A DNA stretch of 64,000 nt from Hydrogenovibrio thermophilus (GTDB lineage: Bacteria > Pseudomonadota > Gammaproteobacteria > Thiomicrospirales > Thiomicrospiraceae), in the NCBI RefSeq assembly GCF_004028275.1, contig NZ_CP035033.1, positions 248,001-312,000 on the forward strand, written 5' to 3'. The notes below the pieces were generated by a model. The model searched no databases. It saw nothing but the letters and a program-made list of their open reading frames with translations, and had not been told where the DNA came from. This document shows, one piece after another, positions 1 to 64,000 of this stretch; the stretch's first letter is position 1, and every line of letters starts with the position of its first letter. Position numbers and translations under genes: made by a program.

Positions 1-878
1 TTGATGACTTGAAGCGTTTCCCATCCATTTCCCGTATTCACTTCATCGAATGTCCTGCGAACGGCGCGATGGAATGGAAAGGGGTTCAGTTGAACTCGGT
101 TCAATGGACACACGGTATGATGTCTTGTGTGGAATACACAGGTGTTCGTCTGTCTGACCTGTTGAAAGAAGCCGGTATCAAGCCAGAAGGTAAGTGGTTG
201 ATTCCTGAAGGGGCTGACGCCGCTGGTTTGACTCGTTCGATTCCAATCGATTTGGCGATGGATGACTGTTTCGTAGCTTACGCTCAGAACGGTGAAGCGC
301 TACGTCGTGAACAAGGTTACCCAATCCGTTTGGTTGTGCCTGGTTGTGAAGCGAACATGTGGGTTAAATACCTACGTCGTATCCAAGTACATGATGTACC
401 AGCTCAACACCGTGAAGAAACCTCTAAATACACTGAATTGATGCCGGATGGTACCGCTCAGCGTTTCTCTTGGTACATGGAAGCCAACTCGGTTATCACT
501 TACCCATCACCTGACTTCAAGATGCAAGGACCTGGTAAATACTTCGTCCGTGGTCTGGCTTGGTCTGGTCGCGGTAAAGTTTCCCACGTTGACGTTTCGT
601 TCGACGGCGGTAAAAACTGGAAAGAAGCACACTTCACTTCACCGGTTCTGGACAAAGCTTGGACTCGTTTCGAAGTTGAGTGGGACTGGGATGGTTCTGA
701 AGCCTTTATGATGAGCCGTGTAACCGATGAAACCGGTTACGTTCAGCCACCTATGCCTCAAATGCGTAAATTGGAAGGTACGAACAACGTTTACCACCGT
801 ACAGCGATGGTTACTTGGCGTATTCACGCTTGGGATAACGGCAAAAACGGAGGTATGATTGAAAATGTTCAGTACTAA
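1..878 (+). CDS. soxC: SoxC, sulfane dehydrogenase molybdopterin subunit (5' partial)
   Basis: The frame is open to the left edge, so the N-terminus (export signal and first part of the Mo domain) lies outside; about 291 codons remain. The visible part fits the end of the sulfite-oxidase-type molybdopterin domain (FIECPANG near the edge, VVPGCEANMWVKYL later) followed by the Mo-co dimerisation domain (SFDGGKNWKEA, then TWRIHAWDN near the end). By family knowledge SoxC pairs with the cytochrome SoxD and oxidises SoxY-bound sulfane sulfur in the periplasm. soxD begins inside its last codons, so the two are translated from one message. A generic sulfite dehydrogenase is the alternative, but the adjacent SoxD makes SoxC the better call. 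Confidence 0.92.
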   Translation, partial: DDLKRFPSISRIHFIECPANGAMEWKGVQLNSVQWTHGMMSCVEYTGVRLSDLLKEAGIKPEGKWLIPEGADAAGLTRSIPIDLAMDDCFVAYAQNGEALRREQGYPIRLVVPGCEANMWVKYLRRIQVHDVPAQHREETSKYTELMPDGTAQRFSWYMEANSVITYPSPDFKMQGPGKYFVRGLAWSGRGKVSHVDVSFDGGKNWKEAHFTSPVLDKAWTRFEVEWDWDGSEAFMMSRVTDETGYVQPPMPQMRKLEGTNNVYHRTAMVTWRIHAWDNGKNGGMIENVQY

Positions 879-1947
879 GAAAACAATCCTAGCCGGTGCG
901 GTTGCATTGGTTGCGGCCAGCACGGCTTATGCAATGAGTGGCAACTCCGGTAGCAACAGCGGTGACGCTGGTAAAATCGACGGTAAATACGCTGCTAACT
1001 ACGTTGAAATCATCAAAGAAAATGATGGTAAATACCTAGATGCGAAAGTCATCGAAGCGATTTTGGGTAAAGATGCGACTTACGGTCGTGCCGGTTTGGA
1101 AGGGAAACTAGACCCGAACAACCCTTACTCGTTTGAAGTTGACGACAGCATCGACGGTGGTAACCACGGTAACGCTCAATGTAAAGTTCCGGCGGCCTTC
1201 GTTGAAGTTCACGAAAGTGTTGCGAAAAACTACTATGACGACGGTAGCTTTGTGGCTTATGGATTCGGTACGCCGATTTCCGAAGCGGCTATGTCTAAGT
1301 GGAACATCGTTGTAGACGGTGACGGTAACGGCTTGCCGGATCCTTCTGTCGGTATGACAGTTGAAGAAGGTGCGCGTGTTTACGTTCAGTTTTGTGCAAT
1401 GTGTCACGGTGAATTCGGTGAAGGTGCGAAAGGTTACCTACCGCTAGCGGTAGAGGAAAACCTAGTGACTTCTGACTTCCGTGATCCAGCGCCGATGAAG
1501 ACTGTTGGTAACTACTGGCCGTATGCGGTAACCTTCTTCGATTATGTTCGTCGTACAATGCCTTTCTGGACGCCAAACGCACCGTTCATCGGTGATGCAG
1601 GTTACATGGGTATTACCGGTTACATCATGCAGTCGAACTACATTCCAATCGGTATCGACGAAAACGGTGAAAAAATCGAGCTTGAAGATGATGCTTTCTA
1701 CAACGCTGATTTGTTGATGAAGCAAAACAAGTTCATGAAGAACCAAGGTAACTTCTTCTGTGACCACCGTCCGGTTGTTCATAACGAACGTTGCATGAAA
1801 GACTGTCCTGACTACATGGTTGGTGACGGTAAAGGTAATGTTCAAAACTACGTACAAGCACGTCGCCTACCTGACGGGACGCCTCAGTATAACGTTCCTC
1901 AGCGTATGCACGAAGACCCACCAGGTGTTGGTCACGCAGGTATGTAA
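865..1947 (+). CDS. soxD: SoxD, c-type cytochrome subunit of sulfane dehydrogenase
   Basis: A secreted cytochrome: signal peptide with a hydrophobic run (ILAGAVALVAASTAYA) and one haem c motif, CAMCH, at about residues 177-181. Only one CxxCH is present; other Cys residues lie in the C-terminal part (FFCDHRP, CMKDC) and are not haem motifs. SoxD accepts electrons from SoxC in the periplasm. Two starts are possible: TTG at 859 and ATG at 865; the GGAGG at 849-853 could serve either (spacing 5 or 11). I chose the ATG. It overlaps soxC by 14 bases. A strong terminator follows 33 bases after the stop, so the sox transcript ends here and the moa genes are transcribed separately. Confidence 0.9.
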   Translation: MFSTKKTILAGAVALVAASTAYAMSGNSGSNSGDAGKIDGKYAANYVEIIKENDGKYLDAKVIEAILGKDATYGRAGLEGKLDPNNPYSFEVDDSIDGGNHGNAQCKVPAAFVEVHESVAKNYYDDGSFVAYGFGTPISEAAMSKWNIVVDGDGNGLPDPSVGMTVEEGARVYVQFCAMCHGEFGEGAKGYLPLAVEENLVTSDFRDPAPMKTVGNYWPYAVTFFDYVRRTMPFWTPNAPFIGDAGYMGITGYIMQSNYIPIGIDENGEKIELEDDAFYNADLLMKQNKFMKNQGNFFCDHRPVVHNERCMKDCPDYMVGDGKGNVQNYVQARRLPDGTPQYNVPQRMHEDPPGVGHAGM

Positions 1948-1980
1948 TCTGATGTCGGACTTCGTCTGACACTAAGATAA

Positions 1981-2008
1981 AAAAGCCCGCTTTTTAGCGG
2001 GCTTTTTT
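1981..2008 (+). terminator. Intrinsic terminator after soxD
   Basis: Stem GCCCGC (1985-1990) and GCGGGC (1997-2002) with loop TTTTTA, flanked by A's before and six T's after. A classic Rho-independent terminator closing the soxCD transcript. A weaker imperfect hairpin (about 2022-2056, arms GCATAAA/TTTATGC) lies between it and the moaA promoter. Confidence 0.9.
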
Positions 2009-2077
2009 ATTGCGTCTTTTAGCGCATAAAGCCTTTAAAAACAAAGGGTTTTATGCCTTAAAAAATGCTTTTTCCGC

Positions 2078-2105
2078 TTGCTATCCCATTAAATTCCAGT
2101 AGAAT
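2078..2105 (+). promoter_or_regulatory. Possible sigma-70 promoter of moaA
   Basis: TTGCTA at 2078-2083 and TAGAAT at 2100-2105 are separated by 16 bases and lie 37 bases before the moaA ATG. Inferred from consensus similarity only. No Moco-riboswitch-like structure was recognised in the leader. Confidence 0.45.
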
Positions 2106-2141
2106 ATAGCGTTCTTCCCACAAAGAAATAACGAAGTTTTT

Positions 2142-3137
2142 ATGGCGTTGATTGACCCGTTTAACCGCAAAATCGAATACTTAAGAGTTTCCGTGACCGA
2201 TAAGTGCAATTATCGGTGCGGTTACTGCATGCCGGAACAGGGTGCGCACCCGGAAGGGCGTCACACCGAATACCTGGATTTCGACGAGCTGGCTCGCATT
2301 ATCAAAGCCTTTGTTGAATTGGGTGTCACTAAGGTACGCCTGACCGGCGGTGAGCCGTTGGTACGCAAAGGGCTGGCGGATTTCGTTTCCGACATCAGTC
2401 CTTATGAGGGTTTGAAAGAGATTGCGCTTTCGACCAACGCACACCATTTGGCCAAGCATGCCGTGGCATTGAAAGAAGCGGGTGTGACACGCGCCAACAT
2501 TTCCATCGATTCCTTGAAGCCGGATCTCTTTCATCAAATCACCCGAGGCGGAGATTTGCAAAAAGTACTGGCCGGTGTGGATGCTGGGCTGGAAGCCGGG
2601 TTGAACCCAATTAAATTCAATATGGTGGTCATGAAAGGCACCAATGACGGTGAAATCGAGTCTATGGTCGATTACGGTATCGAAAAGGGCGTGGAAGTAC
2701 GCTTTATCGAAACCATGCCGATTGGTGAAGCGGGCATTAGCCTGATGGACCAGCATTATCCGATGGATAAAATCATGGCGCGCATCAAAGCGCATGTCGG
2801 CACCGATTTGATTCCGTCCACAGGCAAAAGCCACGACGGCCCCTCCAAAAATTTCTGGATTAAAGGGACCGATACCCGCGTAGGCGTGATTTCGGCGGTC
2901 TCCCAGCATTTTTGTGAGTCTTGTAACCGAGTGCGCTTAACGGCGCGTGGCGTACTGGCGCTATGCTTGGGGCAGGAAGATTCGGTCGATTTACGCACAC
3001 CGATCCGTGACGGCATTTCAGATGACGAACTCAAGCAATTGATTGTTAAAGCCATGGAAAAGAAACCGGAACGTCACTTCTTCAATGAAAACGTTCATAA
3101 CATCGAATTCAGACAAATGGTCTCGTTAGGCGGCTGA
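2142..3137 (+). CDS. moaA: MoaA, GTP 3',8-cyclase
   Basis: Radical SAM enzyme that starts molybdenum cofactor synthesis by converting GTP to 3',8-cyclo-GTP in the cytoplasm. The N-terminal iron-sulfur motif is C22-x3-C26-x2-C29 (CNYRCGYC); a second cluster motif, FCESCNRVR with a third Cys 14 residues after the second (LALC), lies near residue 265. LTGGEPLVRKG is the usual SAM-binding GGE region, and the protein ends in Gly-Gly as MoaA does. At 331 aa it has family length. First gene of moaA-moaD-moaE. The location beside soxC, a molybdoenzyme gene, suggests cofactor supply for SoxCD. Confidence 0.96.
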   Translation: MALIDPFNRKIEYLRVSVTDKCNYRCGYCMPEQGAHPEGRHTEYLDFDELARIIKAFVELGVTKVRLTGGEPLVRKGLADFVSDISPYEGLKEIALSTNAHHLAKHAVALKEAGVTRANISIDSLKPDLFHQITRGGDLQKVLAGVDAGLEAGLNPIKFNMVVMKGTNDGEIESMVDYGIEKGVEVRFIETMPIGEAGISLMDQHYPMDKIMARIKAHVGTDLIPSTGKSHDGPSKNFWIKGTDTRVGVISAVSQHFCESCNRVRLTARGVLALCLGQEDSVDLRTPIRDGISDDELKQLIVKAMEKKPERHFFNENVHNIEFRQMVSLGG

Positions 3138-3164
3138 GCCGTCGGCATTTTTAGGAGTCAGATT

Positions 3165-3416
3165 ATGTTAGAGATTTTGTACTTCGCCAGCTTTCGCGAA
3201 ACGCTTGGTAAAAGTCAGGAACAGCTACCGTTGGAGTCTTATAAGACGGTGGATTGCGTGTTGAATGCACTGGCGGAACGCGGTGAAATTTGGCAACAGG
3301 CGTTGAAGGATAACCTTAACCTGCAAATTGCGGTCAATCATGATGTCGCCGACCGTAAAACCGAGTTGAAACCTGGTGACGAAGTGGCGTTTTTCCCACC
3401 GGTGACGGGAGGCTGA
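3165..3416 (+). CDS. moaD: MoaD, molybdopterin synthase small (sulfur carrier) subunit
   Basis: An 83-residue ubiquitin-fold protein ending in PPVTGG; the terminal Gly-Gly becomes the thiocarboxylate that delivers sulfur to cyclic pyranopterin monophosphate. It begins with LEILYFASFRE, typical of MoaD. The ribosome site TAGGAGTCAG lies just before the ATG. The stop is one base before the TTG start of moaE, so the two synthase subunits are translationally coupled. The adenylating enzyme MoeB is not in this window. Confidence 0.94.
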   Translation: MLEILYFASFRETLGKSQEQLPLESYKTVDCVLNALAERGEIWQQALKDNLNLQIAVNHDVADRKTELKPGDEVAFFPPVTGG

Positions 3417-3417
3417 G

Positions 3418-3885
3418 TTGAACGACTTTCCGTTTGTTCGAATCCAACAAGAGGATTTCGACCTCACCGAAGAGATTAACACCATTCGTGCCGGGCACAA
3501 GGACATCGGTGCCGTGGTGTCCTTTACCGGAACGGTTCGTGACATCAATGAAGGCGATGATATTTCCGTTCTGGAGTTGGAACATTATCCGGGCATGACG
3601 GAAAAAGCGCTGGAAAAAATTCGTCTGGAAGCGCACGAACGCTGGCCCTTGCAGAGCAGTTTGATCATTCACCGCATCGGTCAGATGATGCCGTGCGATC
3701 AGATCGTGCTGGTAGCGGTGACTTCCCGTCATCGAGAAGCCGCTTTCGAGGCGGCACATTTTATTATGGATTACCTCAAAACCAATGCGCCTTTCTGGAA
3801 AAAAGAGACGTTCCCGAATGGCGAAACCCGTTGGGTGGATGCACGGGTTTCCGATAAGGAAGCCGAGCAGCGTTGGTTGCAATAA
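3418..3885 (+). CDS. moaE: MoaE, molybdopterin synthase catalytic subunit
   Basis: 155 aa, matching MoaE over the full length: GAVVSFTGTVRD near residue 37, LELEHYPGM around 60, RIGQMMP around 90, and the C-terminal WKKETFPNGETRWVDA with the conserved lysines. MoaE binds the pterin and receives sulfur from MoaD. The start is TTG at 3418; GGGAGG at 3407-3412, inside the end of moaD, has good spacing (5) and supports it. No ATG lies nearby in frame, so the unusual start looks real. Confidence 0.94.
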   Translation: MNDFPFVRIQQEDFDLTEEINTIRAGHKDIGAVVSFTGTVRDINEGDDISVLELEHYPGMTEKALEKIRLEAHERWPLQSSLIIHRIGQMMPCDQIVLVAVTSRHREAAFEAAHFIMDYLKTNAPFWKKETFPNGETRWVDARVSDKEAEQRWLQ

Positions 3886-3918
3886 CCTTTTTTAACGAAC
3901 ATACTATCTGTCAGATTT

Positions 3919-3942
3919 CCCCGCCGACGCGGGGATTTTTTT
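3919..3942 (+). terminator. Intrinsic terminator between moaE and moeA
   Basis: CCCCGC (3919-3924), loop CGAC, GCGGGG (3929-3934), then A and seven T's. It sits only about 14 bases before moeA, so moaADE ends here or moeA is read by partial read-through. Confidence 0.85.
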
Positions 3943-3955
3943 AAGAGAAAACACC

Positions 3956-5161
3956 ATGAAGACATTTGATGAAGCGCTGTCGTATCTTGTCAGCCAAGCC
4001 AAGAAAACCCGTCAAACCGAAACCGTAGCCATTGCCGAGGCCATGGGGCGCGTGCTGGCCGAGCCAGTGGTTTCCAGTGTCATGGTTCCGCCACACGATA
4101 ACAGTGAAATGGACGGTTATGCCATTGACCGTATGGACTTGACTCACGAAGACACTTTCCGAGTCAGTCAGCGCATTCCGGCCGGCGCCACGCCGGAACC
4201 GCTGGAAGTCGGCACGGTCGCGCGCATCTTTACCGGCGCACCGATTCCAAAAGGCGCCAATGCCGTCATCATGCAAGAAGAGACGGAGATGGTTGGTGAC
4301 AAGGTACGGATTACCGCCAAATCCACCAGGCCTGGTCAAAGTATCCGTAAAACCGGTGAGGACATTGAAGCCGGTACCGCGATTTTGGAAAAAGGTCATC
4401 GTTTGCGCTCGCAGGATTTAGGATTGATTGCCTCCATCGGCATTGACGAAGTCACCGTGTACCGACCGCTTAAAATCGCCACCTTCACGACGGGTGACGA
4501 ACTGTTGGAACCGGGCGAAACACCGCAACCGGGCAAAATTTTCAATGCCAACCGCTATGTGTTGGCGGGTGCCTTGCCGAAACTGGGCTTTGAGCTGATT
4601 GATCTTGGACACGTCAAAGACACCCTGGAAGAAACCATTGACGTCATGAAGCAAGCGGCGGAGCTAGCCGATGTGGTGATGACAACCGGCGGCGTCTCCG
4701 TTGGGGAAGAAGACCATATCAAACCGGCAATCGAGTCGCTGGGCTCGCTGGAAATGTGGAAAGTGAAAATGAAGCCTGGGAAACCCTTAGCGTTTGGTCA
4801 GATTCAAGGCACGCCGTTTATCGGTTTGCCGGGGAATCCGGTGTCGGCCTTTGCCACCTTTAACCTGTTTGCACGGCCGTATTTGATGCAGATGCAGGGT
4901 GTAAAAAACATTTGTATCACGCCGATTTGGTTGGAAGCCGATTTCGATTGGCCGAACGCCAATTTCCGCCGTGAGTTTGCTCGTGCCCGGATTACGGTTC
5001 CGGAAGGCGAACAGAAAACCGTGGCGCAGGTTTATCCGAAACAAGGTTCCGGTGTATTGACCTCAACGGTCTGGGCGGAAGGCTTTGTGGTGATTCCCGA
5101 AGATCAAACGGTCTCCAAAGGCGATCGAGTCAAATTCTATCCGTTCGCGGAAATGGTTTAA
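3956..5161 (+). CDS. moeA: MoeA, molybdopterin molybdotransferase
   Basis: 401 aa, full family length. MoeA inserts molybdate into adenylated molybdopterin. Visible motifs: PPHDNSEMDGYAI (about residues 45-57), FTGAPIPKGANAVIMQEE (about 91-108), TTGDELLEPGE (about 179), TTGGVSVGEEDHIKP in the MoCF domain (about 241), and GLPGNPVSAFATF (about 286). One copy of the dispersed palindrome (4326-4335) encodes TRPG of the family-typical RPGQ segment. moaC follows after 18 bases, probably in the same transcript. Confidence 0.95.
   Translation: MKTFDEALSYLVSQAKKTRQTETVAIAEAMGRVLAEPVVSSVMVPPHDNSEMDGYAIDRMDLTHEDTFRVSQRIPAGATPEPLEVGTVARIFTGAPIPKGANAVIMQEETEMVGDKVRITAKSTRPGQSIRKTGEDIEAGTAILEKGHRLRSQDLGLIASIGIDEVTVYRPLKIATFTTGDELLEPGETPQPGKIFNANRYVLAGALPKLGFELIDLGHVKDTLEETIDVMKQAAELADVVMTTGGVSVGEEDHIKPAIESLGSLEMWKVKMKPGKPLAFGQIQGTPFIGLPGNPVSAFATFNLFARPYLMQMQGVKNICITPIWLEADFDWPNANFRREFARARITVPEGEQKTVAQVYPKQGSGVLTSTVWAEGFVVIPEDQTVSKGDRVKFYPFAEMV
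4326..4335. repeat. CCAGGCCTGG palindrome inside moeA
   Basis: Exact copy of the dispersed 10-base palindrome. Read as ACC AGG CCT GGT (T-R-P-G). The reading phase differs from most other coding copies. Confidence 0.9.
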
Positions 5162-5179
5162 CAATAACAGGGGACGGAG

Positions 5180-5668
5180 ATGTCGAAAGAACTCGAATTA
5201 ACGCATTTGGACGCCAAAGGCCAGGCGCGTATGGTGGATGTCAGCGAGAAGGACAATACGGCGCGGGAAGCACGTGCCATGGCGGTCATTAAGATGTTAC
5301 CGGAAACCTTGCAGATGATTCTGGAAGGCAAGCACAAGAAAGGCGACGTCATGGCCACGGCCCGCATTGCCGGCATTATGGCAGCCAAACGCACGCCGGA
5401 TTTGATTCCGATGTGCCATCCGTTGATGCTGACCTCGGTAAAGGTGGAACTGATTCCCGACGAAGAGAAGAGTTGCGTGGAAATTTACGCCACGTGCAAG
5501 TTGGTCGGTCAGACCGGGGTGGAAATGGAAGCCCTGACCGCGGCTTCGACGGCGGCTTTAACGTTATACGACATGTGTAAAGCCGTCGATAAAGGCATGG
5601 TGATCGATCAGGTGCAGTTATTGGAAAAGAAAGGCGGTAAGAGCGGTCATTGGAAAAAAGAAACTTAA
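5180..5668 (+). CDS. moaC: MoaC, cyclic pyranopterin monophosphate synthase
   Basis: 162 aa. Converts 3',8-cyclo-GTP from MoaA to cyclic pyranopterin monophosphate. Conserved segments: [14 protein letters not shown] near the N-terminus, [13 protein letters not shown] (about residue 71) and [12 protein letters not shown] (about 113), which form the active site at the subunit interface. The ribosome site GGGGACGGAG precedes the ATG. Last gene of the molybdenum block; it ends at a symmetric hairpin shared with the convergent gene. moaB/mog and mobA are not in this window. Confidence 0.96.
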
Positions 5669-5685
5669 GCCGTTCGGCTTAAGTT
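5662..5685. terminator. Bidirectional hairpin between moaC and the convergent gene
   Basis: AACTTAAGCC (5662-5671) pairs with GGCTTAAGTT (5676-5685) around a GTTC loop; A's precede and CTTTC follows. It overlaps the moaC stop codon and lies 11 bases from the stop of the opposing gene, so it probably ends transcripts from both sides. Confidence 0.7.
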
Positions 5686-5695
5686 CTTTCGATTA

Positions 5696-6343
5696 TTACT
5701 GGATGCTCGGTCCATATTGCAGTGCATCCGGTCCTTCTTCATCATAAAGCACTTCCAGGCCTTTATCCGGGTAGAACCAGTGCTCGAGGCCATCGGATTG
5801 CTTTTCAACGCGCTGAGGCTGACCGAAGCGCATTTCAATCGCACGTTTGGTCAGGTTCTTTCTTGGAATCAGTGTCACCAGCTTAATGGGCTTCGCCATC
5901 AATTTTTCGATGTTTTCACTGTTCGGGGTGACCTGGCGATTGCCGGTTTGGGTGACCGTCGTCTGAACGCCTTGTGAGTAATAGCGATTCAGTTCCTCTT
6001 TAGATACATCCAAGCTTAAGGCCATGGCACCACGAATGGTGGCGATGTTCATGGATGGGAAATAGACTTCCGCCGCTTTACCGGACTCATCCTTTTTCGA
6101 GAAAATTTTCACTTCCACATCGTTACCAAACAGCTTTTTGGCATCGTTGGGCGTACTTTGGTTCAGTACCAAGCCGAGGGCTTCAAGCTGGTTGGCCTGG
6201 TTGTAATGGCTGTTCCACGGTAGCAGTTTGTCCGACACTTCTTCACGGTTCGGCGGAATCAGAATGAACACCGCCGTCAGGCCGACGGCGGCCAGCAAGA
6301 CAATCAGAAAAGTCGGGAAACGGCGTTGTTTGCTTTGACTCAT
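5696..6343 (-). CDS. Unknown membrane-anchored periplasmic protein
   Basis: 215 aa; family not recognised. A basic N-terminus (SQSKQRR) precedes one membrane segment (FLIVLLAAVGLTAVFILI, about residues 12-29), and the rest is hydrophilic and probably periplasmic. Repeated mention of alignable stretches such as RFGQPQRVEK followed by HWFYPDKGLEVLYD resembles small outer-envelope proteins that read out a helix-strand repeat, but this is only an impression. Its start overlaps the stop of the upstream membrane protein by ATGA, so the two form a translationally coupled pair and probably act together. Confidence 0.75.
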   Translation of the reverse strand: MSQSKQRRFPTFLIVLLAAVGLTAVFILIPPNREEVSDKLLPWNSHYNQANQLEALGLVLNQSTPNDAKKLFGNDVEVKIFSKKDESGKAAEVYFPSMNIATIRGAMALSLDVSKEELNRYYSQGVQTTVTQTGNRQVTPNSENIEKLMAKPIKLVTLIPRKNLTKRAIEMRFGQPQRVEKQSDGLEHWFYPDKGLEVLYDEEGPDALQYGPSIQ

Positions 6344-6951
6344 GATTGATCGCTTTCCGAAGAAGACATGTGTTTTTGGCCCTCGTGACGGACTTCATCA
6401 TCGCCTTCCCCTAACTCGGCGTTGGCGTCGTCCCCGCGCGGCAGAAATTTTTCGATTTTCGGGTCGATAATCCCTTTACCGGCATCGTACACCGAAATTC
6501 CGGTTTGCATGAAGGTAATCAATACCGCCACGAAAATCACGACGGCGGCAAAGCGTATGGTGATGATTTCGCCCAGGTTGGTTTGTGAGCCTTCATCCGA
6601 AAAGTCATTCATCGAGAAGCCGCCCGGAAAAACCAAATCGATCAGTAGGTAGACCGCGACCATCAAAATGGCAATGGCGTAGCTGAGCAACAGGATACGG
6701 CAACGGCGCCAAGCCAGCTCCCAGTGAGCCGAAACGAACCAGGAACCGCGTTCACGTACCTCTTTTCGGTGGCGGTAAATATAGGCAATCACCAGACTCG
6801 AAATCACCGGCACCGCGAGGAGCATGGGGGTGCTGCCGATTTCCAAGACAATCATCGAAATGAACAAGTGGGTGATGATGATGTTGATGTTGAAAATGTG
6901 GTGTGGGTTTTTGGCTAGATGCGTTTCTTCAGGGGTTACTTGATAATGCAT
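6340..6951 (-). CDS. Unknown multi-pass membrane protein
   Basis: 203 aa; family not recognised. The N-terminal region carries hydrophobic segments at about residues 22-38 (INIIITHLFISMIVLEI) and 42-58 (MLLAVPVISSLVIAYIY), then two more at about 88-110 and 130-150 (RFAAVVIFVAVLITFMQ). A charged, acidic cytoplasmic tail ends in HMSSSESDQS. A His-rich stretch (KNPHHIFNIN) precedes the first membrane segment. It is the first gene of a two-gene operon with the downstream anchored protein. Confidence 0.72.
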   Translation of the reverse strand: MHYQVTPEETHLAKNPHHIFNINIIITHLFISMIVLEIGSTPMLLAVPVISSLVIAYIYRHRKEVRERGSWFVSAHWELAWRRCRILLLSYAIAILMVAVYLLIDLVFPGGFSMNDFSDEGSQTNLGEIITIRFAAVVIFVAVLITFMQTGISVYDAGKGIIDPKIEKFLPRGDDANAELGEGDDEVRHEGQKHMSSSESDQS

Positions 6952-7006
6952 TTTATCGTGTCTCTTAGAGTGTGAAGATCAATCCGCCGGTCGCGTATCG
7001 ACCGGA

Positions 7007-7351
7007 TTAAAAGGCATCGAGATACTGTTGCAGGAACGCAGATACCTTGTCGTTTTCGGCTTCAACGGCGGACAGGTCCGCCGTCAATCCGTCGGTGATG
7101 CCGTCTTTGCCTTTGTCTTCCAGTACCAGGCATAAAGGAGGCAGTTCGGTGGCACCGATGTTCGCGGAACTGCCCTTGAGAGTATGGGCGTGCAGTCTCA
7201 AGCCGTCGGCATCGCCGTTCGCAATGGCCTGTTTGATATTCGACAGGGTGGCGGGTGCGACGTCCAGATAGCTTTGCAAAATGTCCTTCAAGTCATCTCC
7301 GATGACTTCCTTGAGCATTTCCAAATTGTCGGTATCCACAGGTTGAGACAT
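7007..7351 (-). CDS. Hpt (histidine phosphotransfer) domain protein
   Basis: 114 aa, a single Hpt domain. The phosphoacceptor motif HTLKGSSANIG gives His56 as the likely phosphorylated residue. Such proteins carry phosphate between receiver domains of multi-step phosphorelays. It lies 35 bases downstream of a REC-PAS-GGDEF-EAL gene on the same strand, so that receiver is the obvious partner. No hybrid histidine kinase is in the window. Confidence 0.88.
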   Translation of the reverse strand: MSQPVDTDNLEMLKEVIGDDLKDILQSYLDVAPATLSNIKQAIANGDADGLRLHAHTLKGSSANIGATELPPLCLVLEDKGKDGITDGLTADLSAVEAENDKVSAFLQQYLDAF

Positions 7352-7386
7352 GCCAATTCCTTTTGCGAAAGCTTTATTATAGCCGA

Positions 7387-9477
7387 TTAAGGGGTGTTGT
7401 GACTTTTAAGATATTGTTGAAACTCGTCCGCCGGCATGGGCTTGCCGAACTTAAAGCCCTGGAAAACGTCACAGTTTTTGTTCTGTAAGAAGGAAACATG
7501 GAATTCGTCTTCAATCCCTTCGGCCACCACTTTCAACTTCAAGCTTTCCGCCATTGCCAAAACGGTTCGGACAATGGCCTGACCTTCCTGGGTTTCCAGG
7601 TTTTTGATAAAGGAGCGGTCGATTTTTATGGCGTCGATCGGAAAGCTGTGCAGATACGCCAGAGAGGAATACCCGGTACCGAAGTCGTCGATGGACAGTG
7701 TAACCCCCATGGCTTTCAAGCCTTTGAGAATGCTGATGTTATGGTCGGCGTTGCTCATGGCTAGACTTTCGGTGATTTCCAAATCCAGATACTGCGCCGG
7801 TAACGGGGAGTTTTGCAAGACGCTTTGAACGTCTTTCATCAGGTTGGAACTGGAGAACTGCCGGCCGGACAGGTTGATGCCGATGTGAATCTCATAGCCG
7901 TCGGCATGCCATTTTTCCGCTTCCTGCACGGCGCTTTGCAGAACGTATTGACCGATTTCGACAATCATCCCGTTGTTTTCCGCGATAGGGATAAAGACCG
8001 CGGGTGACACCAGGCCTTCGGACGGATGGTGCCAGCGCACCAGGGCTTCGGCCCCGTAAGGTTTCAGGGTCTGGCCGTCCACTTGCGGTTGGAAATAGAC
8101 TTCGATTTCATTGCGATCCAAGGCTTTGCGCAAATCGTTTTCCAGCAACAACTGTTCTTTGGATTCCGCATTCATATCGGTTTGGTAGAACAGGAATTGG
8201 TTACCGCCTTGCTGCTTGGCTTCGCTGCGGGCGATGTTGGCATGGGCGATCAGTTCGCTGGCTTTGGTGCCGTCCTGACGGATGATACTCACCCCGATGG
8301 AGAAGGTGATGAACAGCTCTTGATTGCGGATGGTGAAGGCTTTGGAAATGTCGTGAAAAATTCGGCTCAAGGATAAATTCAGTTCTTGTGCGTCCTCGGC
8401 ATTTTTAATCAAAATGGCGAATTCGTCACTGCCCAGTCGGGCGACGAAGTCGTCTTCACGCGTGACTTTTTTCAAGCGTTGCGCCACGGTGCGAAGTAAA
8501 GCATCGCCGTTTTCCTGACCGAGGTTGTCGTTGATTTTCTTGAAGCGGTCGATGTCGAGGATGACGGTGGCGCTGAATTTTTTCGGATTGGCTTCCTTGA
8601 TGAAGCTCGCCAGTGTCTTGCTGAAAAAGGAACGGTTCGCCAAATCGGTCAATTTATCGTGACTGGCCTGGTAATCGATCAGGGTTTCGGCTTTGTGTAG
8701 GCGACTGATGTCCTGCGCCGAACCGGTGATTTTCAATATCTCGCCGTCCTGGTCGAAGCTGACCTCGCCCAGACAGTCGATGTGCGACATGGAGCCGTCG
8801 TGATGCAACACCCGGAAGCTGACTTGAATGTCGTTGTAGCCTTGGGTGGCATCGGCAATCGCCTGTTGAATCAACGGCAGGTCTTTGGGGATGATGTTGG
8901 AGAAAAACTGTTCCAGTGTGACATCGGCTTGATTCGGGATGCCGAATAATTCAAACGCCGAACTGGAGCCGGTGACACGGTCCGAGGCGGCATCCCATTC
9001 CCAATACCCCAGTTTGGCGAGCTTTTGGGCGTAAATCAATTGCGACTGGCTCATGCGAAGCTGGTCTTCAATCAACGACGATTTGATGGCGTATTTCACG
9101 CGCTGGCTCAGCAACGACCAGTTGATGGGTTTGGTGATAAAGTCGGTGGCGCCGATGTCGAAGGCCTGGTCGATGGAGCTGATGTCGTCCAGCGCGGTCA
9201 ACATCAGAATCGGCACGGCGCGGTCTTTTTCGTAGTTACGAATCGCTTCGGTGGCGGCATAGCCGTCCATGACCGGCATCATCACGTCCATCAGAATCAG
9301 GTCTGGCGCTTCTTTGATGAACATTGAAAAACCGTCTTGACCGTTGTTGGCTTCAATCACGCGAAAACCGGATTTCGACAGCACCTTGCTTAAGGTCAGG
9401 CGGGTGACATCATCGTCCTCGACCACCAGAATAAGGGCCGATTCCTGTTTGTTCGTTTGTAGGTCCGAGAGCACCAT
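7387..9477 (-). CDS. REC-PAS-GGDEF-EAL c-di-GMP response regulator
   Basis: 696 aa. The receiver domain (about residues 14-130) has the acidic pocket VVEDDD and phosphoacceptor Asp64 in LILMDVMMP. A PAS domain follows (about 150-265). The GGDEF domain (about 275-435) carries GSDEF instead of GGDEF at about residue 348, so cyclase activity is uncertain. The EAL domain (about 450-690) keeps EALVRWHHP and DDFGTGYSSLAYL, so phosphodiesterase activity is likely. Cytoplasmic, no membrane segment. It probably receives phosphate through the Hpt protein encoded next to it. Confidence 0.93.
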   Translation of the reverse strand: MVLSDLQTNKQESALILVVEDDDVTRLTLSKVLSKSGFRVIEANNGQDGFSMFIKEAPDLILMDVMMPVMDGYAATEAIRNYEKDRAVPILMLTALDDISSIDQAFDIGATDFITKPINWSLLSQRVKYAIKSSLIEDQLRMSQSQLIYAQKLAKLGYWEWDAASDRVTGSSSAFELFGIPNQADVTLEQFFSNIIPKDLPLIQQAIADATQGYNDIQVSFRVLHHDGSMSHIDCLGEVSFDQDGEILKITGSAQDISRLHKAETLIDYQASHDKLTDLANRSFFSKTLASFIKEANPKKFSATVILDIDRFKKINDNLGQENGDALLRTVAQRLKKVTREDDFVARLGSDEFAILIKNAEDAQELNLSLSRIFHDISKAFTIRNQELFITFSIGVSIIRQDGTKASELIAHANIARSEAKQQGGNQFLFYQTDMNAESKEQLLLENDLRKALDRNEIEVYFQPQVDGQTLKPYGAEALVRWHHPSEGLVSPAVFIPIAENNGMIVEIGQYVLQSAVQEAEKWHADGYEIHIGINLSGRQFSSSNLMKDVQSVLQNSPLPAQYLDLEITESLAMSNADHNISILKGLKAMGVTLSIDDFGTGYSSLAYLHSFPIDAIKIDRSFIKNLETQEGQAIVRTVLAMAESLKLKVVAEGIEDEFHVSFLQNKNCDVFQGFKFGKPMPADEFQQYLKSHNTP

Positions 9478-9595
9478 CCGAAGTCCGTTTTCTGGAGTTA
9501 TTATGAATTCTAGTGTAGCCGCTTTTGGGGGAAATGAAAACCTTTATCCCCTGGATGAAATGCGGTTTTTACGGGATGGGAAAACGCGGGGAAAG

Positions 9596-10045
9596 TTAAT
9601 TCTCCAGCCAGAAGGTCACCGGCCCGTCGTTGGTCAGCGAAACCTGCATGTCGGCGCCGAAGCGGCCGGTCTGCGGTGGGCGGTAAGCTTCGGTGATTTC
9701 TTGAACGAATTGCTCAAACAGCGCTTCGGCCTGCGCTGGCGGGGCCGACGTGTGGAAGCTGGGGCGTAAGCCTTTACGGGTGTCCGCCGGTAACGTGAAT
9801 TGCGGCACCAGTAATACGTCGCCGCCTTCGCCTTGCTGGGTTTGCTGCACATTGAGGTTCATCTTGTCGTTGTCGTCGGCAAACACACGATAATGCAGCA
9901 GTTTGTGCGCCATGCGTTTCAGGGAATCGGTGTCATCGTGCGGCTGGAATCCGCACAAAACCGCCAGGCCTGGTGAAATCTGCCCAATGACCTCGCCGCC
10001 GACACGGACTTCAGCTTGGGTGACGCGTTGCAATAAACAAATCAT
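9596..10045 (-). CDS. dtd: D-aminoacyl-tRNA deacylase
   Basis: 149 aa, full length. Dtd removes D-amino acids (and Gly from tRNA-Ala) in the cytoplasm. Family motifs: start ICLLQRVTQAEVRV, LAVLCGFQPHDD, DKMNLNVQQ, LLVPQFTLPADTRKGLRPSF (the SQ-like catalytic segment, here PQFTL) and the C-terminal GPVTFWLE (Gly-cisPro region GADMQVSLTNDGPVT). A copy of the dispersed palindrome encodes PGL in SPGLAVL. Stop and the following pip gene lie on the same strand, pip first by 18 bases, suggesting a pip-dtd operon. Confidence 0.95.
   Translation of the reverse strand: MICLLQRVTQAEVRVGGEVIGQISPGLAVLCGFQPHDDTDSLKRMAHKLLHYRVFADDNDKMNLNVQQTQQGEGGDVLLVPQFTLPADTRKGLRPSFHTSAPPAQAEALFEQFVQEITEAYRPPQTGRFGADMQVSLTNDGPVTFWLEN
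9964..9973. repeat. CCAGGCCTGG palindrome inside dtd
   Basis: Exact copy; on the gene strand it reads CCA GGC CTG (P-G-L). Preceded by an AAAA run on the plus strand. Confidence 0.9.
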
Positions 10046-10063
10046 AGGGGCTTCACGGCAGGG

Positions 10064-11032
10064 TTACGCATCGAGCTCAATGCTCTGATAGGTTCGGTTG
10101 GCCGCTTCCACCAACTGTTCGGCGATTTCCGGCTCGAAAGCGGAATGTCCGGCGTGGTCGCACACAATCAAATCCGCTTTCGGCATGGCTTTCGCCAAGG
10201 CATAGGCCTGATTGAACGGGCAGACCATGTCATAGCGTCCTTGCACGATGGTGGTCGGAATCGTTTGAATGTAACCGATGTTATCGAGAATCTGGTTGGG
10301 TTCGATAAACGCATGGTGGCGGAAATAGTGGCATTCGATGCGCGCCATGGCCAGCGCGTGGAAAGGGTCTCCGAAGTGGTCGACCAGATCGGCGTCGGTT
10401 TTCAAGGTTGAGGTGCGGCCCTCCCAAATCGACCAGGCTTCGGCGGCGCTCATGCGGGCGATTTCGTTTTCGCTGGTCAGCAATTCGTAATAGGCTTCTA
10501 TCATGTCGTCGCGTTTGTCTTCCGGCACCGGCGCGATGAAATCCCGCCAATAATCCGGGTAAAAACGGTCGGCGCCTTGCTGGTAAAACCAGCGAGTGTC
10601 TTCGTCACGGCATAGGAAAATGCCGCGCAGAATCATTGCCAGCACCCGTTCCGGATAGGCTTCCGCATACAACAAGCTCAAGGTCGAGCCCCAGGAGCCG
10701 CCGAACAACACCCAGCGGTCGATATTGAGGTGACGGCGAATTTTTTCGATATCCTCAATCAGATGGGCGGTGGTGTTGTTTGTCAGACAGGCGTGCGGTC
10801 GGGATTTGCCGCAACCGCGCTGGTCGAACAGAATGATACGGTAATGGTCCGGGTGGAAAAAGCGCCGTTGTGTCGGCGAACAACCGCCACCCGGCCCGCC
10901 ATGGATAAACAGCACCGGCAAGCCGAGCGGATTCCCGCTTTCTTCAACGTGCAAGGTATGGGTGTTGTCCACCTGCAAGCTGTGTTCGGCGTAAGGTTTG
11001 AGGTTCGGGTAGAGTAGATGTTCCAAGTTCAT
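10064..11032 (-). CDS. pip: Proline iminopeptidase (alpha/beta hydrolase)
   Basis: About 322 aa. Releases N-terminal proline from peptides in the cytoplasm. The oxyanion-hole segment HGGPGGGCSP (about residue 44) and the nucleophile elbow GGSWGSTLSLLYA (Ser about residue 111) are diagnostic of the S33 family; an Asp (QGRYDMVCP) and His (DHAGHSAFE) complete the triad. The frame extends to an ATG at 11062, but the protein aligned to the family starts near LYPNLKPYAEHSL, so I chose the ATG at 11032. No strong ribosome site decides it. Confidence 0.88.
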   Translation of the reverse strand: MNLEHLLYPNLKPYAEHSLQVDNTHTLHVEESGNPLGLPVLFIHGGPGGGCSPTQRRFFHPDHYRIILFDQRGCGKSRPHACLTNNTTAHLIEDIEKIRRHLNIDRWVLFGGSWGSTLSLLYAEAYPERVLAMILRGIFLCRDEDTRWFYQQGADRFYPDYWRDFIAPVPEDKRDDMIEAYYELLTSENEIARMSAAEAWSIWEGRTSTLKTDADLVDHFGDPFHALAMARIECHYFRHHAFIEPNQILDNIGYIQTIPTTIVQGRYDMVCPFNQAYALAKAMPKADLIVCDHAGHSAFEPEIAEQLVEAANRTYQSIELDA

Positions 11033-11174
11033 GCTAGTGTCGAGTCCTAGATTTTTTGACATTTTAGCGAGTCAGGAAAATGTTCTCTGCTAGGCGCGGC
11101 CCGCAGTGAATGGCGTGCCCTTTACAAGGGACTACACTACTGATTTTAGCGGAACAGGAAAAAAGAGGGAAATA

Positions 11175-11200
11175 AAAAACGCCCAGGCCTGGGCGTTTTT
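11175..11200. terminator. typA terminator built on the CCAGGCCTGG palindrome
   Basis: A perfect 26-base inverted repeat centred on the core CCAGGCCTGG (11183-11192), with arms AAAAACG and CGTTTTT. It lies 25 bases beyond the typA stop, so it can act as its intrinsic terminator; being symmetric it would work in both directions. Confidence 0.85.
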
Positions 11201-11224
11201 GGAAAAACGGAGTCGGGCGGGCGG

Positions 11225-13048
11225 TTAGCCTTTGCCGCGGCCTGCTTTTTTACGTTCGTTTTCCGTCAACAGTTTTTTACGGATACGAACGCTGTTTGGC
11301 GTGACTTCGACCAGTTCGTCGTCGTCGATGAATTCCAACGCCTGTTCCAGCGAGAAACGAATCGGCGGCGTCAAGGTCAGAGCTTCGTCGGTCCCGGCGG
11401 CACGCATGTTGGTCAACTGCTTACCTTTCAACGGGTTGACCGTCAAGTCGTTGGCGCGGCTGTGCAGACCGATGATCATGCCTTCGTATACTTCTTCACC
11501 GTGACCGATGTAGAGACGGCCGCGGTCTTGCAGGTTAAACAAAGCGAAGGCCAAGGCTTTCCCTTGCCCCAGAGAGATCAATACGCCGTTGTTGCGCTCG
11601 CCCAGGGTGCCGGCGAATTTCGGTCCGTAATGCGAGAAGCTGGAGAAAATCAAACCGTTCCCTTGGGTGGCGGTCATGAACTCGGTACGGAAGCCGATCA
11701 AGCCACGTGATGGGATGATGAAGTCGATACGTACGCGACCGTGCCCGTCCGGAACCATGTCTTGCATTTCGGCTTTACGCTCGCCCAGTTTTTCCATAAT
11801 GGAACCTTGCGCGTCTTCCGGAATGTCCACCGTCAGGTTTTCATACGGTTCCAAGGTTTCGCCGTTTTCTTCTTTGAAGATAACTTCCGGACGGGAAATC
11901 CCCATCTCGAAGCCTTCGCGACGCATGGTTTCGATCAGAACCGACAAGTGCAGTTCACCACGACCGGAAACACGGAATTTGTTGGCGTCTTCGGTGTCTT
12001 CGACACGCAAAGCCACGTTGGTCAACAATTCTTTGTCCAAACGCTCGCGGATTTGGCGAGAGGTCAGCAACTTACCGTCCTGACCGACGAATGGCGAGTC
12101 GTTGACCTGGAAAGTCATGCTTACGGTCGGCTCGTCCACCGTCAACGGCGGCAGGGCTTCAACGTGGTTCGGATCACACAAGGTGTCGGAAATGTTCAAT
12201 GGGTCCAACCCGGTAAAGGCCACGATGTCACCGGCGTGGGCTTCGTCCACGCTGACACGCTCCAAGCCGTGATACCCGAAGATTTCACCGACTTTCCCTT
12301 TACGCTCTTTGCCTTCGGCGTCGATGATGGTGATGGCCATGCCGACTTCCACGGAACCACGCTTGATACGGCCGGTGCCGATCACGCCTTTATAAGTGTC
12401 GTAGTCCAGAGAGATACATTGCAACTGAAAAGGTCCGCCCAAATCAACGTCCGGTGCCGGTACGTTTTGAGTGATGATTTCAAAGACCGGCGTCATGTCG
12501 CCTTCACGAACGTCTTCATCCAGTCCGGCGAAACCGTTCAGGCCGGAAGCGTAAATCACGTCGAAGTCCATTTGCTCGTCGGTGGCGCCCAAACGGTCGA
12601 ACAAGTCGAAGGTTTGATCCAGTACCCAATCCGGACGCGCGCCCGGACGGTCGATTTTGTTGATGACCACAATCGGTTTCAAACCTTGTTTCAAGGCTTT
12701 TTCGGTTACGAAACGCGTTTGCGGCATCGGCCCTTCCACAGAGTCCACCAACAACAAGACCGAGTCCACCATCGACAAGATACGTTCCACTTCACCACCG
12801 AAGTCGGCGTGACCCGGGGTGTCCACGATGTTGATGCGGTAGTCGTTCCAGTTGACCGCCGTGTTTTTCGACAGGATGGTGATGCCCCGTTCTTTTTCCA
12901 GATCATTGGAATCCATGACACGGTCGCCCATGTCTTTACGGATTTCGTCAAACGTGCCGGATTGCCGTAGAAGCTGGTCTACCAGGGTGGTTTTACCGTG
13001 GTCAACGTGCGCAATGATGGCAATGTTGCGAATATGATCTGTACTCAT
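11225..13048 (-). CDS. typA: TypA/BipA ribosome-associated GTPase
   Basis: 607 aa. A translational GTPase of the EF-G family that binds ribosomes and helps assembly and stress adaptation. G-motifs: [10 protein letters not shown] (G1, about residue 13), RGITI (G2), [12 protein letters not shown] (G3, about 76) and NKIDRPGA (G4, about 130). Later domains show the family-specific [18 protein letters not shown] and the C-terminal segment [21 protein letters not shown]. The ribosome site GAGAGTCCCTCC on the complementary strand is weak-looking but near the ATG. Single-gene transcript, closed by the palindromic terminator. Confidence 0.97.
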
Positions 13049-13155
13049 GGAGGGACTCTCTTAACTTTCAAAAAAAGCGTATTATACTGAAAAGGCAGGA
13101 CGAGTTTGTGTAATCTGCTGAAATGATTGGAAAATATCACCAATCGCGGCTGTGA

Positions 13156-13217
13156 AACCGCTCTCGGGGGAAAAGAGCGGTTGGCAAGTGAAATGCGCGG
13201 GCCGAAAAATCGGCCCG
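13156..13217. other. Two strong hairpins between typA and the yeeE-type gene
   Basis: First hairpin: AACCGCTCT (13156-13164) pairs with AGAGCGGTT (13174-13182). Second: CGGGCCGA (13198-13205) pairs with TCGGCCCG (13210-13217) around AAAA; outside it, AAATGCG and CGCCCGCATTT can pair further. They follow the minus-strand sulfur transporter gene and could end its transcript, although no clear U-tract follows. Confidence 0.55.
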
Positions 13218-13244
13218 AAACGCCCGCATTTGCTGGAAATTCGG

Positions 13245-13778
13245 TTATTGACCAGGCCTGGTCGAATCCGTTGTTTGGTTCTGACTTTGCGCCTTTTCCA
13301 GACGGATGTAACTTTGCAGAATTCCGTACGCCATCGTGCCGAGCAATAGGCCGAGCAGCGCAAAGAGCCCGGCGATTTTGCCTTCGCCGATCATCGCCGG
13401 AATGGTACCGGGGCAGGAAGCGGTCATCCCCCAGCCGATGCCGAACAGCATGGCGCCGATCATCAAACCTTTTTGGTAGGGTTTTTTCACGAAATCCACT
13501 TCGGCCCCGGTGGCGATGGCACGTACTTTGAAGCGTTTGAGCAAAAACACCCCGATCATCGCAATCGCCACGGCGGTAACAATGACAATCATCAACTGAA
13601 AGTCCTCGAACAGGAACATCTTGGCGTGGTAATCGTAAGTGGTCGCCCCGGCGTGGCTCATCAGAAAGCCGAAGGTGATGCCCATCAGAAAACCGAAAAT
13701 GTTGTTGCGGTACACATACATGAACGAGATGATGTACAGGCGGATGCTTTTCAAAGGTGGCATTTTATGTTCCATCAT
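13245..13778 (-). CDS. YeeE/YedE family sulfur transport protein (half 2)
   Basis: 177 aa membrane protein. Hydrophobic segments at about residues 25-45, 60-80 and 105-160. It carries the conserved GWGMTASCPGT segment (Cys about 121) of the YeeE/YedE family, in which cysteines relay thiosulfate or another sulfur species across the membrane (TsuA). The companion gene immediately upstream supplies the other half, as in the PmpA/PmpB type of split transporter. The last codons contain a copy of the dispersed palindrome (TRPGQ before the stop). In this sulfur oxidiser it may import thiosulfate or zero-valent sulfur; substrate is inferred. Confidence 0.85.
   Translation of the reverse strand: MMEHKMPPLKSIRLYIISFMYVYRNNIFGFLMGITFGFLMSHAGATTYDYHAKMFLFEDFQLMIVIVTAVAIAMIGVFLLKRFKVRAIATGAEVDFVKKPYQKGLMIGAMLFGIGWGMTASCPGTIPAMIGEGKIAGLFALLGLLLGTMAYGILQSYIRLEKAQSQNQTTDSTRPGQ
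13252..13261. repeat. CCAGGCCTGG palindrome at the 3' end of the yeeE-type gene
   Basis: Exact core, extended to the 14-base palindrome GACCAGGCCTGGTC (13250-13263). It encodes the last residues before the stop codon (T-R-P-G phase). Confidence 0.9.
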
Positions 13779-13785
13779 CGACTCC

Positions 13786-14274
13786 TCAGGTTCCGAACAG
13801 CAGGTGCGTGGTCACGAACGCACTCATAAAGAAAATGACCCCCGCCAACAGGCTCGGCGGGTTCAGCATGGCGCCGCCCACCAGAGCGTGCCCGGTGGTG
13901 CAAGCCCCGGCCAAACGTGCGCCGAAGCCCAGCAACGCGCCGCCGAAAATCAGCCAGATGGCTTTCCCAGCCAGCGTTTGCGGCAGGATGTCGTTGTACA
14001 TCCCCATGTCAAAACTGAAATGCCACGGCTCCGGCGCTTGCAGCGCGCTCAACAGCCCGCCGATGGGAATGCCCAGCAGGAACCACAAACGCGAGTTATT
14101 GATGTTTTTGTATTCGCCGGTGCGGAAATATTCCACCCGTTTGAACATCATGCCGCAGAAATTACCGTAACCGGTTGAGCAGCCGGCGGGTTTCCCCATT
14201 AACCAGAAGTGGAAAACCACAAACAATCCCATCGAGATGCCGGCAATCCACGCGCTCCAAACAATGACTTCCAT
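13786..14274 (-). CDS. YeeE/YedE family sulfur transport protein (half 1)
   Basis: 162 aa membrane protein with about four hydrophobic segments. Family signatures: KPAGCSTGYGNFCG (about residues 29-42) and RLAGACTTGHALVGG (about 125-139), with conserved Cys residues thought to bind the sulfur substrate. Its stop is 7 bases before the start of the second half, so the pair is one operon and probably one transporter. No sulfurtransferase (TusA) gene adjoins. Confidence 0.87.
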   Translation of the reverse strand: MEVIVWSAWIAGISMGLFVVFHFWLMGKPAGCSTGYGNFCGMMFKRVEYFRTGEYKNINNSRLWFLLGIPIGGLLSALQAPEPWHFSFDMGMYNDILPQTLAGKAIWLIFGGALLGFGARLAGACTTGHALVGGAMLNPPSLLAGVIFFMSAFVTTHLLFGT

Positions 14275-14414
14275 CGCTTATCCTAGAATAAATTCGTTTG
14301 ATTGGACATATTTTCAAAGAATGTTCCAAGCGAGTCAAAGAGAGGTTTTTTGCGTGCGGATAAAATTAATTTATGATGCATTAAGAATGTAAATAGTTGT
14401 TGTTTTAATATGGA

Positions 14415-14438
14415 AAAACGACCAGGCCTGGGCGTTTT
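14415..14438 (-). terminator. Hairpin on the CCAGGCCTGG core after the diguanylate cyclase
   Basis: Core at 14422-14431, arms AAAACG and CGTTTT, one mismatched pair next to the core. It lies 33 bases beyond the stop of the minus-strand cyclase and so is a plausible terminator. A partial second CAGGCCT follows at 14439-14445. Confidence 0.75.
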
Positions 14439-14470
14439 CAGGCCTAGAAATTGGATACGTTTGTGGGGGC

Positions 14471-15736
14471 TTAAAAAAACTCGATGTCGTCGCGGGAACC
14501 GGAAACGTTGACGCGGTTACGACCTTGGTTTTTAGCCTCATAGAGTGCTTGGTCGGCCATTTTGTAGAGTTCGTTACTGTCGGCCAAATGGTTTGCGTCG
14601 ACGAAGGCAACGCCGGAGGAAATGGTCACGACCCGATGCGGGTTCCCGGTGTGAGGAAGTTGCAGGGCTTCGACCTGTTCACGGGTGATGTTGGCCAAAG
14701 TTTCGGCATCTTGGGATTGGGTGACATTGCAAATGACGCCAAACTCTTCCCCTCCCAGGCGGAAGACATAATCGCCTTTGCGCCGGAAGCATTCTCGAAG
14801 GGTTTTCGCGACCCGCGTTAAGGTGATGTCGCCGGCATGATGTCCGTAAGTGTCGTTGTATTTTTTGAAATTGTCGATGTCGATGATGATGAAGGCAACG
14901 ATTTCCTGATAACGCACCGCATGGTCGATTTCCCTGGAAAAAATTTCATTAAAATACCGACGGTTGTAGAGCCCGGTCAGGTCATCGGTGATGGAGCGCA
15001 GTTCGGCCTTTTTTAAGTCGGTGATGTTTTCGTATAAATGGTATTGGCCGTGTTTTTCGCCCATAAAATCGAAGTTGAACACTTGATTGGAACGAAGCCA
15101 GACGGGTGTGCCACTTGGGGAGGCGAATTTGATGACTTTGCCTTTGGTGTCATTTTCGATCAATGCGTGGGGGAAAAGGCGGCTTTCCCGTTCACCAATC
15201 ACCGTTTGTTTATTGACGCCGAGTTCGTCGGAAAGCGCTTGGCTGACATTGGTGATGTGTCCGTCCGGATCGGTTTCATAGCTGAGCAGATGTTCGTTGA
15301 TGACGCGTATTTTGCGGTTCAGCCGCTGTTCGTTAATCATGGTGTTTAATTTGAGGCTAACTTCCAATCCGATTTGGGCCAGTTCAACTTGTTTGGCTTG
15401 GAGAACTTTTTCCGTAACTTTCTGCAAAGCAATGACACCAATAAGTGAGGTGCCGACCGACAGCGGAATGAAAAGCTGGTCATTATTTAAGCAAAGCTGG
15501 CCGATTTTTAAATCGGAAGTCGGCGAAAAACTGGCGTTTTCGGTTACAAAAACTTGCTTCAATGTCTGCGATTCCGTCATTTTCAAAAAAATGCCGCAGG
15601 TATTCGCGCTTAACGAGGTTATTAGGTATTGACTAAGGTGATCGCAAAAATCCCGAAGCTGGGTTTCTGCATTGATGAGGGTTTGGATTTCGTTCCAATG
15701 AGTGTTCATTGGCAGAATCAAGGTTGAATCCGACAT
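14471..15736 (-). CDS. Diguanylate cyclase (GGDEF)
   Basis: 421 aa. The C-terminal GGDEF domain (about residues 245-410) has the active signature RLGGEEF and the expected DDLTGLYNRRYF start and DIDNFKKYNDTYGH substrate loop, so it should make c-di-GMP. The N-terminal part (about 1-160) resembles a GAF-type sensor, followed by a PAS-like region (about 165-240). No membrane segment, so a cytoplasmic signal is likely. One of four c-di-GMP genes in the window. Confidence 0.9.
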   Translation of the reverse strand: MSDSTLILPMNTHWNEIQTLINAETQLRDFCDHLSQYLITSLSANTCGIFLKMTESQTLKQVFVTENASFSPTSDLKIGQLCLNNDQLFIPLSVGTSLIGVIALQKVTEKVLQAKQVELAQIGLEVSLKLNTMINEQRLNRKIRVINEHLLSYETDPDGHITNVSQALSDELGVNKQTVIGERESRLFPHALIENDTKGKVIKFASPSGTPVWLRSNQVFNFDFMGEKHGQYHLYENITDLKKAELRSITDDLTGLYNRRYFNEIFSREIDHAVRYQEIVAFIIIDIDNFKKYNDTYGHHAGDITLTRVAKTLRECFRRKGDYVFRLGGEEFGVICNVTQSQDAETLANITREQVEALQLPHTGNPHRVVTISSGVAFVDANHLADSNELYKMADQALYEAKNQGRNRVNVSGSRDDIEFF

Positions 15737-15980
15737 AAAAGTTTTGGCTCGTTTGGTCGCCTATATTTTTTTATATTTCTAAGCGGTTTATTCAGAGTGA
15801 CGTTTCGGGCGTGCTTACCCGAAATATTTTATTAATATTTTATTTTCTAGGTGTCTTGTTAACCGTCGGTCCCTCAGCCTTTCACCGGGTTAATTGCCAA
15901 GCCCTATTTATCACTTCCAGTATAACATTCTTTTTATGGTGGCGACGGGCTCGAAAGGCCTTTCGGGTAACGGTTTTTCG

Positions 15981-16586
15981 CTAAGGGCGTTGGAAGTTTT
16001 TACGGGCCTCGGCGACTTTTGGGCGGGTGATGCAGGTTTCCACATGGTTGTTGATGAGCCCCATGGCTTCCATAAAGGCGTACACGGTGGTGGGCCCCAC
16101 GAATTTCCAGCCCATTTTCTTCAAGGCTTTCGACAAGGCCACCGATTCCGGTGAGGTGGTGACGCTTTGCGGCGGCGGCAAAGTGGCTTCGTCCGGTTCG
16201 TATTGCCAGAAAAACCCCGCCAGTGAACCGTGTTGCACCACCAGTTCCTGCGCGCGCTGGGCATTGTTGATGACCGCTTCGATTTTGCCGCGATGCCGCA
16301 CGATGCTCGCATCCTGTAACAGGCGTTCCACATCTTGTTCGGTGAACTGGGCCACCTTGCGGAAGTCGAAGTGGTCAAAGGCGCGGCGAAAATTCTCGCG
16401 CTTATCGAGAATGGTGCGCCAACTCAAGCCGGATTGAAAACTTTCCAGACACAGTTTTTCAAACAAACGAATGTCATCCGCCACCGGAAAGCCCCATTCC
16501 CGGTCGTGGTAATCGAAAAACGCCTCCACCTGGCCGCACCAGGCGCAACGCGGCAGATTGTCCGGGCCGGGAACGGTCTGGCTCAT
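15981..16586 (-). CDS. tag: DNA-3-methyladenine glycosylase I
   Basis: 202 aa. Removes 3-methyladenine from alkylated DNA. Tag motifs: PRCAWCG and YHDREWG at the N-terminus (zinc-binding Cys14, Cys17 and His27), LESFQSGLSW with the active-site Glu (about 48), and KFVGPTTVYAFMEAMG near residue 155; the terminal HVETC supplies the remaining zinc ligands. The open frame reaches 16616, but the ATG at 16586 (MSQTVPG) fits family length better. Transcribed alone on the minus strand, divergent from the cytochrome gene. Confidence 0.93.
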   Translation of the reverse strand: MSQTVPGPDNLPRCAWCGQVEAFFDYHDREWGFPVADDIRLFEKLCLESFQSGLSWRTILDKRENFRRAFDHFDFRKVAQFTEQDVERLLQDASIVRHRGKIEAVINNAQRAQELVVQHGSLAGFFWQYEPDEATLPPPQSVTTSPESVALSKALKKMGWKFVGPTTVYAFMEAMGLINNHVETCITRPKVAEARKNFQRP

Positions 16587-16706
16587 GGAATATCCTTTTT
16601 TACATAATTGATTCAAATTGTGCAGCGATTAAATCGATAGTATTTTACCGTACAACATCAGGCTAAGAAAACGAAACAAAACCGCACTTAATTTTGGGAG
16701 AGCAAA

Positions 16707-17300
16707 ATGGCATTACGCAACAGTCAAATCGCCTACGGCACGGTAGCGAAAACCCTGCATTGGGCAACGGCGCTTTTATTCCTGCTGGCCTATGTGGCCG
16801 TCTATTATCGGCAGTGGTTTACCGAACGGGATACGCCGGAAAACATCATCGCCATTCAACTGCATTTTTCAATCGGTATCAGCATCGGGGTGATTTTGAT
16901 TTTACGCCTGCTTTGGGTGTTGTATGACCGTAAACCCGATCCGGTTCCCGGTTCCGCTTTTGCACATTTGGCCGCCAAATCCGGGCACTGGCTGTTGTAT
17001 TTGATGATTGCGGTGATGGTGGTGACCGGCTATATGGGCACCGGCGCCAACACGCAATTCTTCTATTTGTTTGAGATTCCAAAATTTTCCGATACCTGGT
17101 TGTATACGAATGTGATTGAAGAATACTGGTTCGGCATCACCTTTAAAGAGTTTGAGAAACCGTTCGATTTTATTCATAAGGATATTGGTGGCGCACTGTT
17201 AGTGTGGATGCTGATTCTGGGTCACGCTTTGGCCGCGTTGTATCATCATTACGTGAAAAAAGACGATACGTTGAAGCGTATGACAACGCTGAAAAGTTGA
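16707..17300 (+). CDS. Cytochrome b561 family protein
   Basis: 197 aa integral membrane dihaem cytochrome, likely moving electrons between the quinone pool and periplasmic partners. Four hydrophobic segments carry His ligands: LHWATALLF (about residue 17), QLHFSIGISIG (about 52), KSGHWLLYLMIAVMVVTGY (about 94) and FIHKDIGGALLVWMLILGHALAALYHH (about 150-175). Strong ribosome site TTGGGAGAGC before the ATG. A terminator follows at 17350. Confidence 0.9.
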   Translation: MALRNSQIAYGTVAKTLHWATALLFLLAYVAVYYRQWFTERDTPENIIAIQLHFSIGISIGVILILRLLWVLYDRKPDPVPGSAFAHLAAKSGHWLLYLMIAVMVVTGYMGTGANTQFFYLFEIPKFSDTWLYTNVIEEYWFGITFKEFEKPFDFIHKDIGGALLVWMLILGHALAALYHHYVKKDDTLKRMTTLKS

Positions 17301-17349
17301 ATGAAATCAACTAGAGTATTCGTAAGCGATCATGGCATCGTTAAATCAG

Positions 17350-17377
17350 AAAAGGCCGCGCGATGAGCGGCTTTTTT
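17350..17377 (+). terminator. Terminator after cytochrome b561
   Basis: GCCGC (17355-17359) pairs with GCGGC (17367-17371), flanked by AAAA and TTTTTT. It separates the cytochrome gene from the MerR gene. Confidence 0.75.
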
Positions 17378-17414
17378 ACTGGGTTTTTGTGTTGTTGGTT
17401 TATTGAGTGAATCC

Positions 17415-17771
17415 ATGAATATCAAAGAATTTTCCCTGCAAGTCGGAGTCTGTCCGCATACCATTCGGTTTTATGAAAAAAACGGCGTGCTGTCCTCGGT
17501 GCAACGTTTGGCGAATGGTCACCGTCATTTCACCGACAAAGATGTCCGTTGGATGGAATTTGTACTGCGTCTAAAACACACCGGTATGCCGTTGGATAAA
17601 ATCCGTCACTATGCGGCGTTGAGGGAGCAAGGTAAAGACACCGTCGCACAGCGTCAGGCCCTGCTTGAAGAGCACGCACAAGACCTGTCCGAAAATATTG
17701 AACAGTTGCATACGCATTTGCAAAAACTCAACGACAAAATTGATTTGTACAAGCAAGACCTTGTGGATTGA
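17415..17771 (+). CDS. MerR family transcriptional regulator
   Basis: 118 aa from ATG 17415 (a TTG at 17403 would add four residues). N-terminal winged helix-turn-helix: NIKEFSLQVGVCPHTIRFYEKNGVL then RLANGHRHFTDKDVRWMEFV; C-terminal coiled coil from about residue 80. It resembles the AdhR/NmlR aldehyde-responsive group, including the MPLDKIRHYAALREQG segment. No metal-binding Cys cluster is seen at the C-terminus, which argues against a metal sensor. A matching operator lies directly downstream, in front of the next gene. Confidence 0.88.
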   Translation: MNIKEFSLQVGVCPHTIRFYEKNGVLSSVQRLANGHRHFTDKDVRWMEFVLRLKHTGMPLDKIRHYAALREQGKDTVAQRQALLEEHAQDLSENIEQLHTHLQKLNDKIDLYKQDLVD

Positions 17772-17833
17772 ATTCCAGCTTACCCGCCCAAAAAATACTG
17801 TTCTATTAACGTTTTAATCACGCTTTTTTTCGC

Positions 17834-17864
17834 TTGACTTAGAGTTAACTCTAAGTTGTAGACT
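17834..17864 (+). promoter_or_regulatory. MerR-type promoter and operator
   Basis: TTGACT (17834-17839) and TAGACT (17859-17864) are 19 bases apart, the stretched spacing typical of MerR-activated promoters. The spacer holds a perfect 20-base palindrome, ACTTAGAGTTAACTCTAAGT (17837-17856). It lies 31 bases before the Tat-signal gene at 17895. Confidence 0.9.
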
Positions 17865-17894
17865 GCTTGTGAACCCGACATCAGGAGCTTCACG

Positions 17895-18455
17895 ATGCCA
17901 GTCAAACCATCCATTCATGCCGTTACATTCAGTCGGCGTCATTTCATTCAATTGTCTGCGCTGGGCTGCGCATTTAGCGGCCCCGTTTCGTCTGTTTTCG
18001 CAGCCGAAAAAACCATTATTTCAAAACCGAAAGGAGAACAAACCATGACAACAACCGATACCGAACGCTTTCAACGCGGGCTTAAAAAACTGAAAGAAAT
18101 CGACGGCCAAGCCGGCGAAAACGTTATCCGCTCTTTGCAACAGGTAGCGCCCGATTTGGCGCGTTATACGATTGAATATCCCTTCGGAGACGTTTACAGC
18201 CGTCCCGGTTTGGATTTGAAATCACGGGAAATCGCCACCGTCGCCGCCTTAACGGCGATGGGAAATGCGGCACCCCAGCTCAAAGTGCACATTCATGCCG
18301 CGCTGAACGTGGGGTGTACCGTGACCGAGGTTATGGAAATCATTATCCAAATGTCGGTGTACGCCGGTTTTCCGGCCGCCTTGAATGGTGCCTTTGCGGC
18401 CGAAGAAGTGTTTTTGGAGCGAGGGTTGATTGAAAAGCCATCGTCCGAAACGTAA
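17895..18455 (+). CDS. Carboxymuconolactone decarboxylase-like protein with Tat signal
   Basis: 186 aa. Residues 70-180 match the carboxymuconolactone decarboxylase/AhpD-like fold (SREIATVAALTAMGNAAPQLKVHIHAAL, then MSVYAGFPAALNGAF). The AhpD CxxC pair is absent; only one Cys lies in this domain (NVGCTV). The N-terminus has a twin-arginine signal (SRRHFIQLSALG, cleavage near VFAAEK), so export is expected. A second strong ribosome site, AAGGAG at 18031-18036, precedes an in-frame ATG at 18045 (residue 51), which would make a cytoplasmic form. The MerR operator just upstream implies induction by that regulator, perhaps by reactive electrophiles. Confidence 0.85.
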   Translation: MPVKPSIHAVTFSRRHFIQLSALGCAFSGPVSSVFAAEKTIISKPKGEQTMTTTDTERFQRGLKKLKEIDGQAGENVIRSLQQVAPDLARYTIEYPFGDVYSRPGLDLKSREIATVAALTAMGNAAPQLKVHIHAALNVGCTVTEVMEIIIQMSVYAGFPAALNGAFAAEEVFLERGLIEKPSSET

Positions 18456-18482
18456 GCCTTAAAAATATTTCAAGCGCAAAGG

Positions 18483-19583
18483 TTAATCCTGTGGTGGCGA
18501 TAAAATCACATGCTGGCTTAACACATGCAAATCCCGCCAGGCCAGGCCAAATTCGGAGGTGTCGAACACCGCCATCATTCCGGCGCGGGCTTTCAGGCTG
18601 TCGGCGGCGTGCAGGCAATTTTGTACCAGCGTGACGCACTCGGTTTGCACTTGGGTGCGTAACGCTTCGTCAGGCGTCTGGCCGTGCTCGCAGGCTTGCC
18701 AAACCGCGTCGGCCAAGTCATACAATTGCGTGCGAGCGTGTTCAATTTGGGTTTGGGCTTGCTCAATGCATTGTTGAATGGCCGGTTGCTCCGCCAGCAC
18801 GCCGTCTTGGCCGTAGATGGTTTTGTGTTGCGCAAAGGCTTGATAGGCCTCCAGAGCATGTTGGGCGATGCCGACGGCGACACTGCCAAACGTTACGCTG
18901 GCGAGGGTTTCCAGCGGACAATGGAAAATCGGGTCATTCAAAATGGGGGTGTCTGCCAGCGAAAAGGTGAAATCGCGTGGTACGGTCACCTTTTCCACGC
19001 TGAAATCGTGGCTGCCGGTGGCTTTCATGCCGAAGGCCGACCAGGTGGAATGCACGGCCACCTCGGCGGCGGGAACGGCAATGGCGAGAATGTCTTCGGT
19101 GTCGTCCACTTTGCAATTGGCGGTGAACCAACTGGCATGGTGCGCGCCGCTGGCATAAGCCCAGCGGCCGGAGGCTTCAAAACCGTCTTTCATAAAACCG
19201 TTTTCTGCGGTTTTCGCCAGGCCTGACGGCATGCCGGAACCGGCGATGACCGCGTTTTCCGGTTCAAAAATTTCCCGCGCCGCCGCTTCCGCCATAAAGC
19301 CGGAAAACAAACCGCCGCCCGCGCCGATCATTACCAGCCAACCGGTGGCTCCGTCCGCGTAAGCGATTCGCTCAAACACCTTCAAAGCCGTTGGCAAGTC
19401 GGTCGCTTCGCCTTGATAGCATTTGGGAATAAACAAGCGGAAAAGGCGTTGTTTGAATAAGGCGGCCAAAACCGCGTCGGTGAGATGGCCCTGCCGTTCC
19501 GCGGTGGGCGCGTCGGCGCGAATCAGCGGCAGAAGCGTTTCAACCTGATTCAATAAGGCTTGAGCGTTTGGGTGTTTGCGCAT
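18483..19583 (-). CDS. Acyl-CoA dehydrogenase-like flavoprotein
   Basis: About 366 aa from ATG 19583; the frame also holds an upstream GTG at 19622. The fold is that of acyl-CoA dehydrogenases and their flavin monooxygenase relatives (HpaH/DszC group): LFRLFIPKCYQGE, GWLVMIGAGGG, ASGRWAYASGAHHASWF (about residues 130-150) and GSHDFSVEKVTVP. The catalytic Glu of true dehydrogenases is not evident. Function beyond an FAD- or FMN-dependent oxidoreductase cannot be given. It converges with the Tat-signal gene, separated by 27 bases. Confidence 0.75.
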   Translation of the reverse strand: MRKHPNAQALLNQVETLLPLIRADAPTAERQGHLTDAVLAALFKQRLFRLFIPKCYQGEATDLPTALKVFERIAYADGATGWLVMIGAGGGLFSGFMAEAAAREIFEPENAVIAGSGMPSGLAKTAENGFMKDGFEASGRWAYASGAHHASWFTANCKVDDTEDILAIAVPAAEVAVHSTWSAFGMKATGSHDFSVEKVTVPRDFTFSLADTPILNDPIFHCPLETLASVTFGSVAVGIAQHALEAYQAFAQHKTIYGQDGVLAEQPAIQQCIEQAQTQIEHARTQLYDLADAVWQACEHGQTPDEALRTQVQTECVTLVQNCLHAADSLKARAGMMAVFDTSEFGLAWRDLHVLSQHVILSPPQD

Positions 19584-19614
19584 GTTGGTTTGGCCGGTGT
19601 TTGACTCAAATGGA

Positions 19615-19638
19615 AAAATCACCAGGCCTGGTGATTTT
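19615..19638 (-). terminator. Perfect 24-base palindrome on the CCAGGCCTGG core
   Basis: Core at 19622-19631, arms AAAATCA and TGATTTT fully paired. It lies 6 bases beyond the stop of the small membrane protein gene and works as its terminator; it also overlaps the possible GTG start of the flavoprotein gene. Confidence 0.85.
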
Positions 19639-19643
19639 GAAGA

Positions 19644-19940
19644 TTATTTCGGCGCGTCTTCATTGCGGTTGCGCCACAGCTTGGACACCGCTTTGTCGCT
19701 GCCGAGAAACGCCACCACCAGGCAAATCAAGCCGATGACGGAAAACAGAATCACCGGAAACATGCCCGCAATTTGGTTGGCGAGAATGGAAAAGTACAAA
19801 CCGACAACGCCCAGTGTGATAAACAAAAAGCCCATTATCTTTAACACTTTGCGGTGCGATGGACTGTATTCATAATGCCCATCCGCGTTTTCCAATGGAT
19901 TGAGAATGGGGGAGAAGAGTTTTAGCAATAAATTTTTCAT
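19644..19940 (-). CDS. Small two-segment membrane protein
   Basis: 98 aa, not recognised. Two hydrophobic segments, about residues 34-54 (IMGFLFITLGVVGLYFSIL) and 58-80 (MFPVILFSVIGLICLVVAFL), with charged ends. The N-terminal 15 codons (KNLLLKLFSPILNP) are repeated in a truncated copy about 440 bases upstream at 20328-20381. It is followed by a perfect palindromic terminator. Confidence 0.72.
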   Translation of the reverse strand: MKNLLLKLFSPILNPLENADGHYEYSPSHRKVLKIMGFLFITLGVVGLYFSILANQIAGMFPVILFSVIGLICLVVAFLGSDKAVSKLWRNRNEDAPK

Positions 19941-20033
19941 GAGGTTGAGTTTAACGATTCGTGTAAAGCATGTCGATTGATTTTATTCGGCCATGTTCTT
20001 TTTTGACTAGGTTTGCCATCAGTCGTAAGCGTT

Positions 20034-20312
20034 TTATTTTAAAGAATAAGTGGTCTCGCCCTCTTTTTTACGAGCGATGACGACAATATCGTCCACTTCT
20101 TGGTAACTGCTTTGAATCCCCTGTTCACTGGTAAAGGTTTCCGTTTTGTAGGCAATACGGTGCCGGACTTCTTGTACGATGTAGTCATCAAAATCAATAT
20201 TGACAGTGTGATTCACCGAAGGCAAAGCCAGTGCATTTCTAATTTTGATGGTTTTTAGAAGGTGCGGGGGTTCTTGGTTATCAAATGTTTGGATGGTGTA
20301 ATGGATGGTCAT
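20034..20312 (-). CDS. Unknown small protein
   Basis: 92 aa, not recognised, no signal peptide or membrane segment. It contains alternating polar and hydrophobic stretches (VNIDFDDYIVQEVRHRIAY, DDIVVIARKKEGETTYSL) suggesting a beta-rich fold. It sits between the small membrane protein and its truncated copy, in a more AT-rich patch than its surroundings, so it may have arrived with the neighbouring lipoprotein gene. Confidence 0.6.
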   Translation of the reverse strand: MTIHYTIQTFDNQEPPHLLKTIKIRNALALPSVNHTVNIDFDDYIVQEVRHRIAYKTETFTSEQGIQSSYQEVDDIVVIARKKEGETTYSLK

Positions 20313-20327
20313 TGAGCATGCCTTGCT

Positions 20328-20381
20328 TTATCCCAAAGGATTAAGAATAGGAGAGGAGAGTTTTAGGAAGAAATTTTTCAT
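20328..20381 (-). pseudogene. Truncated duplicate of the 19644-19940 gene start
   Basis: Reading from ATG 20381 gives 17 residues (KNFFLKLSSPILNPLG after the Met) and a stop at 20328-20330. Thirteen of the first 16 residues equal the start of the small membrane protein, and the DNA similarity continues into the bases upstream of both ATGs. It looks like the remnant left by a partial duplication. Confidence 0.65.
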
Positions 20382-20419
20382 ACTATTGAACTTAACTAGT
20401 CTGATTTAGCTTGTCATTG

Positions 20420-21166
20420 TTAATTTAAATATTTAAGGACTTTGTATTTAAGTCCAGTATTAGAAGCATCGATGATTTCAAAAATTGCCCCCTTGTAGCC
20501 TATTTTCTTATCAGACGATATGTCATACGTAATTGTTTGGTTAAAGGCTGGACGAATATAATCTTTATTAAACTCTCGATATTCTAGCTGAATAGAACTA
20601 CCACTTTTCCCAACATATATTAATTCTCGCCTAAAATCATTAGGCACTTTGTTTTTGATAGTTATTTTTTCGTATTTTATTTTTTTACCTATTGGTTCAA
20701 CGATAGTTTTGGTTGATATAAAAAACAGCGAATCCCCTTTAGATTTGTTTGGAGAAATAACAACTCCACCGTCATATGTGCCTGCGTGTCCACTAGCAGA
20801 GACCCATTGGCTTACAGAGTTGTTTCGAATGTAATATATTCCATCTAGCCCGCTACCATAAATTTTGAACTCACCAGGATGAATTGTGTAGTTTTGGACA
20901 AAACCGTTGTACCTGCCATTAATATTTATTTTATCGGATAGTTTTATACCTTTGGTTTCTTCAACTTTATAAGAATGTATCAGTGAATCTCCGACACTAA
21001 TTTGTGTGACCTCGCCTAAATGAGGTAAGTTCACCTTATCAGCTTTATTATTTTTCCCAATCGTATAGCTTATGACAGCTTCTTTGCCGGTGTCTTTTAC
21101 TCCGGAAAGGCAGCCTGATAAGGAAAAACTCATCACAAGAATTAATAATAGTGGTGATAGGTTCAT
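20420..21166 (-). CDS. Putative lipoprotein of unknown function
   Basis: About 248 aa from ATG 21166 (an in-frame ATG at 21220 adds 18 residues). A lipoprotein signal is clear: LLLILVMSFSLSGC, with Cys as the lipidated residue. The rest is beta-rich and Lys/Asn/Ile-rich. Base composition and codon use are much more AT-rich than in neighbouring genes (many AAT, ATA, TTA codons), a sign of horizontal transfer. No family recognised; metH follows at some distance on the same strand. Confidence 0.75.
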   Translation of the reverse strand: MNLSPLLLILVMSFSLSGCLSGVKDTGKEAVISYTIGKNNKADKVNLPHLGEVTQISVGDSLIHSYKVEETKGIKLSDKININGRYNGFVQNYTIHPGEFKIYGSGLDGIYYIRNNSVSQWVSASGHAGTYDGGVVISPNKSKGDSLFFISTKTIVEPIGKKIKYEKITIKNKVPNDFRRELIYVGKSGSSIQLEYREFNKDYIRPAFNQTITYDISSDKKIGYKGAIFEIIDASNTGLKYKVLKYLN

Positions 21167-21316
21167 GTTAATTCCCTTAAAAATAGATAAAAATACTAAT
21201 ATAAAACAAAAATATATCAAATTTTTCCAGTTCTTGGCTAAAGGGTTTTAACCATTCAATATTTCGCTTTCGATTTGATGATAGAGCTTGATATAAAGAG
21301 TGTTTAAATCATCTTT

Positions 21317-25027
<3,711 letters not shown>

Positions 25028-25134
25028 AGATAAAACCATTCTGTCTGTCAAAAATATAAGAACCGTGTATTTTAACTCAATAAGCCGTTGACATCAGGCG
25101 TAATTTTGGCGGGTTAAACCTTGAGTAAAAATGC

Positions 25135-25144
25135 TCAGGCCTGG
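25135..25144. repeat. Variant palindrome TCAGGCCTGG between metH and gluQ
   Basis: Nine of ten bases match the core, with AAAA before and GGTTTT after, as in the terminator copies. It is in the divergent intergenic region, where a terminator has no obvious use. Confidence 0.7.
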
Positions 25145-25227
25145 TGGTTTTCAGGTTTTTCGAGGGCGGGCGTCACGCGGAACGATAGAACATTCACTTG
25201 CCGGGAATCGTCGGTTAAGATAACGGT

Positions 25228-26187
25228 ATGAGTATCGACCCAACTTCCACAACATCGAAATCGCCCACGGCACCGCAAAAAATGCAAAAAGTGGTGGGGC
25301 GCTTTGCGCCGACGCCCAGCGGGCCGTTGCATTTCGGTTCTTTGATTGCGGCGACGGCGAGTTATTTGAATGCCAAATCGCAGGGTGGTGAGTGGCGTTT
25401 GCGGATTGACGATATCGATGGGCCGCGCGTGGCGCCCGGCGCGTGTGAAAGCATTGTCAAAACACTGGAAGCTTATGGTTTTGAATGGGACGGCCCGGAA
25501 GTCTATCAGTCCGAACGGGATGCGATTTACCAGCAGGCATTGGATGCGTTGAACGAATCGGGGCGGTTGTATGTGTGCGGTTGTAGCCGCAAACAGTTGC
25601 AGAAACGGCAGCCGGAAACGCCGTGGTTATACGATGCTTATTGTCGCCACGACGCTGTGAAACCGGATGTTGAGGCCATGCAGCCGGAAGCTGCCTGGCG
25701 GTTTCAACCGGATGGCGGACGTTTGTGTTTTGACGATGCCGTGCAAGGGCCGCAGTGTTTGGAAGTGGCCGCCGAGTTGGGCGATTTTGTGGTCAAGCGG
25801 GCGGATGGCGTGATCGGTTACCATCTGGCCTGCGCGGTGGACGACATTGAAATGGGCATGACCGAAGTGGTGCGGGGAGCGGATTTGCTCACCAGCAGCT
25901 TTGCCCAACAATCCATTATGCTGGCGTTAGGGCACGAACCGCCGCATTATGCACATCACCCGTTGGTGACCAATCGCGAAGGCATTAAACTCAGCAAAAA
26001 AAGCCGCGCGCCGGCGATCCGAAGAGACGAGGCCGCCGAAACCCTACGCGCCGCCCTGACGTTTTTGAACCATTCCCCACCGAAAGAACTGAACACCCTG
26101 ATTCCGCTTTGGGATTGGGCGGTGGAGAACTGGCGGTTATTAAAGGTCAAAGACGTCGTGTCACAAAAGAACGGTTTACAAGATTAG
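25228..26187 (+). CDS. gluQ: GluQ, glutamyl-Q tRNA(Asp) synthetase
   Basis: 319 aa. Attaches glutamate to queuosine in tRNA(Asp). It is a shortened GluRS: GRFAPTPSGPLHFGSL (HIGH-like region, about residue 24), RIDDIDGPR, zinc-binding YVCGCSRKQ with a later YDAYCRHD, and KLSKKS (KMSKS-like, about 252); the anticodon-binding domain is absent. A later ATG at 25282 would remove an 18-residue Ser/Thr-rich leader and start at the usual family position; neither start has a strong ribosome site. Confidence 0.92.
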   Translation: MSIDPTSTTSKSPTAPQKMQKVVGRFAPTPSGPLHFGSLIAATASYLNAKSQGGEWRLRIDDIDGPRVAPGACESIVKTLEAYGFEWDGPEVYQSERDAIYQQALDALNESGRLYVCGCSRKQLQKRQPETPWLYDAYCRHDAVKPDVEAMQPEAAWRFQPDGGRLCFDDAVQGPQCLEVAAELGDFVVKRADGVIGYHLACAVDDIEMGMTEVVRGADLLTSSFAQQSIMLALGHEPPHYAHHPLVTNREGIKLSKKSRAPAIRRDEAAETLRAALTFLNHSPPKELNTLIPLWDWAVENWRLLKVKDVVSQKNGLQD

Positions 26188-26198
26188 ATCCAATCATC

Positions 26199-26224
26199 GG
26201 AAATGACCAGGCCTGGCCATTTCC
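26199..26224. terminator. Convergent-gene hairpin on the CCAGGCCTGG core
   Basis: Core 26207-26216 within a 26-base inverted repeat, arms GGAAATG and CATTTCC, one mismatched pair next to the core. It stands between the ends of gluQ (plus) and the REC-GGDEF gene (minus) and could terminate both. Confidence 0.7.
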
Positions 26225-26241
26225 CGTTATGGTCATTTCCT

Positions 26242-27486
26242 TTAAAACGCCACCGACAGTTTGTTTCGTCCGCTTTCCTTGGATTGGTATAGGGCTTTGT
26301 CGGCTTGGCTGATGGCGTCGTCGAGGGTGTCGCCGGAGTAGGTGATGCCTTGGCTGATGGTGAAACGTACGCCGGTTTGGTTTTCGGATTCGGTTTCGAT
26401 GGTTTGGCGCAGGGTTTCACAGAGGGCTTCGATTTCGCTGGTGTCTTCCACCTGGCCCAGTACACAGAATTCTTCCCCGCCGAAACGGGCGACCAAATAA
26501 TCGGAGAAGGTGTCTTGGATGCAATTGGCGGTGAAGATAATCGCTTCATCGCCTTTTTGGTGCCCGTAGGTGTCGTTGACGTTTTTGAAGTGATCAATGT
26601 CACCCATTAGGGTGAAGAAATATTGGCCTTGGGCTTTGATGTCGGTGAACTGTTGGCCGCCCTTGTGGAAAAAGAAGCGGCGGTTATAGAGCCCGGTTAG
26701 GCCGTCGGTTTGGGAGATGTGTTCGATTTCCTTGAAGGTTTCGGCCTGTTCGATGTTCTGGTTGACGCGCACGTAGAATTCTTCGGGGGTGAAGTTGGTG
26801 TTGAAGAAGTCGTTGACGCCGTATTTCATCAATTTGATGGCGGAGGAGATGTTTTCGCTGTCTTCGCAGGAAATAATCGGCAACTGGCTTTGCGAATAAC
26901 GGTTGCGGATGTTTTTGGTGAAGTCGAAGGTGTTGTTGTTGATGACGTTTTGGGCGCTGTCCAGCAGAATCAGACTGGGTAAGGCTTCTTTCAGGTCGGC
27001 GTCCATCTCCGAGCAGCTTTCGTAAAGCCGCACTTGAAAGCGGTGGTTGCGAAGCATGCCAAGCAGTTTGGAGCTGTAACGCGATCCGCAGCTAAGCATC
27101 CATACCATGCGCTGGGCGTTTTTATACAGCCGGTCGGTAATTTGTACCGCATAGCGGATGGAGGACAAACTGTCTTTGATGACGTAGTCCGCGACCTTGA
27201 GGCGGAACATTTCTTCGCGGGTTTCTTCTTTATACGAGGCGGTGAGCACTACGGTGGTGATGTGGTGGTGCTTTAAGTATTCGATGACTTCGCCATTGTA
27301 GGAGTCGGGCAATTGCAAATCGCTTAAACAGACGGCGACCTCGATTCCGCTTTCAATCAAGTCTTTGGCTTCCGCCAGCGAGTGGCAGGTGTGGATGGTC
27401 AGCGGTGTCAGTTTTTGAAGTTCGGTTTTCAATAAACTCGCCATTGAGGGTTGATCCTCAATGATCAGGAAACATTCGTTCGTCAT
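26242..27486 (-). CDS. REC-GGDEF diguanylate cyclase
   Basis: About 414 aa from ATG 27486 (the frame continues to 27591, but the receiver domain begins right after this ATG). First receiver domain: FLIIEDQPSM and CLSDLQLPDS with the phosphoacceptor Asp about residue 54. A second, receiver-like segment (LILLDSAQN, about 175) seems degenerate. The GGDEF domain (about 255-410) has DGLTGLYNRRFFF and the active signature RFGGEEF, so it should synthesise c-di-GMP. Cytoplasmic response regulator with no kinase gene beside it. Confidence 0.9.
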   Translation of the reverse strand: MTNECFLIIEDQPSMASLLKTELQKLTPLTIHTCHSLAEAKDLIESGIEVAVCLSDLQLPDSYNGEVIEYLKHHHITTVVLTASYKEETREEMFRLKVADYVIKDSLSSIRYAVQITDRLYKNAQRMVWMLSCGSRYSSKLLGMLRNHRFQVRLYESCSEMDADLKEALPSLILLDSAQNVINNNTFDFTKNIRNRYSQSQLPIISCEDSENISSAIKLMKYGVNDFFNTNFTPEEFYVRVNQNIEQAETFKEIEHISQTDGLTGLYNRRFFFHKGGQQFTDIKAQGQYFFTLMGDIDHFKNVNDTYGHQKGDEAIIFTANCIQDTFSDYLVARFGGEEFCVLGQVEDTSEIEALCETLRQTIETESENQTGVRFTISQGITYSGDTLDDAISQADKALYQSKESGRNKLSVAF

Positions 27487-27745
27487 GGTGGTTGAGTGCA
27501 AAAGTTGTTTAATATCATTATTGTATTTGTGCGTATGAAACCTTACATGATTTTTTTGTGACGGGGTAAGTTTTTTTGAATAAATAACCACTTTGAGTGT
27601 GACTATTTGATTAAGGCATTGTTTCAGGGCCGCTTTTAAGGGCGATTGGTGATATACTTCGCAAAAAAATCATTTATTAAACACCTTCTACAAAGAAGGG
27701 AGTGATTTTGACATTTCTATTTTTGAATGCCCTGGATAACCCTGA

Positions 27746-28873
27746 ATGCTCTGCGATGTTTTTCCCGAACGCTACCAAACGCAGCTGGACGAAAAAGTTG
27801 ACCGTTTAACGGCGTTATTGCCAAAATCCGAACCGATGACGGTGTTTGCGTCCCGCCCGGCCAATTACCGTGCCCGTGCCGAATTCCGCGTGTGGCATGA
27901 AGGCGACCGCACCGATTACATCATGTTCGATCCCGACACCAAGGAAAAGGTGGCGATTGAATCCTGCCCGATGGCGCTGGAAAGCATTGCCAATTTAATG
28001 CCGCGCCTGATGGCGGAAATCGTGCGGCAGCCTGCCTTGCGGACCAAGTTGTTTCAAGTCGATTTTCTGGCCACTTTGAGTGGCGAAATGCTGGTGACCT
28101 TGATTTACCGCCGGCCGTTACAGCAAAAAAACGGGGGTCAGACGAAAACCGACCAGGCCTGGCTGGAAGCGGCGCAAGCCCTGCGAAAAACCTTGCCGAT
28201 TACGCATATTATCGGCCGGGCACGGAAGCAAAAGGTGTGCTTGGATCAGGACTTCGTTATCGAACGTTTGCAGGTGGATGAACAGTCGTTTGTTTATCAG
28301 CAGGTGGAAAACAGTTTTACTCAGCCGAACGCCGAAATGGCGCAAAATATGTTGCATTGGGGGCGCAAAATGGCCGCGCTGGCCAACCCGGACCAATCCA
28401 AAGATTTGATCGAGTTGTATTGCGGTAACGGGCATTTTTCGATTGCGCTGGCGTCGCATTTCAATCAAGTGTTGGCGACGGAGATTTCCAAAACTTCGGT
28501 GGCGTCGGCGGAATTCAATATTGACGCGAACCGCACGGACAATGTGCGGGTTGTGAAAATGGCGGCGGAAGAAATTTCCGCCGCACTGGAAGGCCAGCGG
28601 GCCTTTTTTCGTCTTAAGGATGTGGATTTGAAGTCGTATGACTTTAATACCATTTTCGTGGACCCGCCGCGATCGGGGCTGGACGATTTGACGCGCAAAA
28701 TGGTGACGGAGTTTGAGCATATTCTGTATATCTCCTGCAACCCGGAAACCCTGGCGCGGGATTTGGCGGACATTGGCCGTACTCATGACGTGGTCGAAAC
28801 CGCTCTGTTTGATCAATTCCCTTACACCCATCATATTGAAAGCGGTGTATATCTAAAAAGGAAAGCCAAATGA
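27746..28873 (+). CDS. trmA: TrmA, tRNA (uracil-5-)-methyltransferase
   Basis: 375 aa, family length. Makes m5U54 in the T-loop of tRNAs. Motifs: [14 protein letters not shown] (SAM binding, about residue 222), [10 protein letters not shown] (about 310) and [12 protein letters not shown] with the catalytic Cys (about 335). The frame upstream of the ATG is blocked by a stop at 27743, so this start is secure even though the ribosome site is weak. Overlaps the next gene by ATGA. Contains one dispersed palindrome (DQAW). Confidence 0.95.
28153..28162. repeat. CCAGGCCTGG palindrome inside trmA
   Basis: Exact copy, CAG GCC TGG (Q-A-W), preceded by a GAAAACC stretch. Confidence 0.9.
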
Positions 28874-29634
28874 TACTAGCTTGGATAGGTGCATTACTGA
28901 TTGGTGTGAGTTTGGGGCTGCTCGGTTCGGGTGGTTCGATTTTGACCGTGCCGGTACTGATATATCTGGTGGGGCAGGATCCGAAGGTCGCCATTGCCGG
29001 TTCTTTGATGATTGTCGGGATTATCAGTGTCTTCTCCGCCTTGCCTTATGCGCGCCAAGGTTTGGTGAAATGGCGAACCGTAGTGGTGTTTGGTTTGCCG
29101 GGGATGTTGGGGGCTTACCTGGGTGCCTATGGTGCACATTATGTTTCCGATGCGGTGCAAATGTTGATTTTCTCTGTGTTGTTATTGACGGCGGCGTATT
29201 TGATGTTCCGCCCGGTCAAACTTGAAGACGACACCCCGACACAGGAACGCGCGGTGTATAAAATTGCGATTGACGGTTTGCTGGTCGGCGGAGTGACCGG
29301 TCTGGTCGGTGTCGGCGGCGGCTTTTTGATTATTCCGGCATTGGTGCTGCTCGGCGGCTTGTCGATGCGTCTGGCGGTGGGCACCAGTTTGGTGATTATT
29401 GCCGCCAAGTCGTTTGTCGGTTTCTACGAATATCTGAATGTGCTAAGTGCGTTGCAGTTAAGCATTGATTGGCACGTCATTGGTTTATTCTCGCTCATCG
29501 GGATTGTCGGAGGCTGGTTGGGGCACAAGGTCAGTAGCCGAGTTGACCAGGGATTGCTGAAGCAAATTTTCTCGGTGTTCCTGGTGTTGATCGGGCTGTT
29601 TATTCTGTACAAAAATTTACCGAATTTGCTGTAA
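28870..29634 (+). CDS. TSUP (TauE/SafE) family membrane transporter
   Basis: 254 aa with about eight membrane segments in two halves, each beginning with a Gly-rich motif: [19 protein letters not shown] (about residue 12) and [19 protein letters not shown] (about 140), the hallmark of the sulfite exporter TauE/SafE family. Family members move sulfite, sulfoacetate or other organosulfur anions; sulfite export would suit a sulfur oxidiser, but substrate is inferred. Starts inside the last codons of trmA (ATGA). Confidence 0.88.
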
Positions 29635-29682
29635 AGCCATTCCGGTATCGAGGGTGAAAGTCTTTCGGTACTGGAGTAATGG

Positions 29683-30741
29683 GTGTTACAATTTAGTAAC
29701 ATTTTTTTTATTGGGGGGACGCTTCTCTTGGCTAGGAACGCTCGTCTGGATTATTCGGTGTGTGCATCAAAACGCTGTTTGAAGCGTTTGAGATTCCCTC
29801 TGTTCGGTTTTTCAATGTTGATGGCGGCTCTGCCGGTATTGGCTTCGGAGTTATCATTTCAAGCGGATAACGACATTGTCTATGGTACCGATCGGCAATA
29901 TACCGGCGGCTTGAATGTCCGGTGGACGGATGAAAACGGCATTGGCCTGGTGAACTGGTTGATTGAGCCGATTGAAAAAGCCGCTTTGCCCAAAAAGGAT
30001 GAACGGCTCTTTCAGCAGACCGATCAACTGGAACTTTCCACTCAAATTTTTACGTTGGAAAAACGCACCGATTCGGGATTGGAAAGCGCGGGGAACACCG
30101 CTTGGACCCATTTCGATTGGCGGCGATTTTATCATTACGACCGTCATCAATCTTTGTTGAGCTTCAGTGTCGGCTGGTTGGGCCCGGCCAGTGGCGGACG
30201 CGAAATCCAGGACGGCATTCACTCCGTTATCGGTAATTCCAATGCCTCCGGTTGGGATAATCAACTGCCCGATCAGCCGACCTTGCAAATCAGCTTCGAT
30301 AATCAGCGTTTTTTGTTTGATCCTCAATTGGAACCAGATTTTCAGATGTACCGTTCCTTATCCATCATGGTCGGCTCTCCGGAAACGGCGTTGAATGCCG
30401 GTGTGGGAGCCTATTATGGCGATGGTGCTCGGCCGGTGATGAGCTTCAATACTTTTAATCATGTGATGAATACCGGCAAGGGCTTTGGTTGGTTTGTGTT
30501 TGCTGATATCTCAGCTCAATATCAAATCTATAATGTTTTGCGTGACGGTCGTTTGTTTACCAAGGATGACACCGGTTTGAAACCGGCCAATGAAGTGATT
30601 CCATCCGGACAATACGGCGGGGCCATGACGTGGAATGGTTTCTATGTGCTGTTTGCCGGTTCGGTGTTCGGACAATTTTATCGTGATCAGCCCGAGGAAG
30701 CCTTTCGTTTCGCTTCCTTGGTGGTCGGGTTCGAGCTCTAA
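29683..30741 (+). CDS. LpxR-like outer-membrane lipid A 3'-O-deacylase
   Basis: 352 aa from GTG 29683; the exact start is uncertain because the signal peptide (FPLFGFSMLMAALPVLASE) begins about 45 residues in. Residues after the signal match the DUF2219/LpxR family: FQADNDIVYGTDRQYTGGL carries the Asn-Asp and Thr of the LpxR active site, and HSVIGNSNASGWDNQLPDQP the conserved His and GWDNQL segment; the C-terminus ends in an aromatic/hydrophobic strand (VVGFEL) typical of beta barrels. It would remove 3' acyl chains from lipid A. Alone in its transcript. Confidence 0.83.
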   Translation: MLQFSNIFFIGGTLLLARNARLDYSVCASKRCLKRLRFPLFGFSMLMAALPVLASELSFQADNDIVYGTDRQYTGGLNVRWTDENGIGLVNWLIEPIEKAALPKKDERLFQQTDQLELSTQIFTLEKRTDSGLESAGNTAWTHFDWRRFYHYDRHQSLLSFSVGWLGPASGGREIQDGIHSVIGNSNASGWDNQLPDQPTLQISFDNQRFLFDPQLEPDFQMYRSLSIMVGSPETALNAGVGAYYGDGARPVMSFNTFNHVMNTGKGFGWFVFADISAQYQIYNVLRDGRLFTKDDTGLKPANEVIPSGQYGGAMTWNGFYVLFAGSVFGQFYRDQPEEAFRFASLVVGFEL

Positions 30742-30751
30742 CAGTTTCGAT

Positions 30752-31717
30752 TTATTTCAGCGTTGATTCGTAGCGCTTCAAGCCACCGTTCAATACACCG
30801 TCTTGCACAATGAAAATCACCAGGCCTGGCGATTTTGACTGTTTCTGCACCACCAGACCTTCCGGTTTGCCTTTTGGGTTCTCCAGCGTTAACAGCGGCG
30901 GCCAGGCCGAAAAATGGGGTTTGCCGTTCCAGGCATGTACTTGATAGCGGTTCGGCACTTCATTGACCGGGCCGGACAGCAGGTAAAGTTGGGTGTCGTC
31001 GGCCATCATGTCTCGAATCCCCAGACCGTTTAAATTCACCAGCCGCAATTTCGGGTCGGTCAGCTCAAAGGTGTTTTCGACCAAATCCAACTTCAAGACG
31101 GCGGCCAGGTTGCCGCGAAACACCGGGCCGCGAAAGCCGACGTAGAGATGTTTTTTCGTGACGGCGAGGCCTTCAATGTCAATGCCGTTTTCCTTGCTGG
31201 GCAGTGTGATGAAGGGGGCGAGCATTTTGTTATGTTGAATAATGGGGATAAGCGAACGTTTTCGGATGGCGGTGACCTGTAACGCCTCGTTGAGCTGAAT
31301 TTGAAAGAGCACATTGCGGGACGGTTCGTCATGAATGGGGGTGAGGCGTTTCAGGTTCTTTTTGTCCGAGGCGCCGGGTTTGATTTTCTTGCGTTTTTTG
31401 GAATGGGAACCGATGGCGTACAGATACGGTTTTCGCCAGGCCAGGCCTTCCAAGTCGAGTTCATCGGGCGTGTCGGTCAAGGTGATTTTGCCGGAGGGTT
31501 CGGCGTGGTAGACGCCGTTTCGTTTCGGCAGGATTTGAAGGGCGGTGCCTTCGTCGGTGGCCAAGGCCATAAAGCGGTCGGTGATGACCAAGCCACTGAT
31601 ATTGTCCGGGTCAATCGACAGTTGGCCTTGGATTTGAGGCGTATCCGCCCAGGCTTTTAAACTGATGAGGATAAAGCTGAAGACAACCAGTAATTGACCG
31701 ATGTGTGTGGTGCGCAT
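30752..31717 (-). CDS. DUF3616 family secreted protein
   Basis: 321 aa with a cleavable signal peptide (LLVVFSFILISLKAWA). It has repeated beta-propeller-like blades containing D-(I/L)-EGLA motifs (LDLEGLAWRKPYLYAIGSHS, then GIDIEGLAVTKKHLYVGFRG and PEGLVVQ), matching DUF3616. Function unknown. It starts one base inside the stop of the cupin-like gene, so the two form an operon. The C-terminal region contains an almost complete 24-base copy of the palindromic element within coding sequence. Confidence 0.8.
   Translation of the reverse strand: MRTTHIGQLLVVFSFILISLKAWADTPQIQGQLSIDPDNISGLVITDRFMALATDEGTALQILPKRNGVYHAEPSGKITLTDTPDELDLEGLAWRKPYLYAIGSHSKKRKKIKPGASDKKNLKRLTPIHDEPSRNVLFQIQLNEALQVTAIRKRSLIPIIQHNKMLAPFITLPSKENGIDIEGLAVTKKHLYVGFRGPVFRGNLAAVLKLDLVENTFELTDPKLRLVNLNGLGIRDMMADDTQLYLLSGPVNEVPNRYQVHAWNGKPHFSAWPPLLTLENPKGKPEGLVVQKQSKSPGLVIFIVQDGVLNGGLKRYESTLK
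30813..30836. repeat. Extended CCAGGCCTGG element inside the DUF3616 gene
   Basis: Core 30820-30829, arms AAAATC and GATTTT paired except one position next to the core. It has the full form of the terminator copies yet encodes SPGLV and neighbours in the protein. Confidence 0.88.
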
Positions 31718-32592
31718 TAGCGTAATCCTTTTTTCGCAAGATAACGATGGGTGTTCTGCACGGCGCGTTTTTCATTGCGGTCGTTCCAGGCTTGGCCGAC
31801 GGTCTTGCGCATCAGGCCTTCGATGCTGCGGGTCCATAAGAGGTTTTTCAGCATGGTGGCGAGGTTTTTCGGACGGCGCGGAAAGGCGCGTAACGCCATG
31901 GAAAAACTCAGTTCTTCGTATTCGATGTAATGCCACCAGCCGGGCGGAATATACAGAATGTCGCCGTGGTTCAAGTCGGTTTCATAACCTTCCAGGTATT
32001 GCAGCGCCGGGTATTTTTCGAGGTCCGGTGTGCGGTAGTTGACGTCGAACAGGCTGCTGAATGAAAAAGGCACTTTGTACATCAAGGGCGTCTGGTCGGG
32101 TGGAAACAGCATGACCTTCTTTTTGCCGCCGAAATGACACAGGAAAATGTCCGCCAAATCGATGTCGTAGTGCATTTGCACTTTCGCGCCGGTCCCGCCC
32201 ATGAACAGCACCGGCAGTTTGCGGAAAAAAGGCAGGCCAATGTCCGGGTAGTCGAAATCCTGGGTCAGTTCCGGTACTTCTTGCAGGATATTGTAAAAAA
32301 ACAGGCGCAAATCGTTTTCCCCGGCTTGCAGTCTGTCCAGGTAGTCGGTCAACGGCATCTGTGCGGCGGGCGCATGTTGGTGTTTGCGGTTTTTGGAGGG
32401 TTGGCTGTCGTATAACGGCACGATGCGATCACCGGCTACGTCTTTGAAGTAGTTGATGGACCACTTTTTGCGGGCGGGCCAGTCGTCGGTGAGGTGTTCG
32501 AATTTAACGGGCATCTCCGGCCGTTTAAAGCGGGTGAGGAAGTCGTTTTTCGACAGGGTATCAACGGTGGTAATCGAACGTAGGCTTTTCAT
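31717..32592 (-). CDS. Cupin-like (JmjC/cupin_8) oxygenase
   Basis: About 291 aa from ATG 32592 (the frame is open to 32688, adding 32 residues). The Fe(II)/2-oxoglutarate binding set is visible: H141-Y-D143 in MHYDIDLADIF and His221 in PPGWWHYIEY, with the Lys of KKKVMLFPP nearby. Members hydroxylate proteins or RNA-linked residues; the substrate here is unknown. Operon with the DUF3616 gene (1-base overlap). Confidence 0.85.
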   Translation of the reverse strand: MKSLRSITTVDTLSKNDFLTRFKRPEMPVKFEHLTDDWPARKKWSINYFKDVAGDRIVPLYDSQPSKNRKHQHAPAAQMPLTDYLDRLQAGENDLRLFFYNILQEVPELTQDFDYPDIGLPFFRKLPVLFMGGTGAKVQMHYDIDLADIFLCHFGGKKKVMLFPPDQTPLMYKVPFSFSSLFDVNYRTPDLEKYPALQYLEGYETDLNHGDILYIPPGWWHYIEYEELSFSMALRAFPRRPKNLATMLKNLLWTRSIEGLMRKTVGQAWNDRNEKRAVQNTHRYLAKKGLR

Positions 32593-32687
32593 GACGGATC
32601 GGATGTTGTTGTCAATGCAGACAGTATAGCGGAAACCGGCGGGGCGGCGTAATGGTGTCGGGCGGAAAATGATGTGGCGCAAAGACA

Positions 32688-32711
32688 AAAACGGCCAGGC
32701 CTGGCCGTTTT
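32688..32711. terminator. Perfect 24-base palindromic terminator after ferritin
   Basis: Core CCAGGCCTGG (32695-32704), arms AAAACGG and CCGTTTT fully paired. Stop of the ferritin gene is 16 bases away on the minus strand. Confidence 0.87.
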
Positions 32712-32726
32712 GGCGTTAGCTGCGGT

Positions 32727-33227
32727 TTATTCTTTGATGAAACGCAGATAGTTGTCCATGATGTGCAATTGCTGGCCCGGCTGGCCGGTGAAGCCCAGCA
32801 TTTCCGCTTTGGACAGGATTTTACCGAACAGGACTTCTTCTTCGTGTTGTTCGGCAATGAACCATTCGATGAAGTTGAAAGTGGTGTAATCCTTGATGTC
32901 GAAGGCCGCATTGGCGATGTCGTGAATCATGGCGGTGACTTTCAATTCGTGCTGGTAAGCCGCGTTGATGACGTCCATCAGATTGTCGAAGCTGTTCGGC
33001 GGGGCCGGAATGGCTTCCAACGTCACCGGTGCGCTGCACTCGGCCATGTAATCGAAAATCTTATCCATGTGGGTGCGTTCTTCCAGACTGTGGCCGCGGA
33101 AAAACTGGGCGGAGCCTTCCAGCCCGTGGTCTTCGCACCAGGCACTTAATTGCAGGTAAATATTGGATGCATAGAATTCGGCATTGACCTGCTTGTTGAG
33201 CAGGTTGGCAATTTCAGGTTTTAACAT
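32727..33227 (-). CDS. ftnA: Non-haem ferritin
   Basis: 166 aa, four-helix ferritin storing iron in the cytoplasm. Ferroxidase ligands are present: Glu17 (NAEFYASNIYL), Glu50 and His53 (SLEERTHMDKIF), and later Glu and Gln residues (EWFIAEQHEEE). No Met for inter-subunit haem is evident at the bacterioferritin position, so non-haem FtnA is the better call. Placed beside the haem-uptake region, consistent with storing iron released from haem. Confidence 0.92.
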   Translation of the reverse strand: MLKPEIANLLNKQVNAEFYASNIYLQLSAWCEDHGLEGSAQFFRGHSLEERTHMDKIFDYMAECSAPVTLEAIPAPPNSFDNLMDVINAAYQHELKVTAMIHDIANAAFDIKDYTTFNFIEWFIAEQHEEEVLFGKILSKAEMLGFTGQPGQQLHIMDNYLRFIKE

Positions 33228-33350
33228 GATGCTCTCTCCCGGTTTTTCGATATTGTTTTGAATGCGTTACGTTTTTCATTCTAGATAAGTGTGGATACGA
33301 ACGCAAATCGAAAAACATTAACTTATTGATTTTTCAATGATTTAATCTTT

Positions 33351-33890
33351 TCAAGATTCGTTATCATTCTTTTTACTTTTTCCGTGCCCGCCTTCGCTGA
33401 GGTGGGTGACGTCGGAGAGGTCTTCGCCTTCCAGCTTATACGCCTGTGCGAAACCACGCACATACCCGGCGGAAAGCGGGGTCAATTCAAACAGGTGGAA
33501 ATCTTCCAGCGGCTTAAGCATCTGGATGATCTCACCGAATTTCTCTTCCAATTTATCCATCGTGCTTTCCCACTCGGCGGCCGAGCGTTGAATGTGTTTA
33601 GCCGTGGCTTTCAGGGTGGCGCGTTTGCGGGCGAACAGGTGTTTGGCGTCGTTTTCGGGTTCGATGAACAGCAAACTGGCTTGCGGGTCTTCCATCAGGT
33701 TAAAGGTGTGGTTGGACAGTTCCGAGATGTAAACGTAAAAACGGCCGTCGTGACGCATGACCGGAGCATAACTGGCTTCCGGTTCCGCCGCTTTATTGAT
33801 GGTGGCCATGACCACGCTTTGGTGGCTATCGATGAATTGGTTGAATTCATTGTAGATGTTGCTTAACGGTTTCTTTGTTTCTGTGCTCAT
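33351..33890 (-). CDS. HugZ/HutZ-like haem-utilisation protein
   Basis: 179 aa with the split-barrel flavin-nucleotide-like fold (ASYAPVMRHDGRFYVYISELSNHT, ASLLFIEPE). The segment GYVRGFAQAYKL and a late His near HLSEGGHGK fit the HugZ/HutZ proteins that bind and degrade haem; a pyridoxamine-phosphate oxidase-like protein is the alternative. It is divergent from the haem receptor and shares its Fur-like control region. Confidence 0.83.
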   Translation of the reverse strand: MSTETKKPLSNIYNEFNQFIDSHQSVVMATINKAAEPEASYAPVMRHDGRFYVYISELSNHTFNLMEDPQASLLFIEPENDAKHLFARKRATLKATAKHIQRSAAEWESTMDKLEEKFGEIIQMLKPLEDFHLFELTPLSAGYVRGFAQAYKLEGEDLSDVTHLSEGGHGKSKKNDNES

Positions 33891-34003
33891 CGTCTTCTCC
33901 GCATTAAATTTTGATTGTCGCTTAGTGACGCGTCAGCCTTGCCTGATGGACATTGTGCAATCAGTCGTCTGAAAAATCACTCAAATTTTTTATCAATTTC
34001 ATC

Positions 34004-34044
34004 TTGACAGTTCGCTAATTATAAAGAGAATGAAAATAGTTATC
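34004..34044. promoter_or_regulatory. Fur-like box before the haem receptor
   Basis: Bases 34026-34044 (GAGAATGAAAATAGTTATC) match 15 of 19 positions of the Fur consensus GATAATGATAATCATTATC. A TTGACA at 34004-34009 could be a -35 element, putting the box over the -10 region of the receptor gene. The site lies between the divergent HugZ and receptor genes and could serve both. Confidence 0.72.
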
Positions 34045-34100
34045 AATAACGACATGGATATTATTTAAGTTTAATTCCAAAACAAGAAGTTTGAAATCCA

Positions 34101-36125
34101 ATGATGAAATTCAATCAATGCACTCGCTCATTTTTCCATAAAACCGCGGTTCGAACCGGCGGTTTGATGTTTCCCGTGATCTGTTTGTCTGCGTTTTCGC
34201 AGGCTGTTTGGGCGGAACCGACAAAGTCATCCGATGAAACCAGTCTGGAGACCGTTCAGGTGACAACGGCCACCAAAACACCAAGACGCTTGGACGAGGT
34301 GCCGGTTCAAACTACGGTGGTGACGCGGGATGATATCGAGAAAACCCATGCTCAAAATCTGGCGGAAGCCCTGAAGTATGTGCCCGGCGTTCAACTCAAA
34401 CCCATTCATGGCAAGACGGGCGAGGGTGTTTGGATTCAAGGGTTCGATCCGGACCGGGTTCTGATTCTGGTGGACGGCAATCCGGTGTCTCCTAGCACGG
34501 GCTCCACGGTGGATGTCACTCAGGTGGCGATTGGCGACGTGGAGCGCATTGAAATCATTAAAGGCGCGACCTCCGCTTTATACGGCACTTCTGCGATGGG
34601 CGGGGTGGTCAATGTCATTACCCGAGAACCGACGGCGAATTTCCGCGTGAGTGCGGATGTGTCCGGCGGCAACTGGGGAGAGCAAAGCGAAAAGGATAAT
34701 CCGCTTGCGAAAAAACACGGCAATTTTGAAGTGTCGACCAAACAAGACAAATGGTATGGCCAGGTCATTGCCGACTTGACCGAGTCGGACGGTTTTAAAG
34801 CGCCCGACACCGCAGGCGAGTCGACTCAAGGCTGGAATGGGCATAAAAACACGGTTTCCGGCAAGTTTCAATACGCTTTTGACAACGATTTGAAAGTGAC
34901 GTTGATGCCGCGCTATTTCGATGAAGATGCCGCCACTTTGGAAGATGTCGCGGTGCCCGGTTTCGGTAATCGTACCGAAGAGTACCGTGATAAAACCCAA
35001 GTGACCAATATCGCCACAGTGGTTGAACAACGTCTGAAAAATGACTGGAATTGGAAGATTCGGGCGATGTGGGAAGGGTTCGACAACGACTCCAATAAAG
35101 CCTCTCATCGTAAAACCTTTACCGACCATTCCGAGGCTGCAGCGCAATTGGACATGCCACTTGGGGATTCGCACTTGGTCACCGTCGGGGCCGAGTTTCA
35201 ATACGACTATATGGACGTCAAAAACCTTTCGACCGGTACTCAGGAAGTTGCAGATGAGACCAAAGAATCGACGTCGGTGTTTGCTCAGGACAGTTGGTTT
35301 GTGACCCCGAACCTTGAGGTGTTGCCCGGTGCCCGTTTTCACAATGACTCCCGTGACGGTTCGCATCTCGCGCCGATGTTGAACGCCATGTACAGCCGCC
35401 AAGACTGGTTGCCCGGCCGGGTCAATATTCGAGCCGGTGTCGGTAACGGTTACCGCACCCCGAACCTCAAAGAACTCTATTACCTGTTCGACCACAGTCA
35501 ACTTGGCTATGTCGTACAAGGAAACAAGGATTTAAAACCGGAAAGTTCGATCAGTTATCAATTGGGGCTGGAGTGGGTGTTTCCCGACGACGGTAGTTTA
35601 GGGGTCAGTCTGTTCCACAATGATATTGATGATCTGATTGCCGAAGCGCTGAACCCGAATAAGGTCGGCCCGAATGGCGCGGCGGTTTACGAATATCAAA
35701 ATATCGAAAAAGCCATGACGGAAGGCGTCGAAGTGGTGTTCAGAAAGCCGTTGGGTTCTTACTTCCGCTTGGACGCCAGTTACAACTACCTCAATGCACG
35801 CGATGTGGATACGAAGAAAGTGTTGGTTGAGCGCCCCGAGCACGAAGCGAAGCTGGGGTTGGATACCTATTTATGGAAGGTGGTGACGGTGACCGTGAAG
35901 ATGAATTACGAGTCCGACCAGTATCTGGATGAAGCCAATGACACGGTTTCGCCAGGCTACACAACCTGGGATGCCATTGTGAATTACGACATTAATCAGG
36001 ATTGGCGGCTGTACGGTGGGGTGAATAACGTTACCGATGTGCAGCGCAAATTCGATGGAACCGACTTCCGACCGGAAGCCGGGCGTTACGTTTATTTAGG
36101 GGTCCGTTTTCAGTATGAAGACTGA
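34101..36125 (+). CDS. TonB-dependent haem receptor
   Basis: 674 aa outer-membrane receptor. Signal peptide ends near QAVWAE. Plug domain (about residues 55-165) with VPVQTTVVTRDDIE, WIQGFDPDRVLILVDG and IKGATSALYGTSAMGGVVNVIT; 22-strand barrel follows, ending in YVYLGVRFQYED. The YRTPNLKELY and GNKDLKPES segments correspond to the FRAP and NPNL boxes of haem receptors. Directly followed by HmuY-, HmuS- and HmuTUV-type genes, so haem is the likely ligand. A TonB box-like stretch (ETVQVTTA) lies just after the signal. Confidence 0.9.
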   Translation: MMKFNQCTRSFFHKTAVRTGGLMFPVICLSAFSQAVWAEPTKSSDETSLETVQVTTATKTPRRLDEVPVQTTVVTRDDIEKTHAQNLAEALKYVPGVQLKPIHGKTGEGVWIQGFDPDRVLILVDGNPVSPSTGSTVDVTQVAIGDVERIEIIKGATSALYGTSAMGGVVNVITREPTANFRVSADVSGGNWGEQSEKDNPLAKKHGNFEVSTKQDKWYGQVIADLTESDGFKAPDTAGESTQGWNGHKNTVSGKFQYAFDNDLKVTLMPRYFDEDAATLEDVAVPGFGNRTEEYRDKTQVTNIATVVEQRLKNDWNWKIRAMWEGFDNDSNKASHRKTFTDHSEAAAQLDMPLGDSHLVTVGAEFQYDYMDVKNLSTGTQEVADETKESTSVFAQDSWFVTPNLEVLPGARFHNDSRDGSHLAPMLNAMYSRQDWLPGRVNIRAGVGNGYRTPNLKELYYLFDHSQLGYVVQGNKDLKPESSISYQLGLEWVFPDDGSLGVSLFHNDIDDLIAEALNPNKVGPNGAAVYEYQNIEKAMTEGVEVVFRKPLGSYFRLDASYNYLNARDVDTKKVLVERPEHEAKLGLDTYLWKVVTVTVKMNYESDQYLDEANDTVSPGYTTWDAIVNYDINQDWRLYGGVNNVTDVQRKFDGTDFRPEAGRYVYLGVRFQYED

Positions 36126-36165
36126 CCGTTCGCGAAAGACAGTGAAATGAAAAAGGAGTTTTAAA

Positions 36166-37359
36166 ATGCAATATACAAAAACAGGTTTATCCATTCTCGC
36201 TACCATGGCGTTGACTTTGACGGGCTGCGGCGGCGGTTCTTCATCCAGCTCCTCGGATGGTGGAACCCCTTCCTCTGCTCCGGATACGGCGACTTATACG
36301 ACGGTTGACGCGAGCTCCACGAGTGCTTGGGCTCATATGGATTTCTCGTCCGGGTCTTCCAATGCCACAGTCAACGATATCTGGCAAGTTGGGTTCCAGC
36401 GCTATAACGGTATGAGTAATAGCGGCATTTCCGCGACTGGGTCGGGGCCGAATGCGGATGATGTCAGCGTGTGTGTGGCCTATAAATTCGATGGGCTGTA
36501 CGACGGTGACGGCAACCCAGTTTTATCGGAATTTGAAAAACTCAATTTGAATAATACGTTGGAAGCCTTTAATTCGGTGACGAAAGCCTCTTGTGCCAGC
36601 GGTGATTATTTGACCGACACACTTTCGACACAGATTAAAAGCGATGACTGGATGGAGGCTTCAACGCCTTATCCAACGATCAGTTATCAAGCGGAGACAA
36701 CCGACAATAACGGCTGGATTATCCAGTCGGCGGATGGCAACAGTTACGCCCGTGTGAAGGTGTCGGATGTGGACATTACCTATAATGGAGCCACCGATCA
36801 CAGCATCAGTCCGGCCCGTATCAAGTTGTCGTCCGAAAAGTGGAATGGCACAAGCTGGGACGCGGCGTTGGACTCCGGTTGGCTGGATTTTGAAGCCGGT
36901 GCGGTGTACTGGGACTTGGAAACCAACACGACTGTCACGCAAGCGGACCAGTGGGACTTGAATGTTCAGCTTTCCGGCCGTGATTTTCAGATTCGTGTTA
37001 ATGGCGGTGCGTCCGGTGATGGTAACGGCGGTGTCGGTTTGGTCATTGCCGGTGACGGTTATGCGAAGGATGTCACAGATCCGACGGCCACTGGCTACAG
37101 CGCGACCAGTCAAATCAGTTCTTACAATGGCGATGGTGTTTCCGGTGCCTTTACCCAGGTGGATTCGAACTACGGGTTCTTTACCTATAATGGAACCGAT
37201 CACAAGATGTATCCGCACTTTACGGTTTACTTGGTAAAAGATGGGACGGACGACGCCACGGCTAAATACTATAAGCTTCAAGCCATCAGTTATTACGGCG
37301 AAACTGGTACCGGTGACAGTGGCAATGTTTATATCCGTTATGAAGAGGTGCTCGAGTAA
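36166..37359 (+). CDS. HmuY-like haem-binding lipoprotein
   Basis: 397 aa lipoprotein: signal ends in LTLTGC, then a Ser/Gly linker. The body shows two HmuY-like units with the STSAWAHMDFSS and DIWQVGFQRYNG segments, and later GWLDFEAGAVYWDLET with DLNVQLSGRDFQIRVNGG. HmuY of Bacteroidetes takes haem from host proteins and passes it to HmuR. Its position right after a TonB receptor supports a haemophore role on the cell surface. No single haem-ligand His pair can be assigned by eye. The stop overlaps the next start (TAATG). Confidence 0.8.
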   Translation: MQYTKTGLSILATMALTLTGCGGGSSSSSSDGGTPSSAPDTATYTTVDASSTSAWAHMDFSSGSSNATVNDIWQVGFQRYNGMSNSGISATGSGPNADDVSVCVAYKFDGLYDGDGNPVLSEFEKLNLNNTLEAFNSVTKASCASGDYLTDTLSTQIKSDDWMEASTPYPTISYQAETTDNNGWIIQSADGNSYARVKVSDVDITYNGATDHSISPARIKLSSEKWNGTSWDAALDSGWLDFEAGAVYWDLETNTTVTQADQWDLNVQLSGRDFQIRVNGGASGDGNGGVGLVIAGDGYAKDVTDPTATGYSATSQISSYNGDGVSGAFTQVDSNYGFFTYNGTDHKMYPHFTVYLVKDGTDDATAKYYKLQAISYYGETGTGDSGNVYIRYEEVLE

Positions 37360-38396
37360 TGTCTGACTTAGCGGAATTACAACGCAAAAAATCCGAGCTC
37401 TTGGCGGGCGATAAACCGCCAAGAGCGCGGGAAGCGGCCAAGCGGCTGGGCGTTAGTGAAGCGGAATATGTGGCGTTATCTTGTGGAGACACTTCGGTGA
37501 TGTTGGATCGGGATGCGTTCGTCTCGATTTTGCAGGCGTTGCATCGTGCCAGCGAAGTCATGGCGTTGACGCGTAATGACGCAGTGGTGCTGGAGCATCA
37601 CGGTGTCTATCGCAACCCGGTAATTAAGCACAGTCATGTGATTTTCACCGATCCGGACATGGATTTGCGTTTGAAAGTGACGGCTTGGAAATACGGTTTC
37701 GCGGTGTATGAAAACGGGCGTCGGAGTTTTCAATTTTTCGATGCCTACGGCCAAGCGGCCCACAAAATCTACATGACCGACGCGTCCGACCAGACGGTTT
37801 ACGACGATTTGGTGGCGGAATATCGCACGGAGGACGGTTTTGAGCAGATGACGGTTCGCACCAAACCGTCTTCCGAGCCGTCGGCCATGCCGAAAGTCGA
37901 AACAAAAGCGATTCAGAAAGATTGGCAAGCGTTGGAAAACGCCCACCACGTCAATGCCTTGCTGAAAGCCTACGGCCTGACGCGGCCGCAGGCTTATCGC
38001 CACTTGGGCGACAGTGCCATGGCCCTGCAGAAGGATGCCTTGAAACCCTTGCTTGAGCAAGCCGCCGAGGAAAGTTGGCCGTTATTGATGTTCGTGCCGA
38101 ATGGCAGTGCCACGCAAATTCACAATGGTACCGTGCATAAATTGATGGAAATGGGTCCTTGGTTCAATGTACTGGACTCCAAGTTCAATATGCACGCCAA
38201 TCTGGAACTGGTGACCGAGGCCTGGTTGGTTTACAAGCAAACCGATGCCAAGCCGGTGGCCTCGTTGGAGTTGTTCGATGCCGACGATAAAGCGGTGATG
38301 ATGGTGTATTTACACCCTGAAGCGCGCTCGGCTCAGATGACCGGACACTGGGAAAGCTTTTTGAAATCCTTGAAACTGGAAGAGGTGGCGGTATGA
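37359..38396 (+). CDS. hmuS: HmuS/ChuS-type cytoplasmic haem protein
   Basis: 345 aa, built of two repeats of the HemS/ChuX fold (about residues 30-165 and 200-335). Repeated features: GVYRNPVIKHSHVIF with DLRLKVTAWKYGFAV, and NGTVHKLMEMGPWFNVLDSKFNMH with LELVTEAWLVYKQ. These proteins bind incoming haem and deliver or degrade it. Translationally coupled to both neighbours (TAATG before, ATGA after). Confidence 0.92.
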   Translation: MSDLAELQRKKSELLAGDKPPRAREAAKRLGVSEAEYVALSCGDTSVMLDRDAFVSILQALHRASEVMALTRNDAVVLEHHGVYRNPVIKHSHVIFTDPDMDLRLKVTAWKYGFAVYENGRRSFQFFDAYGQAAHKIYMTDASDQTVYDDLVAEYRTEDGFEQMTVRTKPSSEPSAMPKVETKAIQKDWQALENAHHVNALLKAYGLTRPQAYRHLGDSAMALQKDALKPLLEQAAEESWPLLMFVPNGSATQIHNGTVHKLMEMGPWFNVLDSKFNMHANLELVTEAWLVYKQTDAKPVASLELFDADDKAVMMVYLHPEARSAQMTGHWESFLKSLKLEEVAV

Positions 38397-39322
38397 AACC
38401 ACAAATGTTCTCACGTGTGGCAATGGCGGAAAACCGCCAGGCCTGGCCGTTTTTGGTATTGGGTGGTGTGTTCGCCGCTTACGCCATGCTGGCCTTGTTG
38501 TGGCTGATAAGCGGCACTGCTCATGCGGCCGAAAAGCCGCGTGTGGTGGCGATTGACGGCTCCATTTCCGAAATCGTCTATGCATTGGGAAAAGGGGACT
38601 TAATGGTGGGGCGCGACATCACCACCACTTATCCAGAAGAGGCGGCCAAACTGCCGAGTGTCGGTTACATGCGTCAGTTGTCGGCGGAAGGGATTTTGTC
38701 GTTGAAGCCGACGCTGGTGTTGGCGACGAAAGATGCCAAACCGCAAAATGTCCTGACCCGCTTGCAAGACGCCGGGGTGCATGTTGAAATCATCGAGAAC
38801 GTCTATACGCCGGAAGGTGTGGAGGCGAAAATCGAACAGATTGCGAAAGTGCTCGACGCTCAGGACGCTGGCAAGAAATTGGCCGAACAAGTTCGACAAT
38901 CGGTGAATCAAGCGAAAGTCTTTGCGGAAAACGCCATTCAGCAACAAGGTAAATCGGCCAAAGCGATTTTCGTGCTCAATGTGCGCGGCGGGAACATGAT
39001 GGTCGCCGGAAAGCACAGCCGGGCGGACAAGATGATGCAATTGGCCGGTATCGAGAACCCGGCAGCCGAACAGTTCAACGGTTACAAGCCGCTGACGGCG
39101 GAAGCGGCAATACAGTATAATCCGGATTATCTGCTGACCATGCAACACGGTGTGGGATCGGCCGGTGGCAAGGAAGCCATTCTCAATACCCCGGCGATTC
39201 GGATGACTCAAGCCGGCAAAAACGGTCGGTTGCTGGTGATGGACGACAGCTTTTTAACGTTTGGCCCGCGGCTCGGCGAAGCGATTGAATCCTTAGTGAA
39301 ACAGGTTTATGTGGCGAACTAA
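38393..39322 (+). CDS. hmuT: HmuT, haem ABC transporter binding protein
   Basis: 309 aa periplasmic haem-binding protein (RVVAIDGSISEIVYALG, LSVGYMRQLSAEGILSLKPTLVL-like region, class III binding-protein fold). The signal peptide is unusually long: about 25 residues precede the hydrophobic core (MLALLWLISGTAHAAE), and they include an almost complete 24-base palindromic element at 38430-38453. Start at 38393 overlaps the hmuS stop by ATGA. First transport gene of hmuTUV. Confidence 0.9.
   Translation: MKPQMFSRVAMAENRQAWPFLVLGGVFAAYAMLALLWLISGTAHAAEKPRVVAIDGSISEIVYALGKGDLMVGRDITTTYPEEAAKLPSVGYMRQLSAEGILSLKPTLVLATKDAKPQNVLTRLQDAGVHVEIIENVYTPEGVEAKIEQIAKVLDAQDAGKKLAEQVRQSVNQAKVFAENAIQQQGKSAKAIFVLNVRGGNMMVAGKHSRADKMMQLAGIENPAAEQFNGYKPLTAEAAIQYNPDYLLTMQHGVGSAGGKEAILNTPAIRMTQAGKNGRLLVMDDSFLTFGPRLGEAIESLVKQVYVAN
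38430..38453. repeat. Extended CCAGGCCTGG element inside hmuT
   Basis: Core 38437-38446, arms AAAACCG and CCGTTTT with one mismatched pair. It encodes part of the long N-terminal region before the signal core (RQAWPF). Confidence 0.88.
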
Positions 39323-39370
39323 CGTGAACGAATCCAACAAAACTACAGCACGACCGGACCGGGAGGCGAC

Positions 39371-40402
39371 ATGCGGCTAACGCATTCGCCGCTACTGGCG
39401 TTGTCGATTCTGGCGCTGATCACCTTATTGGTGAGTCTGTATTCCCTCAGCGTGGGGGCGATTTCGATTGATACGGCCCAAGTCTTGTCGGCTTTGTTTG
39501 GCGCGGATGTCGCCATGCAAACCGACTTGGTGGTCAATGAAATCCGTTTGCCGCGTTTGTTGCTGGGCATTCTGGTCGGTGCAGGCCTGGCGGTTTCCGG
39601 TGCGGCCATGCAAGGCCTGTTTCGCAACCCATTGGCGGACCCCGGTTTGGTCGGAGTGTCCAGCGGTGCGGCCTTGGCCGCGGTGACGGTGATTGTCCTC
39701 GGCAGCTCCTTTCTGAGTCAGTGGGTGGTTTTCTGGGGCTTTTTCGCTTTGCCGTTTGCAGCCTTTCTCGGCGGTCTGTTTGTCACCTGGCTGATTTACC
39801 GCGTGGCGACCAAAAACGGTCGCACCGATGTCGGTCTGATGCTGTTAACGGGGATTGCTATCAACGCCATTGCCGGTTCCGCCACCGGCATTCTGACCTA
39901 CTTCGCAACGGATGAAGAGTTACGCACCCTGACGTTCTGGACCATGGGCTCCATCGCCAGCGCTTCCTGGCAGGATTTGGCGGTCGCCACCGTACCGATT
40001 TTGGTGGCGGTGTTTTTGTTGCCGTATTTCGCCCGCCCGCTGAACGCCTTTTTGATGGGCGAAGCGGTGACGTCGCACATGGGCTTCAATGTGAAACAAT
40101 TGAAGTGGGGCGTCATCGCTCTCACCGCCTTATCAGTCGGCGCGGCGGTGTCGGTCAGTGGCGTGATCGGTTTCGTTGGCCTGGTGGCGCCGCACATCGT
40201 ACGCTTGATTTTAGGGCCAGATCACCGTTGGGTGTTGCCCGGCAGTGCGTTGGTCGGCGCGATTCTGGTGGTGGCGTCGGACATGTTCGCGCGCACGGTC
40301 TTGTCGCCGGCGGAACTGCCGATTGGCATTGTGATGTCCGCCATTGGTGGGCCTTTCTTCCTATGGTTGTTGATTCAGCGCCGCTCGCGCGTCGGGTTTT
40401 AA
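39371..40402 (+). CDS. hmuU: HmuU, haem ABC transporter permease
   Basis: 343 aa FecCD-type permease with about ten membrane segments. Family motifs: RLPRLLLGILVGAGLAVSGAAMQGLFRNPLADPGLVGVSSGAALAA-region near residues 58-105 and GVIGFVGLVAPHIVRLILGPDHR at about 260. Starts 48 bases after hmuT with no obvious terminator between. A one-mismatch palindrome, GCAGGCCTGG, lies at 39581-39590. Confidence 0.93.
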   Translation: MRLTHSPLLALSILALITLLVSLYSLSVGAISIDTAQVLSALFGADVAMQTDLVVNEIRLPRLLLGILVGAGLAVSGAAMQGLFRNPLADPGLVGVSSGAALAAVTVIVLGSSFLSQWVVFWGFFALPFAAFLGGLFVTWLIYRVATKNGRTDVGLMLLTGIAINAIAGSATGILTYFATDEELRTLTFWTMGSIASASWQDLAVATVPILVAVFLLPYFARPLNAFLMGEAVTSHMGFNVKQLKWGVIALTALSVGAAVSVSGVIGFVGLVAPHIVRLILGPDHRWVLPGSALVGAILVVASDMFARTVLSPAELPIGIVMSAIGGPFFLWLLIQRRSRVGF

Positions 40403-40411
40403 AGGACGATT

Positions 40412-41182
40412 ATGCTGATTACCGAACATTTAAACATTGCTTTGCAAGGACAGTCGATTCTCAAACACATCGATTTGATGATCGAACCCGGCGCCATCGT
40501 ATCGATTTTGGGGCCGAACGGCGCGGGGAAATCCACCTTGATGAAAAGCCTGAGCGGCGACATCCCGGATGGCTTGCATCAAGTCACGCTGGAAGGGCGC
40601 AAACTGAAAGAATATTCGGTACCGGAGCTCGCCAAGTATCGGGCGGTCATGCCGCAATCGGTTCAATTGGACTTTCCGTTTCTGGTGTCGGAAGTCATTG
40701 AAATGAGTTTGCTCACCGCGGTGTCGCATTACGAACGCGCCGCTTATGTTGAACGCGCCTTGGCGATGTTCGACGTGAGCCATTTGAAAGACCGCAATTA
40801 TCTGACGCTGTCCGGCGGTGAGCAGCAACGCGTGCAATTGGCGCGGGTTATTGCTCAGATTACCCATAAAGCCGACGACCGCAATCGTTATCTGTTTCTG
40901 GACGAATGCACGTCCAGTCTGGATTTGGCGCATCAGCATCAGGTGTTTGAAGTCGTGACCGAGGTGGTGAAAACGCATCGCATCGCCGCGATTATGGTGT
41001 TGCACGATTTGAATCTGGCCTCACAGTATTCGGGCCGTTTGGTGTTGATGAATCAGGGGGAAATCGTTAGTCAGGGAACGGTGGATGAGGTGCTGCAGGA
41101 AGAACGCATCACCGATGTCTATGGTTATCCGGTGAAAGTCACGCCCCACCCGAAAGGCTGGCCGATGGTGATCCCGGCTTAA
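40412..41182 (+). CDS. hmuV: HmuV, haem ABC transporter ATPase
   Basis: 256 aa. Walker A GPNGAGKSTLMKS (about residue 34), signature LSGGEQQRVQLAR (about 138) and Walker B RYLFLDECTSSLD (about 164; Asp-Glu followed by Cys instead of Pro). The H-loop is MVLHDLNLASQY. Last gene of the hmu operon; its stop interlocks with the stop of the convergent nnrS gene (TTAA), leaving no room for a terminator. Confidence 0.95.
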   Translation: MLITEHLNIALQGQSILKHIDLMIEPGAIVSILGPNGAGKSTLMKSLSGDIPDGLHQVTLEGRKLKEYSVPELAKYRAVMPQSVQLDFPFLVSEVIEMSLLTAVSHYERAAYVERALAMFDVSHLKDRNYLTLSGGEQQRVQLARVIAQITHKADDRNRYLFLDECTSSLDLAHQHQVFEVVTEVVKTHRIAAIMVLHDLNLASQYSGRLVLMNQGEIVSQGTVDEVLQEERITDVYGYPVKVTPHPKGWPMVIPA

Positions 41183-42426
41183 CCCGGCAGGCCGTCGGCT
41201 CTGGGGTGGGTGAGCCAAGTGTGATAACGCCACCAATAGCCGATAAAGGCGCCAGTCCAAAGTAATCCCGCCAGTACGTACAGCCCGTTTTGCATCTCAG
41301 GAAACGCCGGAATCACGAGGCCGCGAATCAGCGTGGCGGCGGTAATCAGTACGACGCCCATTTTCAGCCAACCGAGCCGGGTGAGCGGACGGCCAGTGTG
41401 AATGTGGCTGACAACCATTAAAACAATAAAGTAAGCCAGCCCCAACGCGCCCATAGTAAGAAAATGTCGGAAATGAGCGGATATTTGAACGTTTTCTTGC
41501 AATGCATCCCATCCCATAAGACCGTATCCGGCACCAAATAACGTCAATAAAATCATAATCGGCCAAACCGTCGGGAATTTGAGAATGAAGGTATCGGTTC
41601 GGAAAAAATCATTCAAGGTGTTGAACAGAGCGGCCATGACCGCCAAATTCAGCCAGGCCTGGGCGGAATTGCCGGGAAACAACAGTTCCGTTAAGGTCGC
41701 GACCGCGAGGCTGAAAACGGCCAGGTTGTAAGCGGGCGGTCTGGCCAAGAAGCGGGCGTCAATGTGCTCCTGTTCGAACCATTCGTTAATGGATTGGGTG
41801 GCGATGCGACGCACGGCGACCAAGACCAAAATCATAAACGCGCCGACGGAGGCTTGCAGGACGGCGAAACTGGACAGCGGAACCCATTCCGCTTCGGCGG
41901 CAAAAAACAGGGCCTGACAGAACACGATTAATCCGTAGGCAAGCGCAAGCCCCCATTGGCGTTTCAGAGGGTCTGTGAAAATTGGTTTTCCGACCAGCCA
42001 AAGCACAGAGGGTAAAAAAGCCAGATGAATAATGGCGACGCCATAGACACCAATGACATCAATTCCCCAAAAAGCCAGGCGCCCGGCCAGCCAGAGTGCG
42101 ACGAGTCCGAATAAGGTTCGGCCGTTCACGGGCGGCGTGCCTTCGAAAAACTCCGGCACGGCCGTCATGATGAAAGCGGCCATCATGCCGGAAGTGATGC
42201 CGAACAAAAGTTCATAAATATGCCAATTCAGCGGCGAAGACGGAAACGACACCGGCCACCAGCCGGTCCAGAACGCTACCCACAGGAAGACATTGACGGT
42301 CAGCACCCAGGGAATCAACCAGAAAAATGGCCGAAAACCGTAGGCGAAAACCGCTTTGGAATGGTTTTTCGGTCCGGTCAGGCTGGTGAGTAAGTCATTG
42401 AAAGGGGAAGCGGAAAGCCAGTTCAT
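41179..42426 (-). CDS. nnrS: NnrS family haem-copper membrane protein
   Basis: 415 aa with about twelve hydrophobic segments. NnrS features: AVFAYGFRPFFWL at the start, NWHIYELLFGITSGMMAAFIMTAVPEFFEGTPPVNGR with conserved His, and GLAYFIVLMVVSHIHTGRPL. NnrS protects against nitric oxide stress in denitrifiers. Here it overlaps an ABC transporter ATPase gene by ATGA and forms a minus-strand operon with it and its permease, opposite the hmu operon. Confidence 0.88.
   Translation of the reverse strand: MNWLSASPFNDLLTSLTGPKNHSKAVFAYGFRPFFWLIPWVLTVNVFLWVAFWTGWWPVSFPSSPLNWHIYELLFGITSGMMAAFIMTAVPEFFEGTPPVNGRTLFGLVALWLAGRLAFWGIDVIGVYGVAIIHLAFLPSVLWLVGKPIFTDPLKRQWGLALAYGLIVFCQALFFAAEAEWVPLSSFAVLQASVGAFMILVLVAVRRIATQSINEWFEQEHIDARFLARPPAYNLAVFSLAVATLTELLFPGNSAQAWLNLAVMAALFNTLNDFFRTDTFILKFPTVWPIMILLTLFGAGYGLMGWDALQENVQISAHFRHFLTMGALGLAYFIVLMVVSHIHTGRPLTRLGWLKMGVVLITAATLIRGLVIPAFPEMQNGLYVLAGLLWTGAFIGYWWRYHTWLTHPRADGLPG
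41653..41662. repeat. CCAGGCCTGG palindrome inside nnrS
   Basis: Exact copy, on the gene strand CAG GCC TGG (Q-A-W), followed on the plus strand by GGCGGAATT. Confidence 0.9.
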
Positions 42427-43181
42427 GCGGTTTGTTTCCCTCGCTGGGTGATGTTGAGTTCAAAGGTGTCGATAATGCACGGATCGGCCAGCAATTGACG
42501 CAGTTCGTTGTGGATGTCGTGATCGGTGCGTTCGGTCAAGGGGGTGGTCAGTTCGATTTGGCGGACAATGCGACCTGGTGAATGACCCAGGACCAGTATG
42601 CGGTGACTGAGTTTAAGGGCTTCCGTTAAATCGTGAGTGACGAACAGAACCGACAGGTTGTGTTGGGTGACTTGCTCAATCAGAATCGATTGCAGTTCTT
42701 GCTTCAAGCCAATGTCGAGCGCGGAAAAGGGTTCGTCCAAGAATAGAATTTCCGGTTTCAGCACCAAGGCGCGGGCAAAGGAGACGCGTTGGCGCATGCC
42801 GCCGCTGAGGTCTTTCGGGAATTTGTCCAGGTCGCTGATTTTTAAGCCGAACTCCAATGCGATGCGACGCGCTTTTTCATAACGTTCTTGCCGCGAAACA
42901 CCGCGGGCTTTCAAACCGAAGGCGATGTTGTCTAAAGTGGTTTTCCAGGGTAGTAGGCGGGCTTCCTGAAAGGCAAAGGCCTGGGAGGAAAATTCATTGT
43001 CAATGCGGCCGTTTTCCACTTCCAATAAGCCGCTGCAAAGATGCAATAGAGTGGTTTTGCCGCCACCGCTCGGGCCGACAATCGAAACCACTTCGCCCTG
43101 CTGTAACGAGAAGTGGATGTCGGCCAGAATGTCGGTCGGGCCGAAGCGGTGGCTGAGGTGGGATACGTTCAGTTGCGCCAT
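42423..43181 (-). CDS. NitT/TauT-type ABC transporter ATPase
   Basis: 252 aa. Walker A GPSGGGKTTLLHL (about residue 36), signature LSGGMRQRVSFARAL (about 122) and Walker B ILFLDEPFSALDIG (about 145), with H-loop FVTHDLTEALKL. The subclass is that of nitrate/taurine/aliphatic-sulfonate importers, but the substrate is unknown. Overlaps the permease gene by 13 bases and nnrS by 4, so the three are translated together. Confidence 0.9.
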   Translation of the reverse strand: MAQLNVSHLSHRFGPTDILADIHFSLQQGEVVSIVGPSGGGKTTLLHLCSGLLEVENGRIDNEFSSQAFAFQEARLLPWKTTLDNIAFGLKARGVSRQERYEKARRIALEFGLKISDLDKFPKDLSGGMRQRVSFARALVLKPEILFLDEPFSALDIGLKQELQSILIEQVTQHNLSVLFVTHDLTEALKLSHRILVLGHSPGRIVRQIELTTPLTERTDHDIHNELRQLLADPCIIDTFELNITQRGKQTA

Positions 43182-43951
43182 TGTTCCACCTCTCGTTTAA
43201 TCGGTTCCAGCAACAAATATTCGACGACCAGTAATACCAGCACCATCACGGTAATCAACGCCATGGCATCGGCAGAGTTGAAATGGCTGCGTGCCACCGC
43301 CAGGTCCGCACCGATGCCGTCCGGTGTGGTGAGTAGTTCGGCCATGACGACAATTTTCCAACTCATGCCCAAAGCCGAAATCCAAGCCGGAAATACATAG
43401 GAAAACAGGTGCGGAAAGACCAGGTCGGTGAGTTTCATCCAAAACGGCGGTTGAAAGCTGTCGCTCATTTCCAATAAATCGCCTTCCAGTGTCCGTGTGC
43501 CTTGTAATGCGCCGATGAAGATAATCGGGAAGGCCGCGATGACGACGGTGAAAATGACGCTTTCATCGGTCATGCCGAACCAGAGCATCGCCAAGACAAT
43601 CCAGGCAATCGGCGGGACGCCCATGATAATGGTAATCAAAGGGCGACTCATCATGGCAGCCGTGACAAAAGTGCCGGCCAGCATCCCGAATGACGTGCCC
43701 AGCAATAAGGCGATGCCAAAGCCCCAAAGGGCGCGTTGAACGGTAATCCAGAGCGACTGCCAAAGTTCGGGCGACTGCAGCATTTGCCACAGGGTGAGAA
43801 GCGTTTCTTTCGGAGAAGGCAGAATCAGGCTGCCGTTGAATTGATGGCCGATATCCCAAAGTGCCAGAAACAGAAAGATACTTGCCAGTGCGCCCCAACC
43901 GCTCCATAGGTAACGGGGAAATTCTTTTAAGATTTGTGCAAATGCGTTCAT
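43169..43951 (-). CDS. NitT/TauT-type ABC transporter permease
   Basis: 260 aa with about six membrane segments. The BPD-type coupling segment is EIISDSFQPPFWM-like (LEMSDSFQPPFWMKLTDLVFP, about residues 155-175), and GMLAGTFVTAAMMSRPLITIIMGVPPIAWIVLA is typical of SsuC/TauC permeases. First gene of the minus-strand ABC-nnrS operon; its promoter would lie in the Fur-box region shared with the second TonB receptor. Its binding protein seems to be encoded apart, after that receptor. Confidence 0.88.
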   Translation of the reverse strand: MNAFAQILKEFPRYLWSGWGALASIFLFLALWDIGHQFNGSLILPSPKETLLTLWQMLQSPELWQSLWITVQRALWGFGIALLLGTSFGMLAGTFVTAAMMSRPLITIIMGVPPIAWIVLAMLWFGMTDESVIFTVVIAAFPIIFIGALQGTRTLEGDLLEMSDSFQPPFWMKLTDLVFPHLFSYVFPAWISALGMSWKIVVMAELLTTPDGIGADLAVARSHFNSADAMALITVMVLVLLVVEYLLLEPIKREVEQWRN

Positions 43952-44046
43952 GATGCGGCTTTCGTAACGGGAATGGCGAAAATATTAGCATACCTGTAAA
44001 CGTGGGTAGCTGTCATTTAAAAACTAAATAGGTGGAGTATAACAAT

Positions 44047-44065
44047 CTTAATGATAATAATTATT
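44047..44065. promoter_or_regulatory. Fur-like box between the ABC operon and second receptor
   Basis: CTTAATGATAATAATTATT matches 15 of 19 positions of the Fur consensus, with an uninterrupted AATGATAAT. It stands in the 233-base divergent region, 95 bases from the permease start and about 165 from the receptor start. Confidence 0.72.
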
Positions 44066-44229
44066 GTTTATAGTTATGTTATATAATAGAATGCTGATAT
44101 TGGTTCGGCAGCCGATTTTTCGGCGCCATTGACATTCAAACCGAATAAACCCCATTTCAGGCATCGTTCGCGAATTAAAAGGAATTGATGAGGTTGGTCT
44201 GCCTGGTGAAAGTTAAATTAGGAAGCAAA

Positions 44230-46401
44230 ATGAAACTGAAAGAACAGACGATTTTACTTTCTTCAGCCATGTGGGCGGCGTATGCGACCCCTGTGTGGGC
44301 TGAAGAACGCTCAAAGGCCGAGACAAAGCTTGAAACCGTGGTCATTTCCGCGACGAAAACCGAGAAGTCGATTGATAAAGTCACGGCGTCGGTGGACGTT
44401 ATTACCCAGGACGACATCGAGAAGATGGGTGCCATTACCTTGAAAGACGTGTTCCAAAATACACCAGGCCTGGTGTTGCAATATGGCACTTTCCCGTCCG
44501 GCAGTTCGACATCGAAAAGTTCGGTGAATATTCGCGGCCTAGGCACGACCGGGACGCTTTGGTTGTTGGATGGGCGTCGACTGGCGGGCGAAGTCAGTAA
44601 CCCATATGATATGGATCGTTTTCCGGCCTCTATGATTGAACGCATTGAAATCGTCAAAGGGCCCATGTCGGCATTGTATGGTGCAGATGCCGTCGGCGGG
44701 GTTATCAATATCATCACCAAACGGCCGGATGACAAGTTTGTGGCGGATGTGAGTGTGTCCGGTGGTGCCAATGCGGAAGGTGAAGGCTCCAATAAACAGG
44801 TCAGTGCCAATGTGCGCGGCGGTATTGGCGATTTTCGCGGTAAATTCTTTATGTCGGTCACCGATTCCGGCGCGTACTATGAGCAGGAGCAGACCGATAC
44901 CACCGTTACCGGAAACCAGGTCAAGCCGTCCACACGCCCGGCACCATTGAATAATATTCAGGACAGTTACGACGTTGATGTCAGTTATCGTGAGAATGCG
45001 ACCGTCAAGACCGTGGGGGGGCGAGGTGAGTATGATATCTCAAACGATTTGACCGTTGGGGCGGAAGTGTATTGGATGGACGAAGAACGCGACGGTTCGT
45101 ATCGCGGTACCTATCATCCGACGGCATACACCATGATGGGCAACCGGGTGCCGGCTTATGACGTACCGGTGAACTCCAAAGACGAAAACGAACGTTATGA
45201 TATGGCGGTGGATGCCCAGTATTTCGTCAACGACGATTTGGACATCGATTTCCGTGTTTATCGCTCTTATTACACCAAACGCAATACCACGACGTTGCAG
45301 CACTATCAGGATTTCGGTTATGCCAGCAAATCGGCGTCGGCTTCCAATGGGATGAATGCCAATGTGGACGTCACCTCTTATGAATTGAGCTCGAATTGGG
45401 CACCGGTGGAGAATCATTTATTGACCGGCGGGGTCGAATATCGTCAGGAAAAGCGTGAAGCGACCGTCTTCACTCAATCCAACGATATGGACACGCGCCG
45501 AGTGTCGTCCCAAGCGATTTATCTGCAGGACGATTTTACCCTGGGTGATACCTGGTCTTTGACCATCGGTGGACGCTATGACCAATATGACCAGGCCGCT
45601 TACACCGATCAAAATGGTCTGGATCATGACAGTTCAACCGATTCCGAAAGTACTTTCCGCGTTGGCGTTTTGAAAAACTTTCACCCGCTCTTGAATGCAC
45701 GCGTGAATGTGGCGCAAGGTTTCCGGGTGCCGGATATTCGTGAACTTTACATCCAAAAGCAAACCCCGGGCGGCTTGTTGCTAGGGGCGCAGACGGTGGA
45801 TACCGCACAAGGCAAGGACGCTTATGACTTGAAGCCGGAAAAAACCTTAAGTTATGAGTTGGGGGTCAACGGTGCCACCAGCGAGTTCTCATACAGCGTC
45901 ACGGCCTTCCTGAACCAGATAAACGATAAAATCCAGCAGGTGAGTGTGGCTGGAAACATGACGGATTATTATACTTTCCAGAATGTGAGCGATGCCGAAA
46001 CCAAAGGGATGGAATTGAATCTCGGTTACCAGTTCCTGAACAATTTAAAAGGACGCTTTTTCTGGACCGAGCTGCGTACCGAAAACAAAGATACCGGTAA
46101 GCAATTGGAGTTTAACTCGGATCGGGTCGTTGAATTGGGATTGGATTGGGATGTCACCAGCCTTTTCCGATTAGGCGCTTATGCCGTCTATACAGGTGAA
46201 CAATATTATGTTGAAGACACTCAGGGCCATTACACCGACCCTTATACTTTGACGAATTTGACCGGCGGCTACCGCTTCGGTGAAAACAAACAAATCGATT
46301 TGTACGGCGGCATCAACAACGTGTTCGACCAAAAAGTCGATAAAGTCATTGGTTCCAATGTCGGCACCTATTACTTTGCCGGCGTGCGAGTCGGCTTTTA
46401 A
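44230..46401 (+). CDS. TonB-dependent receptor (second)
   Basis: About 723 aa from ATG 44230, chosen because AGGAAG precedes it and the signal peptide (ILLSSAMWAAYATPVWAE) follows; the frame also has TTG 44185 and ATG 44188. CirA/FepA-like plug: VTASVDVITQDDIEKMG, SSVNIRGLGTTGTLWLLDG, VKGPMSALYGADAVGGVINIIT (about residues 45-160). The barrel ends in YYFAGVRVGF, a good outer-membrane C-terminus. Ligand unknown; a NitT/TauT-type binding protein follows 66 bases later. A copy of the palindrome encodes TPGLV. Confidence 0.9.
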   Translation: MKLKEQTILLSSAMWAAYATPVWAEERSKAETKLETVVISATKTEKSIDKVTASVDVITQDDIEKMGAITLKDVFQNTPGLVLQYGTFPSGSSTSKSSVNIRGLGTTGTLWLLDGRRLAGEVSNPYDMDRFPASMIERIEIVKGPMSALYGADAVGGVINIITKRPDDKFVADVSVSGGANAEGEGSNKQVSANVRGGIGDFRGKFFMSVTDSGAYYEQEQTDTTVTGNQVKPSTRPAPLNNIQDSYDVDVSYRENATVKTVGGRGEYDISNDLTVGAEVYWMDEERDGSYRGTYHPTAYTMMGNRVPAYDVPVNSKDENERYDMAVDAQYFVNDDLDIDFRVYRSYYTKRNTTTLQHYQDFGYASKSASASNGMNANVDVTSYELSSNWAPVENHLLTGGVEYRQEKREATVFTQSNDMDTRRVSSQAIYLQDDFTLGDTWSLTIGGRYDQYDQAAYTDQNGLDHDSSTDSESTFRVGVLKNFHPLLNARVNVAQGFRVPDIRELYIQKQTPGGLLLGAQTVDTAQGKDAYDLKPEKTLSYELGVNGATSEFSYSVTAFLNQINDKIQQVSVAGNMTDYYTFQNVSDAETKGMELNLGYQFLNNLKGRFFWTELRTENKDTGKQLEFNSDRVVELGLDWDVTSLFRLGAYAVYTGEQYYVEDTQGHYTDPYTLTNLTGGYRFGENKQIDLYGGINNVFDQKVDKVIGSNVGTYYFAGVRVGF
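44464..44473. repeat. CCAGGCCTGG palindrome inside the second receptor gene
   Basis: Exact core, extended to the 16-base palindrome ACACCAGGCCTGGTGT (44461-44476); CCA GGC CTG (P-G-L). Confidence 0.9.
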
Positions 46402-46467
46402 CCTCTGCATTGATGATAAACACGCCGGCGAAGCATATCGCCGGCTTATTGAAAAGGAACAAAGCAT

Positions 46468-47475
46468 ATGATGTTCAAAAGCTGGGTACGTTGGCCGCTC
46501 ACTTTATTGTTGGTGGCAGCTTCCATGATGACGATGGCCGCGGAAAAATTGCCGAAGCTGGTGTTGTCCGGCCCCTTCGCCGGGGTGTCCAACCCTTTGA
46601 TTCACATGGTGGAAACCGGCGCCTTAAAAGAGTTTGCCGACGTGGTGGAATTTAAACCCTGGAACGGTGCGGATCAGTTGAAGTTGATGGCGTTGGGCAA
46701 AGGGAATTTTCAAGCCGATTTCATTGCCATGCCTTCCAATGTGGCCGCTAACCTCTACAACCGTGGGGTGGACCTGAAACTGATGAATATCTCGGTGTGG
46801 GGCATTTTATGGATGGTGTCACGTGATGATAGTCTCAAGACCTTGGCCGATTTCAAAGGCAAGGAAATTGCCATGCCGTTTCGCGGTGATATGCCGGATA
46901 TTCTGTTTGAGCAACTGGTGAAAGCGGAAGGCTTGGACCCTAAAAAAGATTTTAAACTGCGTTATACACCGCACCCATTGGATGCGATGCAGTTGTTGAT
47001 CATGCGTCGGGTGGATCACGCTCTCTTGCCGGAGCCGGCCATTTCCATGGCGTTACGGAAGACGAAATCGTTTCCCATCAGTGTGATTGCGCCCGATCTG
47101 TATCGCAGTGTCGATTTGCAGGCGGAGTGGGGCCGGGTATTTAAGCGCAAAGCGCAGGTTCCCGAAGCCGGGATGACGGCGATGCCAAGTGTGCTTGATA
47201 ATCCAGCGTTGCTGGAACGGTTTAATGAAGCCTACGCCGAGTCCATGCAATGGTGTCTGGATAATCCGAAAGCGGCGGGTGAGATGGTGGCGAAACACAT
47301 TGCGCTACTGGCGCCGGAAGCGGTAGCGGATTCAATCGAAATCACGAAGTTTGACGTGGTGCCGGCTTTACAGGCGAAAGCGGAGTTGGAGTTCTTTTAC
47401 CGGCAGTTGATGCAAAATTTACCAGACCTGGTCGGCGGCAAGTTGCCGGATAACGGCTTCTACTACACGCCTTAA
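46468..47475 (+). CDS. NitT/TauT-type periplasmic binding protein
   Basis: 335 aa. Signal peptide ends near TMAAEK. Two-lobe binding protein of the nitrate/taurine class: SGPFAGVSNPLIHMVETGALKEF, DFIAMPSNVAANLYNRGVDL, LADFKGKEIAMPFRG, MRRVDHALLPEPAIS. The class also includes binding proteins for thiamine precursors, sulfonates and others, so the substrate is open. Following a TonB receptor and opposite a matching ABC pair, it probably completes a receptor-to-cytoplasm import path. A one-mismatch palindrome (CCAGACCTGG, 47422-47431) lies near its end. Confidence 0.87.
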   Translation: MMFKSWVRWPLTLLLVAASMMTMAAEKLPKLVLSGPFAGVSNPLIHMVETGALKEFADVVEFKPWNGADQLKLMALGKGNFQADFIAMPSNVAANLYNRGVDLKLMNISVWGILWMVSRDDSLKTLADFKGKEIAMPFRGDMPDILFEQLVKAEGLDPKKDFKLRYTPHPLDAMQLLIMRRVDHALLPEPAISMALRKTKSFPISVIAPDLYRSVDLQAEWGRVFKRKAQVPEAGMTAMPSVLDNPALLERFNEAYAESMQWCLDNPKAAGEMVAKHIALLAPEAVADSIEITKFDVVPALQAKAELEFFYRQLMQNLPDLVGGKLPDNGFYYTP

Positions 47476-47511
47476 CGCCAGTTTTCATTTCATATCTTTT
47501 TTGCCATCCAA

Positions 47512-48000
47512 TCAGGATGGCGTCACTTCGATTTCGATGTGCGACAGCTTTTCCTGCAACAGTTGGGGGGAGCTGTTTTCCACGGTTCTCAACGGCTTAT
47601 TGAATACGGTGCAACTGGAACGCGCGGCGTGACAGAGTGCTTGGTTCGGACAGTCGTCCGGGCAAAAGACTTCGTCGGCTTGCTGAACGGCGTCGCAGAC
47701 CGCTTCAATCCGGTCGCTTTCGGGGGTGATGAGTTCGCCGTGATAATGTTGCACGATGGCTTTATAAGCTTTGATGAGTTCGGGCGATGCGCCGACATAG
47801 GCGATTTTGCGGCCCTTCAGGTTCGGCGGTTGTTGGCTATCCAGCACGTGCAGGTAATCTTCTTCCAAGGCTTGATATTGCGCCTTTAATTCCGCAATGG
47901 TGTGTTTCGCGGCCTGCAATTCCTGTTTCAATCGACGGTTTTCGCTCAACAGGTGTTTGGGTTGATTGGGGTGTGTCGGGAAAACGTGCGTGTTTGTCAT
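47512..48000 (-). CDS. DUF2325 protein with coiled coil
   Basis: 162 aa. An N-terminal coiled coil (about residues 20-52, LLSENRRLKQELQAAKHTI) precedes a DUF2325 domain: KIAYVGASPELIKAY, then the Cys-rich CPDDCPNQALCHAARSSC (about 112-129), where the Cys residues may hold a metal or iron-sulfur cofactor. Role unknown; DUF2325 genes often sit near iron or haem genes, as here. The start lies in the palindrome GGTGAATCACC (48001-48011), which may hide its ribosome site. Confidence 0.82.
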   Translation of the reverse strand: MTNTHVFPTHPNQPKHLLSENRRLKQELQAAKHTIAELKAQYQALEEDYLHVLDSQQPPNLKGRKIAYVGASPELIKAYKAIVQHYHGELITPESDRIEAVCDAVQQADEVFCPDDCPNQALCHAARSSCTVFNKPLRTVENSSPQLLQEKLSHIEIEVTPS

Positions 48001-48050
48001 GGTGAATCACCTCGCTTTTCAATCTGTCATGCGGGCTGGAGATTACGGTC

Positions 48051-48107
48051 TCAGGCCCAGGTTAGGAATAGATGGATATAGTAGTAGAGCACCACATAAA
48101 ACAACAT
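48051..48107 (-). CDS. Possible 18-residue hydrophobic micropeptide or leader peptide
   Basis: A short frame with a near-perfect ribosome site (TAAAGGAGT, 48112-48120 on the complement) and an ATG encoding 18 residues that are almost entirely hydrophobic or aromatic (FYVVLYYYIHLFLTW). It has no Lys or Arg. It lies 50 bases upstream of the DUF2325 gene, and a hairpin (GGGC/GCCC plus GAGA/TCTC, 48033-48058) overlaps its stop codon. It could be a one-pass membrane micropeptide or a translated leader for DUF2325. Below usual gene-calling length. Confidence 0.5.
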   Translation of the reverse strand: MLFYVVLYYYIHLFLTWA

Positions 48108-48136
48108 GAAGACTCCTTTAAACCATTGTGAAGGTT

Positions 48137-48166
48137 AAAAAATGAGTAGCGTGAGGAGCGCTACTC
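48137..48166 (-). terminator. Intrinsic terminator before the small frame
   Basis: GAGTAGCG (48144-48151) pairs with CGCTACTC (48159-48166); on the minus strand it is followed by ATTTTTT. It lies between the pseudoazurin gene and the small frame, so expression past it needs read-through or another promoter. Confidence 0.75.
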
Positions 48167-48182
48167 TAAGCGGAGGAGCAAG

Positions 48183-48235
48183 AAAAATTTAAGCCGGCAA
48201 AGCTTAGGAGAGAGATAGGTGAATGCCGGCTTAAA
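48183..48235 (-). terminator. Terminator after pseudoazurin
   Basis: A 12-pair stem (TTTAAGCCGGCA at 48188-48199 with TGCCGGCTTAAA at 48224-48235) with a 24-base loop; on the minus strand a run of T's follows. It begins 17 bases beyond the pseudoazurin stop. Confidence 0.75.
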
Positions 48236-48251
48236 AACGGTTGACTCAGAT

Positions 48252-48695
48252 TTATTTGACCTGTGCCATGTATTGTTTTAAACGGCCTTGGTTCATCGCG
48301 AACCCGGCTTCCAGGGTGTCGGCTTGTTTCATGGCGTCGTCTTTGTTGACGGCTTGTCCGACCTGAATGACGCCGACCATCGCCATGGATTTATGCGGCA
48401 GACAGTAATAAATATTGACGCCTTCCTGTTCGAATTTGACTTTACCGCCATCGAATCCGACTTCCCATTTCGAGCCGTCCGGCGTGACTTCGGAAACCGC
48501 ATTATGACCGGTGTCCGTGGCAACGAAGTTCACAGTATCGCCCGGTGCGATTTTCAAATAACCCGGTTCAAACACCATAATGCCGTCGGTGCCGGCGTTG
48601 AGCATTTTCACTTCGTGTTCGGCGGCGTGCACCATGGAAGCGGTGGTTAAAAGCGCCGTACCGACACAAAGTTTTAAAAAGAGATTGCGTGTCAT
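48252..48695 (-). CDS. Pseudoazurin (blue copper electron carrier)
   Basis: 147 aa with a signal peptide (ALLTTASMVHAAE). Copper ligands fit pseudoazurin: His64 (GHNAVSEV), Cys98 and His101 (YYCLPHKS) and Met106 (MAMVG), with the usual spacing. It is a soluble periplasmic carrier that feeds copper nitrite reductase, N2O reductase or cytochromes. None of those enzymes lies in the window. A Fur-like box sits about 93 bases upstream, which is unusual for a copper protein. Confidence 0.9.
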   Translation of the reverse strand: MTRNLFLKLCVGTALLTTASMVHAAEHEVKMLNAGTDGIMVFEPGYLKIAPGDTVNFVATDTGHNAVSEVTPDGSKWEVGFDGGKVKFEQEGVNIYYCLPHKSMAMVGVIQVGQAVNKDDAMKQADTLEAGFAMNQGRLKQYMAQVK

Positions 48696-48787
48696 GTGTC
48701 TTCCTCTTGAATCAAAGACGTGGTTGATAAAAGGAGAAAACGGTGTCTCGGATGACTTCGTTTTCGTGATTTGAAATAAATAGTATC

Positions 48788-48806
48788 ATTAATGATAATT
48801 GTTATC
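48788..48806. promoter_or_regulatory. Fur-like box upstream of pseudoazurin
   Basis: ATTAATGATAATTGTTATC matches 15 of 19 positions of the Fur consensus, with intact AATGATAAT and TTATC halves. It lies in the 220-base gap between the pseudoazurin start and the stop of the next minus-strand gene, so pseudoazurin is its only candidate target. Confidence 0.72.
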
Positions 48807-48886
48807 AATATTATTTAATAAAAAATGACGCTCAATTGTTTGGATGGGTTTTGGATGGGGGTAGAAAACCGGGGTTGGCTATGAAA

Positions 48887-48910
48887 AAAACCGCCAGGTC
48901 TGGCGGTTTT
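48887..48910 (-). terminator. Palindromic terminator with variant core CCAGGTCTGG
   Basis: Core at 48894-48903 differs from CCAGGCCTGG at one central base, leaving a G-T pair at the tip; arms AAAACCG and CGGTTTT are complete. It lies 6 bases beyond the stop of the PAS-GGDEF-EAL gene. Confidence 0.8.
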
Positions 48911-48915
48911 GAAGA

Positions 48916-50916
48916 CTAAAGTTCGGGTGCATCCATTGGGGCCTTGGCGGGTTCACCAATGAAATACCCTTGCGCGAAGTCGATGTCGAGGCGTTTCACG
49001 GCGTCGAGAATGTCGGCACTGCTGACGAATTCGGCAATGGTTTGGATGTCTTTTTTCTTGGCGAAGGAGACGATGGACTCGACGATGTCGTAGGCGTCTT
49101 GGTTTTCCGCCAGCTGTTTGATGAGTGAGCCGTCGATTTTGATGAAGTCGGCGTGCAGTTTCAGCAGGTTTTCGAAATTGGCGTAACCGGCTCCGAAATC
49201 GTCGATGGCGATTTTACAGCCGAGCCCACGCAGTTGATCGATGAATTTCTCCACCTTGACGAAGTCGGTGATTTCTTCGGATTCAAGAATTTCCAGGGTG
49301 ATACGTTCCGGGTGACTGAATTGCTCAACGTGTTTGAGCAGGTAATCGACGTAATCCGGATTGGTCATGTCGGTGGCGGAAATATTGATGGAAAAAGCTT
49401 GTTCCGAGCGCTTGAATGCTTGGAAGGCCTTGGCGACGACCCGTTTCGACAGTATCGGGTATTTTTTGGTCTGCTGGGAGACTTCCAAAAAGAAAAACGG
49501 GGAAATCACCTTGTCATCCGGTTCGATCATCCGCACTAGGGCTTCGTGTTTTTCGATGCGGCCGCTGCGCAAGTTCAGAATCGGTTGGAAGAAGGTGGTG
49601 ATGCGGTCTTCCAGTAAGGCCTGGTTCAGTTTTTCCGACCACATGAGGTTGTCGGCACGCTGTTGATAGGTGTCGATGGCCGACGAATAGACCAAAACGT
49701 CCTGATGGGTATTTTTGGCATGGCGCATCGCCACCTCGAGCGAGTTGAGCAGGTTTTCCTTCGGCTCGAAACTCAGGGCCAGGGTTTGGTTGATGTAGAT
49801 GTCCTGCGACTGCACCGTGATTTTATGGTTCGACAAACGGTTTCGCAGTTGAATCATCTGCTGCTCGAAGCGCTGGGCGTCCGGTTCCTCCGAGGTCAGC
49901 ACCAATTGGTCGGAACCGAGGTGATAGACGCGGGTGTCGAGTGGTTTGTAGAGGAAAAGGTGCAGCAGCGTGCTGATGAGCATCTGGTCGCCGAACTGGT
50001 GGCCGAAATACTCGTTGACCTGCTTGAAGTTGTCCAAATCGAACAACGCCAGTTGCGGGTGTTCCAGGGTCTCAATGGCTTCCAGCAAGGCCACGCGGTT
50101 CGGAATGTTGAGCAATCGCGACGTTTTGACGGCGGTTTCCAAGTCCATCTGTTTGGTGATGAGCCCGGTGACTTCGTGGCGGATGGCGAGGTATTCGATG
50201 AATCGGCCCTGGTCGTCCACCAGCGGCACCAAGGTCATTTCCACATAGTAGGGTTCGCCGTTTTTCTTCCGGTTTTTCAATGTGCCTTTCCAGACCCGGT
50301 TGGACTGGATGGTCTGCCACATTTCTTTGAAAACATTGGTCGGCGTATCCGGATGGCGCAGGATGTTGTGGGGTTGACCGATGAGTTCGTCGCGCGAGTA
50401 ACCGGTGAGGTTCAACAGGTTATTGTTGACGTAGGTGATGTTGCCGTATTGATCCGAGCGGGAAATGAGGTTGCTCTGATCCAGGGCATTGTTCATCTGG
50501 TCGTTGATTTGCTGCGTCGCTTTTGCCTGGGCTTTATAGGCGAGGAAGTCGGTCAGGTCTTCGAGGAAACCGTAGTATTCGATGACGCGGCCTTGGTCGT
50601 CTCGGATGATTTGGGTGTAATCCTTGATCCAAATCCAGCGGTCGTCCTGTGTCTTCAGGCGATAAGGTGCGTGGACAATGCTTTCCAAGCCTTTTTCAGC
50701 GGCCTCGGTCAGTTCGTCGATGACCAGTTGTTTGTCTTCCGGGTGGACGATGTCGGCGTATTGAACTTTTCCTGTCGTCCAGTCCGAGACGGCGTAACCC
50801 AACAGGCGATCTGCGGCTTCCGAAGCATAGATGACCGGCCAGTTTTCGGTGTTCTGCCATCGAAAAAACGCATAGGGCGCTTGATTCAGATAGGCTTCGA
50901 AACTCAGTGGTGACAT
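48916..50916 (-). CDS. PAS-PAS-GGDEF-EAL c-di-GMP protein
   Basis: About 666 aa from ATG 50916 (a TTG at 50961 extends the frame by 15). Two PAS domains (about residues 10-125, 140-260) with the PAC-type segments DRWIWIKDYTQIIRD and YYVEMTLVPLVDDQGRFIEY. The GGDEF domain is degenerate (LGSDQLVL), so cyclase activity is unlikely. The EAL domain keeps EALVRM and IDDFGAGYANFENLL, so it is probably a phosphodiesterase. No membrane segment; PAS domains may sense redox or oxygen. Confidence 0.9.
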   Translation of the reverse strand: MSPLSFEAYLNQAPYAFFRWQNTENWPVIYASEAADRLLGYAVSDWTTGKVQYADIVHPEDKQLVIDELTEAAEKGLESIVHAPYRLKTQDDRWIWIKDYTQIIRDDQGRVIEYYGFLEDLTDFLAYKAQAKATQQINDQMNNALDQSNLISRSDQYGNITYVNNNLLNLTGYSRDELIGQPHNILRHPDTPTNVFKEMWQTIQSNRVWKGTLKNRKKNGEPYYVEMTLVPLVDDQGRFIEYLAIRHEVTGLITKQMDLETAVKTSRLLNIPNRVALLEAIETLEHPQLALFDLDNFKQVNEYFGHQFGDQMLISTLLHLFLYKPLDTRVYHLGSDQLVLTSEEPDAQRFEQQMIQLRNRLSNHKITVQSQDIYINQTLALSFEPKENLLNSLEVAMRHAKNTHQDVLVYSSAIDTYQQRADNLMWSEKLNQALLEDRITTFFQPILNLRSGRIEKHEALVRMIEPDDKVISPFFFLEVSQQTKKYPILSKRVVAKAFQAFKRSEQAFSINISATDMTNPDYVDYLLKHVEQFSHPERITLEILESEEITDFVKVEKFIDQLRGLGCKIAIDDFGAGYANFENLLKLHADFIKIDGSLIKQLAENQDAYDIVESIVSFAKKKDIQTIAEFVSSADILDAVKRLDIDFAQGYFIGEPAKAPMDAPEL

Positions 50917-51172
50917 GGAAAGTTCCAGTAAGGGCGGCCTTGTCGTTAAGGCCGCATTCAATTAGCTAATGCTGGCATTTTATCCCATGCCATGGGTAGA
51001 GTAAAATAATCCGCTTTAAACATAAGGGTTTGCGGTGTTTTAACGCAGTAAGCCGACGACACCTTGTTGAGTGGAATTCGCGCCAAGTTTAGCCACAGGG
51101 TAAAAGTGAGGGTGTAAAATAACCACCAGACTAAATTGTTACTTATTTGCAAAACTTACAGACCGTTTTATC

Positions 51173-51991
51173 ATGTCCGACACCGAAACAACGCCAACCG
51201 AATCCGCCCCGAAAAAAGCCAAAAAGGATTGGATTAAGCCGCCCAAGTCCATTTTGAAACTGGTCGGGCGCGCCATTGCGCAATACCAGATGATACGCGA
51301 AGGCGACCGCATTTTATTGGGGCTGTCGGGCGGCAAGGATTCATTGGCTTTGTTGGTGATTCTCAAGCATTTGCAGCGCCATTCGCCCATTAAATTCGAG
51401 TTGGCGGCCTGCACCATCGACCCGGAAATCCCGGGGTTCGATCCGTCGCCATTGAAAGAGTGGGTCGCGTCGATGGAAATTCCCTATTTTTATGAATCCG
51501 AAGATTTGGTGGCTTTAGCCGACGCGCACATGAAAGGCAATTCCTTTTGCAGCTTTTGCGCACGCCAGAAGCGCGGCAAGCTTTATACCGTTTGCCGACG
51601 CGAAGGCTATAACGTTTTGGCCTTGGCGCAGCATCTGGACGATTTGGCGGAAAGCCTGTTGATGTCGGCGTTCAATGCCGGAGAGTTGCGCACGATGAAA
51701 GCGCATTACCTCAATAACGAAAAAGACATCCGCATTATCCGGCCGCTGGTGCGGGTGCGCGAAAACCAAACACGGGATTTTTCCGAATCCGCCGGCTTGC
51801 CGATTATTCCCGACAATTGCCCGGCCTGTTACGCCAAACCGCAGGAGCGACAGCGTATGAAAGAGTTGCTGCTGGAGCAGGAAAAACACAATAAACACCT
51901 GTACGCCAACCTTTGGCACGCCATGCAACCGCTGGTGGCGGACGACAACCATGCCGGGTTGGCGCAGTTAATGGATGAAGAAGAGGGCTGA
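51173..51991 (+). CDS. ttcA: TtcA, tRNA 2-thiocytidine synthetase
   Basis: 272 aa. Thiolates C32 of tRNA. PP-loop SGGKDS at residues 52-57; iron-sulfur Cys126 and Cys129 (FCSFC), with a second pair at Cys216/Cys219 (NCPAC). ATG at 51173 follows closely on the upstream region without a strong ribosome site. Gene two bases upstream of lpxL-type gene; probably co-transcribed. Confidence 0.95.
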   Translation: MSDTETTPTESAPKKAKKDWIKPPKSILKLVGRAIAQYQMIREGDRILLGLSGGKDSLALLVILKHLQRHSPIKFELAACTIDPEIPGFDPSPLKEWVASMEIPYFYESEDLVALADAHMKGNSFCSFCARQKRGKLYTVCRREGYNVLALAQHLDDLAESLLMSAFNAGELRTMKAHYLNNEKDIRIIRPLVRVRENQTRDFSESAGLPIIPDNCPACYAKPQERQRMKELLLEQEKHNKHLYANLWHAMQPLVADDNHAGLAQLMDEEEG

Positions 51992-51993
51992 CG

Positions 51994-52902
51994 ATGGCGG
52001 AGACTCCGAAACAGGACTGGCGTGGCCGGTTGTTTATCGGTCTGTTACGATTTTTCGCTTGGTGGCCATTGCGCGTCAATCATGCGATGGGCACCGCCAT
52101 CGGTTACCTGCTATGGTGGCTACCGAATTCGCCGAAACGCATTTCGGCCATTAACCTGAAAATCGCTTTTCCGGACGCGTCCGAAACCGAGCACCGCGCC
52201 TTGCTGAAGCAAAGTCTCATCGAGTTGGGCAAAACCACCACGGAGCTGGGGCCGCTGTGGCTGTGGTCGAACCAAAAGGTGCTGAACCTGATCCAGGAAG
52301 TGGAGGGTGAAGAGCTGGTGCAAGCCGCGTTTGATAAAGGCAAAGGCGTGATTGTGCTGTCGCCGCACATCGGGGCCTGGGAAGCGATGGGCTTTTATTG
52401 GTCGAGCAAATACCCGATTACCAGCTTGTATCGTCCGCCGAATTTACCGTCGATTGAAACCTTTATGCGTGAAGTACGGGAAAGAGGCAGTGCCAAGCTG
52501 GTACCCACCGATTTGTCGGGCGTGAAGGCGCTGCGCAAAGCCTTGAACCAGAATGAAATGGTCGGTATTCTGCCCGATCAGGATCCGGGTAAAAGCGGCG
52601 GTGTCTATGCGCCGTTTTTCGGGAACCCGGCGCGGACCATGGTGTTGGTGTCGCGCTTGGCGGCTAAAGCGCAGTGCGATGTATTGTTTACCTTTGCCGA
52701 GCGGTTGCCAAAAGGGCGCGGTTATCGTCTCAATATTCTGCCCGCCGAAGTGGCGGTGGCCGCTCGTGACGAACAAACGGCGGCCGAGGCCTTGAATCGC
52801 GGTGTGGAGGTCTGCGCCCGGCGCGTTCCGGCGCAGTATCAGTGGAACTACAAGCGCTACAAGCATCCGCCGGAAGGCGTGGTGGATGTTTACAAAAAAT
52901 AG
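51994..52902 (+). CDS. LpxL-type lipid A acyltransferase
   Basis: 302 aa. N-terminal membrane anchor (FIGLLRFFAWWPL) and the acyltransferase motif His125-x4-Glu130 (SPHIGAWE). Further family features: SLYRPPNLPSIE, GVKALRKAL, LPDQDPGKSGGVYAPFFG and the terminal YQWNYKRYKHPP (ARVPxQYQWxYKRFR-like). It adds a secondary acyl chain (laurate or similar) to lipid A at the inner membrane. LpxL rather than LpxM is my preference but not certain. Confidence 0.88.
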   Translation: MAETPKQDWRGRLFIGLLRFFAWWPLRVNHAMGTAIGYLLWWLPNSPKRISAINLKIAFPDASETEHRALLKQSLIELGKTTTELGPLWLWSNQKVLNLIQEVEGEELVQAAFDKGKGVIVLSPHIGAWEAMGFYWSSKYPITSLYRPPNLPSIETFMREVRERGSAKLVPTDLSGVKALRKALNQNEMVGILPDQDPGKSGGVYAPFFGNPARTMVLVSRLAAKAQCDVLFTFAERLPKGRGYRLNILPAEVAVAARDEQTAAEALNRGVEVCARRVPAQYQWNYKRYKHPPEGVVDVYKK

Positions 52903-52987
52903 CTAGCAGCCTGTCGGACTTAAGCCAACCGGCTGCCAGGCTTGGGCGTTTTGTTGAATGCGGGTGACAGTCAAGAGGAGGATTGGG

Positions 52988-53545
52988 ATGCGACTCTTTT
53001 TAGCGATTCCAGTCGATGCAGCCTGTTCGGAACAGCTCAAAACGCGGCTGTCGGCCTTTCAAACCCGCCCGGAAATAGCGGCGATGAAATGGACGCCGTC
53101 GCCGAACTGGCATTTAACCTTGTCGTTTCTCGGTGAGGTGTCGGAGGCGGATTATCAAGCGATTCGGGAGTCGATGTCGGATTGGTTCGCGGAAGGGATG
53201 AGCTATTTTGAGGCCGACCTGCTGACGCTGGGTGGTTTCCCCAACCTCAAAACCGGCCCTTTCTGGGCGGCGAAGCTGGATGCGACCTTGATGATGCAAT
53301 CGTTGGTTCGGGAAATCGACGACCATTTGAGACCACTGGGCTTTGCCAAGCGCAAACATGCCTTCCGTCCGCACATCACACTGGGTAAATGGAAAGGCGC
53401 GTCCGACGACTTTCCGACAATCGACGAGCCGTTGGAGCCGATTCAATTGCGGGTGGACCGCTTAAACCTTTACCAGAGCGTCTTGACGCCGTCTTCGCCA
53501 CCGGAATATCGCCTTTTAAATAGCTTACCTTTAGAGACCTATTGA
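52988..53545 (+). CDS. thpR: ThpR, RNA 2',3'-cyclic phosphodiesterase
   Basis: 185 aa from ATG 52988, supported by AAGAGGAGG just before it; the longer frame from 52958 is rejected. Two HxT motifs give the 2H-phosphoesterase active site: His42-L-Thr44 (HLTLSFLG) and His129-I-Thr131 (HITLGKW). It opens 2',3'-cyclic phosphates on RNA. Ends inside a tandem 10-base repeat. Confidence 0.92.
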   Translation: MRLFLAIPVDAACSEQLKTRLSAFQTRPEIAAMKWTPSPNWHLTLSFLGEVSEADYQAIRESMSDWFAEGMSYFEADLLTLGGFPNLKTGPFWAAKLDATLMMQSLVREIDDHLRPLGFAKRKHAFRPHITLGKWKGASDDFPTIDEPLEPIQLRVDRLNLYQSVLTPSSPPEYRLLNSLPLETY

Positions 53546-53570
53546 ACCTAATTGAACCTAATTGAACCTA
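53541..53570. repeat. Tandem repeat, three copies of ATTGAACCTA
   Basis: Three exact adjacent copies of ATTGAACCTA; the stop codon of thpR is in the first copy. Probably a slippage product. Confidence 0.9.
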
Positions 53571-53588
53571 CTAACGTTGTGATGTCTG

Positions 53589-54524
53589 TCAGGAGGACGT
53601 TTTCTGTCCTTTATTGACCGTCAGCACCAGCACGCCGGCAATCACCAGCGAGATGCCGATGGCGTGATAGATGCTGAAAGGTTCGCCCAGCAACCAAACC
53701 GCCAGCCCGATGGTGACGATGGGGCCTAAAGTGCCGATGATGCCGGTTTGCGCCGGCCCGATCAGCGCTATGGCTTCGGCAATCATAAAACTGGGGATGA
53801 CGGTGCTGAAAATCGCCAGCAGAATCAGCCACAACCAGGCCGTGGGCGTGACATTCAAATGCTCGAAACCGATGAGTCCGGCAAAATACGCCAGCACGAA
53901 CAGGCTGGAGACACTCATCGCCAAACTGGTAAACCAGAGACTGCCGACCTGATGAATGATCTTTTTGCTGATGAGCACATAGAAGGAGAAGCTGAGCGCT
54001 GCCAAGAACACCAGCAAGGTGCCCAGCCACGTATCGTCGCTTCCCAGTTTTTCGGCCAAAGATTGTTCCTGATGAAACACTAGCCAAAGGCCGCCGTAGG
54101 TAATCAGCAGTGACAGGAAAATTTTGCGCGTGATGGGCGTCTTGAAAAACAAGGCGCCGAGCACGGCCACCAGAATCGGATAAGTGAATAGCGTGAGGCG
54201 CTCCAATTGCGCGGAAATCATTTCCAAACCTTTCAAGTCCAGCCAGGACGACAGAAAATACCCGATAAAGCCAAGAAAGAAAATCCAGCCGAATTTTTCC
54301 CAACGGTTGTCCGGGTGACGGCCCGGCGTTCGCGCCAGCCAAACTAGAATGGCTAGGTAAATCGGCAGGGCAATCGCCATGCGTAACATCAACACACTGT
54401 CGGTGTTCAGGCCTTCGGCATACGCCAGCTTGATGAGAATGGACTTCAGCGAAAACAGGGCCGTGCCGAAGACGGCGAGAAAAAATCCGAACCAGAGCGG
54501 CGACTGGGCAAGCGGCCGCATCAT
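53589..54524 (-). CDS. EamA/DMT family membrane transporter
   Basis: 311 aa with about ten membrane segments in two EamA repeats (about residues 15-145 and 165-300): TALFSLKSILIKLAYAEGL in the first and ILLAIFSTVIPSFMIAEAIALIGPAQTGIIGTLGP in the second. DMT-family exporters move metabolites; no substrate can be assigned. Overlaps the upstream methyltransferase by ATGA, so it ends the minus-strand operon that starts at trk. Confidence 0.88.
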   Translation of the reverse strand: MMRPLAQSPLWFGFFLAVFGTALFSLKSILIKLAYAEGLNTDSVLMLRMAIALPIYLAILVWLARTPGRHPDNRWEKFGWIFFLGFIGYFLSSWLDLKGLEMISAQLERLTLFTYPILVAVLGALFFKTPITRKIFLSLLITYGGLWLVFHQEQSLAEKLGSDDTWLGTLLVFLAALSFSFYVLISKKIIHQVGSLWFTSLAMSVSSLFVLAYFAGLIGFEHLNVTPTAWLWLILLAIFSTVIPSFMIAEAIALIGPAQTGIIGTLGPIVTIGLAVWLLGEPFSIYHAIGISLVIAGVLVLTVNKGQKTSS

Positions 54525-55117
54525 GACGCGGATTTGGTGGCGATCAGCCAGGCATAACGGTGGGATTCATCGCCGTCCGTCAGCCAGCCTTCGCCTTGAA
54601 TGTCGACCTTGAAATTCGACCAGGCCTGGCCGTTTTCGGTTAACTTGACCAGTTCACCCGGGGCCAGATAAAAATCCGGATTCTGCGGGCCATTGGCTTG
54701 CACCGGGCTTAAAAAGGTTTGCACAAACACTTTTCCGCCCGGTTTGAGAGCCTGGGCGATTTGTGGCCAGAGTGAACGGTTCAGGTAACGGCTGAGGATG
54801 ATGACGTCGTACTGTTGGTACGGAAACAGCATCTGGTCGAAATCGCTGATGGTACAGTGAATCGGCAGGCGATGCACGGCGGCCCAGTTATTGAGGTGCG
54901 TCAGAGCCACATCGGAAATGTCCCAGGCATCCACCGTCAAGCCGCACTGTGCCATCAGGCGGGCATTGCCGCCCAAACCGCAGGCCAAATCCAGTGCGCG
55001 GCCTTTCAGGGGCAGTTTTTTGAGATGCTGCTGTAATACCCAGGCCGGGCGAACCGGCTGTTTCGGGTCCGATTCGGCGTATTTGCGATCCCATTTTTTG
55101 GCGGTTTCCGACATCAT
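54521..55117 (-). CDS. SAM-dependent methyltransferase
   Basis: About 198 aa from ATG 55117 (overlaps trkH stop by ATGA; the longer frame to 55201 would run into trkH). SAM motif LDLACGLGGNARLMA (about residue 38) and DVIILSRYLNRSL. It resembles TehB-like class I methyltransferases; substrate unknown. A palindrome copy encodes GQAW near the C-terminus. Confidence 0.82.
   Translation of the reverse strand: MMSETAKKWDRKYAESDPKQPVRPAWVLQQHLKKLPLKGRALDLACGLGGNARLMAQCGLTVDAWDISDVALTHLNNWAAVHRLPIHCTISDFDQMLFPYQQYDVIILSRYLNRSLWPQIAQALKPGGKVFVQTFLSPVQANGPQNPDFYLAPGELVKLTENGQAWSNFKVDIQGEGWLTDGDESHRYAWLIATKSAS
54620..54629. repeat. CCAGGCCTGG palindrome inside the methyltransferase
   Basis: Exact copy, on the gene strand CAG GCC TGG (Q-A-W), flanked by GAAATTCGA and CCGTTTTC. 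Confidence 0.9.
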
Positions 55118-56565
55118 TTTCTCCAGAAAGACGCCGTGAACAGCACCAGTAACGTAAAGATTTCCAAACGGCCCAGCAGCATCGCAAAGGTCAGAATCCA
55201 TTTAGCCGGATCGGATAAGCTTTGGTAGTTGGCCGAGGCCTGACCAAGCGCCGGGCCGAGGTTATTGATGGTGGCCGCCACGGTGGAGAAGGCGGTAATC
55301 TGGTCGAGCCCGAGCGCCATCAGCAGCAGCATGATGATAATGAACGACACTACGTACAGCGAAAAGAAGCCCCAGACCGCGGCAATGACCCGATCCGGAA
55401 TCGCTTTGCCGTGCAGTTTTACCGGCATCAAAGCATTGGGGTGCAGTAACCGGCGAATCTCACGGCTGCCCTGTTTGGCGAGCAGGATGAAACGGATGAC
55501 TTTCATCCCCCCCGCGGTGGAACCGGCCGAACCGCCGATAAACGTCATCATAATCAGCATTACCGGCACAAACGCGGGCCAGACGGTGAAGTCGGTGTTG
55601 GCGAAACCGGTGGTGGTGGCAATCGAGACTGTCTGGAAAGCGCCGTAACGTAGGGCGTCTTCCCAGGATAAATAGACTTCGCGGTACAGCAGATAACCGC
55701 TGCTGATCAGGATGCCGATGACAATCAACAGCGCATAGATTTTGAATTCCGGATCGCCGAAATAAGGGCGGGCCGAGAGATTTCGGAAAGCGGAAAAGTG
55801 CAGGGCGAAGTTGATGCCCGCCAAGAACATGAACACCATGGCGATCAGCTCGATTTCGACGCTGTCGAAATGGCCGATGCTGGCGTCATGCGTCGAGAAG
55901 CCGCCGATGGCGACGGTGGAAAAACTGTGCGCGAAAGCATCGAACCAATCCATGCCCGCCAACCAGTATCCTAAGGCACACGCCAGCGTGAGTCCCAGAT
56001 AGATGTACCACAGCGCTTTGGCCGTTTCGGAAATGCGCGGTGCGAGTTTGGTGTCCTTCATCGGACCGGGCATTTCGGCACGGTAGAGCTGCATTCCCCC
56101 GATGCCGAGCATCGGCAGGATGGCGACGGCCAAGACGATGATCCCCATACCGCCCAGCCATTGCAGTTGCTGGCGATACCAGAGCATGGAGTGTGGTAAG
56201 GCGTCGAGGCCATTGATAACCGTGGCTCCGGTGGTGGTCAAGCCGGAAAAGGATTCGAAAATGGCGTCGGTCAGGGAAATGTAGATATTGGACGCGAAAT
56301 ACATCGGAATCGCCCCGGCAAAGCCAAGCACCGTCCAGAACATCACCACAATCAAAAAGCCGTCGCGAATTTTTAAATCATGGCGTTCGCGTCGGTTCGG
56401 CAGCCACAGTAACAGGCCAAGTGAAAAAAGTCCCAGGCCTGAGAAAGCGAAGTCCGACGAGCCGCCGTCATGATAAATCAATGAAATGATGAACGGTGGA
56501 ATCAGCGTCAAGCTGAACACCATCAATAGGATTCCCAGAACTTTTAAAATGATTTTCGTGTGCAT
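55114..56565 (-). CDS. trkH: TrkH, potassium uptake channel subunit
   Basis: 483 aa membrane protein with the four-fold repeated pore segments: FSGLTTTGATVINGL, FSTVAIGGFSTHDAS, FQTVSIATTTGFANTDF and FSTVAATINNLGPALG; the Gly of each is the selectivity-filter residue. Forms the K+ channel that TrkA gates. 23 bases after the trkA stop on the same strand. Contains a one-mismatch palindrome (CCAGGCCTGA, 56433-56442). Confidence 0.95.
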   Translation of the reverse strand: MHTKIILKVLGILLMVFSLTLIPPFIISLIYHDGGSSDFAFSGLGLFSLGLLLWLPNRRERHDLKIRDGFLIVVMFWTVLGFAGAIPMYFASNIYISLTDAIFESFSGLTTTGATVINGLDALPHSMLWYRQQLQWLGGMGIIVLAVAILPMLGIGGMQLYRAEMPGPMKDTKLAPRISETAKALWYIYLGLTLACALGYWLAGMDWFDAFAHSFSTVAIGGFSTHDASIGHFDSVEIELIAMVFMFLAGINFALHFSAFRNLSARPYFGDPEFKIYALLIVIGILISSGYLLYREVYLSWEDALRYGAFQTVSIATTTGFANTDFTVWPAFVPVMLIMMTFIGGSAGSTAGGMKVIRFILLAKQGSREIRRLLHPNALMPVKLHGKAIPDRVIAAVWGFFSLYVVSFIIIMLLLMALGLDQITAFSTVAATINNLGPALGQASANYQSLSDPAKWILTFAMLLGRLEIFTLLVLFTASFWRK

Positions 56566-56588
56566 AGCCTACTCGAATTCAACCTCGC

Positions 56589-57986
56589 CTAAAACCAGGT
56601 CTTTTTCTCTTTCGGGGTGAAGAGTTCGGTGACTTCCGCCGCCTGACTCGGGTCGTTCAGGAAGAGAATGACGTGGTCTTCCGCCTCGATGGTCAGGTCG
56701 CGATGCGAAAAGTGCACGGCGTTTTCGCGCACGATGCAACCGATGGTGATGCTGCTCGGCCATTGAATTTCACCGATGGTTTTGCCGATGAGTTCCGACG
56801 AGTTTTCACTGCCGTGGACAATGACTTCCATGGCTTCCGCCGCACCGCGGCGAAGGGTGAAGGCCTTGACCGTATCGCCCTGGCGCATGAAGTGCAGCAG
56901 GCGGCTGGTGGTGATTTGGTCGGCGGAGATGGCGACGTCGATGCTGTTGAGTTGAATCAAATCGACGTAGGATTGGTTGTTGACCAGCGCGATGACGCGG
57001 CGCACGCCGAGTTTTTTCGCCAACATGCCGGAAATGATATTGGCTTCGTCGGAGTTGGTCAGCGCCAGGAACAAATCGATTTCGTCGATGTTTTCTTCGA
57101 TCAATAAGGATTTGTCGGCCACGTCGCCGCGGATGACGATGGCGTGTTTCAGTTGTTCCGAAATTTGCCGGGCCTGGGTGATGTTATGGTCGATGATTTT
57201 GACCTGATGTTGTTTTTCCAGTTCTTTGGCCAGGTTGAATCCGATGTTGCCCCCGCCGGCAATCATGATGTTGCGCGAGGGTCGCAATTTGTGGCGTCGC
57301 AGCTCCTGAACGATTTTGGGGATATTGAAGGGTTCGGCCAGGAAGAACACTTCGTCGCCGACCTGAATGGTGACGTCGCCGGTCGGGATGACGATTTCAT
57401 CGCGGCGATAGATGGCGACGATGCGATGTTGCACGCCATCCGGCATGTACTGTTTGATTTCGCGGATTTTCTTGCCGACAATCATGCCGCCGGAATAGGC
57501 GCGAATCGCCACCAGTCGTACTTTACCATCGGCAAAATCCACCACTTGCAGGGAACCGGGGTACTCAATCAGCTGCAGAATATAGTCTTTTACTAGAGTT
57601 TCAGGGCTGATGAGTACATCAATCGGGATGGCGTTAGTGTTCTGATAACGGTCAAACAGTTCGGGGTGGTTCAGGTAGCTGGGGCTGCGAACCCGGGCGA
57701 TTTTGGTCGGCGTTTTGTACATGATGTGCGCCAACTGACAGGCCACGATGTTGGTGTCGTCCACCTGAGTGGCGGCGATGAGCATATCGGCTTCTTCCAA
57801 CCCGGCCTGTACCAGAACGTCGGGGTTGGAGGCGTGGCCGTCGACGGTCCGGATGTCGAGACGGTCTTGCAGTCGCTGAAGGTGGGTGCGGTCAAGGTCA
57901 ACGACCGTGACGTCATTGTTTTCGGTGGCGAGTAGCTCGGCCAGAGAGGTTCCAACTTGTCCTGCGCCAAGAATAATAATGTTCAT
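56589..57986 (-). CDS. trkA: TrkA, potassium uptake regulatory subunit
   Basis: 465 aa, two RCK units, each with a Rossmann nucleotide site: IIILGAGQVGTSLAE at the N-terminus and IMIAGGGNIGFNLAKELEK at about residue 240. Two TrkA_C domains follow them (about 145-225 and 375-460). Binds NAD(H) and ATP and controls TrkH. Trk genes next to ntrYX are common in gammaproteobacteria. Confidence 0.96.
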   Translation of the reverse strand: MNIIILGAGQVGTSLAELLATENNDVTVVDLDRTHLQRLQDRLDIRTVDGHASNPDVLVQAGLEEADMLIAATQVDDTNIVACQLAHIMYKTPTKIARVRSPSYLNHPELFDRYQNTNAIPIDVLISPETLVKDYILQLIEYPGSLQVVDFADGKVRLVAIRAYSGGMIVGKKIREIKQYMPDGVQHRIVAIYRRDEIVIPTGDVTIQVGDEVFFLAEPFNIPKIVQELRRHKLRPSRNIMIAGGGNIGFNLAKELEKQHQVKIIDHNITQARQISEQLKHAIVIRGDVADKSLLIEENIDEIDLFLALTNSDEANIISGMLAKKLGVRRVIALVNNQSYVDLIQLNSIDVAISADQITTSRLLHFMRQGDTVKAFTLRRGAAEAMEVIVHGSENSSELIGKTIGEIQWPSSITIGCIVRENAVHFSHRDLTIEAEDHVILFLNDPSQAAEVTELFTPKEKKTWF

Positions 57987-58154
57987 ATGACGTTATCTAA
58001 ATTGTGCCCGCAGCCTCGTGGGCGGGCTTTGCAATTACACCGCACACTTTTGGCCTGCGGTAGATTTGGGGTGTTTGGTTACTATTCTACGCCGGATTGA
58101 CGCGGAAATTAACCTTTATTACGCTTTATTCTCCGCCCGATGCGACCAGTCGCA

Positions 58155-59513
58155 TTATTTGGGGTTTTTCGGATCGATGTTCAGAGCTTTGAGCTTGCGA
58201 TACAGGTTCGTCCGTTCCACGCCCGACAAGCGAGCGGTTTCAGTGACGTTACCACCGGTTTCGCGCAGTAGCTGGCTCAAATAAGCGGCTTCGAAGCGTT
58301 CCTTGGCCTGCTTGAGATTGACCGAGGTGTCGATGCCGCTCATCGAGACGTCTTCACTGCGTTTGCTGCTTTCCAGTGCACGGCGGATTTCGTCATCGGT
58401 CACTTCGCCTTCGCCGAGAATCAGCAGTCGCTGAATCAGGTTTTGCAATTCGCGATAATTGCCCGGCCAACTGTACTGGCGCAGTACATTGATGGCGCCG
58501 ACATCGAATTCACGATATTCCAGTCCTTCGTGGGTAAGGAAATAGTCCAGGAAATAATCGATCAAGTCGGGAATGTCTTCGGTGTGTTGTCGTAAGGACG
58601 GCACATCCAGCGGCATGACATTGAGGCGTTGTAGCAAATCTTCTCGGAACTGGTTGTTTTTGGCCATGTCTTCCAGCCCGCCTTTGGTCAGGGCGATGAT
58701 GCGCATGTCGACGGCAATTTTCTTATTGGAACCCGGGCGGATGAATGCGCCGTCGAACATCAGTTGGGCCAGGAAATTCTGGCCTTTGGTGCTGAGTTGT
58801 TCCAAGTCGGAAATCATCAGGGTGCCGCCGGTGGCGTGAATCAGTTCGCCCGGAGATGTACCGGTGTCGGTTTCTTCGCCTAAAATCAAGGTTTCCTGGT
58901 CGTCGAAATCGGCACCGTGGATTTGGAAGAAGGTGTTTTCCTTGCGATCGCTGAGTTTGTGAATGGCCTCCGCGACGCGATGTTTACCGGTTCCCGGTTC
59001 GCCTTTCACCAGGATCGGCATGGAATATTTCGCCAAACGCTTGATGGAGTCGCGCAGCTCGGCGATGAGTTTGCTCTTACCGACCGGCAAAATCTGGTCG
59101 GGCAGTTTTTGTTTCAGATGACGGTTTTCATGGTGCAGTTGCAGGTGTTCCATGGCTCGTTCGGCGGTGATGAGCAACTTGGCGAGCGACAGGGGTTTTT
59201 CCAGATAATCGTAAGCGCCGAGCTTGGTGGCTTCAATCGCGGTTTCAATGGTGCCGTGCCCTGACATCATAATGACGCAACTGTGTTGCAAGACGTTTTC
59301 TTCGATCATTTCCTTCAGCAGGGAAATTCCGTCGATGTCAGGCATCCAGATGTCGAGGAAAATCAAGTCGGGCGCCATGTCCCGCCAGATGGTTTGGGCT
59401 TGTTGACCGTTGGCGGCCACCATAACGTCGTAACCTTCTTCGGAAAAGATTTCTTCCATCAGGTTACGGATGTCTTTTTCATCATCAACGATTAAGAGTT
59501 TACCGGGTTTCAT
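58155..59513 (-). CDS. ntrX: NtrX-type response regulator with a degenerate sigma-54 domain
   Basis: 452 aa. Receiver domain with Asp54 (LIFLDIWMPD); AAA+ domain with Walker A GEPGTGKHR (171-179); C-terminal Fis-type helix-turn-helix (GNVTETARLSGVERTNLYRKL). The sigma-54 contact loop GAFTGA is missing: residues 204-224 read instead EETDTGTSPG, and Walker B is GTLMISDLE, with the usual Asp-Glu pair altered. So it may regulate sigma-70 promoters or act as repressor. 21 bases after ntrY on the same strand. Confidence 0.93.
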   Translation of the reverse strand: MKPGKLLIVDDEKDIRNLMEEIFSEEGYDVMVAANGQQAQTIWRDMAPDLIFLDIWMPDIDGISLLKEMIEENVLQHSCVIMMSGHGTIETAIEATKLGAYDYLEKPLSLAKLLITAERAMEHLQLHHENRHLKQKLPDQILPVGKSKLIAELRDSIKRLAKYSMPILVKGEPGTGKHRVAEAIHKLSDRKENTFFQIHGADFDDQETLILGEETDTGTSPGELIHATGGTLMISDLEQLSTKGQNFLAQLMFDGAFIRPGSNKKIAVDMRIIALTKGGLEDMAKNNQFREDLLQRLNVMPLDVPSLRQHTEDIPDLIDYFLDYFLTHEGLEYREFDVGAINVLRQYSWPGNYRELQNLIQRLLILGEGEVTDDEIRRALESSKRSEDVSMSGIDTSVNLKQAKERFEAAYLSQLLRETGGNVTETARLSGVERTNLYRKLKALNIDPKNPK

Positions 59514-59534
59514 AGATGTGTTCGATTTCGATCT

Positions 59535-61760
59535 TTACGTGCTCGTGTCCGTTAAAAGGGCCGATGGTTTCGGTTCGTTCAATTCGTTCAGATTCGGTTG
59601 CGGTAACTGTACCAAAAAGCATGTACCTTGTTCAGGTTCTGATTCTACCCGAATTTGTCCCTGGTGTTCATCGACAATTTTCTTGACGATGGCCAAGCCG
59701 AGTCCGGTGCCCTTGGGTTTGTCCGTGGAATAAGGCTCGAAAATCCAGTTTCGGGCTTTCTCCGGAATGCCGGGACCGTTGTCGCAAATCGCCAATTCGA
59801 CCTGCTGGTTTTCATAGTCAGTGCTGACTTTGATCTGGGTGTCGGGCCGGTCTTCACAGGCTTCAATGGCGTTTTTGATGAGATTGTGCAGCAGTTGTCG
59901 CAGTTTGGAGGCGTCGGCGGTGATAACCGGGCAATCCGGATCGATATCGTAACTGACTTTCCAGGTGACTTTCGGGGTCTGGTACATGCTGACCACATCT
60001 TTCACCAAGGTGTTGAGATTGACTTGATGCAGTTCGATTTCCGGTGTGTCGGCGTATTCGGTGAAGGCTTGCACCAGATTTTGCATGGTCGTGACCTGTT
60101 CGATGATCGTGTCGGTCATGCGGTTCAGTAGTTTTTGATCCGCTTTTTCGAGTTTGTCGGACAGTTTGTAGTTCAAACGTTCCGCCGAGAGCTGAATCGG
60201 CGTCAGCGGGTTTTTGATTTCATGGGCCAGGCGTTGGGCGACATCGCTCCAGGCAGCATGCAATTGAGCTTGGACCAGCTGGGTGATGTCTTCGATGACG
60301 ATGACGAATCCGCCGATTTTTTGGTCGAGGCTCGGCAGGGTGGAGCCGTGTACCAGCAGGATTTTCTGACCTTCTTTACAGTCGAAGGTGAATTGTTCGC
60401 TCCAGGGTTTCGATTCGCTTTTGAATAACGGGAAAATCGCGTCGAAAAACGGCTTGAGGCGCTGGGTGTCCGGTTGTTTGAGGACTTCGTCCAAGGGTTT
60501 GCCGAGTTGACGGAACAAATCGGTGTTGAGAATGCTGTTGGTGGCGTCGTTGATGGTTTTTAGGCGCAGGTTCATGTCGAAGGTGATGACCCCGCTGTTG
60601 AGGTTTTTGATAATCGCCTGCAGGTAAAGTTTCTGCATTTCGGTTTGTTGGTGTCCGAACTTGATGTCGTTACGCGCTTTGGCGATTTGCTGAATCATAT
60701 CGTTGAAAGACTCGATGAGCTGCCCCATTTCGTCGTCTTGAATGACCGGCATCGAAATGGCGTAATCCCCCTTTGCTACCGCCTTGGTGCCTTTTGCCAG
60801 GGTTCGAATCGGGCGGGTCATGTTTTGGATGGTTTGGATGGTGAACAGTACCGCGCTGATTAAGGTCAGCAAGAGAACCATGCTCAAAATCACGGTGAAA
60901 CTGGTTTTCAGCGGGCCTTTCAAATAGGACAGTTCCTGATATTGGCCGGCGGAAACGCGCACGGTATTGGCCAGGGCGGTGAGCTGTTCGGGAATCGGAA
61001 AAACGGCTTGCAGGGCATAGAGCTTATTGCTCTGGATGTCGGTGACCGGCAGCATGATACGGATAATCTGATAGGCGCTGTTCAAACCGGCTTTGGTTTC
61101 CACGGCGGCGTAACTGATTTTTTTACGGATTTGCTGGAACAGTCGTAATTCCGGTGATTTGGGGAGAATATTGACGTTTTCCTGACTGCTGTAGGCGATA
61201 AGCTGGCCGTCGCTGCGATACAGTGAGACTTCGCGGGTGTTGAGCTGTTCGCCGATTTGATTCAAGGTCAGCACCGGGGTGATGAACAGCGTGTCCTGAT
61301 TCATCGCCAACGCTTTTTGGGTGGCGTTGAGGTTGCGGCGAGTCTGGTCGTCGAGGGTGATCTGCACCAGTTTGACGGCGTTTTCCAGAGCGGTTTCGGT
61401 TTTGACGTCAAACCATTGGTCGATGCCCTGGTGGACGAAACTCATCGAGAAATAAAAGATAATGGCGAGTGGGACGCCGAGAATCAAACTGAGGATGCCG
61501 GTCAGTCGGGCGGTGATTTTCGAACCGGGCAGGCGGTTGCGGTAATTGTTGCGCAGCTTCAGCAGGGTGCGCACCAGCATGGTCAACAGCCAAACCATCC
61601 CGACAAAGGAGACCAACAGCAGAGTGGAATAGGTTTGCGCGAATTGCGCGGCATTTTGCAGAATCTGACTCATCACGATCAAGGCGATGAGCACCAGACT
61701 GGAAAGCAGGATCAACCAACCGTATTGTTTGATGAATCTGGAATGTTTCAGCGATAACAT
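59535..61760 (-). CDS. ntrY: NtrY-type membrane sensor histidine kinase
   Basis: 741 aa. Three membrane segments in residues 12-105, a periplasmic-like region, a fourth segment at about 285-310 (SFTVILSMVLLLTLISAVLF), HAMP (about 310-365), PAS (about 375-490), then HisKA with phosphorylated His513 (LAHEIKNPLTPIQ) and HATPase (GTGLGLAIVKKIVDEHQG). Partner of NtrX. NtrYX systems respond to redox or nitrogen conditions; the signal here is unknown. Preceded by a DUF4390 gene, as is usual for this cluster. Confidence 0.95.
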   Translation of the reverse strand: MLSLKHSRFIKQYGWLILLSSLVLIALIVMSQILQNAAQFAQTYSTLLLVSFVGMVWLLTMLVRTLLKLRNNYRNRLPGSKITARLTGILSLILGVPLAIIFYFSMSFVHQGIDQWFDVKTETALENAVKLVQITLDDQTRRNLNATQKALAMNQDTLFITPVLTLNQIGEQLNTREVSLYRSDGQLIAYSSQENVNILPKSPELRLFQQIRKKISYAAVETKAGLNSAYQIIRIMLPVTDIQSNKLYALQAVFPIPEQLTALANTVRVSAGQYQELSYLKGPLKTSFTVILSMVLLLTLISAVLFTIQTIQNMTRPIRTLAKGTKAVAKGDYAISMPVIQDDEMGQLIESFNDMIQQIAKARNDIKFGHQQTEMQKLYLQAIIKNLNSGVITFDMNLRLKTINDATNSILNTDLFRQLGKPLDEVLKQPDTQRLKPFFDAIFPLFKSESKPWSEQFTFDCKEGQKILLVHGSTLPSLDQKIGGFVIVIEDITQLVQAQLHAAWSDVAQRLAHEIKNPLTPIQLSAERLNYKLSDKLEKADQKLLNRMTDTIIEQVTTMQNLVQAFTEYADTPEIELHQVNLNTLVKDVVSMYQTPKVTWKVSYDIDPDCPVITADASKLRQLLHNLIKNAIEACEDRPDTQIKVSTDYENQQVELAICDNGPGIPEKARNWIFEPYSTDKPKGTGLGLAIVKKIVDEHQGQIRVESEPEQGTCFLVQLPQPNLNELNEPKPSALLTDTST

Positions 61761-61799
61761 GCGCTCGGTTCCGTCCTGGTTTCCTGTTCGAGAGTTCGT

Positions 61800-62396
61800 T
61801 TATAGCCAGCTTTTCGGCGATTGGATTTCGATACTACGCCAGTCGCTGTCCAATTGCCAGTCCGACGACCATAACGTATCAATAATCAAGGGCGTCGGCA
61901 ATTGCCATTGGTCGAGCGAAATCCGCATTTTGACCGCATAGAGCGTGTCCGGATGTAGGTCCGCCAAATCGGCGATGCGGAAGTTGGATAAGGTGCCGAG
62001 TGTTTTCATGGCTTCTTTCAAACTGTCGAAACTCTGAACCTTTTGGTTCCGTTTGTTGGCAATGACATAGGTACGATTGTAGCCGATGTATTGCAACTCG
62101 GTCCGGTAGACGATTTGCGTTCGGTTTCGGGAGAAAGGGATGCCCAATAACGTGCGGATCTCGTTCAGCTCGATTTCGGTGGTGAAAGTCAGTGGGATTT
62201 CATGGTGGATGGCGCTGAGCACTTTGGGTGGAAAGTGGAATTTGGCACTGGCATCCACCACCAATTGCTGGTCTTCCTGATAGTCGTTGAGATATAGGAT
62301 GTGAATGCCGGGGGTGTCCGCCGCGACCGAACAAGAGAGGAGAAAGCCCAGGCCGGCAAATCCGAGTGTGGATATGGCGCGTTGCCAAGTTGTCAT
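61800..62396 (-). CDS. DUF4390 exported protein
   Basis: 198 aa with a signal peptide (LGFAGLGFLLSCSVAAD). The remainder (LVVDASAKFHFPPKVLSAIHHEIPLTFTTEIEL, RTELQYIGYNRTYVIANK, and a C-terminal SWL) matches DUF4390, which regularly lies between rsmB and ntrY. Function unknown; a periplasmic partner of the NtrY sensor is an inference from position only. Confidence 0.85.
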   Translation of the reverse strand: MTTWQRAISTLGFAGLGFLLSCSVAADTPGIHILYLNDYQEDQQLVVDASAKFHFPPKVLSAIHHEIPLTFTTEIELNEIRTLLGIPFSRNRTQIVYRTELQYIGYNRTYVIANKRNQKVQSFDSLKEAMKTLGTLSNFRIADLADLHPDTLYAVKMRISLDQWQLPTPLIIDTLWSSDWQLDSDWRSIEIQSPKSWL

Positions 62397-62422
62397 ATCG
62401 CTTTACTCCATCTCTATTGTGG

Positions 62423-63742
62423 TCATTCGGACGAGATTTTTTCAATCAAACAATAATAGAATCCGTCCATTCCGTCCAGGCCTGGCAGAATCTGGCGTCC
62501 GGGGGCGCCCTCAATGGTCAGGCCCCAGTCGGCTTCGATGGGGATTTCCCGGGCATCGTCGGTGGCTTGCAAAAAAGCGCTCATCTGGTTGCGGTTTTCA
62601 TCCGGCAGCACCGAACAGGTGGCATACAGCAAACGCCCGCCCGGTTTGAGTAACGGCCAAAGCGCTTTGAGAATGGCGGCTTGCGTCGTCACCAGAGCGT
62701 CGATGTCTTCCGGCGTGCGGTGCCATTTGATGTCCGGGTGGCGGCGGATGATGCCGGTGGCGGAACAAGGCGCGTCCAGCAAAATTTTATCGAACGCGGC
62801 GCCATTCCACCAGTCGTCGGGTTGTGCGGCATCCCCGACGTCCAGATCGGCATGTAAATCCAGGCGGAACAGGTTTTCCGATAGGCGTTCCATGCGTTCC
62901 GGTTCTTTTTCCAGCGCGAATACGTTGGCCTGGTCGTCGCTCAGCTCCAGTAAATGGGTGGTTTTCCCACCGGGCGCGGCGCAGGCGTCCAAAATATGTT
63001 CGCCCGCTTGCGGGGCCAATAAGGTGCCGGCTTGTTGGGCGGCGGCGTCTTGCACGCTGAACCCGCCGTCGTCGTAGCTGGGGAGGTGGGTGACATCCTG
63101 GCTTTGGGTGAGCACCACGCCGAACGGTGCCTTCGGGTGGGCGCTGGCGTCAATTTCGTTATCGGCCAGGCTGGCTAGGAAGGCCTCGCGGGTTTGCACG
63201 CGTGGGTTCACGCGTAACGTCAAGGGGGCCGGTTCGTTATTGGCGGCGAGAATCTGTTCCCAATGCTCCGGGTAGGCTTTGCGCATGGCTTTGGTGAACC
63301 ATTGCGGGTGGGCGAAACGATAGGCCGGTTTTTTGTCGACTTCCGCGCAAATCGCGTCTTTTTCACGCAAAAACGATCGCAAAACGCCGTTGATCAGACC
63401 GCGCGCCCAAGGTTTTTTCAACGATTTGGTGAGGTTGACGGTTTCCGATACCGCCGCGTGTTCGGGGGTATCCATATACAGAATTTGATAGAGTCCGAGC
63501 AAAATCAACTGGTTGACGTCTTCGTCCTTGGCTTTGAGCGGTTTTTTGAGCAAATGGCTGCGAATCGCTTCCAGGCGTTCCTGCCAGCGCAGAGTGCCGA
63601 AGACCAGGTTTTGGGCAAAAGCGCGTTCACGCCGGTCGTCGAATTGGGCCAACCCTTCGGCCAGTGCTTGGCTTAAGGAGCGACCTTGTTCAATGACGGT
63701 GAGGCAGATTTTCAAGGCGATGTAGCGACTGTTGACGACCAT
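62423..63742 (-). CDS. rsmB: RsmB, 16S rRNA (cytosine-967-C5)-methyltransferase
   Basis: 439 aa. N-terminal NusB-like RNA-binding domain (about residues 5-135: LAEGLAQFDDRRERAFAQNLVFGTLRW), then a Rossmann methyltransferase with SAM site DACAAPGGKTTHLLEL (about 252) and catalytic Cys residues in LDAPCSATGIIRRHPDI (about 325) and YATCSVLPDEN (about 375). Four bases after fmt, typical def-fmt-rsmB order. A palindrome copy encodes LPGLD near the C-terminus. Confidence 0.96.
   Translation of the reverse strand: MVVNSRYIALKICLTVIEQGRSLSQALAEGLAQFDDRRERAFAQNLVFGTLRWQERLEAIRSHLLKKPLKAKDEDVNQLILLGLYQILYMDTPEHAAVSETVNLTKSLKKPWARGLINGVLRSFLREKDAICAEVDKKPAYRFAHPQWFTKAMRKAYPEHWEQILAANNEPAPLTLRVNPRVQTREAFLASLADNEIDASAHPKAPFGVVLTQSQDVTHLPSYDDGGFSVQDAAAQQAGTLLAPQAGEHILDACAAPGGKTTHLLELSDDQANVFALEKEPERMERLSENLFRLDLHADLDVGDAAQPDDWWNGAAFDKILLDAPCSATGIIRRHPDIKWHRTPEDIDALVTTQAAILKALWPLLKPGGRLLYATCSVLPDENRNQMSAFLQATDDAREIPIEADWGLTIEGAPGRQILPGLDGMDGFYYCLIEKISSE
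62476..62485. repeat. CCAGGCCTGG palindrome inside rsmB
   Basis: Exact copy; on the gene strand CCA GGC CTG (P-G-L). Confidence 0.9.
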
Positions 63743-63745
63743 GGC

Positions 63746-64000
63746 TTATCGCGCCTGTTCCGTGCCCAGCCTCTGCCCGGTGAGTTGGCGTGCTTGGGCA
63801 AAATCATAGGCGGCCATGGCTTTTTTGCCGGCCGGTTGTAGTTGTTCTAGGATGAGCGATCCTTTTCCCGTGGCGACCTCAACACCGTCTTTGGTGACGG
63901 AAATCACCAGGCCTGGTGGTTTTTCGGAAACCGTTTCCTGGCCCATTTTTGCGCGCCAAAGTCGCAGCGGTTGACCGTCGTATTGGGTAAAGGCCACCGG
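63746..64000 (-). CDS. fmt: Fmt, methionyl-tRNA formyltransferase (C-terminal part)
   Basis: The frame is open to the right edge; about 84 codons of the C-terminus are visible. It matches the Fmt C-terminal OB-like domain: YDGQPLRLWRAKMGQ, PPGLVISVTKDGVEVATGKGSL, LQPAGKKAMAAYDFAQ. Formylates initiator Met-tRNA; the N-terminal catalytic part lies outside. Stop 4 bases before the rsmB start, so the two are co-transcribed. Confidence 0.93.
   Translation of the reverse strand, partial: PVAFTQYDGQPLRLWRAKMGQETVSEKPPGLVISVTKDGVEVATGKGSLILEQLQPAGKKAMAAYDFAQARQLTGQRLGTEQAR
63901..63922. repeat. Extended CCAGGCCTGG element inside fmt
   Basis: Core 63907-63916 (P-G-L phase, at a position where Fmt proteins usually have Pro-Gly). 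Arms AAATCA and TGGTTT pair except one position. Confidence 0.85.

Follow-up and report, generated by a model that had tools for sequence, protein, structure and literature searches.

The window analysed here is a stretch of 64,000 nucleotides from Hydrogenovibrio thermophilus (contig NZ_CP035033.1, positions 248,001–312,000), and all positions given below refer to it. Two gene units diverge from one good predicted Fur box (TGATAATAATTATTG, 44052–44066), which agrees with the consensus at 12 of 14 positions. The forward strand carries a TonB-dependent receptor of 723 residues (44230–46401) with Pfam plug and barrel domains, followed by a periplasmic substrate-binding protein of 335 residues (46468–47475) that matches PF09084 (NMT1-type, E = 1e-7) and PF13379. 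The reverse strand carries an operon (43951–41179) of a permease (260 residues, 43169–43951; PF00528, BPD_transp_1) and an ATPase (252 residues, 42423–43181; PF00005), both of the NitT/TauT class, and an NnrS protein (415 residues, 41179–42426; PF05940 at 231.5 bits against a cut-off of 28). The permease and ATPase reading frames overlap by 13 bases and those of the ATPase and NnrS by four. For the receptor, ATG 44230, which is preceded by AGGAAG, is a more plausible start than the alternative TTG 44185. An earlier note on this DNA had described a receptor and binding protein opposite an ABC–NnrS operon across one Fur-like box; Pfam recovers every gene that it named, and its span of 44047–47475 does enclose the box, the receptor and the binding protein, but the operon lies outside it, at 41179–43951. 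A pseudoazurin-like blue copper protein (48252–48695, reverse strand; TIGR02375 at 105.4 bits, slightly below the cut-off of 109.85) is a possibly co-regulated neighbour, and the predicted Fur box upstream of its gene (TGATAATTGTTATCA, 48793–48807, one mismatch) ranks in the top two genome-wide. Next to the locus lies a distinct heme operon that includes a receptor of its own (34101). Ferritin, HugZ-like and HmuTUV-like genes of the window were identified by eye, and a search of the 64-kb window with Rfam returned no known family at threshold.

The transporter has the composition of a NitT/TauT importer: a binding protein with an NMT1/SsuA-type fold, one permease and one ATPase. A reading as a transporter for nitrate, sulfonates or thiamine precursors was not borne out, as the binding protein, permease and ATPase all fall below every specific NCBIfam cut-off; scores were 140 bits for ntrCD (cut-off 291.8), 61.5 for ntrB (209.05) and 43.7 for the SsuA family (163.5). 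The best match of the ATPase is a taurine ATPase (174.8 bits, cut-off 357) and that of the permease is SaoP (109 bits, cut-off 295). These scores do not support a true transporter of nitrate, sulfonate or taurine. The AlphaFold model of the binding protein (pLDDT 91.3) is ranked by fold closest to 3hn0 (Z = 31.5), then to PqqT (27.0) and SsuA (26.2, tied with PqqT), with bicarbonate, nitrate and thiamin binders next at 23–25; a sulfonate-like ligand is possible, since SsuA and PqqT tie in this predicted-model comparison. The sole clear sequence relative of solved structure is the same 3hn0 (BDI_1369 of Parabacteroides distasonis; profile E = 9e-20), which was deposited as a 'nitrate transport protein'. 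An alignment of 46 binding proteins has 51 invariant columns, and Trp65, Asn107 and Trp221 are invariant in a set of 61.

Among solved structures the receptor is best matched by CirA and the ferric enterobactin receptors. Its best NCBIfam match is the heme-receptor family TIGR01785, at 221.1 bits against a cut-off of 316.85. This family is also the best match of four of eight other receptors, and none of these receptors reaches the cut-off. In what we take to be the FRAP-NPNL segment of heme receptors, the window receptor lacks a histidine that the neighbouring receptor at 34101 possesses.

The gene grouping recurs in relatives, as the earlier note had proposed to check. At 46 named binding-protein loci the permease is present in 43 and NnrS in 38; an ATPase match is found in 43, one of which (L050) is unrelated. 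All eight named loci without NnrS lie within about 6 kb of a contig end. Within the order Thiomicrospirales, each of the five genomes with a binding-protein ortholog has NnrS on the same contig, at most 4.5 kb away. In one genome, G033, an additional gene for the binding protein sits on a contig that lacks NnrS. Recurrence across loci and across the genomes of the order rules out chance adjacency. The set occurs in alpha-, beta- and gammaproteobacteria and in Campylobacterota, and is also plasmid-borne; NnrS is absent from three of 14 annotated plasmid-collection regions (P. nitroreducens, Diaphorobacter HDW4B and Paraclostridium). The binding protein, permease, ATPase and NnrS make up the recurring core. 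Conservation is lowest for the receptor: similarity to the window receptor is found in 31 of the 46 loci, in 23 of these at 22–30% identity and not always adjoining the operon, and on two Campylobacterota plasmids a Phenol_MetA_deg-family protein takes its place. Among the open-access literature matches listed, no paper describes this operon, in keeping with the earlier note, which could name no known system that combines such parts with iron control. This widespread importer–NnrS gene set is apparently not yet described.

The Fur box between the two units is unlikely to be a chance match (P = 0.003 from 300 shuffles of the intergenic region). Genome-wide, the Fur pattern with at most two mismatches has 16 sites, compared with two for the reversed pattern. 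Some of the other sites lie upstream of feoAB-like and exbB/tonB-like genes, of the heme receptor 34101 and of another TonB receptor/ABC pair, as named by eye from the beginnings of the reading frames, and some of the remainder are intragenic. One further Fur-like match, at 43624 inside the permease gene, is probably fortuitous. As the genome also contains a fur gene, the locus is predicted to belong to the Fur regulon. In relatives, 45 promoter regions were scanned, taken upstream of the receptor in 20 loci and of the binding protein in 25, with L037 excluded as too short. A Fur score of at least 11 was found in 20 of them and in 32 of 295 control regions. The base composition of the controls was unmatched and a shuffle test was therefore added, which gave z = 14.6 (44 of 45 segments, one being dropped); a further scan left 18 of the 45 without a Fur match of at least 11.

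FNR/DNR-type boxes are found in 21 of the 45 promoters, and in 12 such a box stands 14–20 bp before the Fur box, compared with a mean of 0.01 in shuffles and one of 295 controls, the range and score limits having been set post hoc. These 12 pairs represent about seven groups of relatives, with near kin in L046/48/51/53, L040/45 and L032/36. The lone control region with a pair lies upstream of a reading frame adjoining the L026 binding protein and may be the same promoter. Among 16 plasmid-collection promoters the pair occurs once (Aliarcobacter). At the window promoter the Fur box stands alone, neither an FNR site (P = 0.88) nor an NsrR site (P = 0.97) scoring above shuffles; a weak Zur-like score was noted there (P = 0.037). 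Zur and NsrR were rejected as the main shared control, with z = 0.7 and 1.7 in the promoters of relatives. None of eight alphaproteobacterial promoters has a Fur box by the consensus used; iron regulators other than Fur are common in alphaproteobacteria. The two divergent gene groups thus form one unit that, judged from these sequence elements, is probably under iron control.

The NnrS proteins linked to this transporter form a branch of their own. In a first tree, 37 operon NnrS (of 39; L043 and L067 were dropped for length) and 30 unlinked NnrS, meaning those not beside this operon's binding protein, fall on separate sides with support of 100/100; the program issued warnings about long-branch attraction and compositional heterogeneity. 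A second tree combined 22 of the 37 and 12 of the 30 with 11 ABC-adjacent and 19 unlinked additions, and excluded exact copies, a Neisseria NnrS-like reading frame and a short second Azospirillum NnrS; a search made for this tree gave 55 matches, of which 30 were covered as loci. Its 33 ABC-linked and 31 unlinked proteins, which include alphaproteobacteria and same-genome paralogs, are again split at 100/100. Both trees were built without the V. cholerae and R. sphaeroides NnrS, and that of Sinorhizobium 1021 was included. The earlier 'NO-stress' label is too simple: this NnrS belongs to the separate ABC-linked branch, and the window genome has neither a NirS match nor a NirK that reaches its cut-off.

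The AlphaFold model of NnrS (without Met1; pLDDT 89.8) is predicted to adopt the twelve-helix fold of the heme-copper oxidases, with a Z score of 30.4 to each of 8smr_E and 4xyd_A (CcoN and NorB) over 358–377 aligned residues. A sequence comparison of NnrS with PDB chains found no match, and a profile–profile alignment with CcoN, for which the alignment was shallow, gave no match, so that the link to the oxidases comes from structural comparison only. None of the CuB/FeB histidines of helices 6–7 is conserved in 37 or in 48 ABC-linked sequences. The histidines of helices 2 and 10, common to ABC-linked and unlinked NnrS, are likely to be heme ligands, as assigned from their helix positions in the model. 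Two other positions differ between the groups: His71 is present in 47 of 47 unlinked NnrS but in only 28 of 48 ABC-linked ones, and position 92 is Glu in all 48 ABC-linked proteins and Asn in 37 of 47 unlinked ones.

With a probability of about one half, we read the locus as an iron-controlled import system for an iron-related ligand with a dedicated NnrS partner. The ligand, perhaps a ferric chelate or some other molecule resembling a metallophore, would enter the periplasm through the TonB receptor, and the binding protein would there pass it to the permease and ATPase. The ABC-linked NnrS may act at the inner membrane as a heme partner with a redox or NO-shielding role; it might, for instance, reduce the ferric ligand or prevent NO from reaching the iron being imported. 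Fur would repress the system when iron is plentiful, and in many relatives an activator of the FNR/DNR type perhaps adds anoxia or NO as a condition. This reading is favoured by the conserved gene set, the NnrS trees, the Fur and FNR elements, the iron-related genes near the operon and a passage of PMC9246220 in which V. cholerae NnrS is credited with shielding the iron pool against dinitrosyl iron complexes. Against it stand the variable receptor, the alphaproteobacterial and other promoters without a Fur match, the lack of an FNR box at the window promoter, and the plasmid regions and the G033 contig that have no NnrS. The gene set may therefore mark an iron-acquisition route, perhaps anaerobic in many carriers, that is hidden under annotations such as 'nitrate' or plain 'ABC transporter'. 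A distinct NnrS branch that accompanies a single transporter in two phyla, with probable iron control, makes NnrS function testable as a transport or redox step, and the predicted oxidase/NO-reductase fold points to specific residues for mutation. A bolder proposal, which we consider unlikely, makes the ABC-linked NnrS a CuB-less heme protein of oxidase fold that an iron importer cannot do without, serving it as a redox or denitrosylating subunit; it would reduce the incoming ferric ligand or strip NO from iron, allowing iron uptake with NO around. If true, the heme-copper oxidase fold would gain a novel function, and the protection that NnrS elsewhere gives to the iron pool would be accounted for.

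In a rival and unlikely reading no iron is carried, and the ligand is an organic compound (PQQ-like, a flavin or a pyrimidine) that serves as a redox cofactor or its precursor and is more needed when iron is short. PqqT with bound PQQ (9b1u, 9b1v and 9ooz) follows directly after 3hn0 by fold (Z = 27.0, 26.8 and 26.6, r.m.s.d. of about 3 over about 285 residues), and the invariant Trp65, Asn107 and Trp221 would suit an aromatic ligand. However, SsuA is tied with PqqT and bicarbonate, nitrate and thiamin binders come next, the identity to PqqT is only 19–20% and sequence searches give no match to it even at E = 10, and iron genes recur near the operon: ferritin-like, FeoB, ExbB or CobN genes are found in 11 of the 46 loci (a raw count, with ferritin recognized by eye), and on a Nitratiruptor plasmid the operon has FTR1, ferritin, imelysin and a Fur-family repressor as neighbours. 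Import of heme or another tetrapyrrole, which we hold to be doubtful, would agree with TIGR01785 as the best receptor family, with the CobN-type chelatase and DUF2149 protein that adjoin the operon in some loci and with HutW and HutX as neighbours of the operon in Cereibacter; the unreached heme cut-off, the missing histidine and the separate heme operon next door with its own receptor argue against it.

Acquisition of copper is a similarly doubtful reading, in which an iron-short cell turns to copper proteins and takes up a copper chelate through this system to supply NnrS and pseudoazurin. NnrS is termed a cuproprotein in a passage of PMC6769254, the pseudoazurin gene is found within or adjacent to the operon in L029, L039 and Martelella and is preceded in the window by a separate predicted Fur box, and a methionine-rich, weakly LTXXQ-like protein is encoded in four loci. 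Against this, pseudoazurin occurs in two of the 46 named loci, far fewer than the iron-related genes, and for the L044 receptor a copper-receptor family gives a score of 138, with its cut-off at 472. It is very unlikely that the operon serves defence against NO, in which case the transporter would move some protective or nitrogen-oxide-related molecule and iron would matter only secondarily. The FNR/DNR-type boxes of relatives and the Rrf2, Crp/Fnr, NnrU, nap or hcp neighbours on plasmids would fit such a role, but Fur boxes are enriched at least as much, and neither the window genome, in its lack of a NirS match and of a NirK above the cut-off, nor the promoter here, in its lack of FNR and NsrR boxes, points that way.

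Compared with known systems, the importer shares its binding-protein fold and the class of its permease and ATPase with NrtABCD, SsuABC, TauABC and ThiXYZ; it differs from NitT/TauT importers in being conserved with NnrS and a Fur box and in lying under all ligand-specific cut-offs seen. The feo system of E. coli is activated by FNR and repressed by Fur, and the composite FNR–Fur element of the relatives is similar, whereas the transporter is different and the window promoter has Fur only. The predicted NnrS fold resembles CcoN and NorB at about 10% identity, without the conserved CuB histidines of the heme-copper oxidases. The ABC-linked NnrS belongs to the same Pfam family (PF05940) as the NnrS studied in V. 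cholerae, and stands on a separate side of the tree.

The region at 41179-47475 consists of two divergent units. The left unit, on the reverse strand, contains overlapping ORFs for the permease (43169-43951), the ATPase (42423-43181) and NnrS (41179-42426), and the right unit, on the forward strand, carries the genes for a TonB receptor, whose best start is ATG 44230, and for a periplasmic binding protein (46468-47475). All the genes of the arrangement described in the earlier note, in which a receptor and binding protein face an ABC-NnrS operon across one Fur-like box, are present. To the left of NnrS lies a heme operon with a receptor at 34101, an HmuY-like protein and HemS (assigned from domain matches), followed by HmuTUV-like genes named by eye. 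The HmuY-like protein (36166-37359) matches PF14064 in two stretches and is unusual in the window, since HmuY is a hemophore of Bacteroidota. A DUF2325-like protein (47512-48000, below the Pfam cut-off) sits beside the binding protein. Close to the operon, a cluster of DUF2325 proteins is found again at three loci with relatives of the binding protein (L030, L032 and L034), and an annotated DUF2325 is found on a Nitratiruptor plasmid carrying the operon.

The site between the divergent units, TGATAATAATTATTG (44052-44066), agrees with the 7-1-7 Fur consensus at 12 of 14 positions (P = 0.003 from 300 shuffles of the intergenic region). The genome, a single contig of 2.6 Mb, has a single clear fur gene (E = 2e-41) as well as a gene with a weaker match to the Fur family, and contains 16 sites with at most two mismatches to the consensus versus 2 for a reversed control. 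Judged by eye from ORF starts, other sites precede genes resembling feoAB and exbB/tonB, a further TonB receptor/ABC pair, the heme receptor next door and a pseudoazurin gene; those falling inside genes are likely to be chance matches. The consensus fit, the genome-wide excess and the company of iron-type genes make 44052-44066 a credible predicted Fur box. The near-perfect box 97 bases upstream of the pseudoazurin gene (48252-48807 region) is among the two best in the genome, which suggests a copper protein turned on at iron shortage as an iron-sparing electron carrier.

Upstream of the operon in its relatives, matches to Fur (z = 14.6 versus shuffles; P ≤ 0.05 in 23 of 44 segments) and to FNR/DNR-type sites (z = 11.3; 19 of 44) are both enriched; no such enrichment is seen for NsrR (z = 1.7), for a Zur-like pattern (0.7) or for a scrambled palindrome (1.8). 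An FNR box stands 14-20 bp ahead of the Fur box in 12 of 45 promoters, which represent about seven groups of related loci, the spacing range having been chosen after inspection of the sites; the reverse order at this spacing occurs in none of the 45. Such pairs average 0.01 per round of shuffling (maximum 1 in 200 rounds) and occur in one of 295 control regions, and an Aliarcobacter plasmid supplies an additional pair. The simplest reading of these sequences is a composite element that would be activated without oxygen or with NO and repressed when iron is plentiful. The window promoter has the Fur half only (FNR P = 0.88), and in 18 of the 45 relatives no Fur match reaches a score of 11.

Conserved synteny, which the earlier note had proposed as a check, is borne out by a search with the binding protein, which returned 46 named loci (48-76% identity), most of them from betaproteobacteria, gammaproteobacteria or Campylobacterota and one from a bin that bears the label Desulfosporosinus. 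Of these loci, 43 have the permease and 38 have NnrS. The closest named relatives are from Hydrogenovibrio bins (72-74%). The ATPase is matched in 43 loci, the match at L050 being unrelated. In all eight loci lacking NnrS the contig stops no more than about 6 kb from the binding protein, and in two of them (L029 and L050) other genes immediately follow it. Occurrence is patchy: orthologs are found in five of 62 genomes of the order Thiomicrospirales, each with NnrS within 4.5 kb on the same contig, and in two of 11 genomes of the genus; in one of the five ortholog-bearing genomes of the order, G033, a further binding-protein gene lies on a contig that lacks NnrS. Variability is greatest in the receptor: 31 of the 46 loci show similarity to the window receptor, 23 of these at only 22-30% identity, and the match does not in every case adjoin the operon. 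A methionine-rich, probably secreted protein is encoded inside or close to the operon at L025, L029, L039 and L042, accompanied by pseudoazurin at L029 and L039; one of these proteins has a weak LTXXQ match and another has no Pfam match.

Among plasmids, 67 records match the binding protein, many at only 24-37% identity. Fifteen regions were inspected, and NnrS is present in 11 of the 14 that are annotated. An unbroken receptor-binding protein-permease-ATPase-NnrS run is found in Agrobacterium CFBP5877, immediately upstream of nap, and in Bartonella; gene order differs among the remaining NnrS-bearing regions, and in two plasmids of Campylobacterota a Phenol_MetA_deg-family protein takes the place of the receptor. 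By annotation and ORF search of those stretches, NnrS is absent from the P. nitroreducens, Diaphorobacter HDW4B and Paraclostridium regions. The last of these (L168) carries binding protein, permease and ATPase next to two cupins, a hemerythrin, a ferredoxin and hcp; the transporter therefore extends to Bacillota, amid NO-type neighbours. A distant version in a Neisseria gonorrhoeae record (L165, 4871-12064), not far from a gene identified by eye as dnaK-like, has a receptor-like barrel split over two ORFs, a binding protein, permease, ATPase, membrane protein and short NnrS-like ORF, and looks partly decayed.

A maximum-likelihood tree separates 37 operon NnrS sequences from 30 unlinked ones of the order (100/100, with a program warning of long branches) and places the two NnrS proteins of the window genome on opposite sides. 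A second tree, which includes alphaproteobacterial plasmid sequences, paralogs from operon-bearing genomes and Sinorhizobium 1021, gives a 33 versus 31 split (100/100), recovered in 200 of 200 bootstrap trees. As the tree is unrooted, ABC-linked NnrS constitutes one side of a branch. A Martelella plasmid (L171, 8460-10882) has a tandem NnrS pair downstream of the transporter, with each side of the tree represented once. Residues Arg32, His69, Glu72, Arg116, Arg207, His321, His343 and Arg368 are near-invariant on both sides; His71 is present in every one of the 47 unlinked sequences but in only 28 of the 48 ABC-linked ones, and Glu92 and Asn214 in all 48 of the latter.

The binding protein model (pLDDT 91.3) is nearest in fold to 3hn0 (Z = 31.5), deposited as a 'nitrate transport protein', followed by PqqT with bound PQQ (26.6-27.0), tied with SsuA (26.2), and by bicarbonate and nitrate binders (25); a cofactor such as PQQ, or a sulfonate, is a possible ligand. 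Ten residues are invariant in 61 binding proteins (Trp65, Pro89, Asn107, Gly112, Pro137, Pro190, Trp221, Ala234, Gly323 and Pro327). The receptor falls under every specific cut-off listed, and its closest solved structures are CirA and ferric enterobactin receptors. Ferritin-like, FeoB, ExbB or CobN genes lie in the flanks retrieved for 11 of 46 loci (a count with no control set), and FTR1, imelysin, ferritin and a Fur-family repressor adjoin the operon on the Nitratiruptor plasmid. Given the receptor resemblance and the nearby iron genes, an iron-related ligand is most likely. A copper chelate is also possible, as is a tetrapyrrole, but the window receptor lacks a histidine that the adjacent heme receptor carries in a segment typical of heme receptors.

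The AlphaFold model of NnrS (residues 2-415, pLDDT 89.8) matches cytochrome oxidase CcoN (8smr_E; Z = 30.4, r.m.s.d. 3.5, 377 residues) and cNOR (4xyd_A; Z = 30.4, r.m.s.d. 3.2, 358 residues) at 10% identity in each case, a resemblance invisible to sequence comparison. His69 is close to where helix 2 begins and His321 within helix 10, regions in which the oxidase fold carries heme ligands, and helices 6-7 have no conserved histidine at the expected CuB/FeB site. We infer that NnrS is probably a CuB-less relative of the oxidases, perhaps with a single heme; a limited literature search found no statement of this reading, which may already be known.

Beyond the composition, conservation, regulatory elements, NnrS branch and predicted folds established here by computation, the periplasm would receive an iron-related ligand through the receptor, the ABC part would import either this ligand or something made from it, and, in the same membrane, NnrS would carry out a step that is redox in nature or protects against NO. 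NirS is unmatched in the window genome and nothing there reaches the NirK cut-off, which suggests that the iron side, rather than denitrification, may be primary there. The proposed role of NnrS fits a statement in PMC9246220, where V. cholerae NnrS is said to guard the iron pool against dinitrosyl iron complexes rather than to remove NO.
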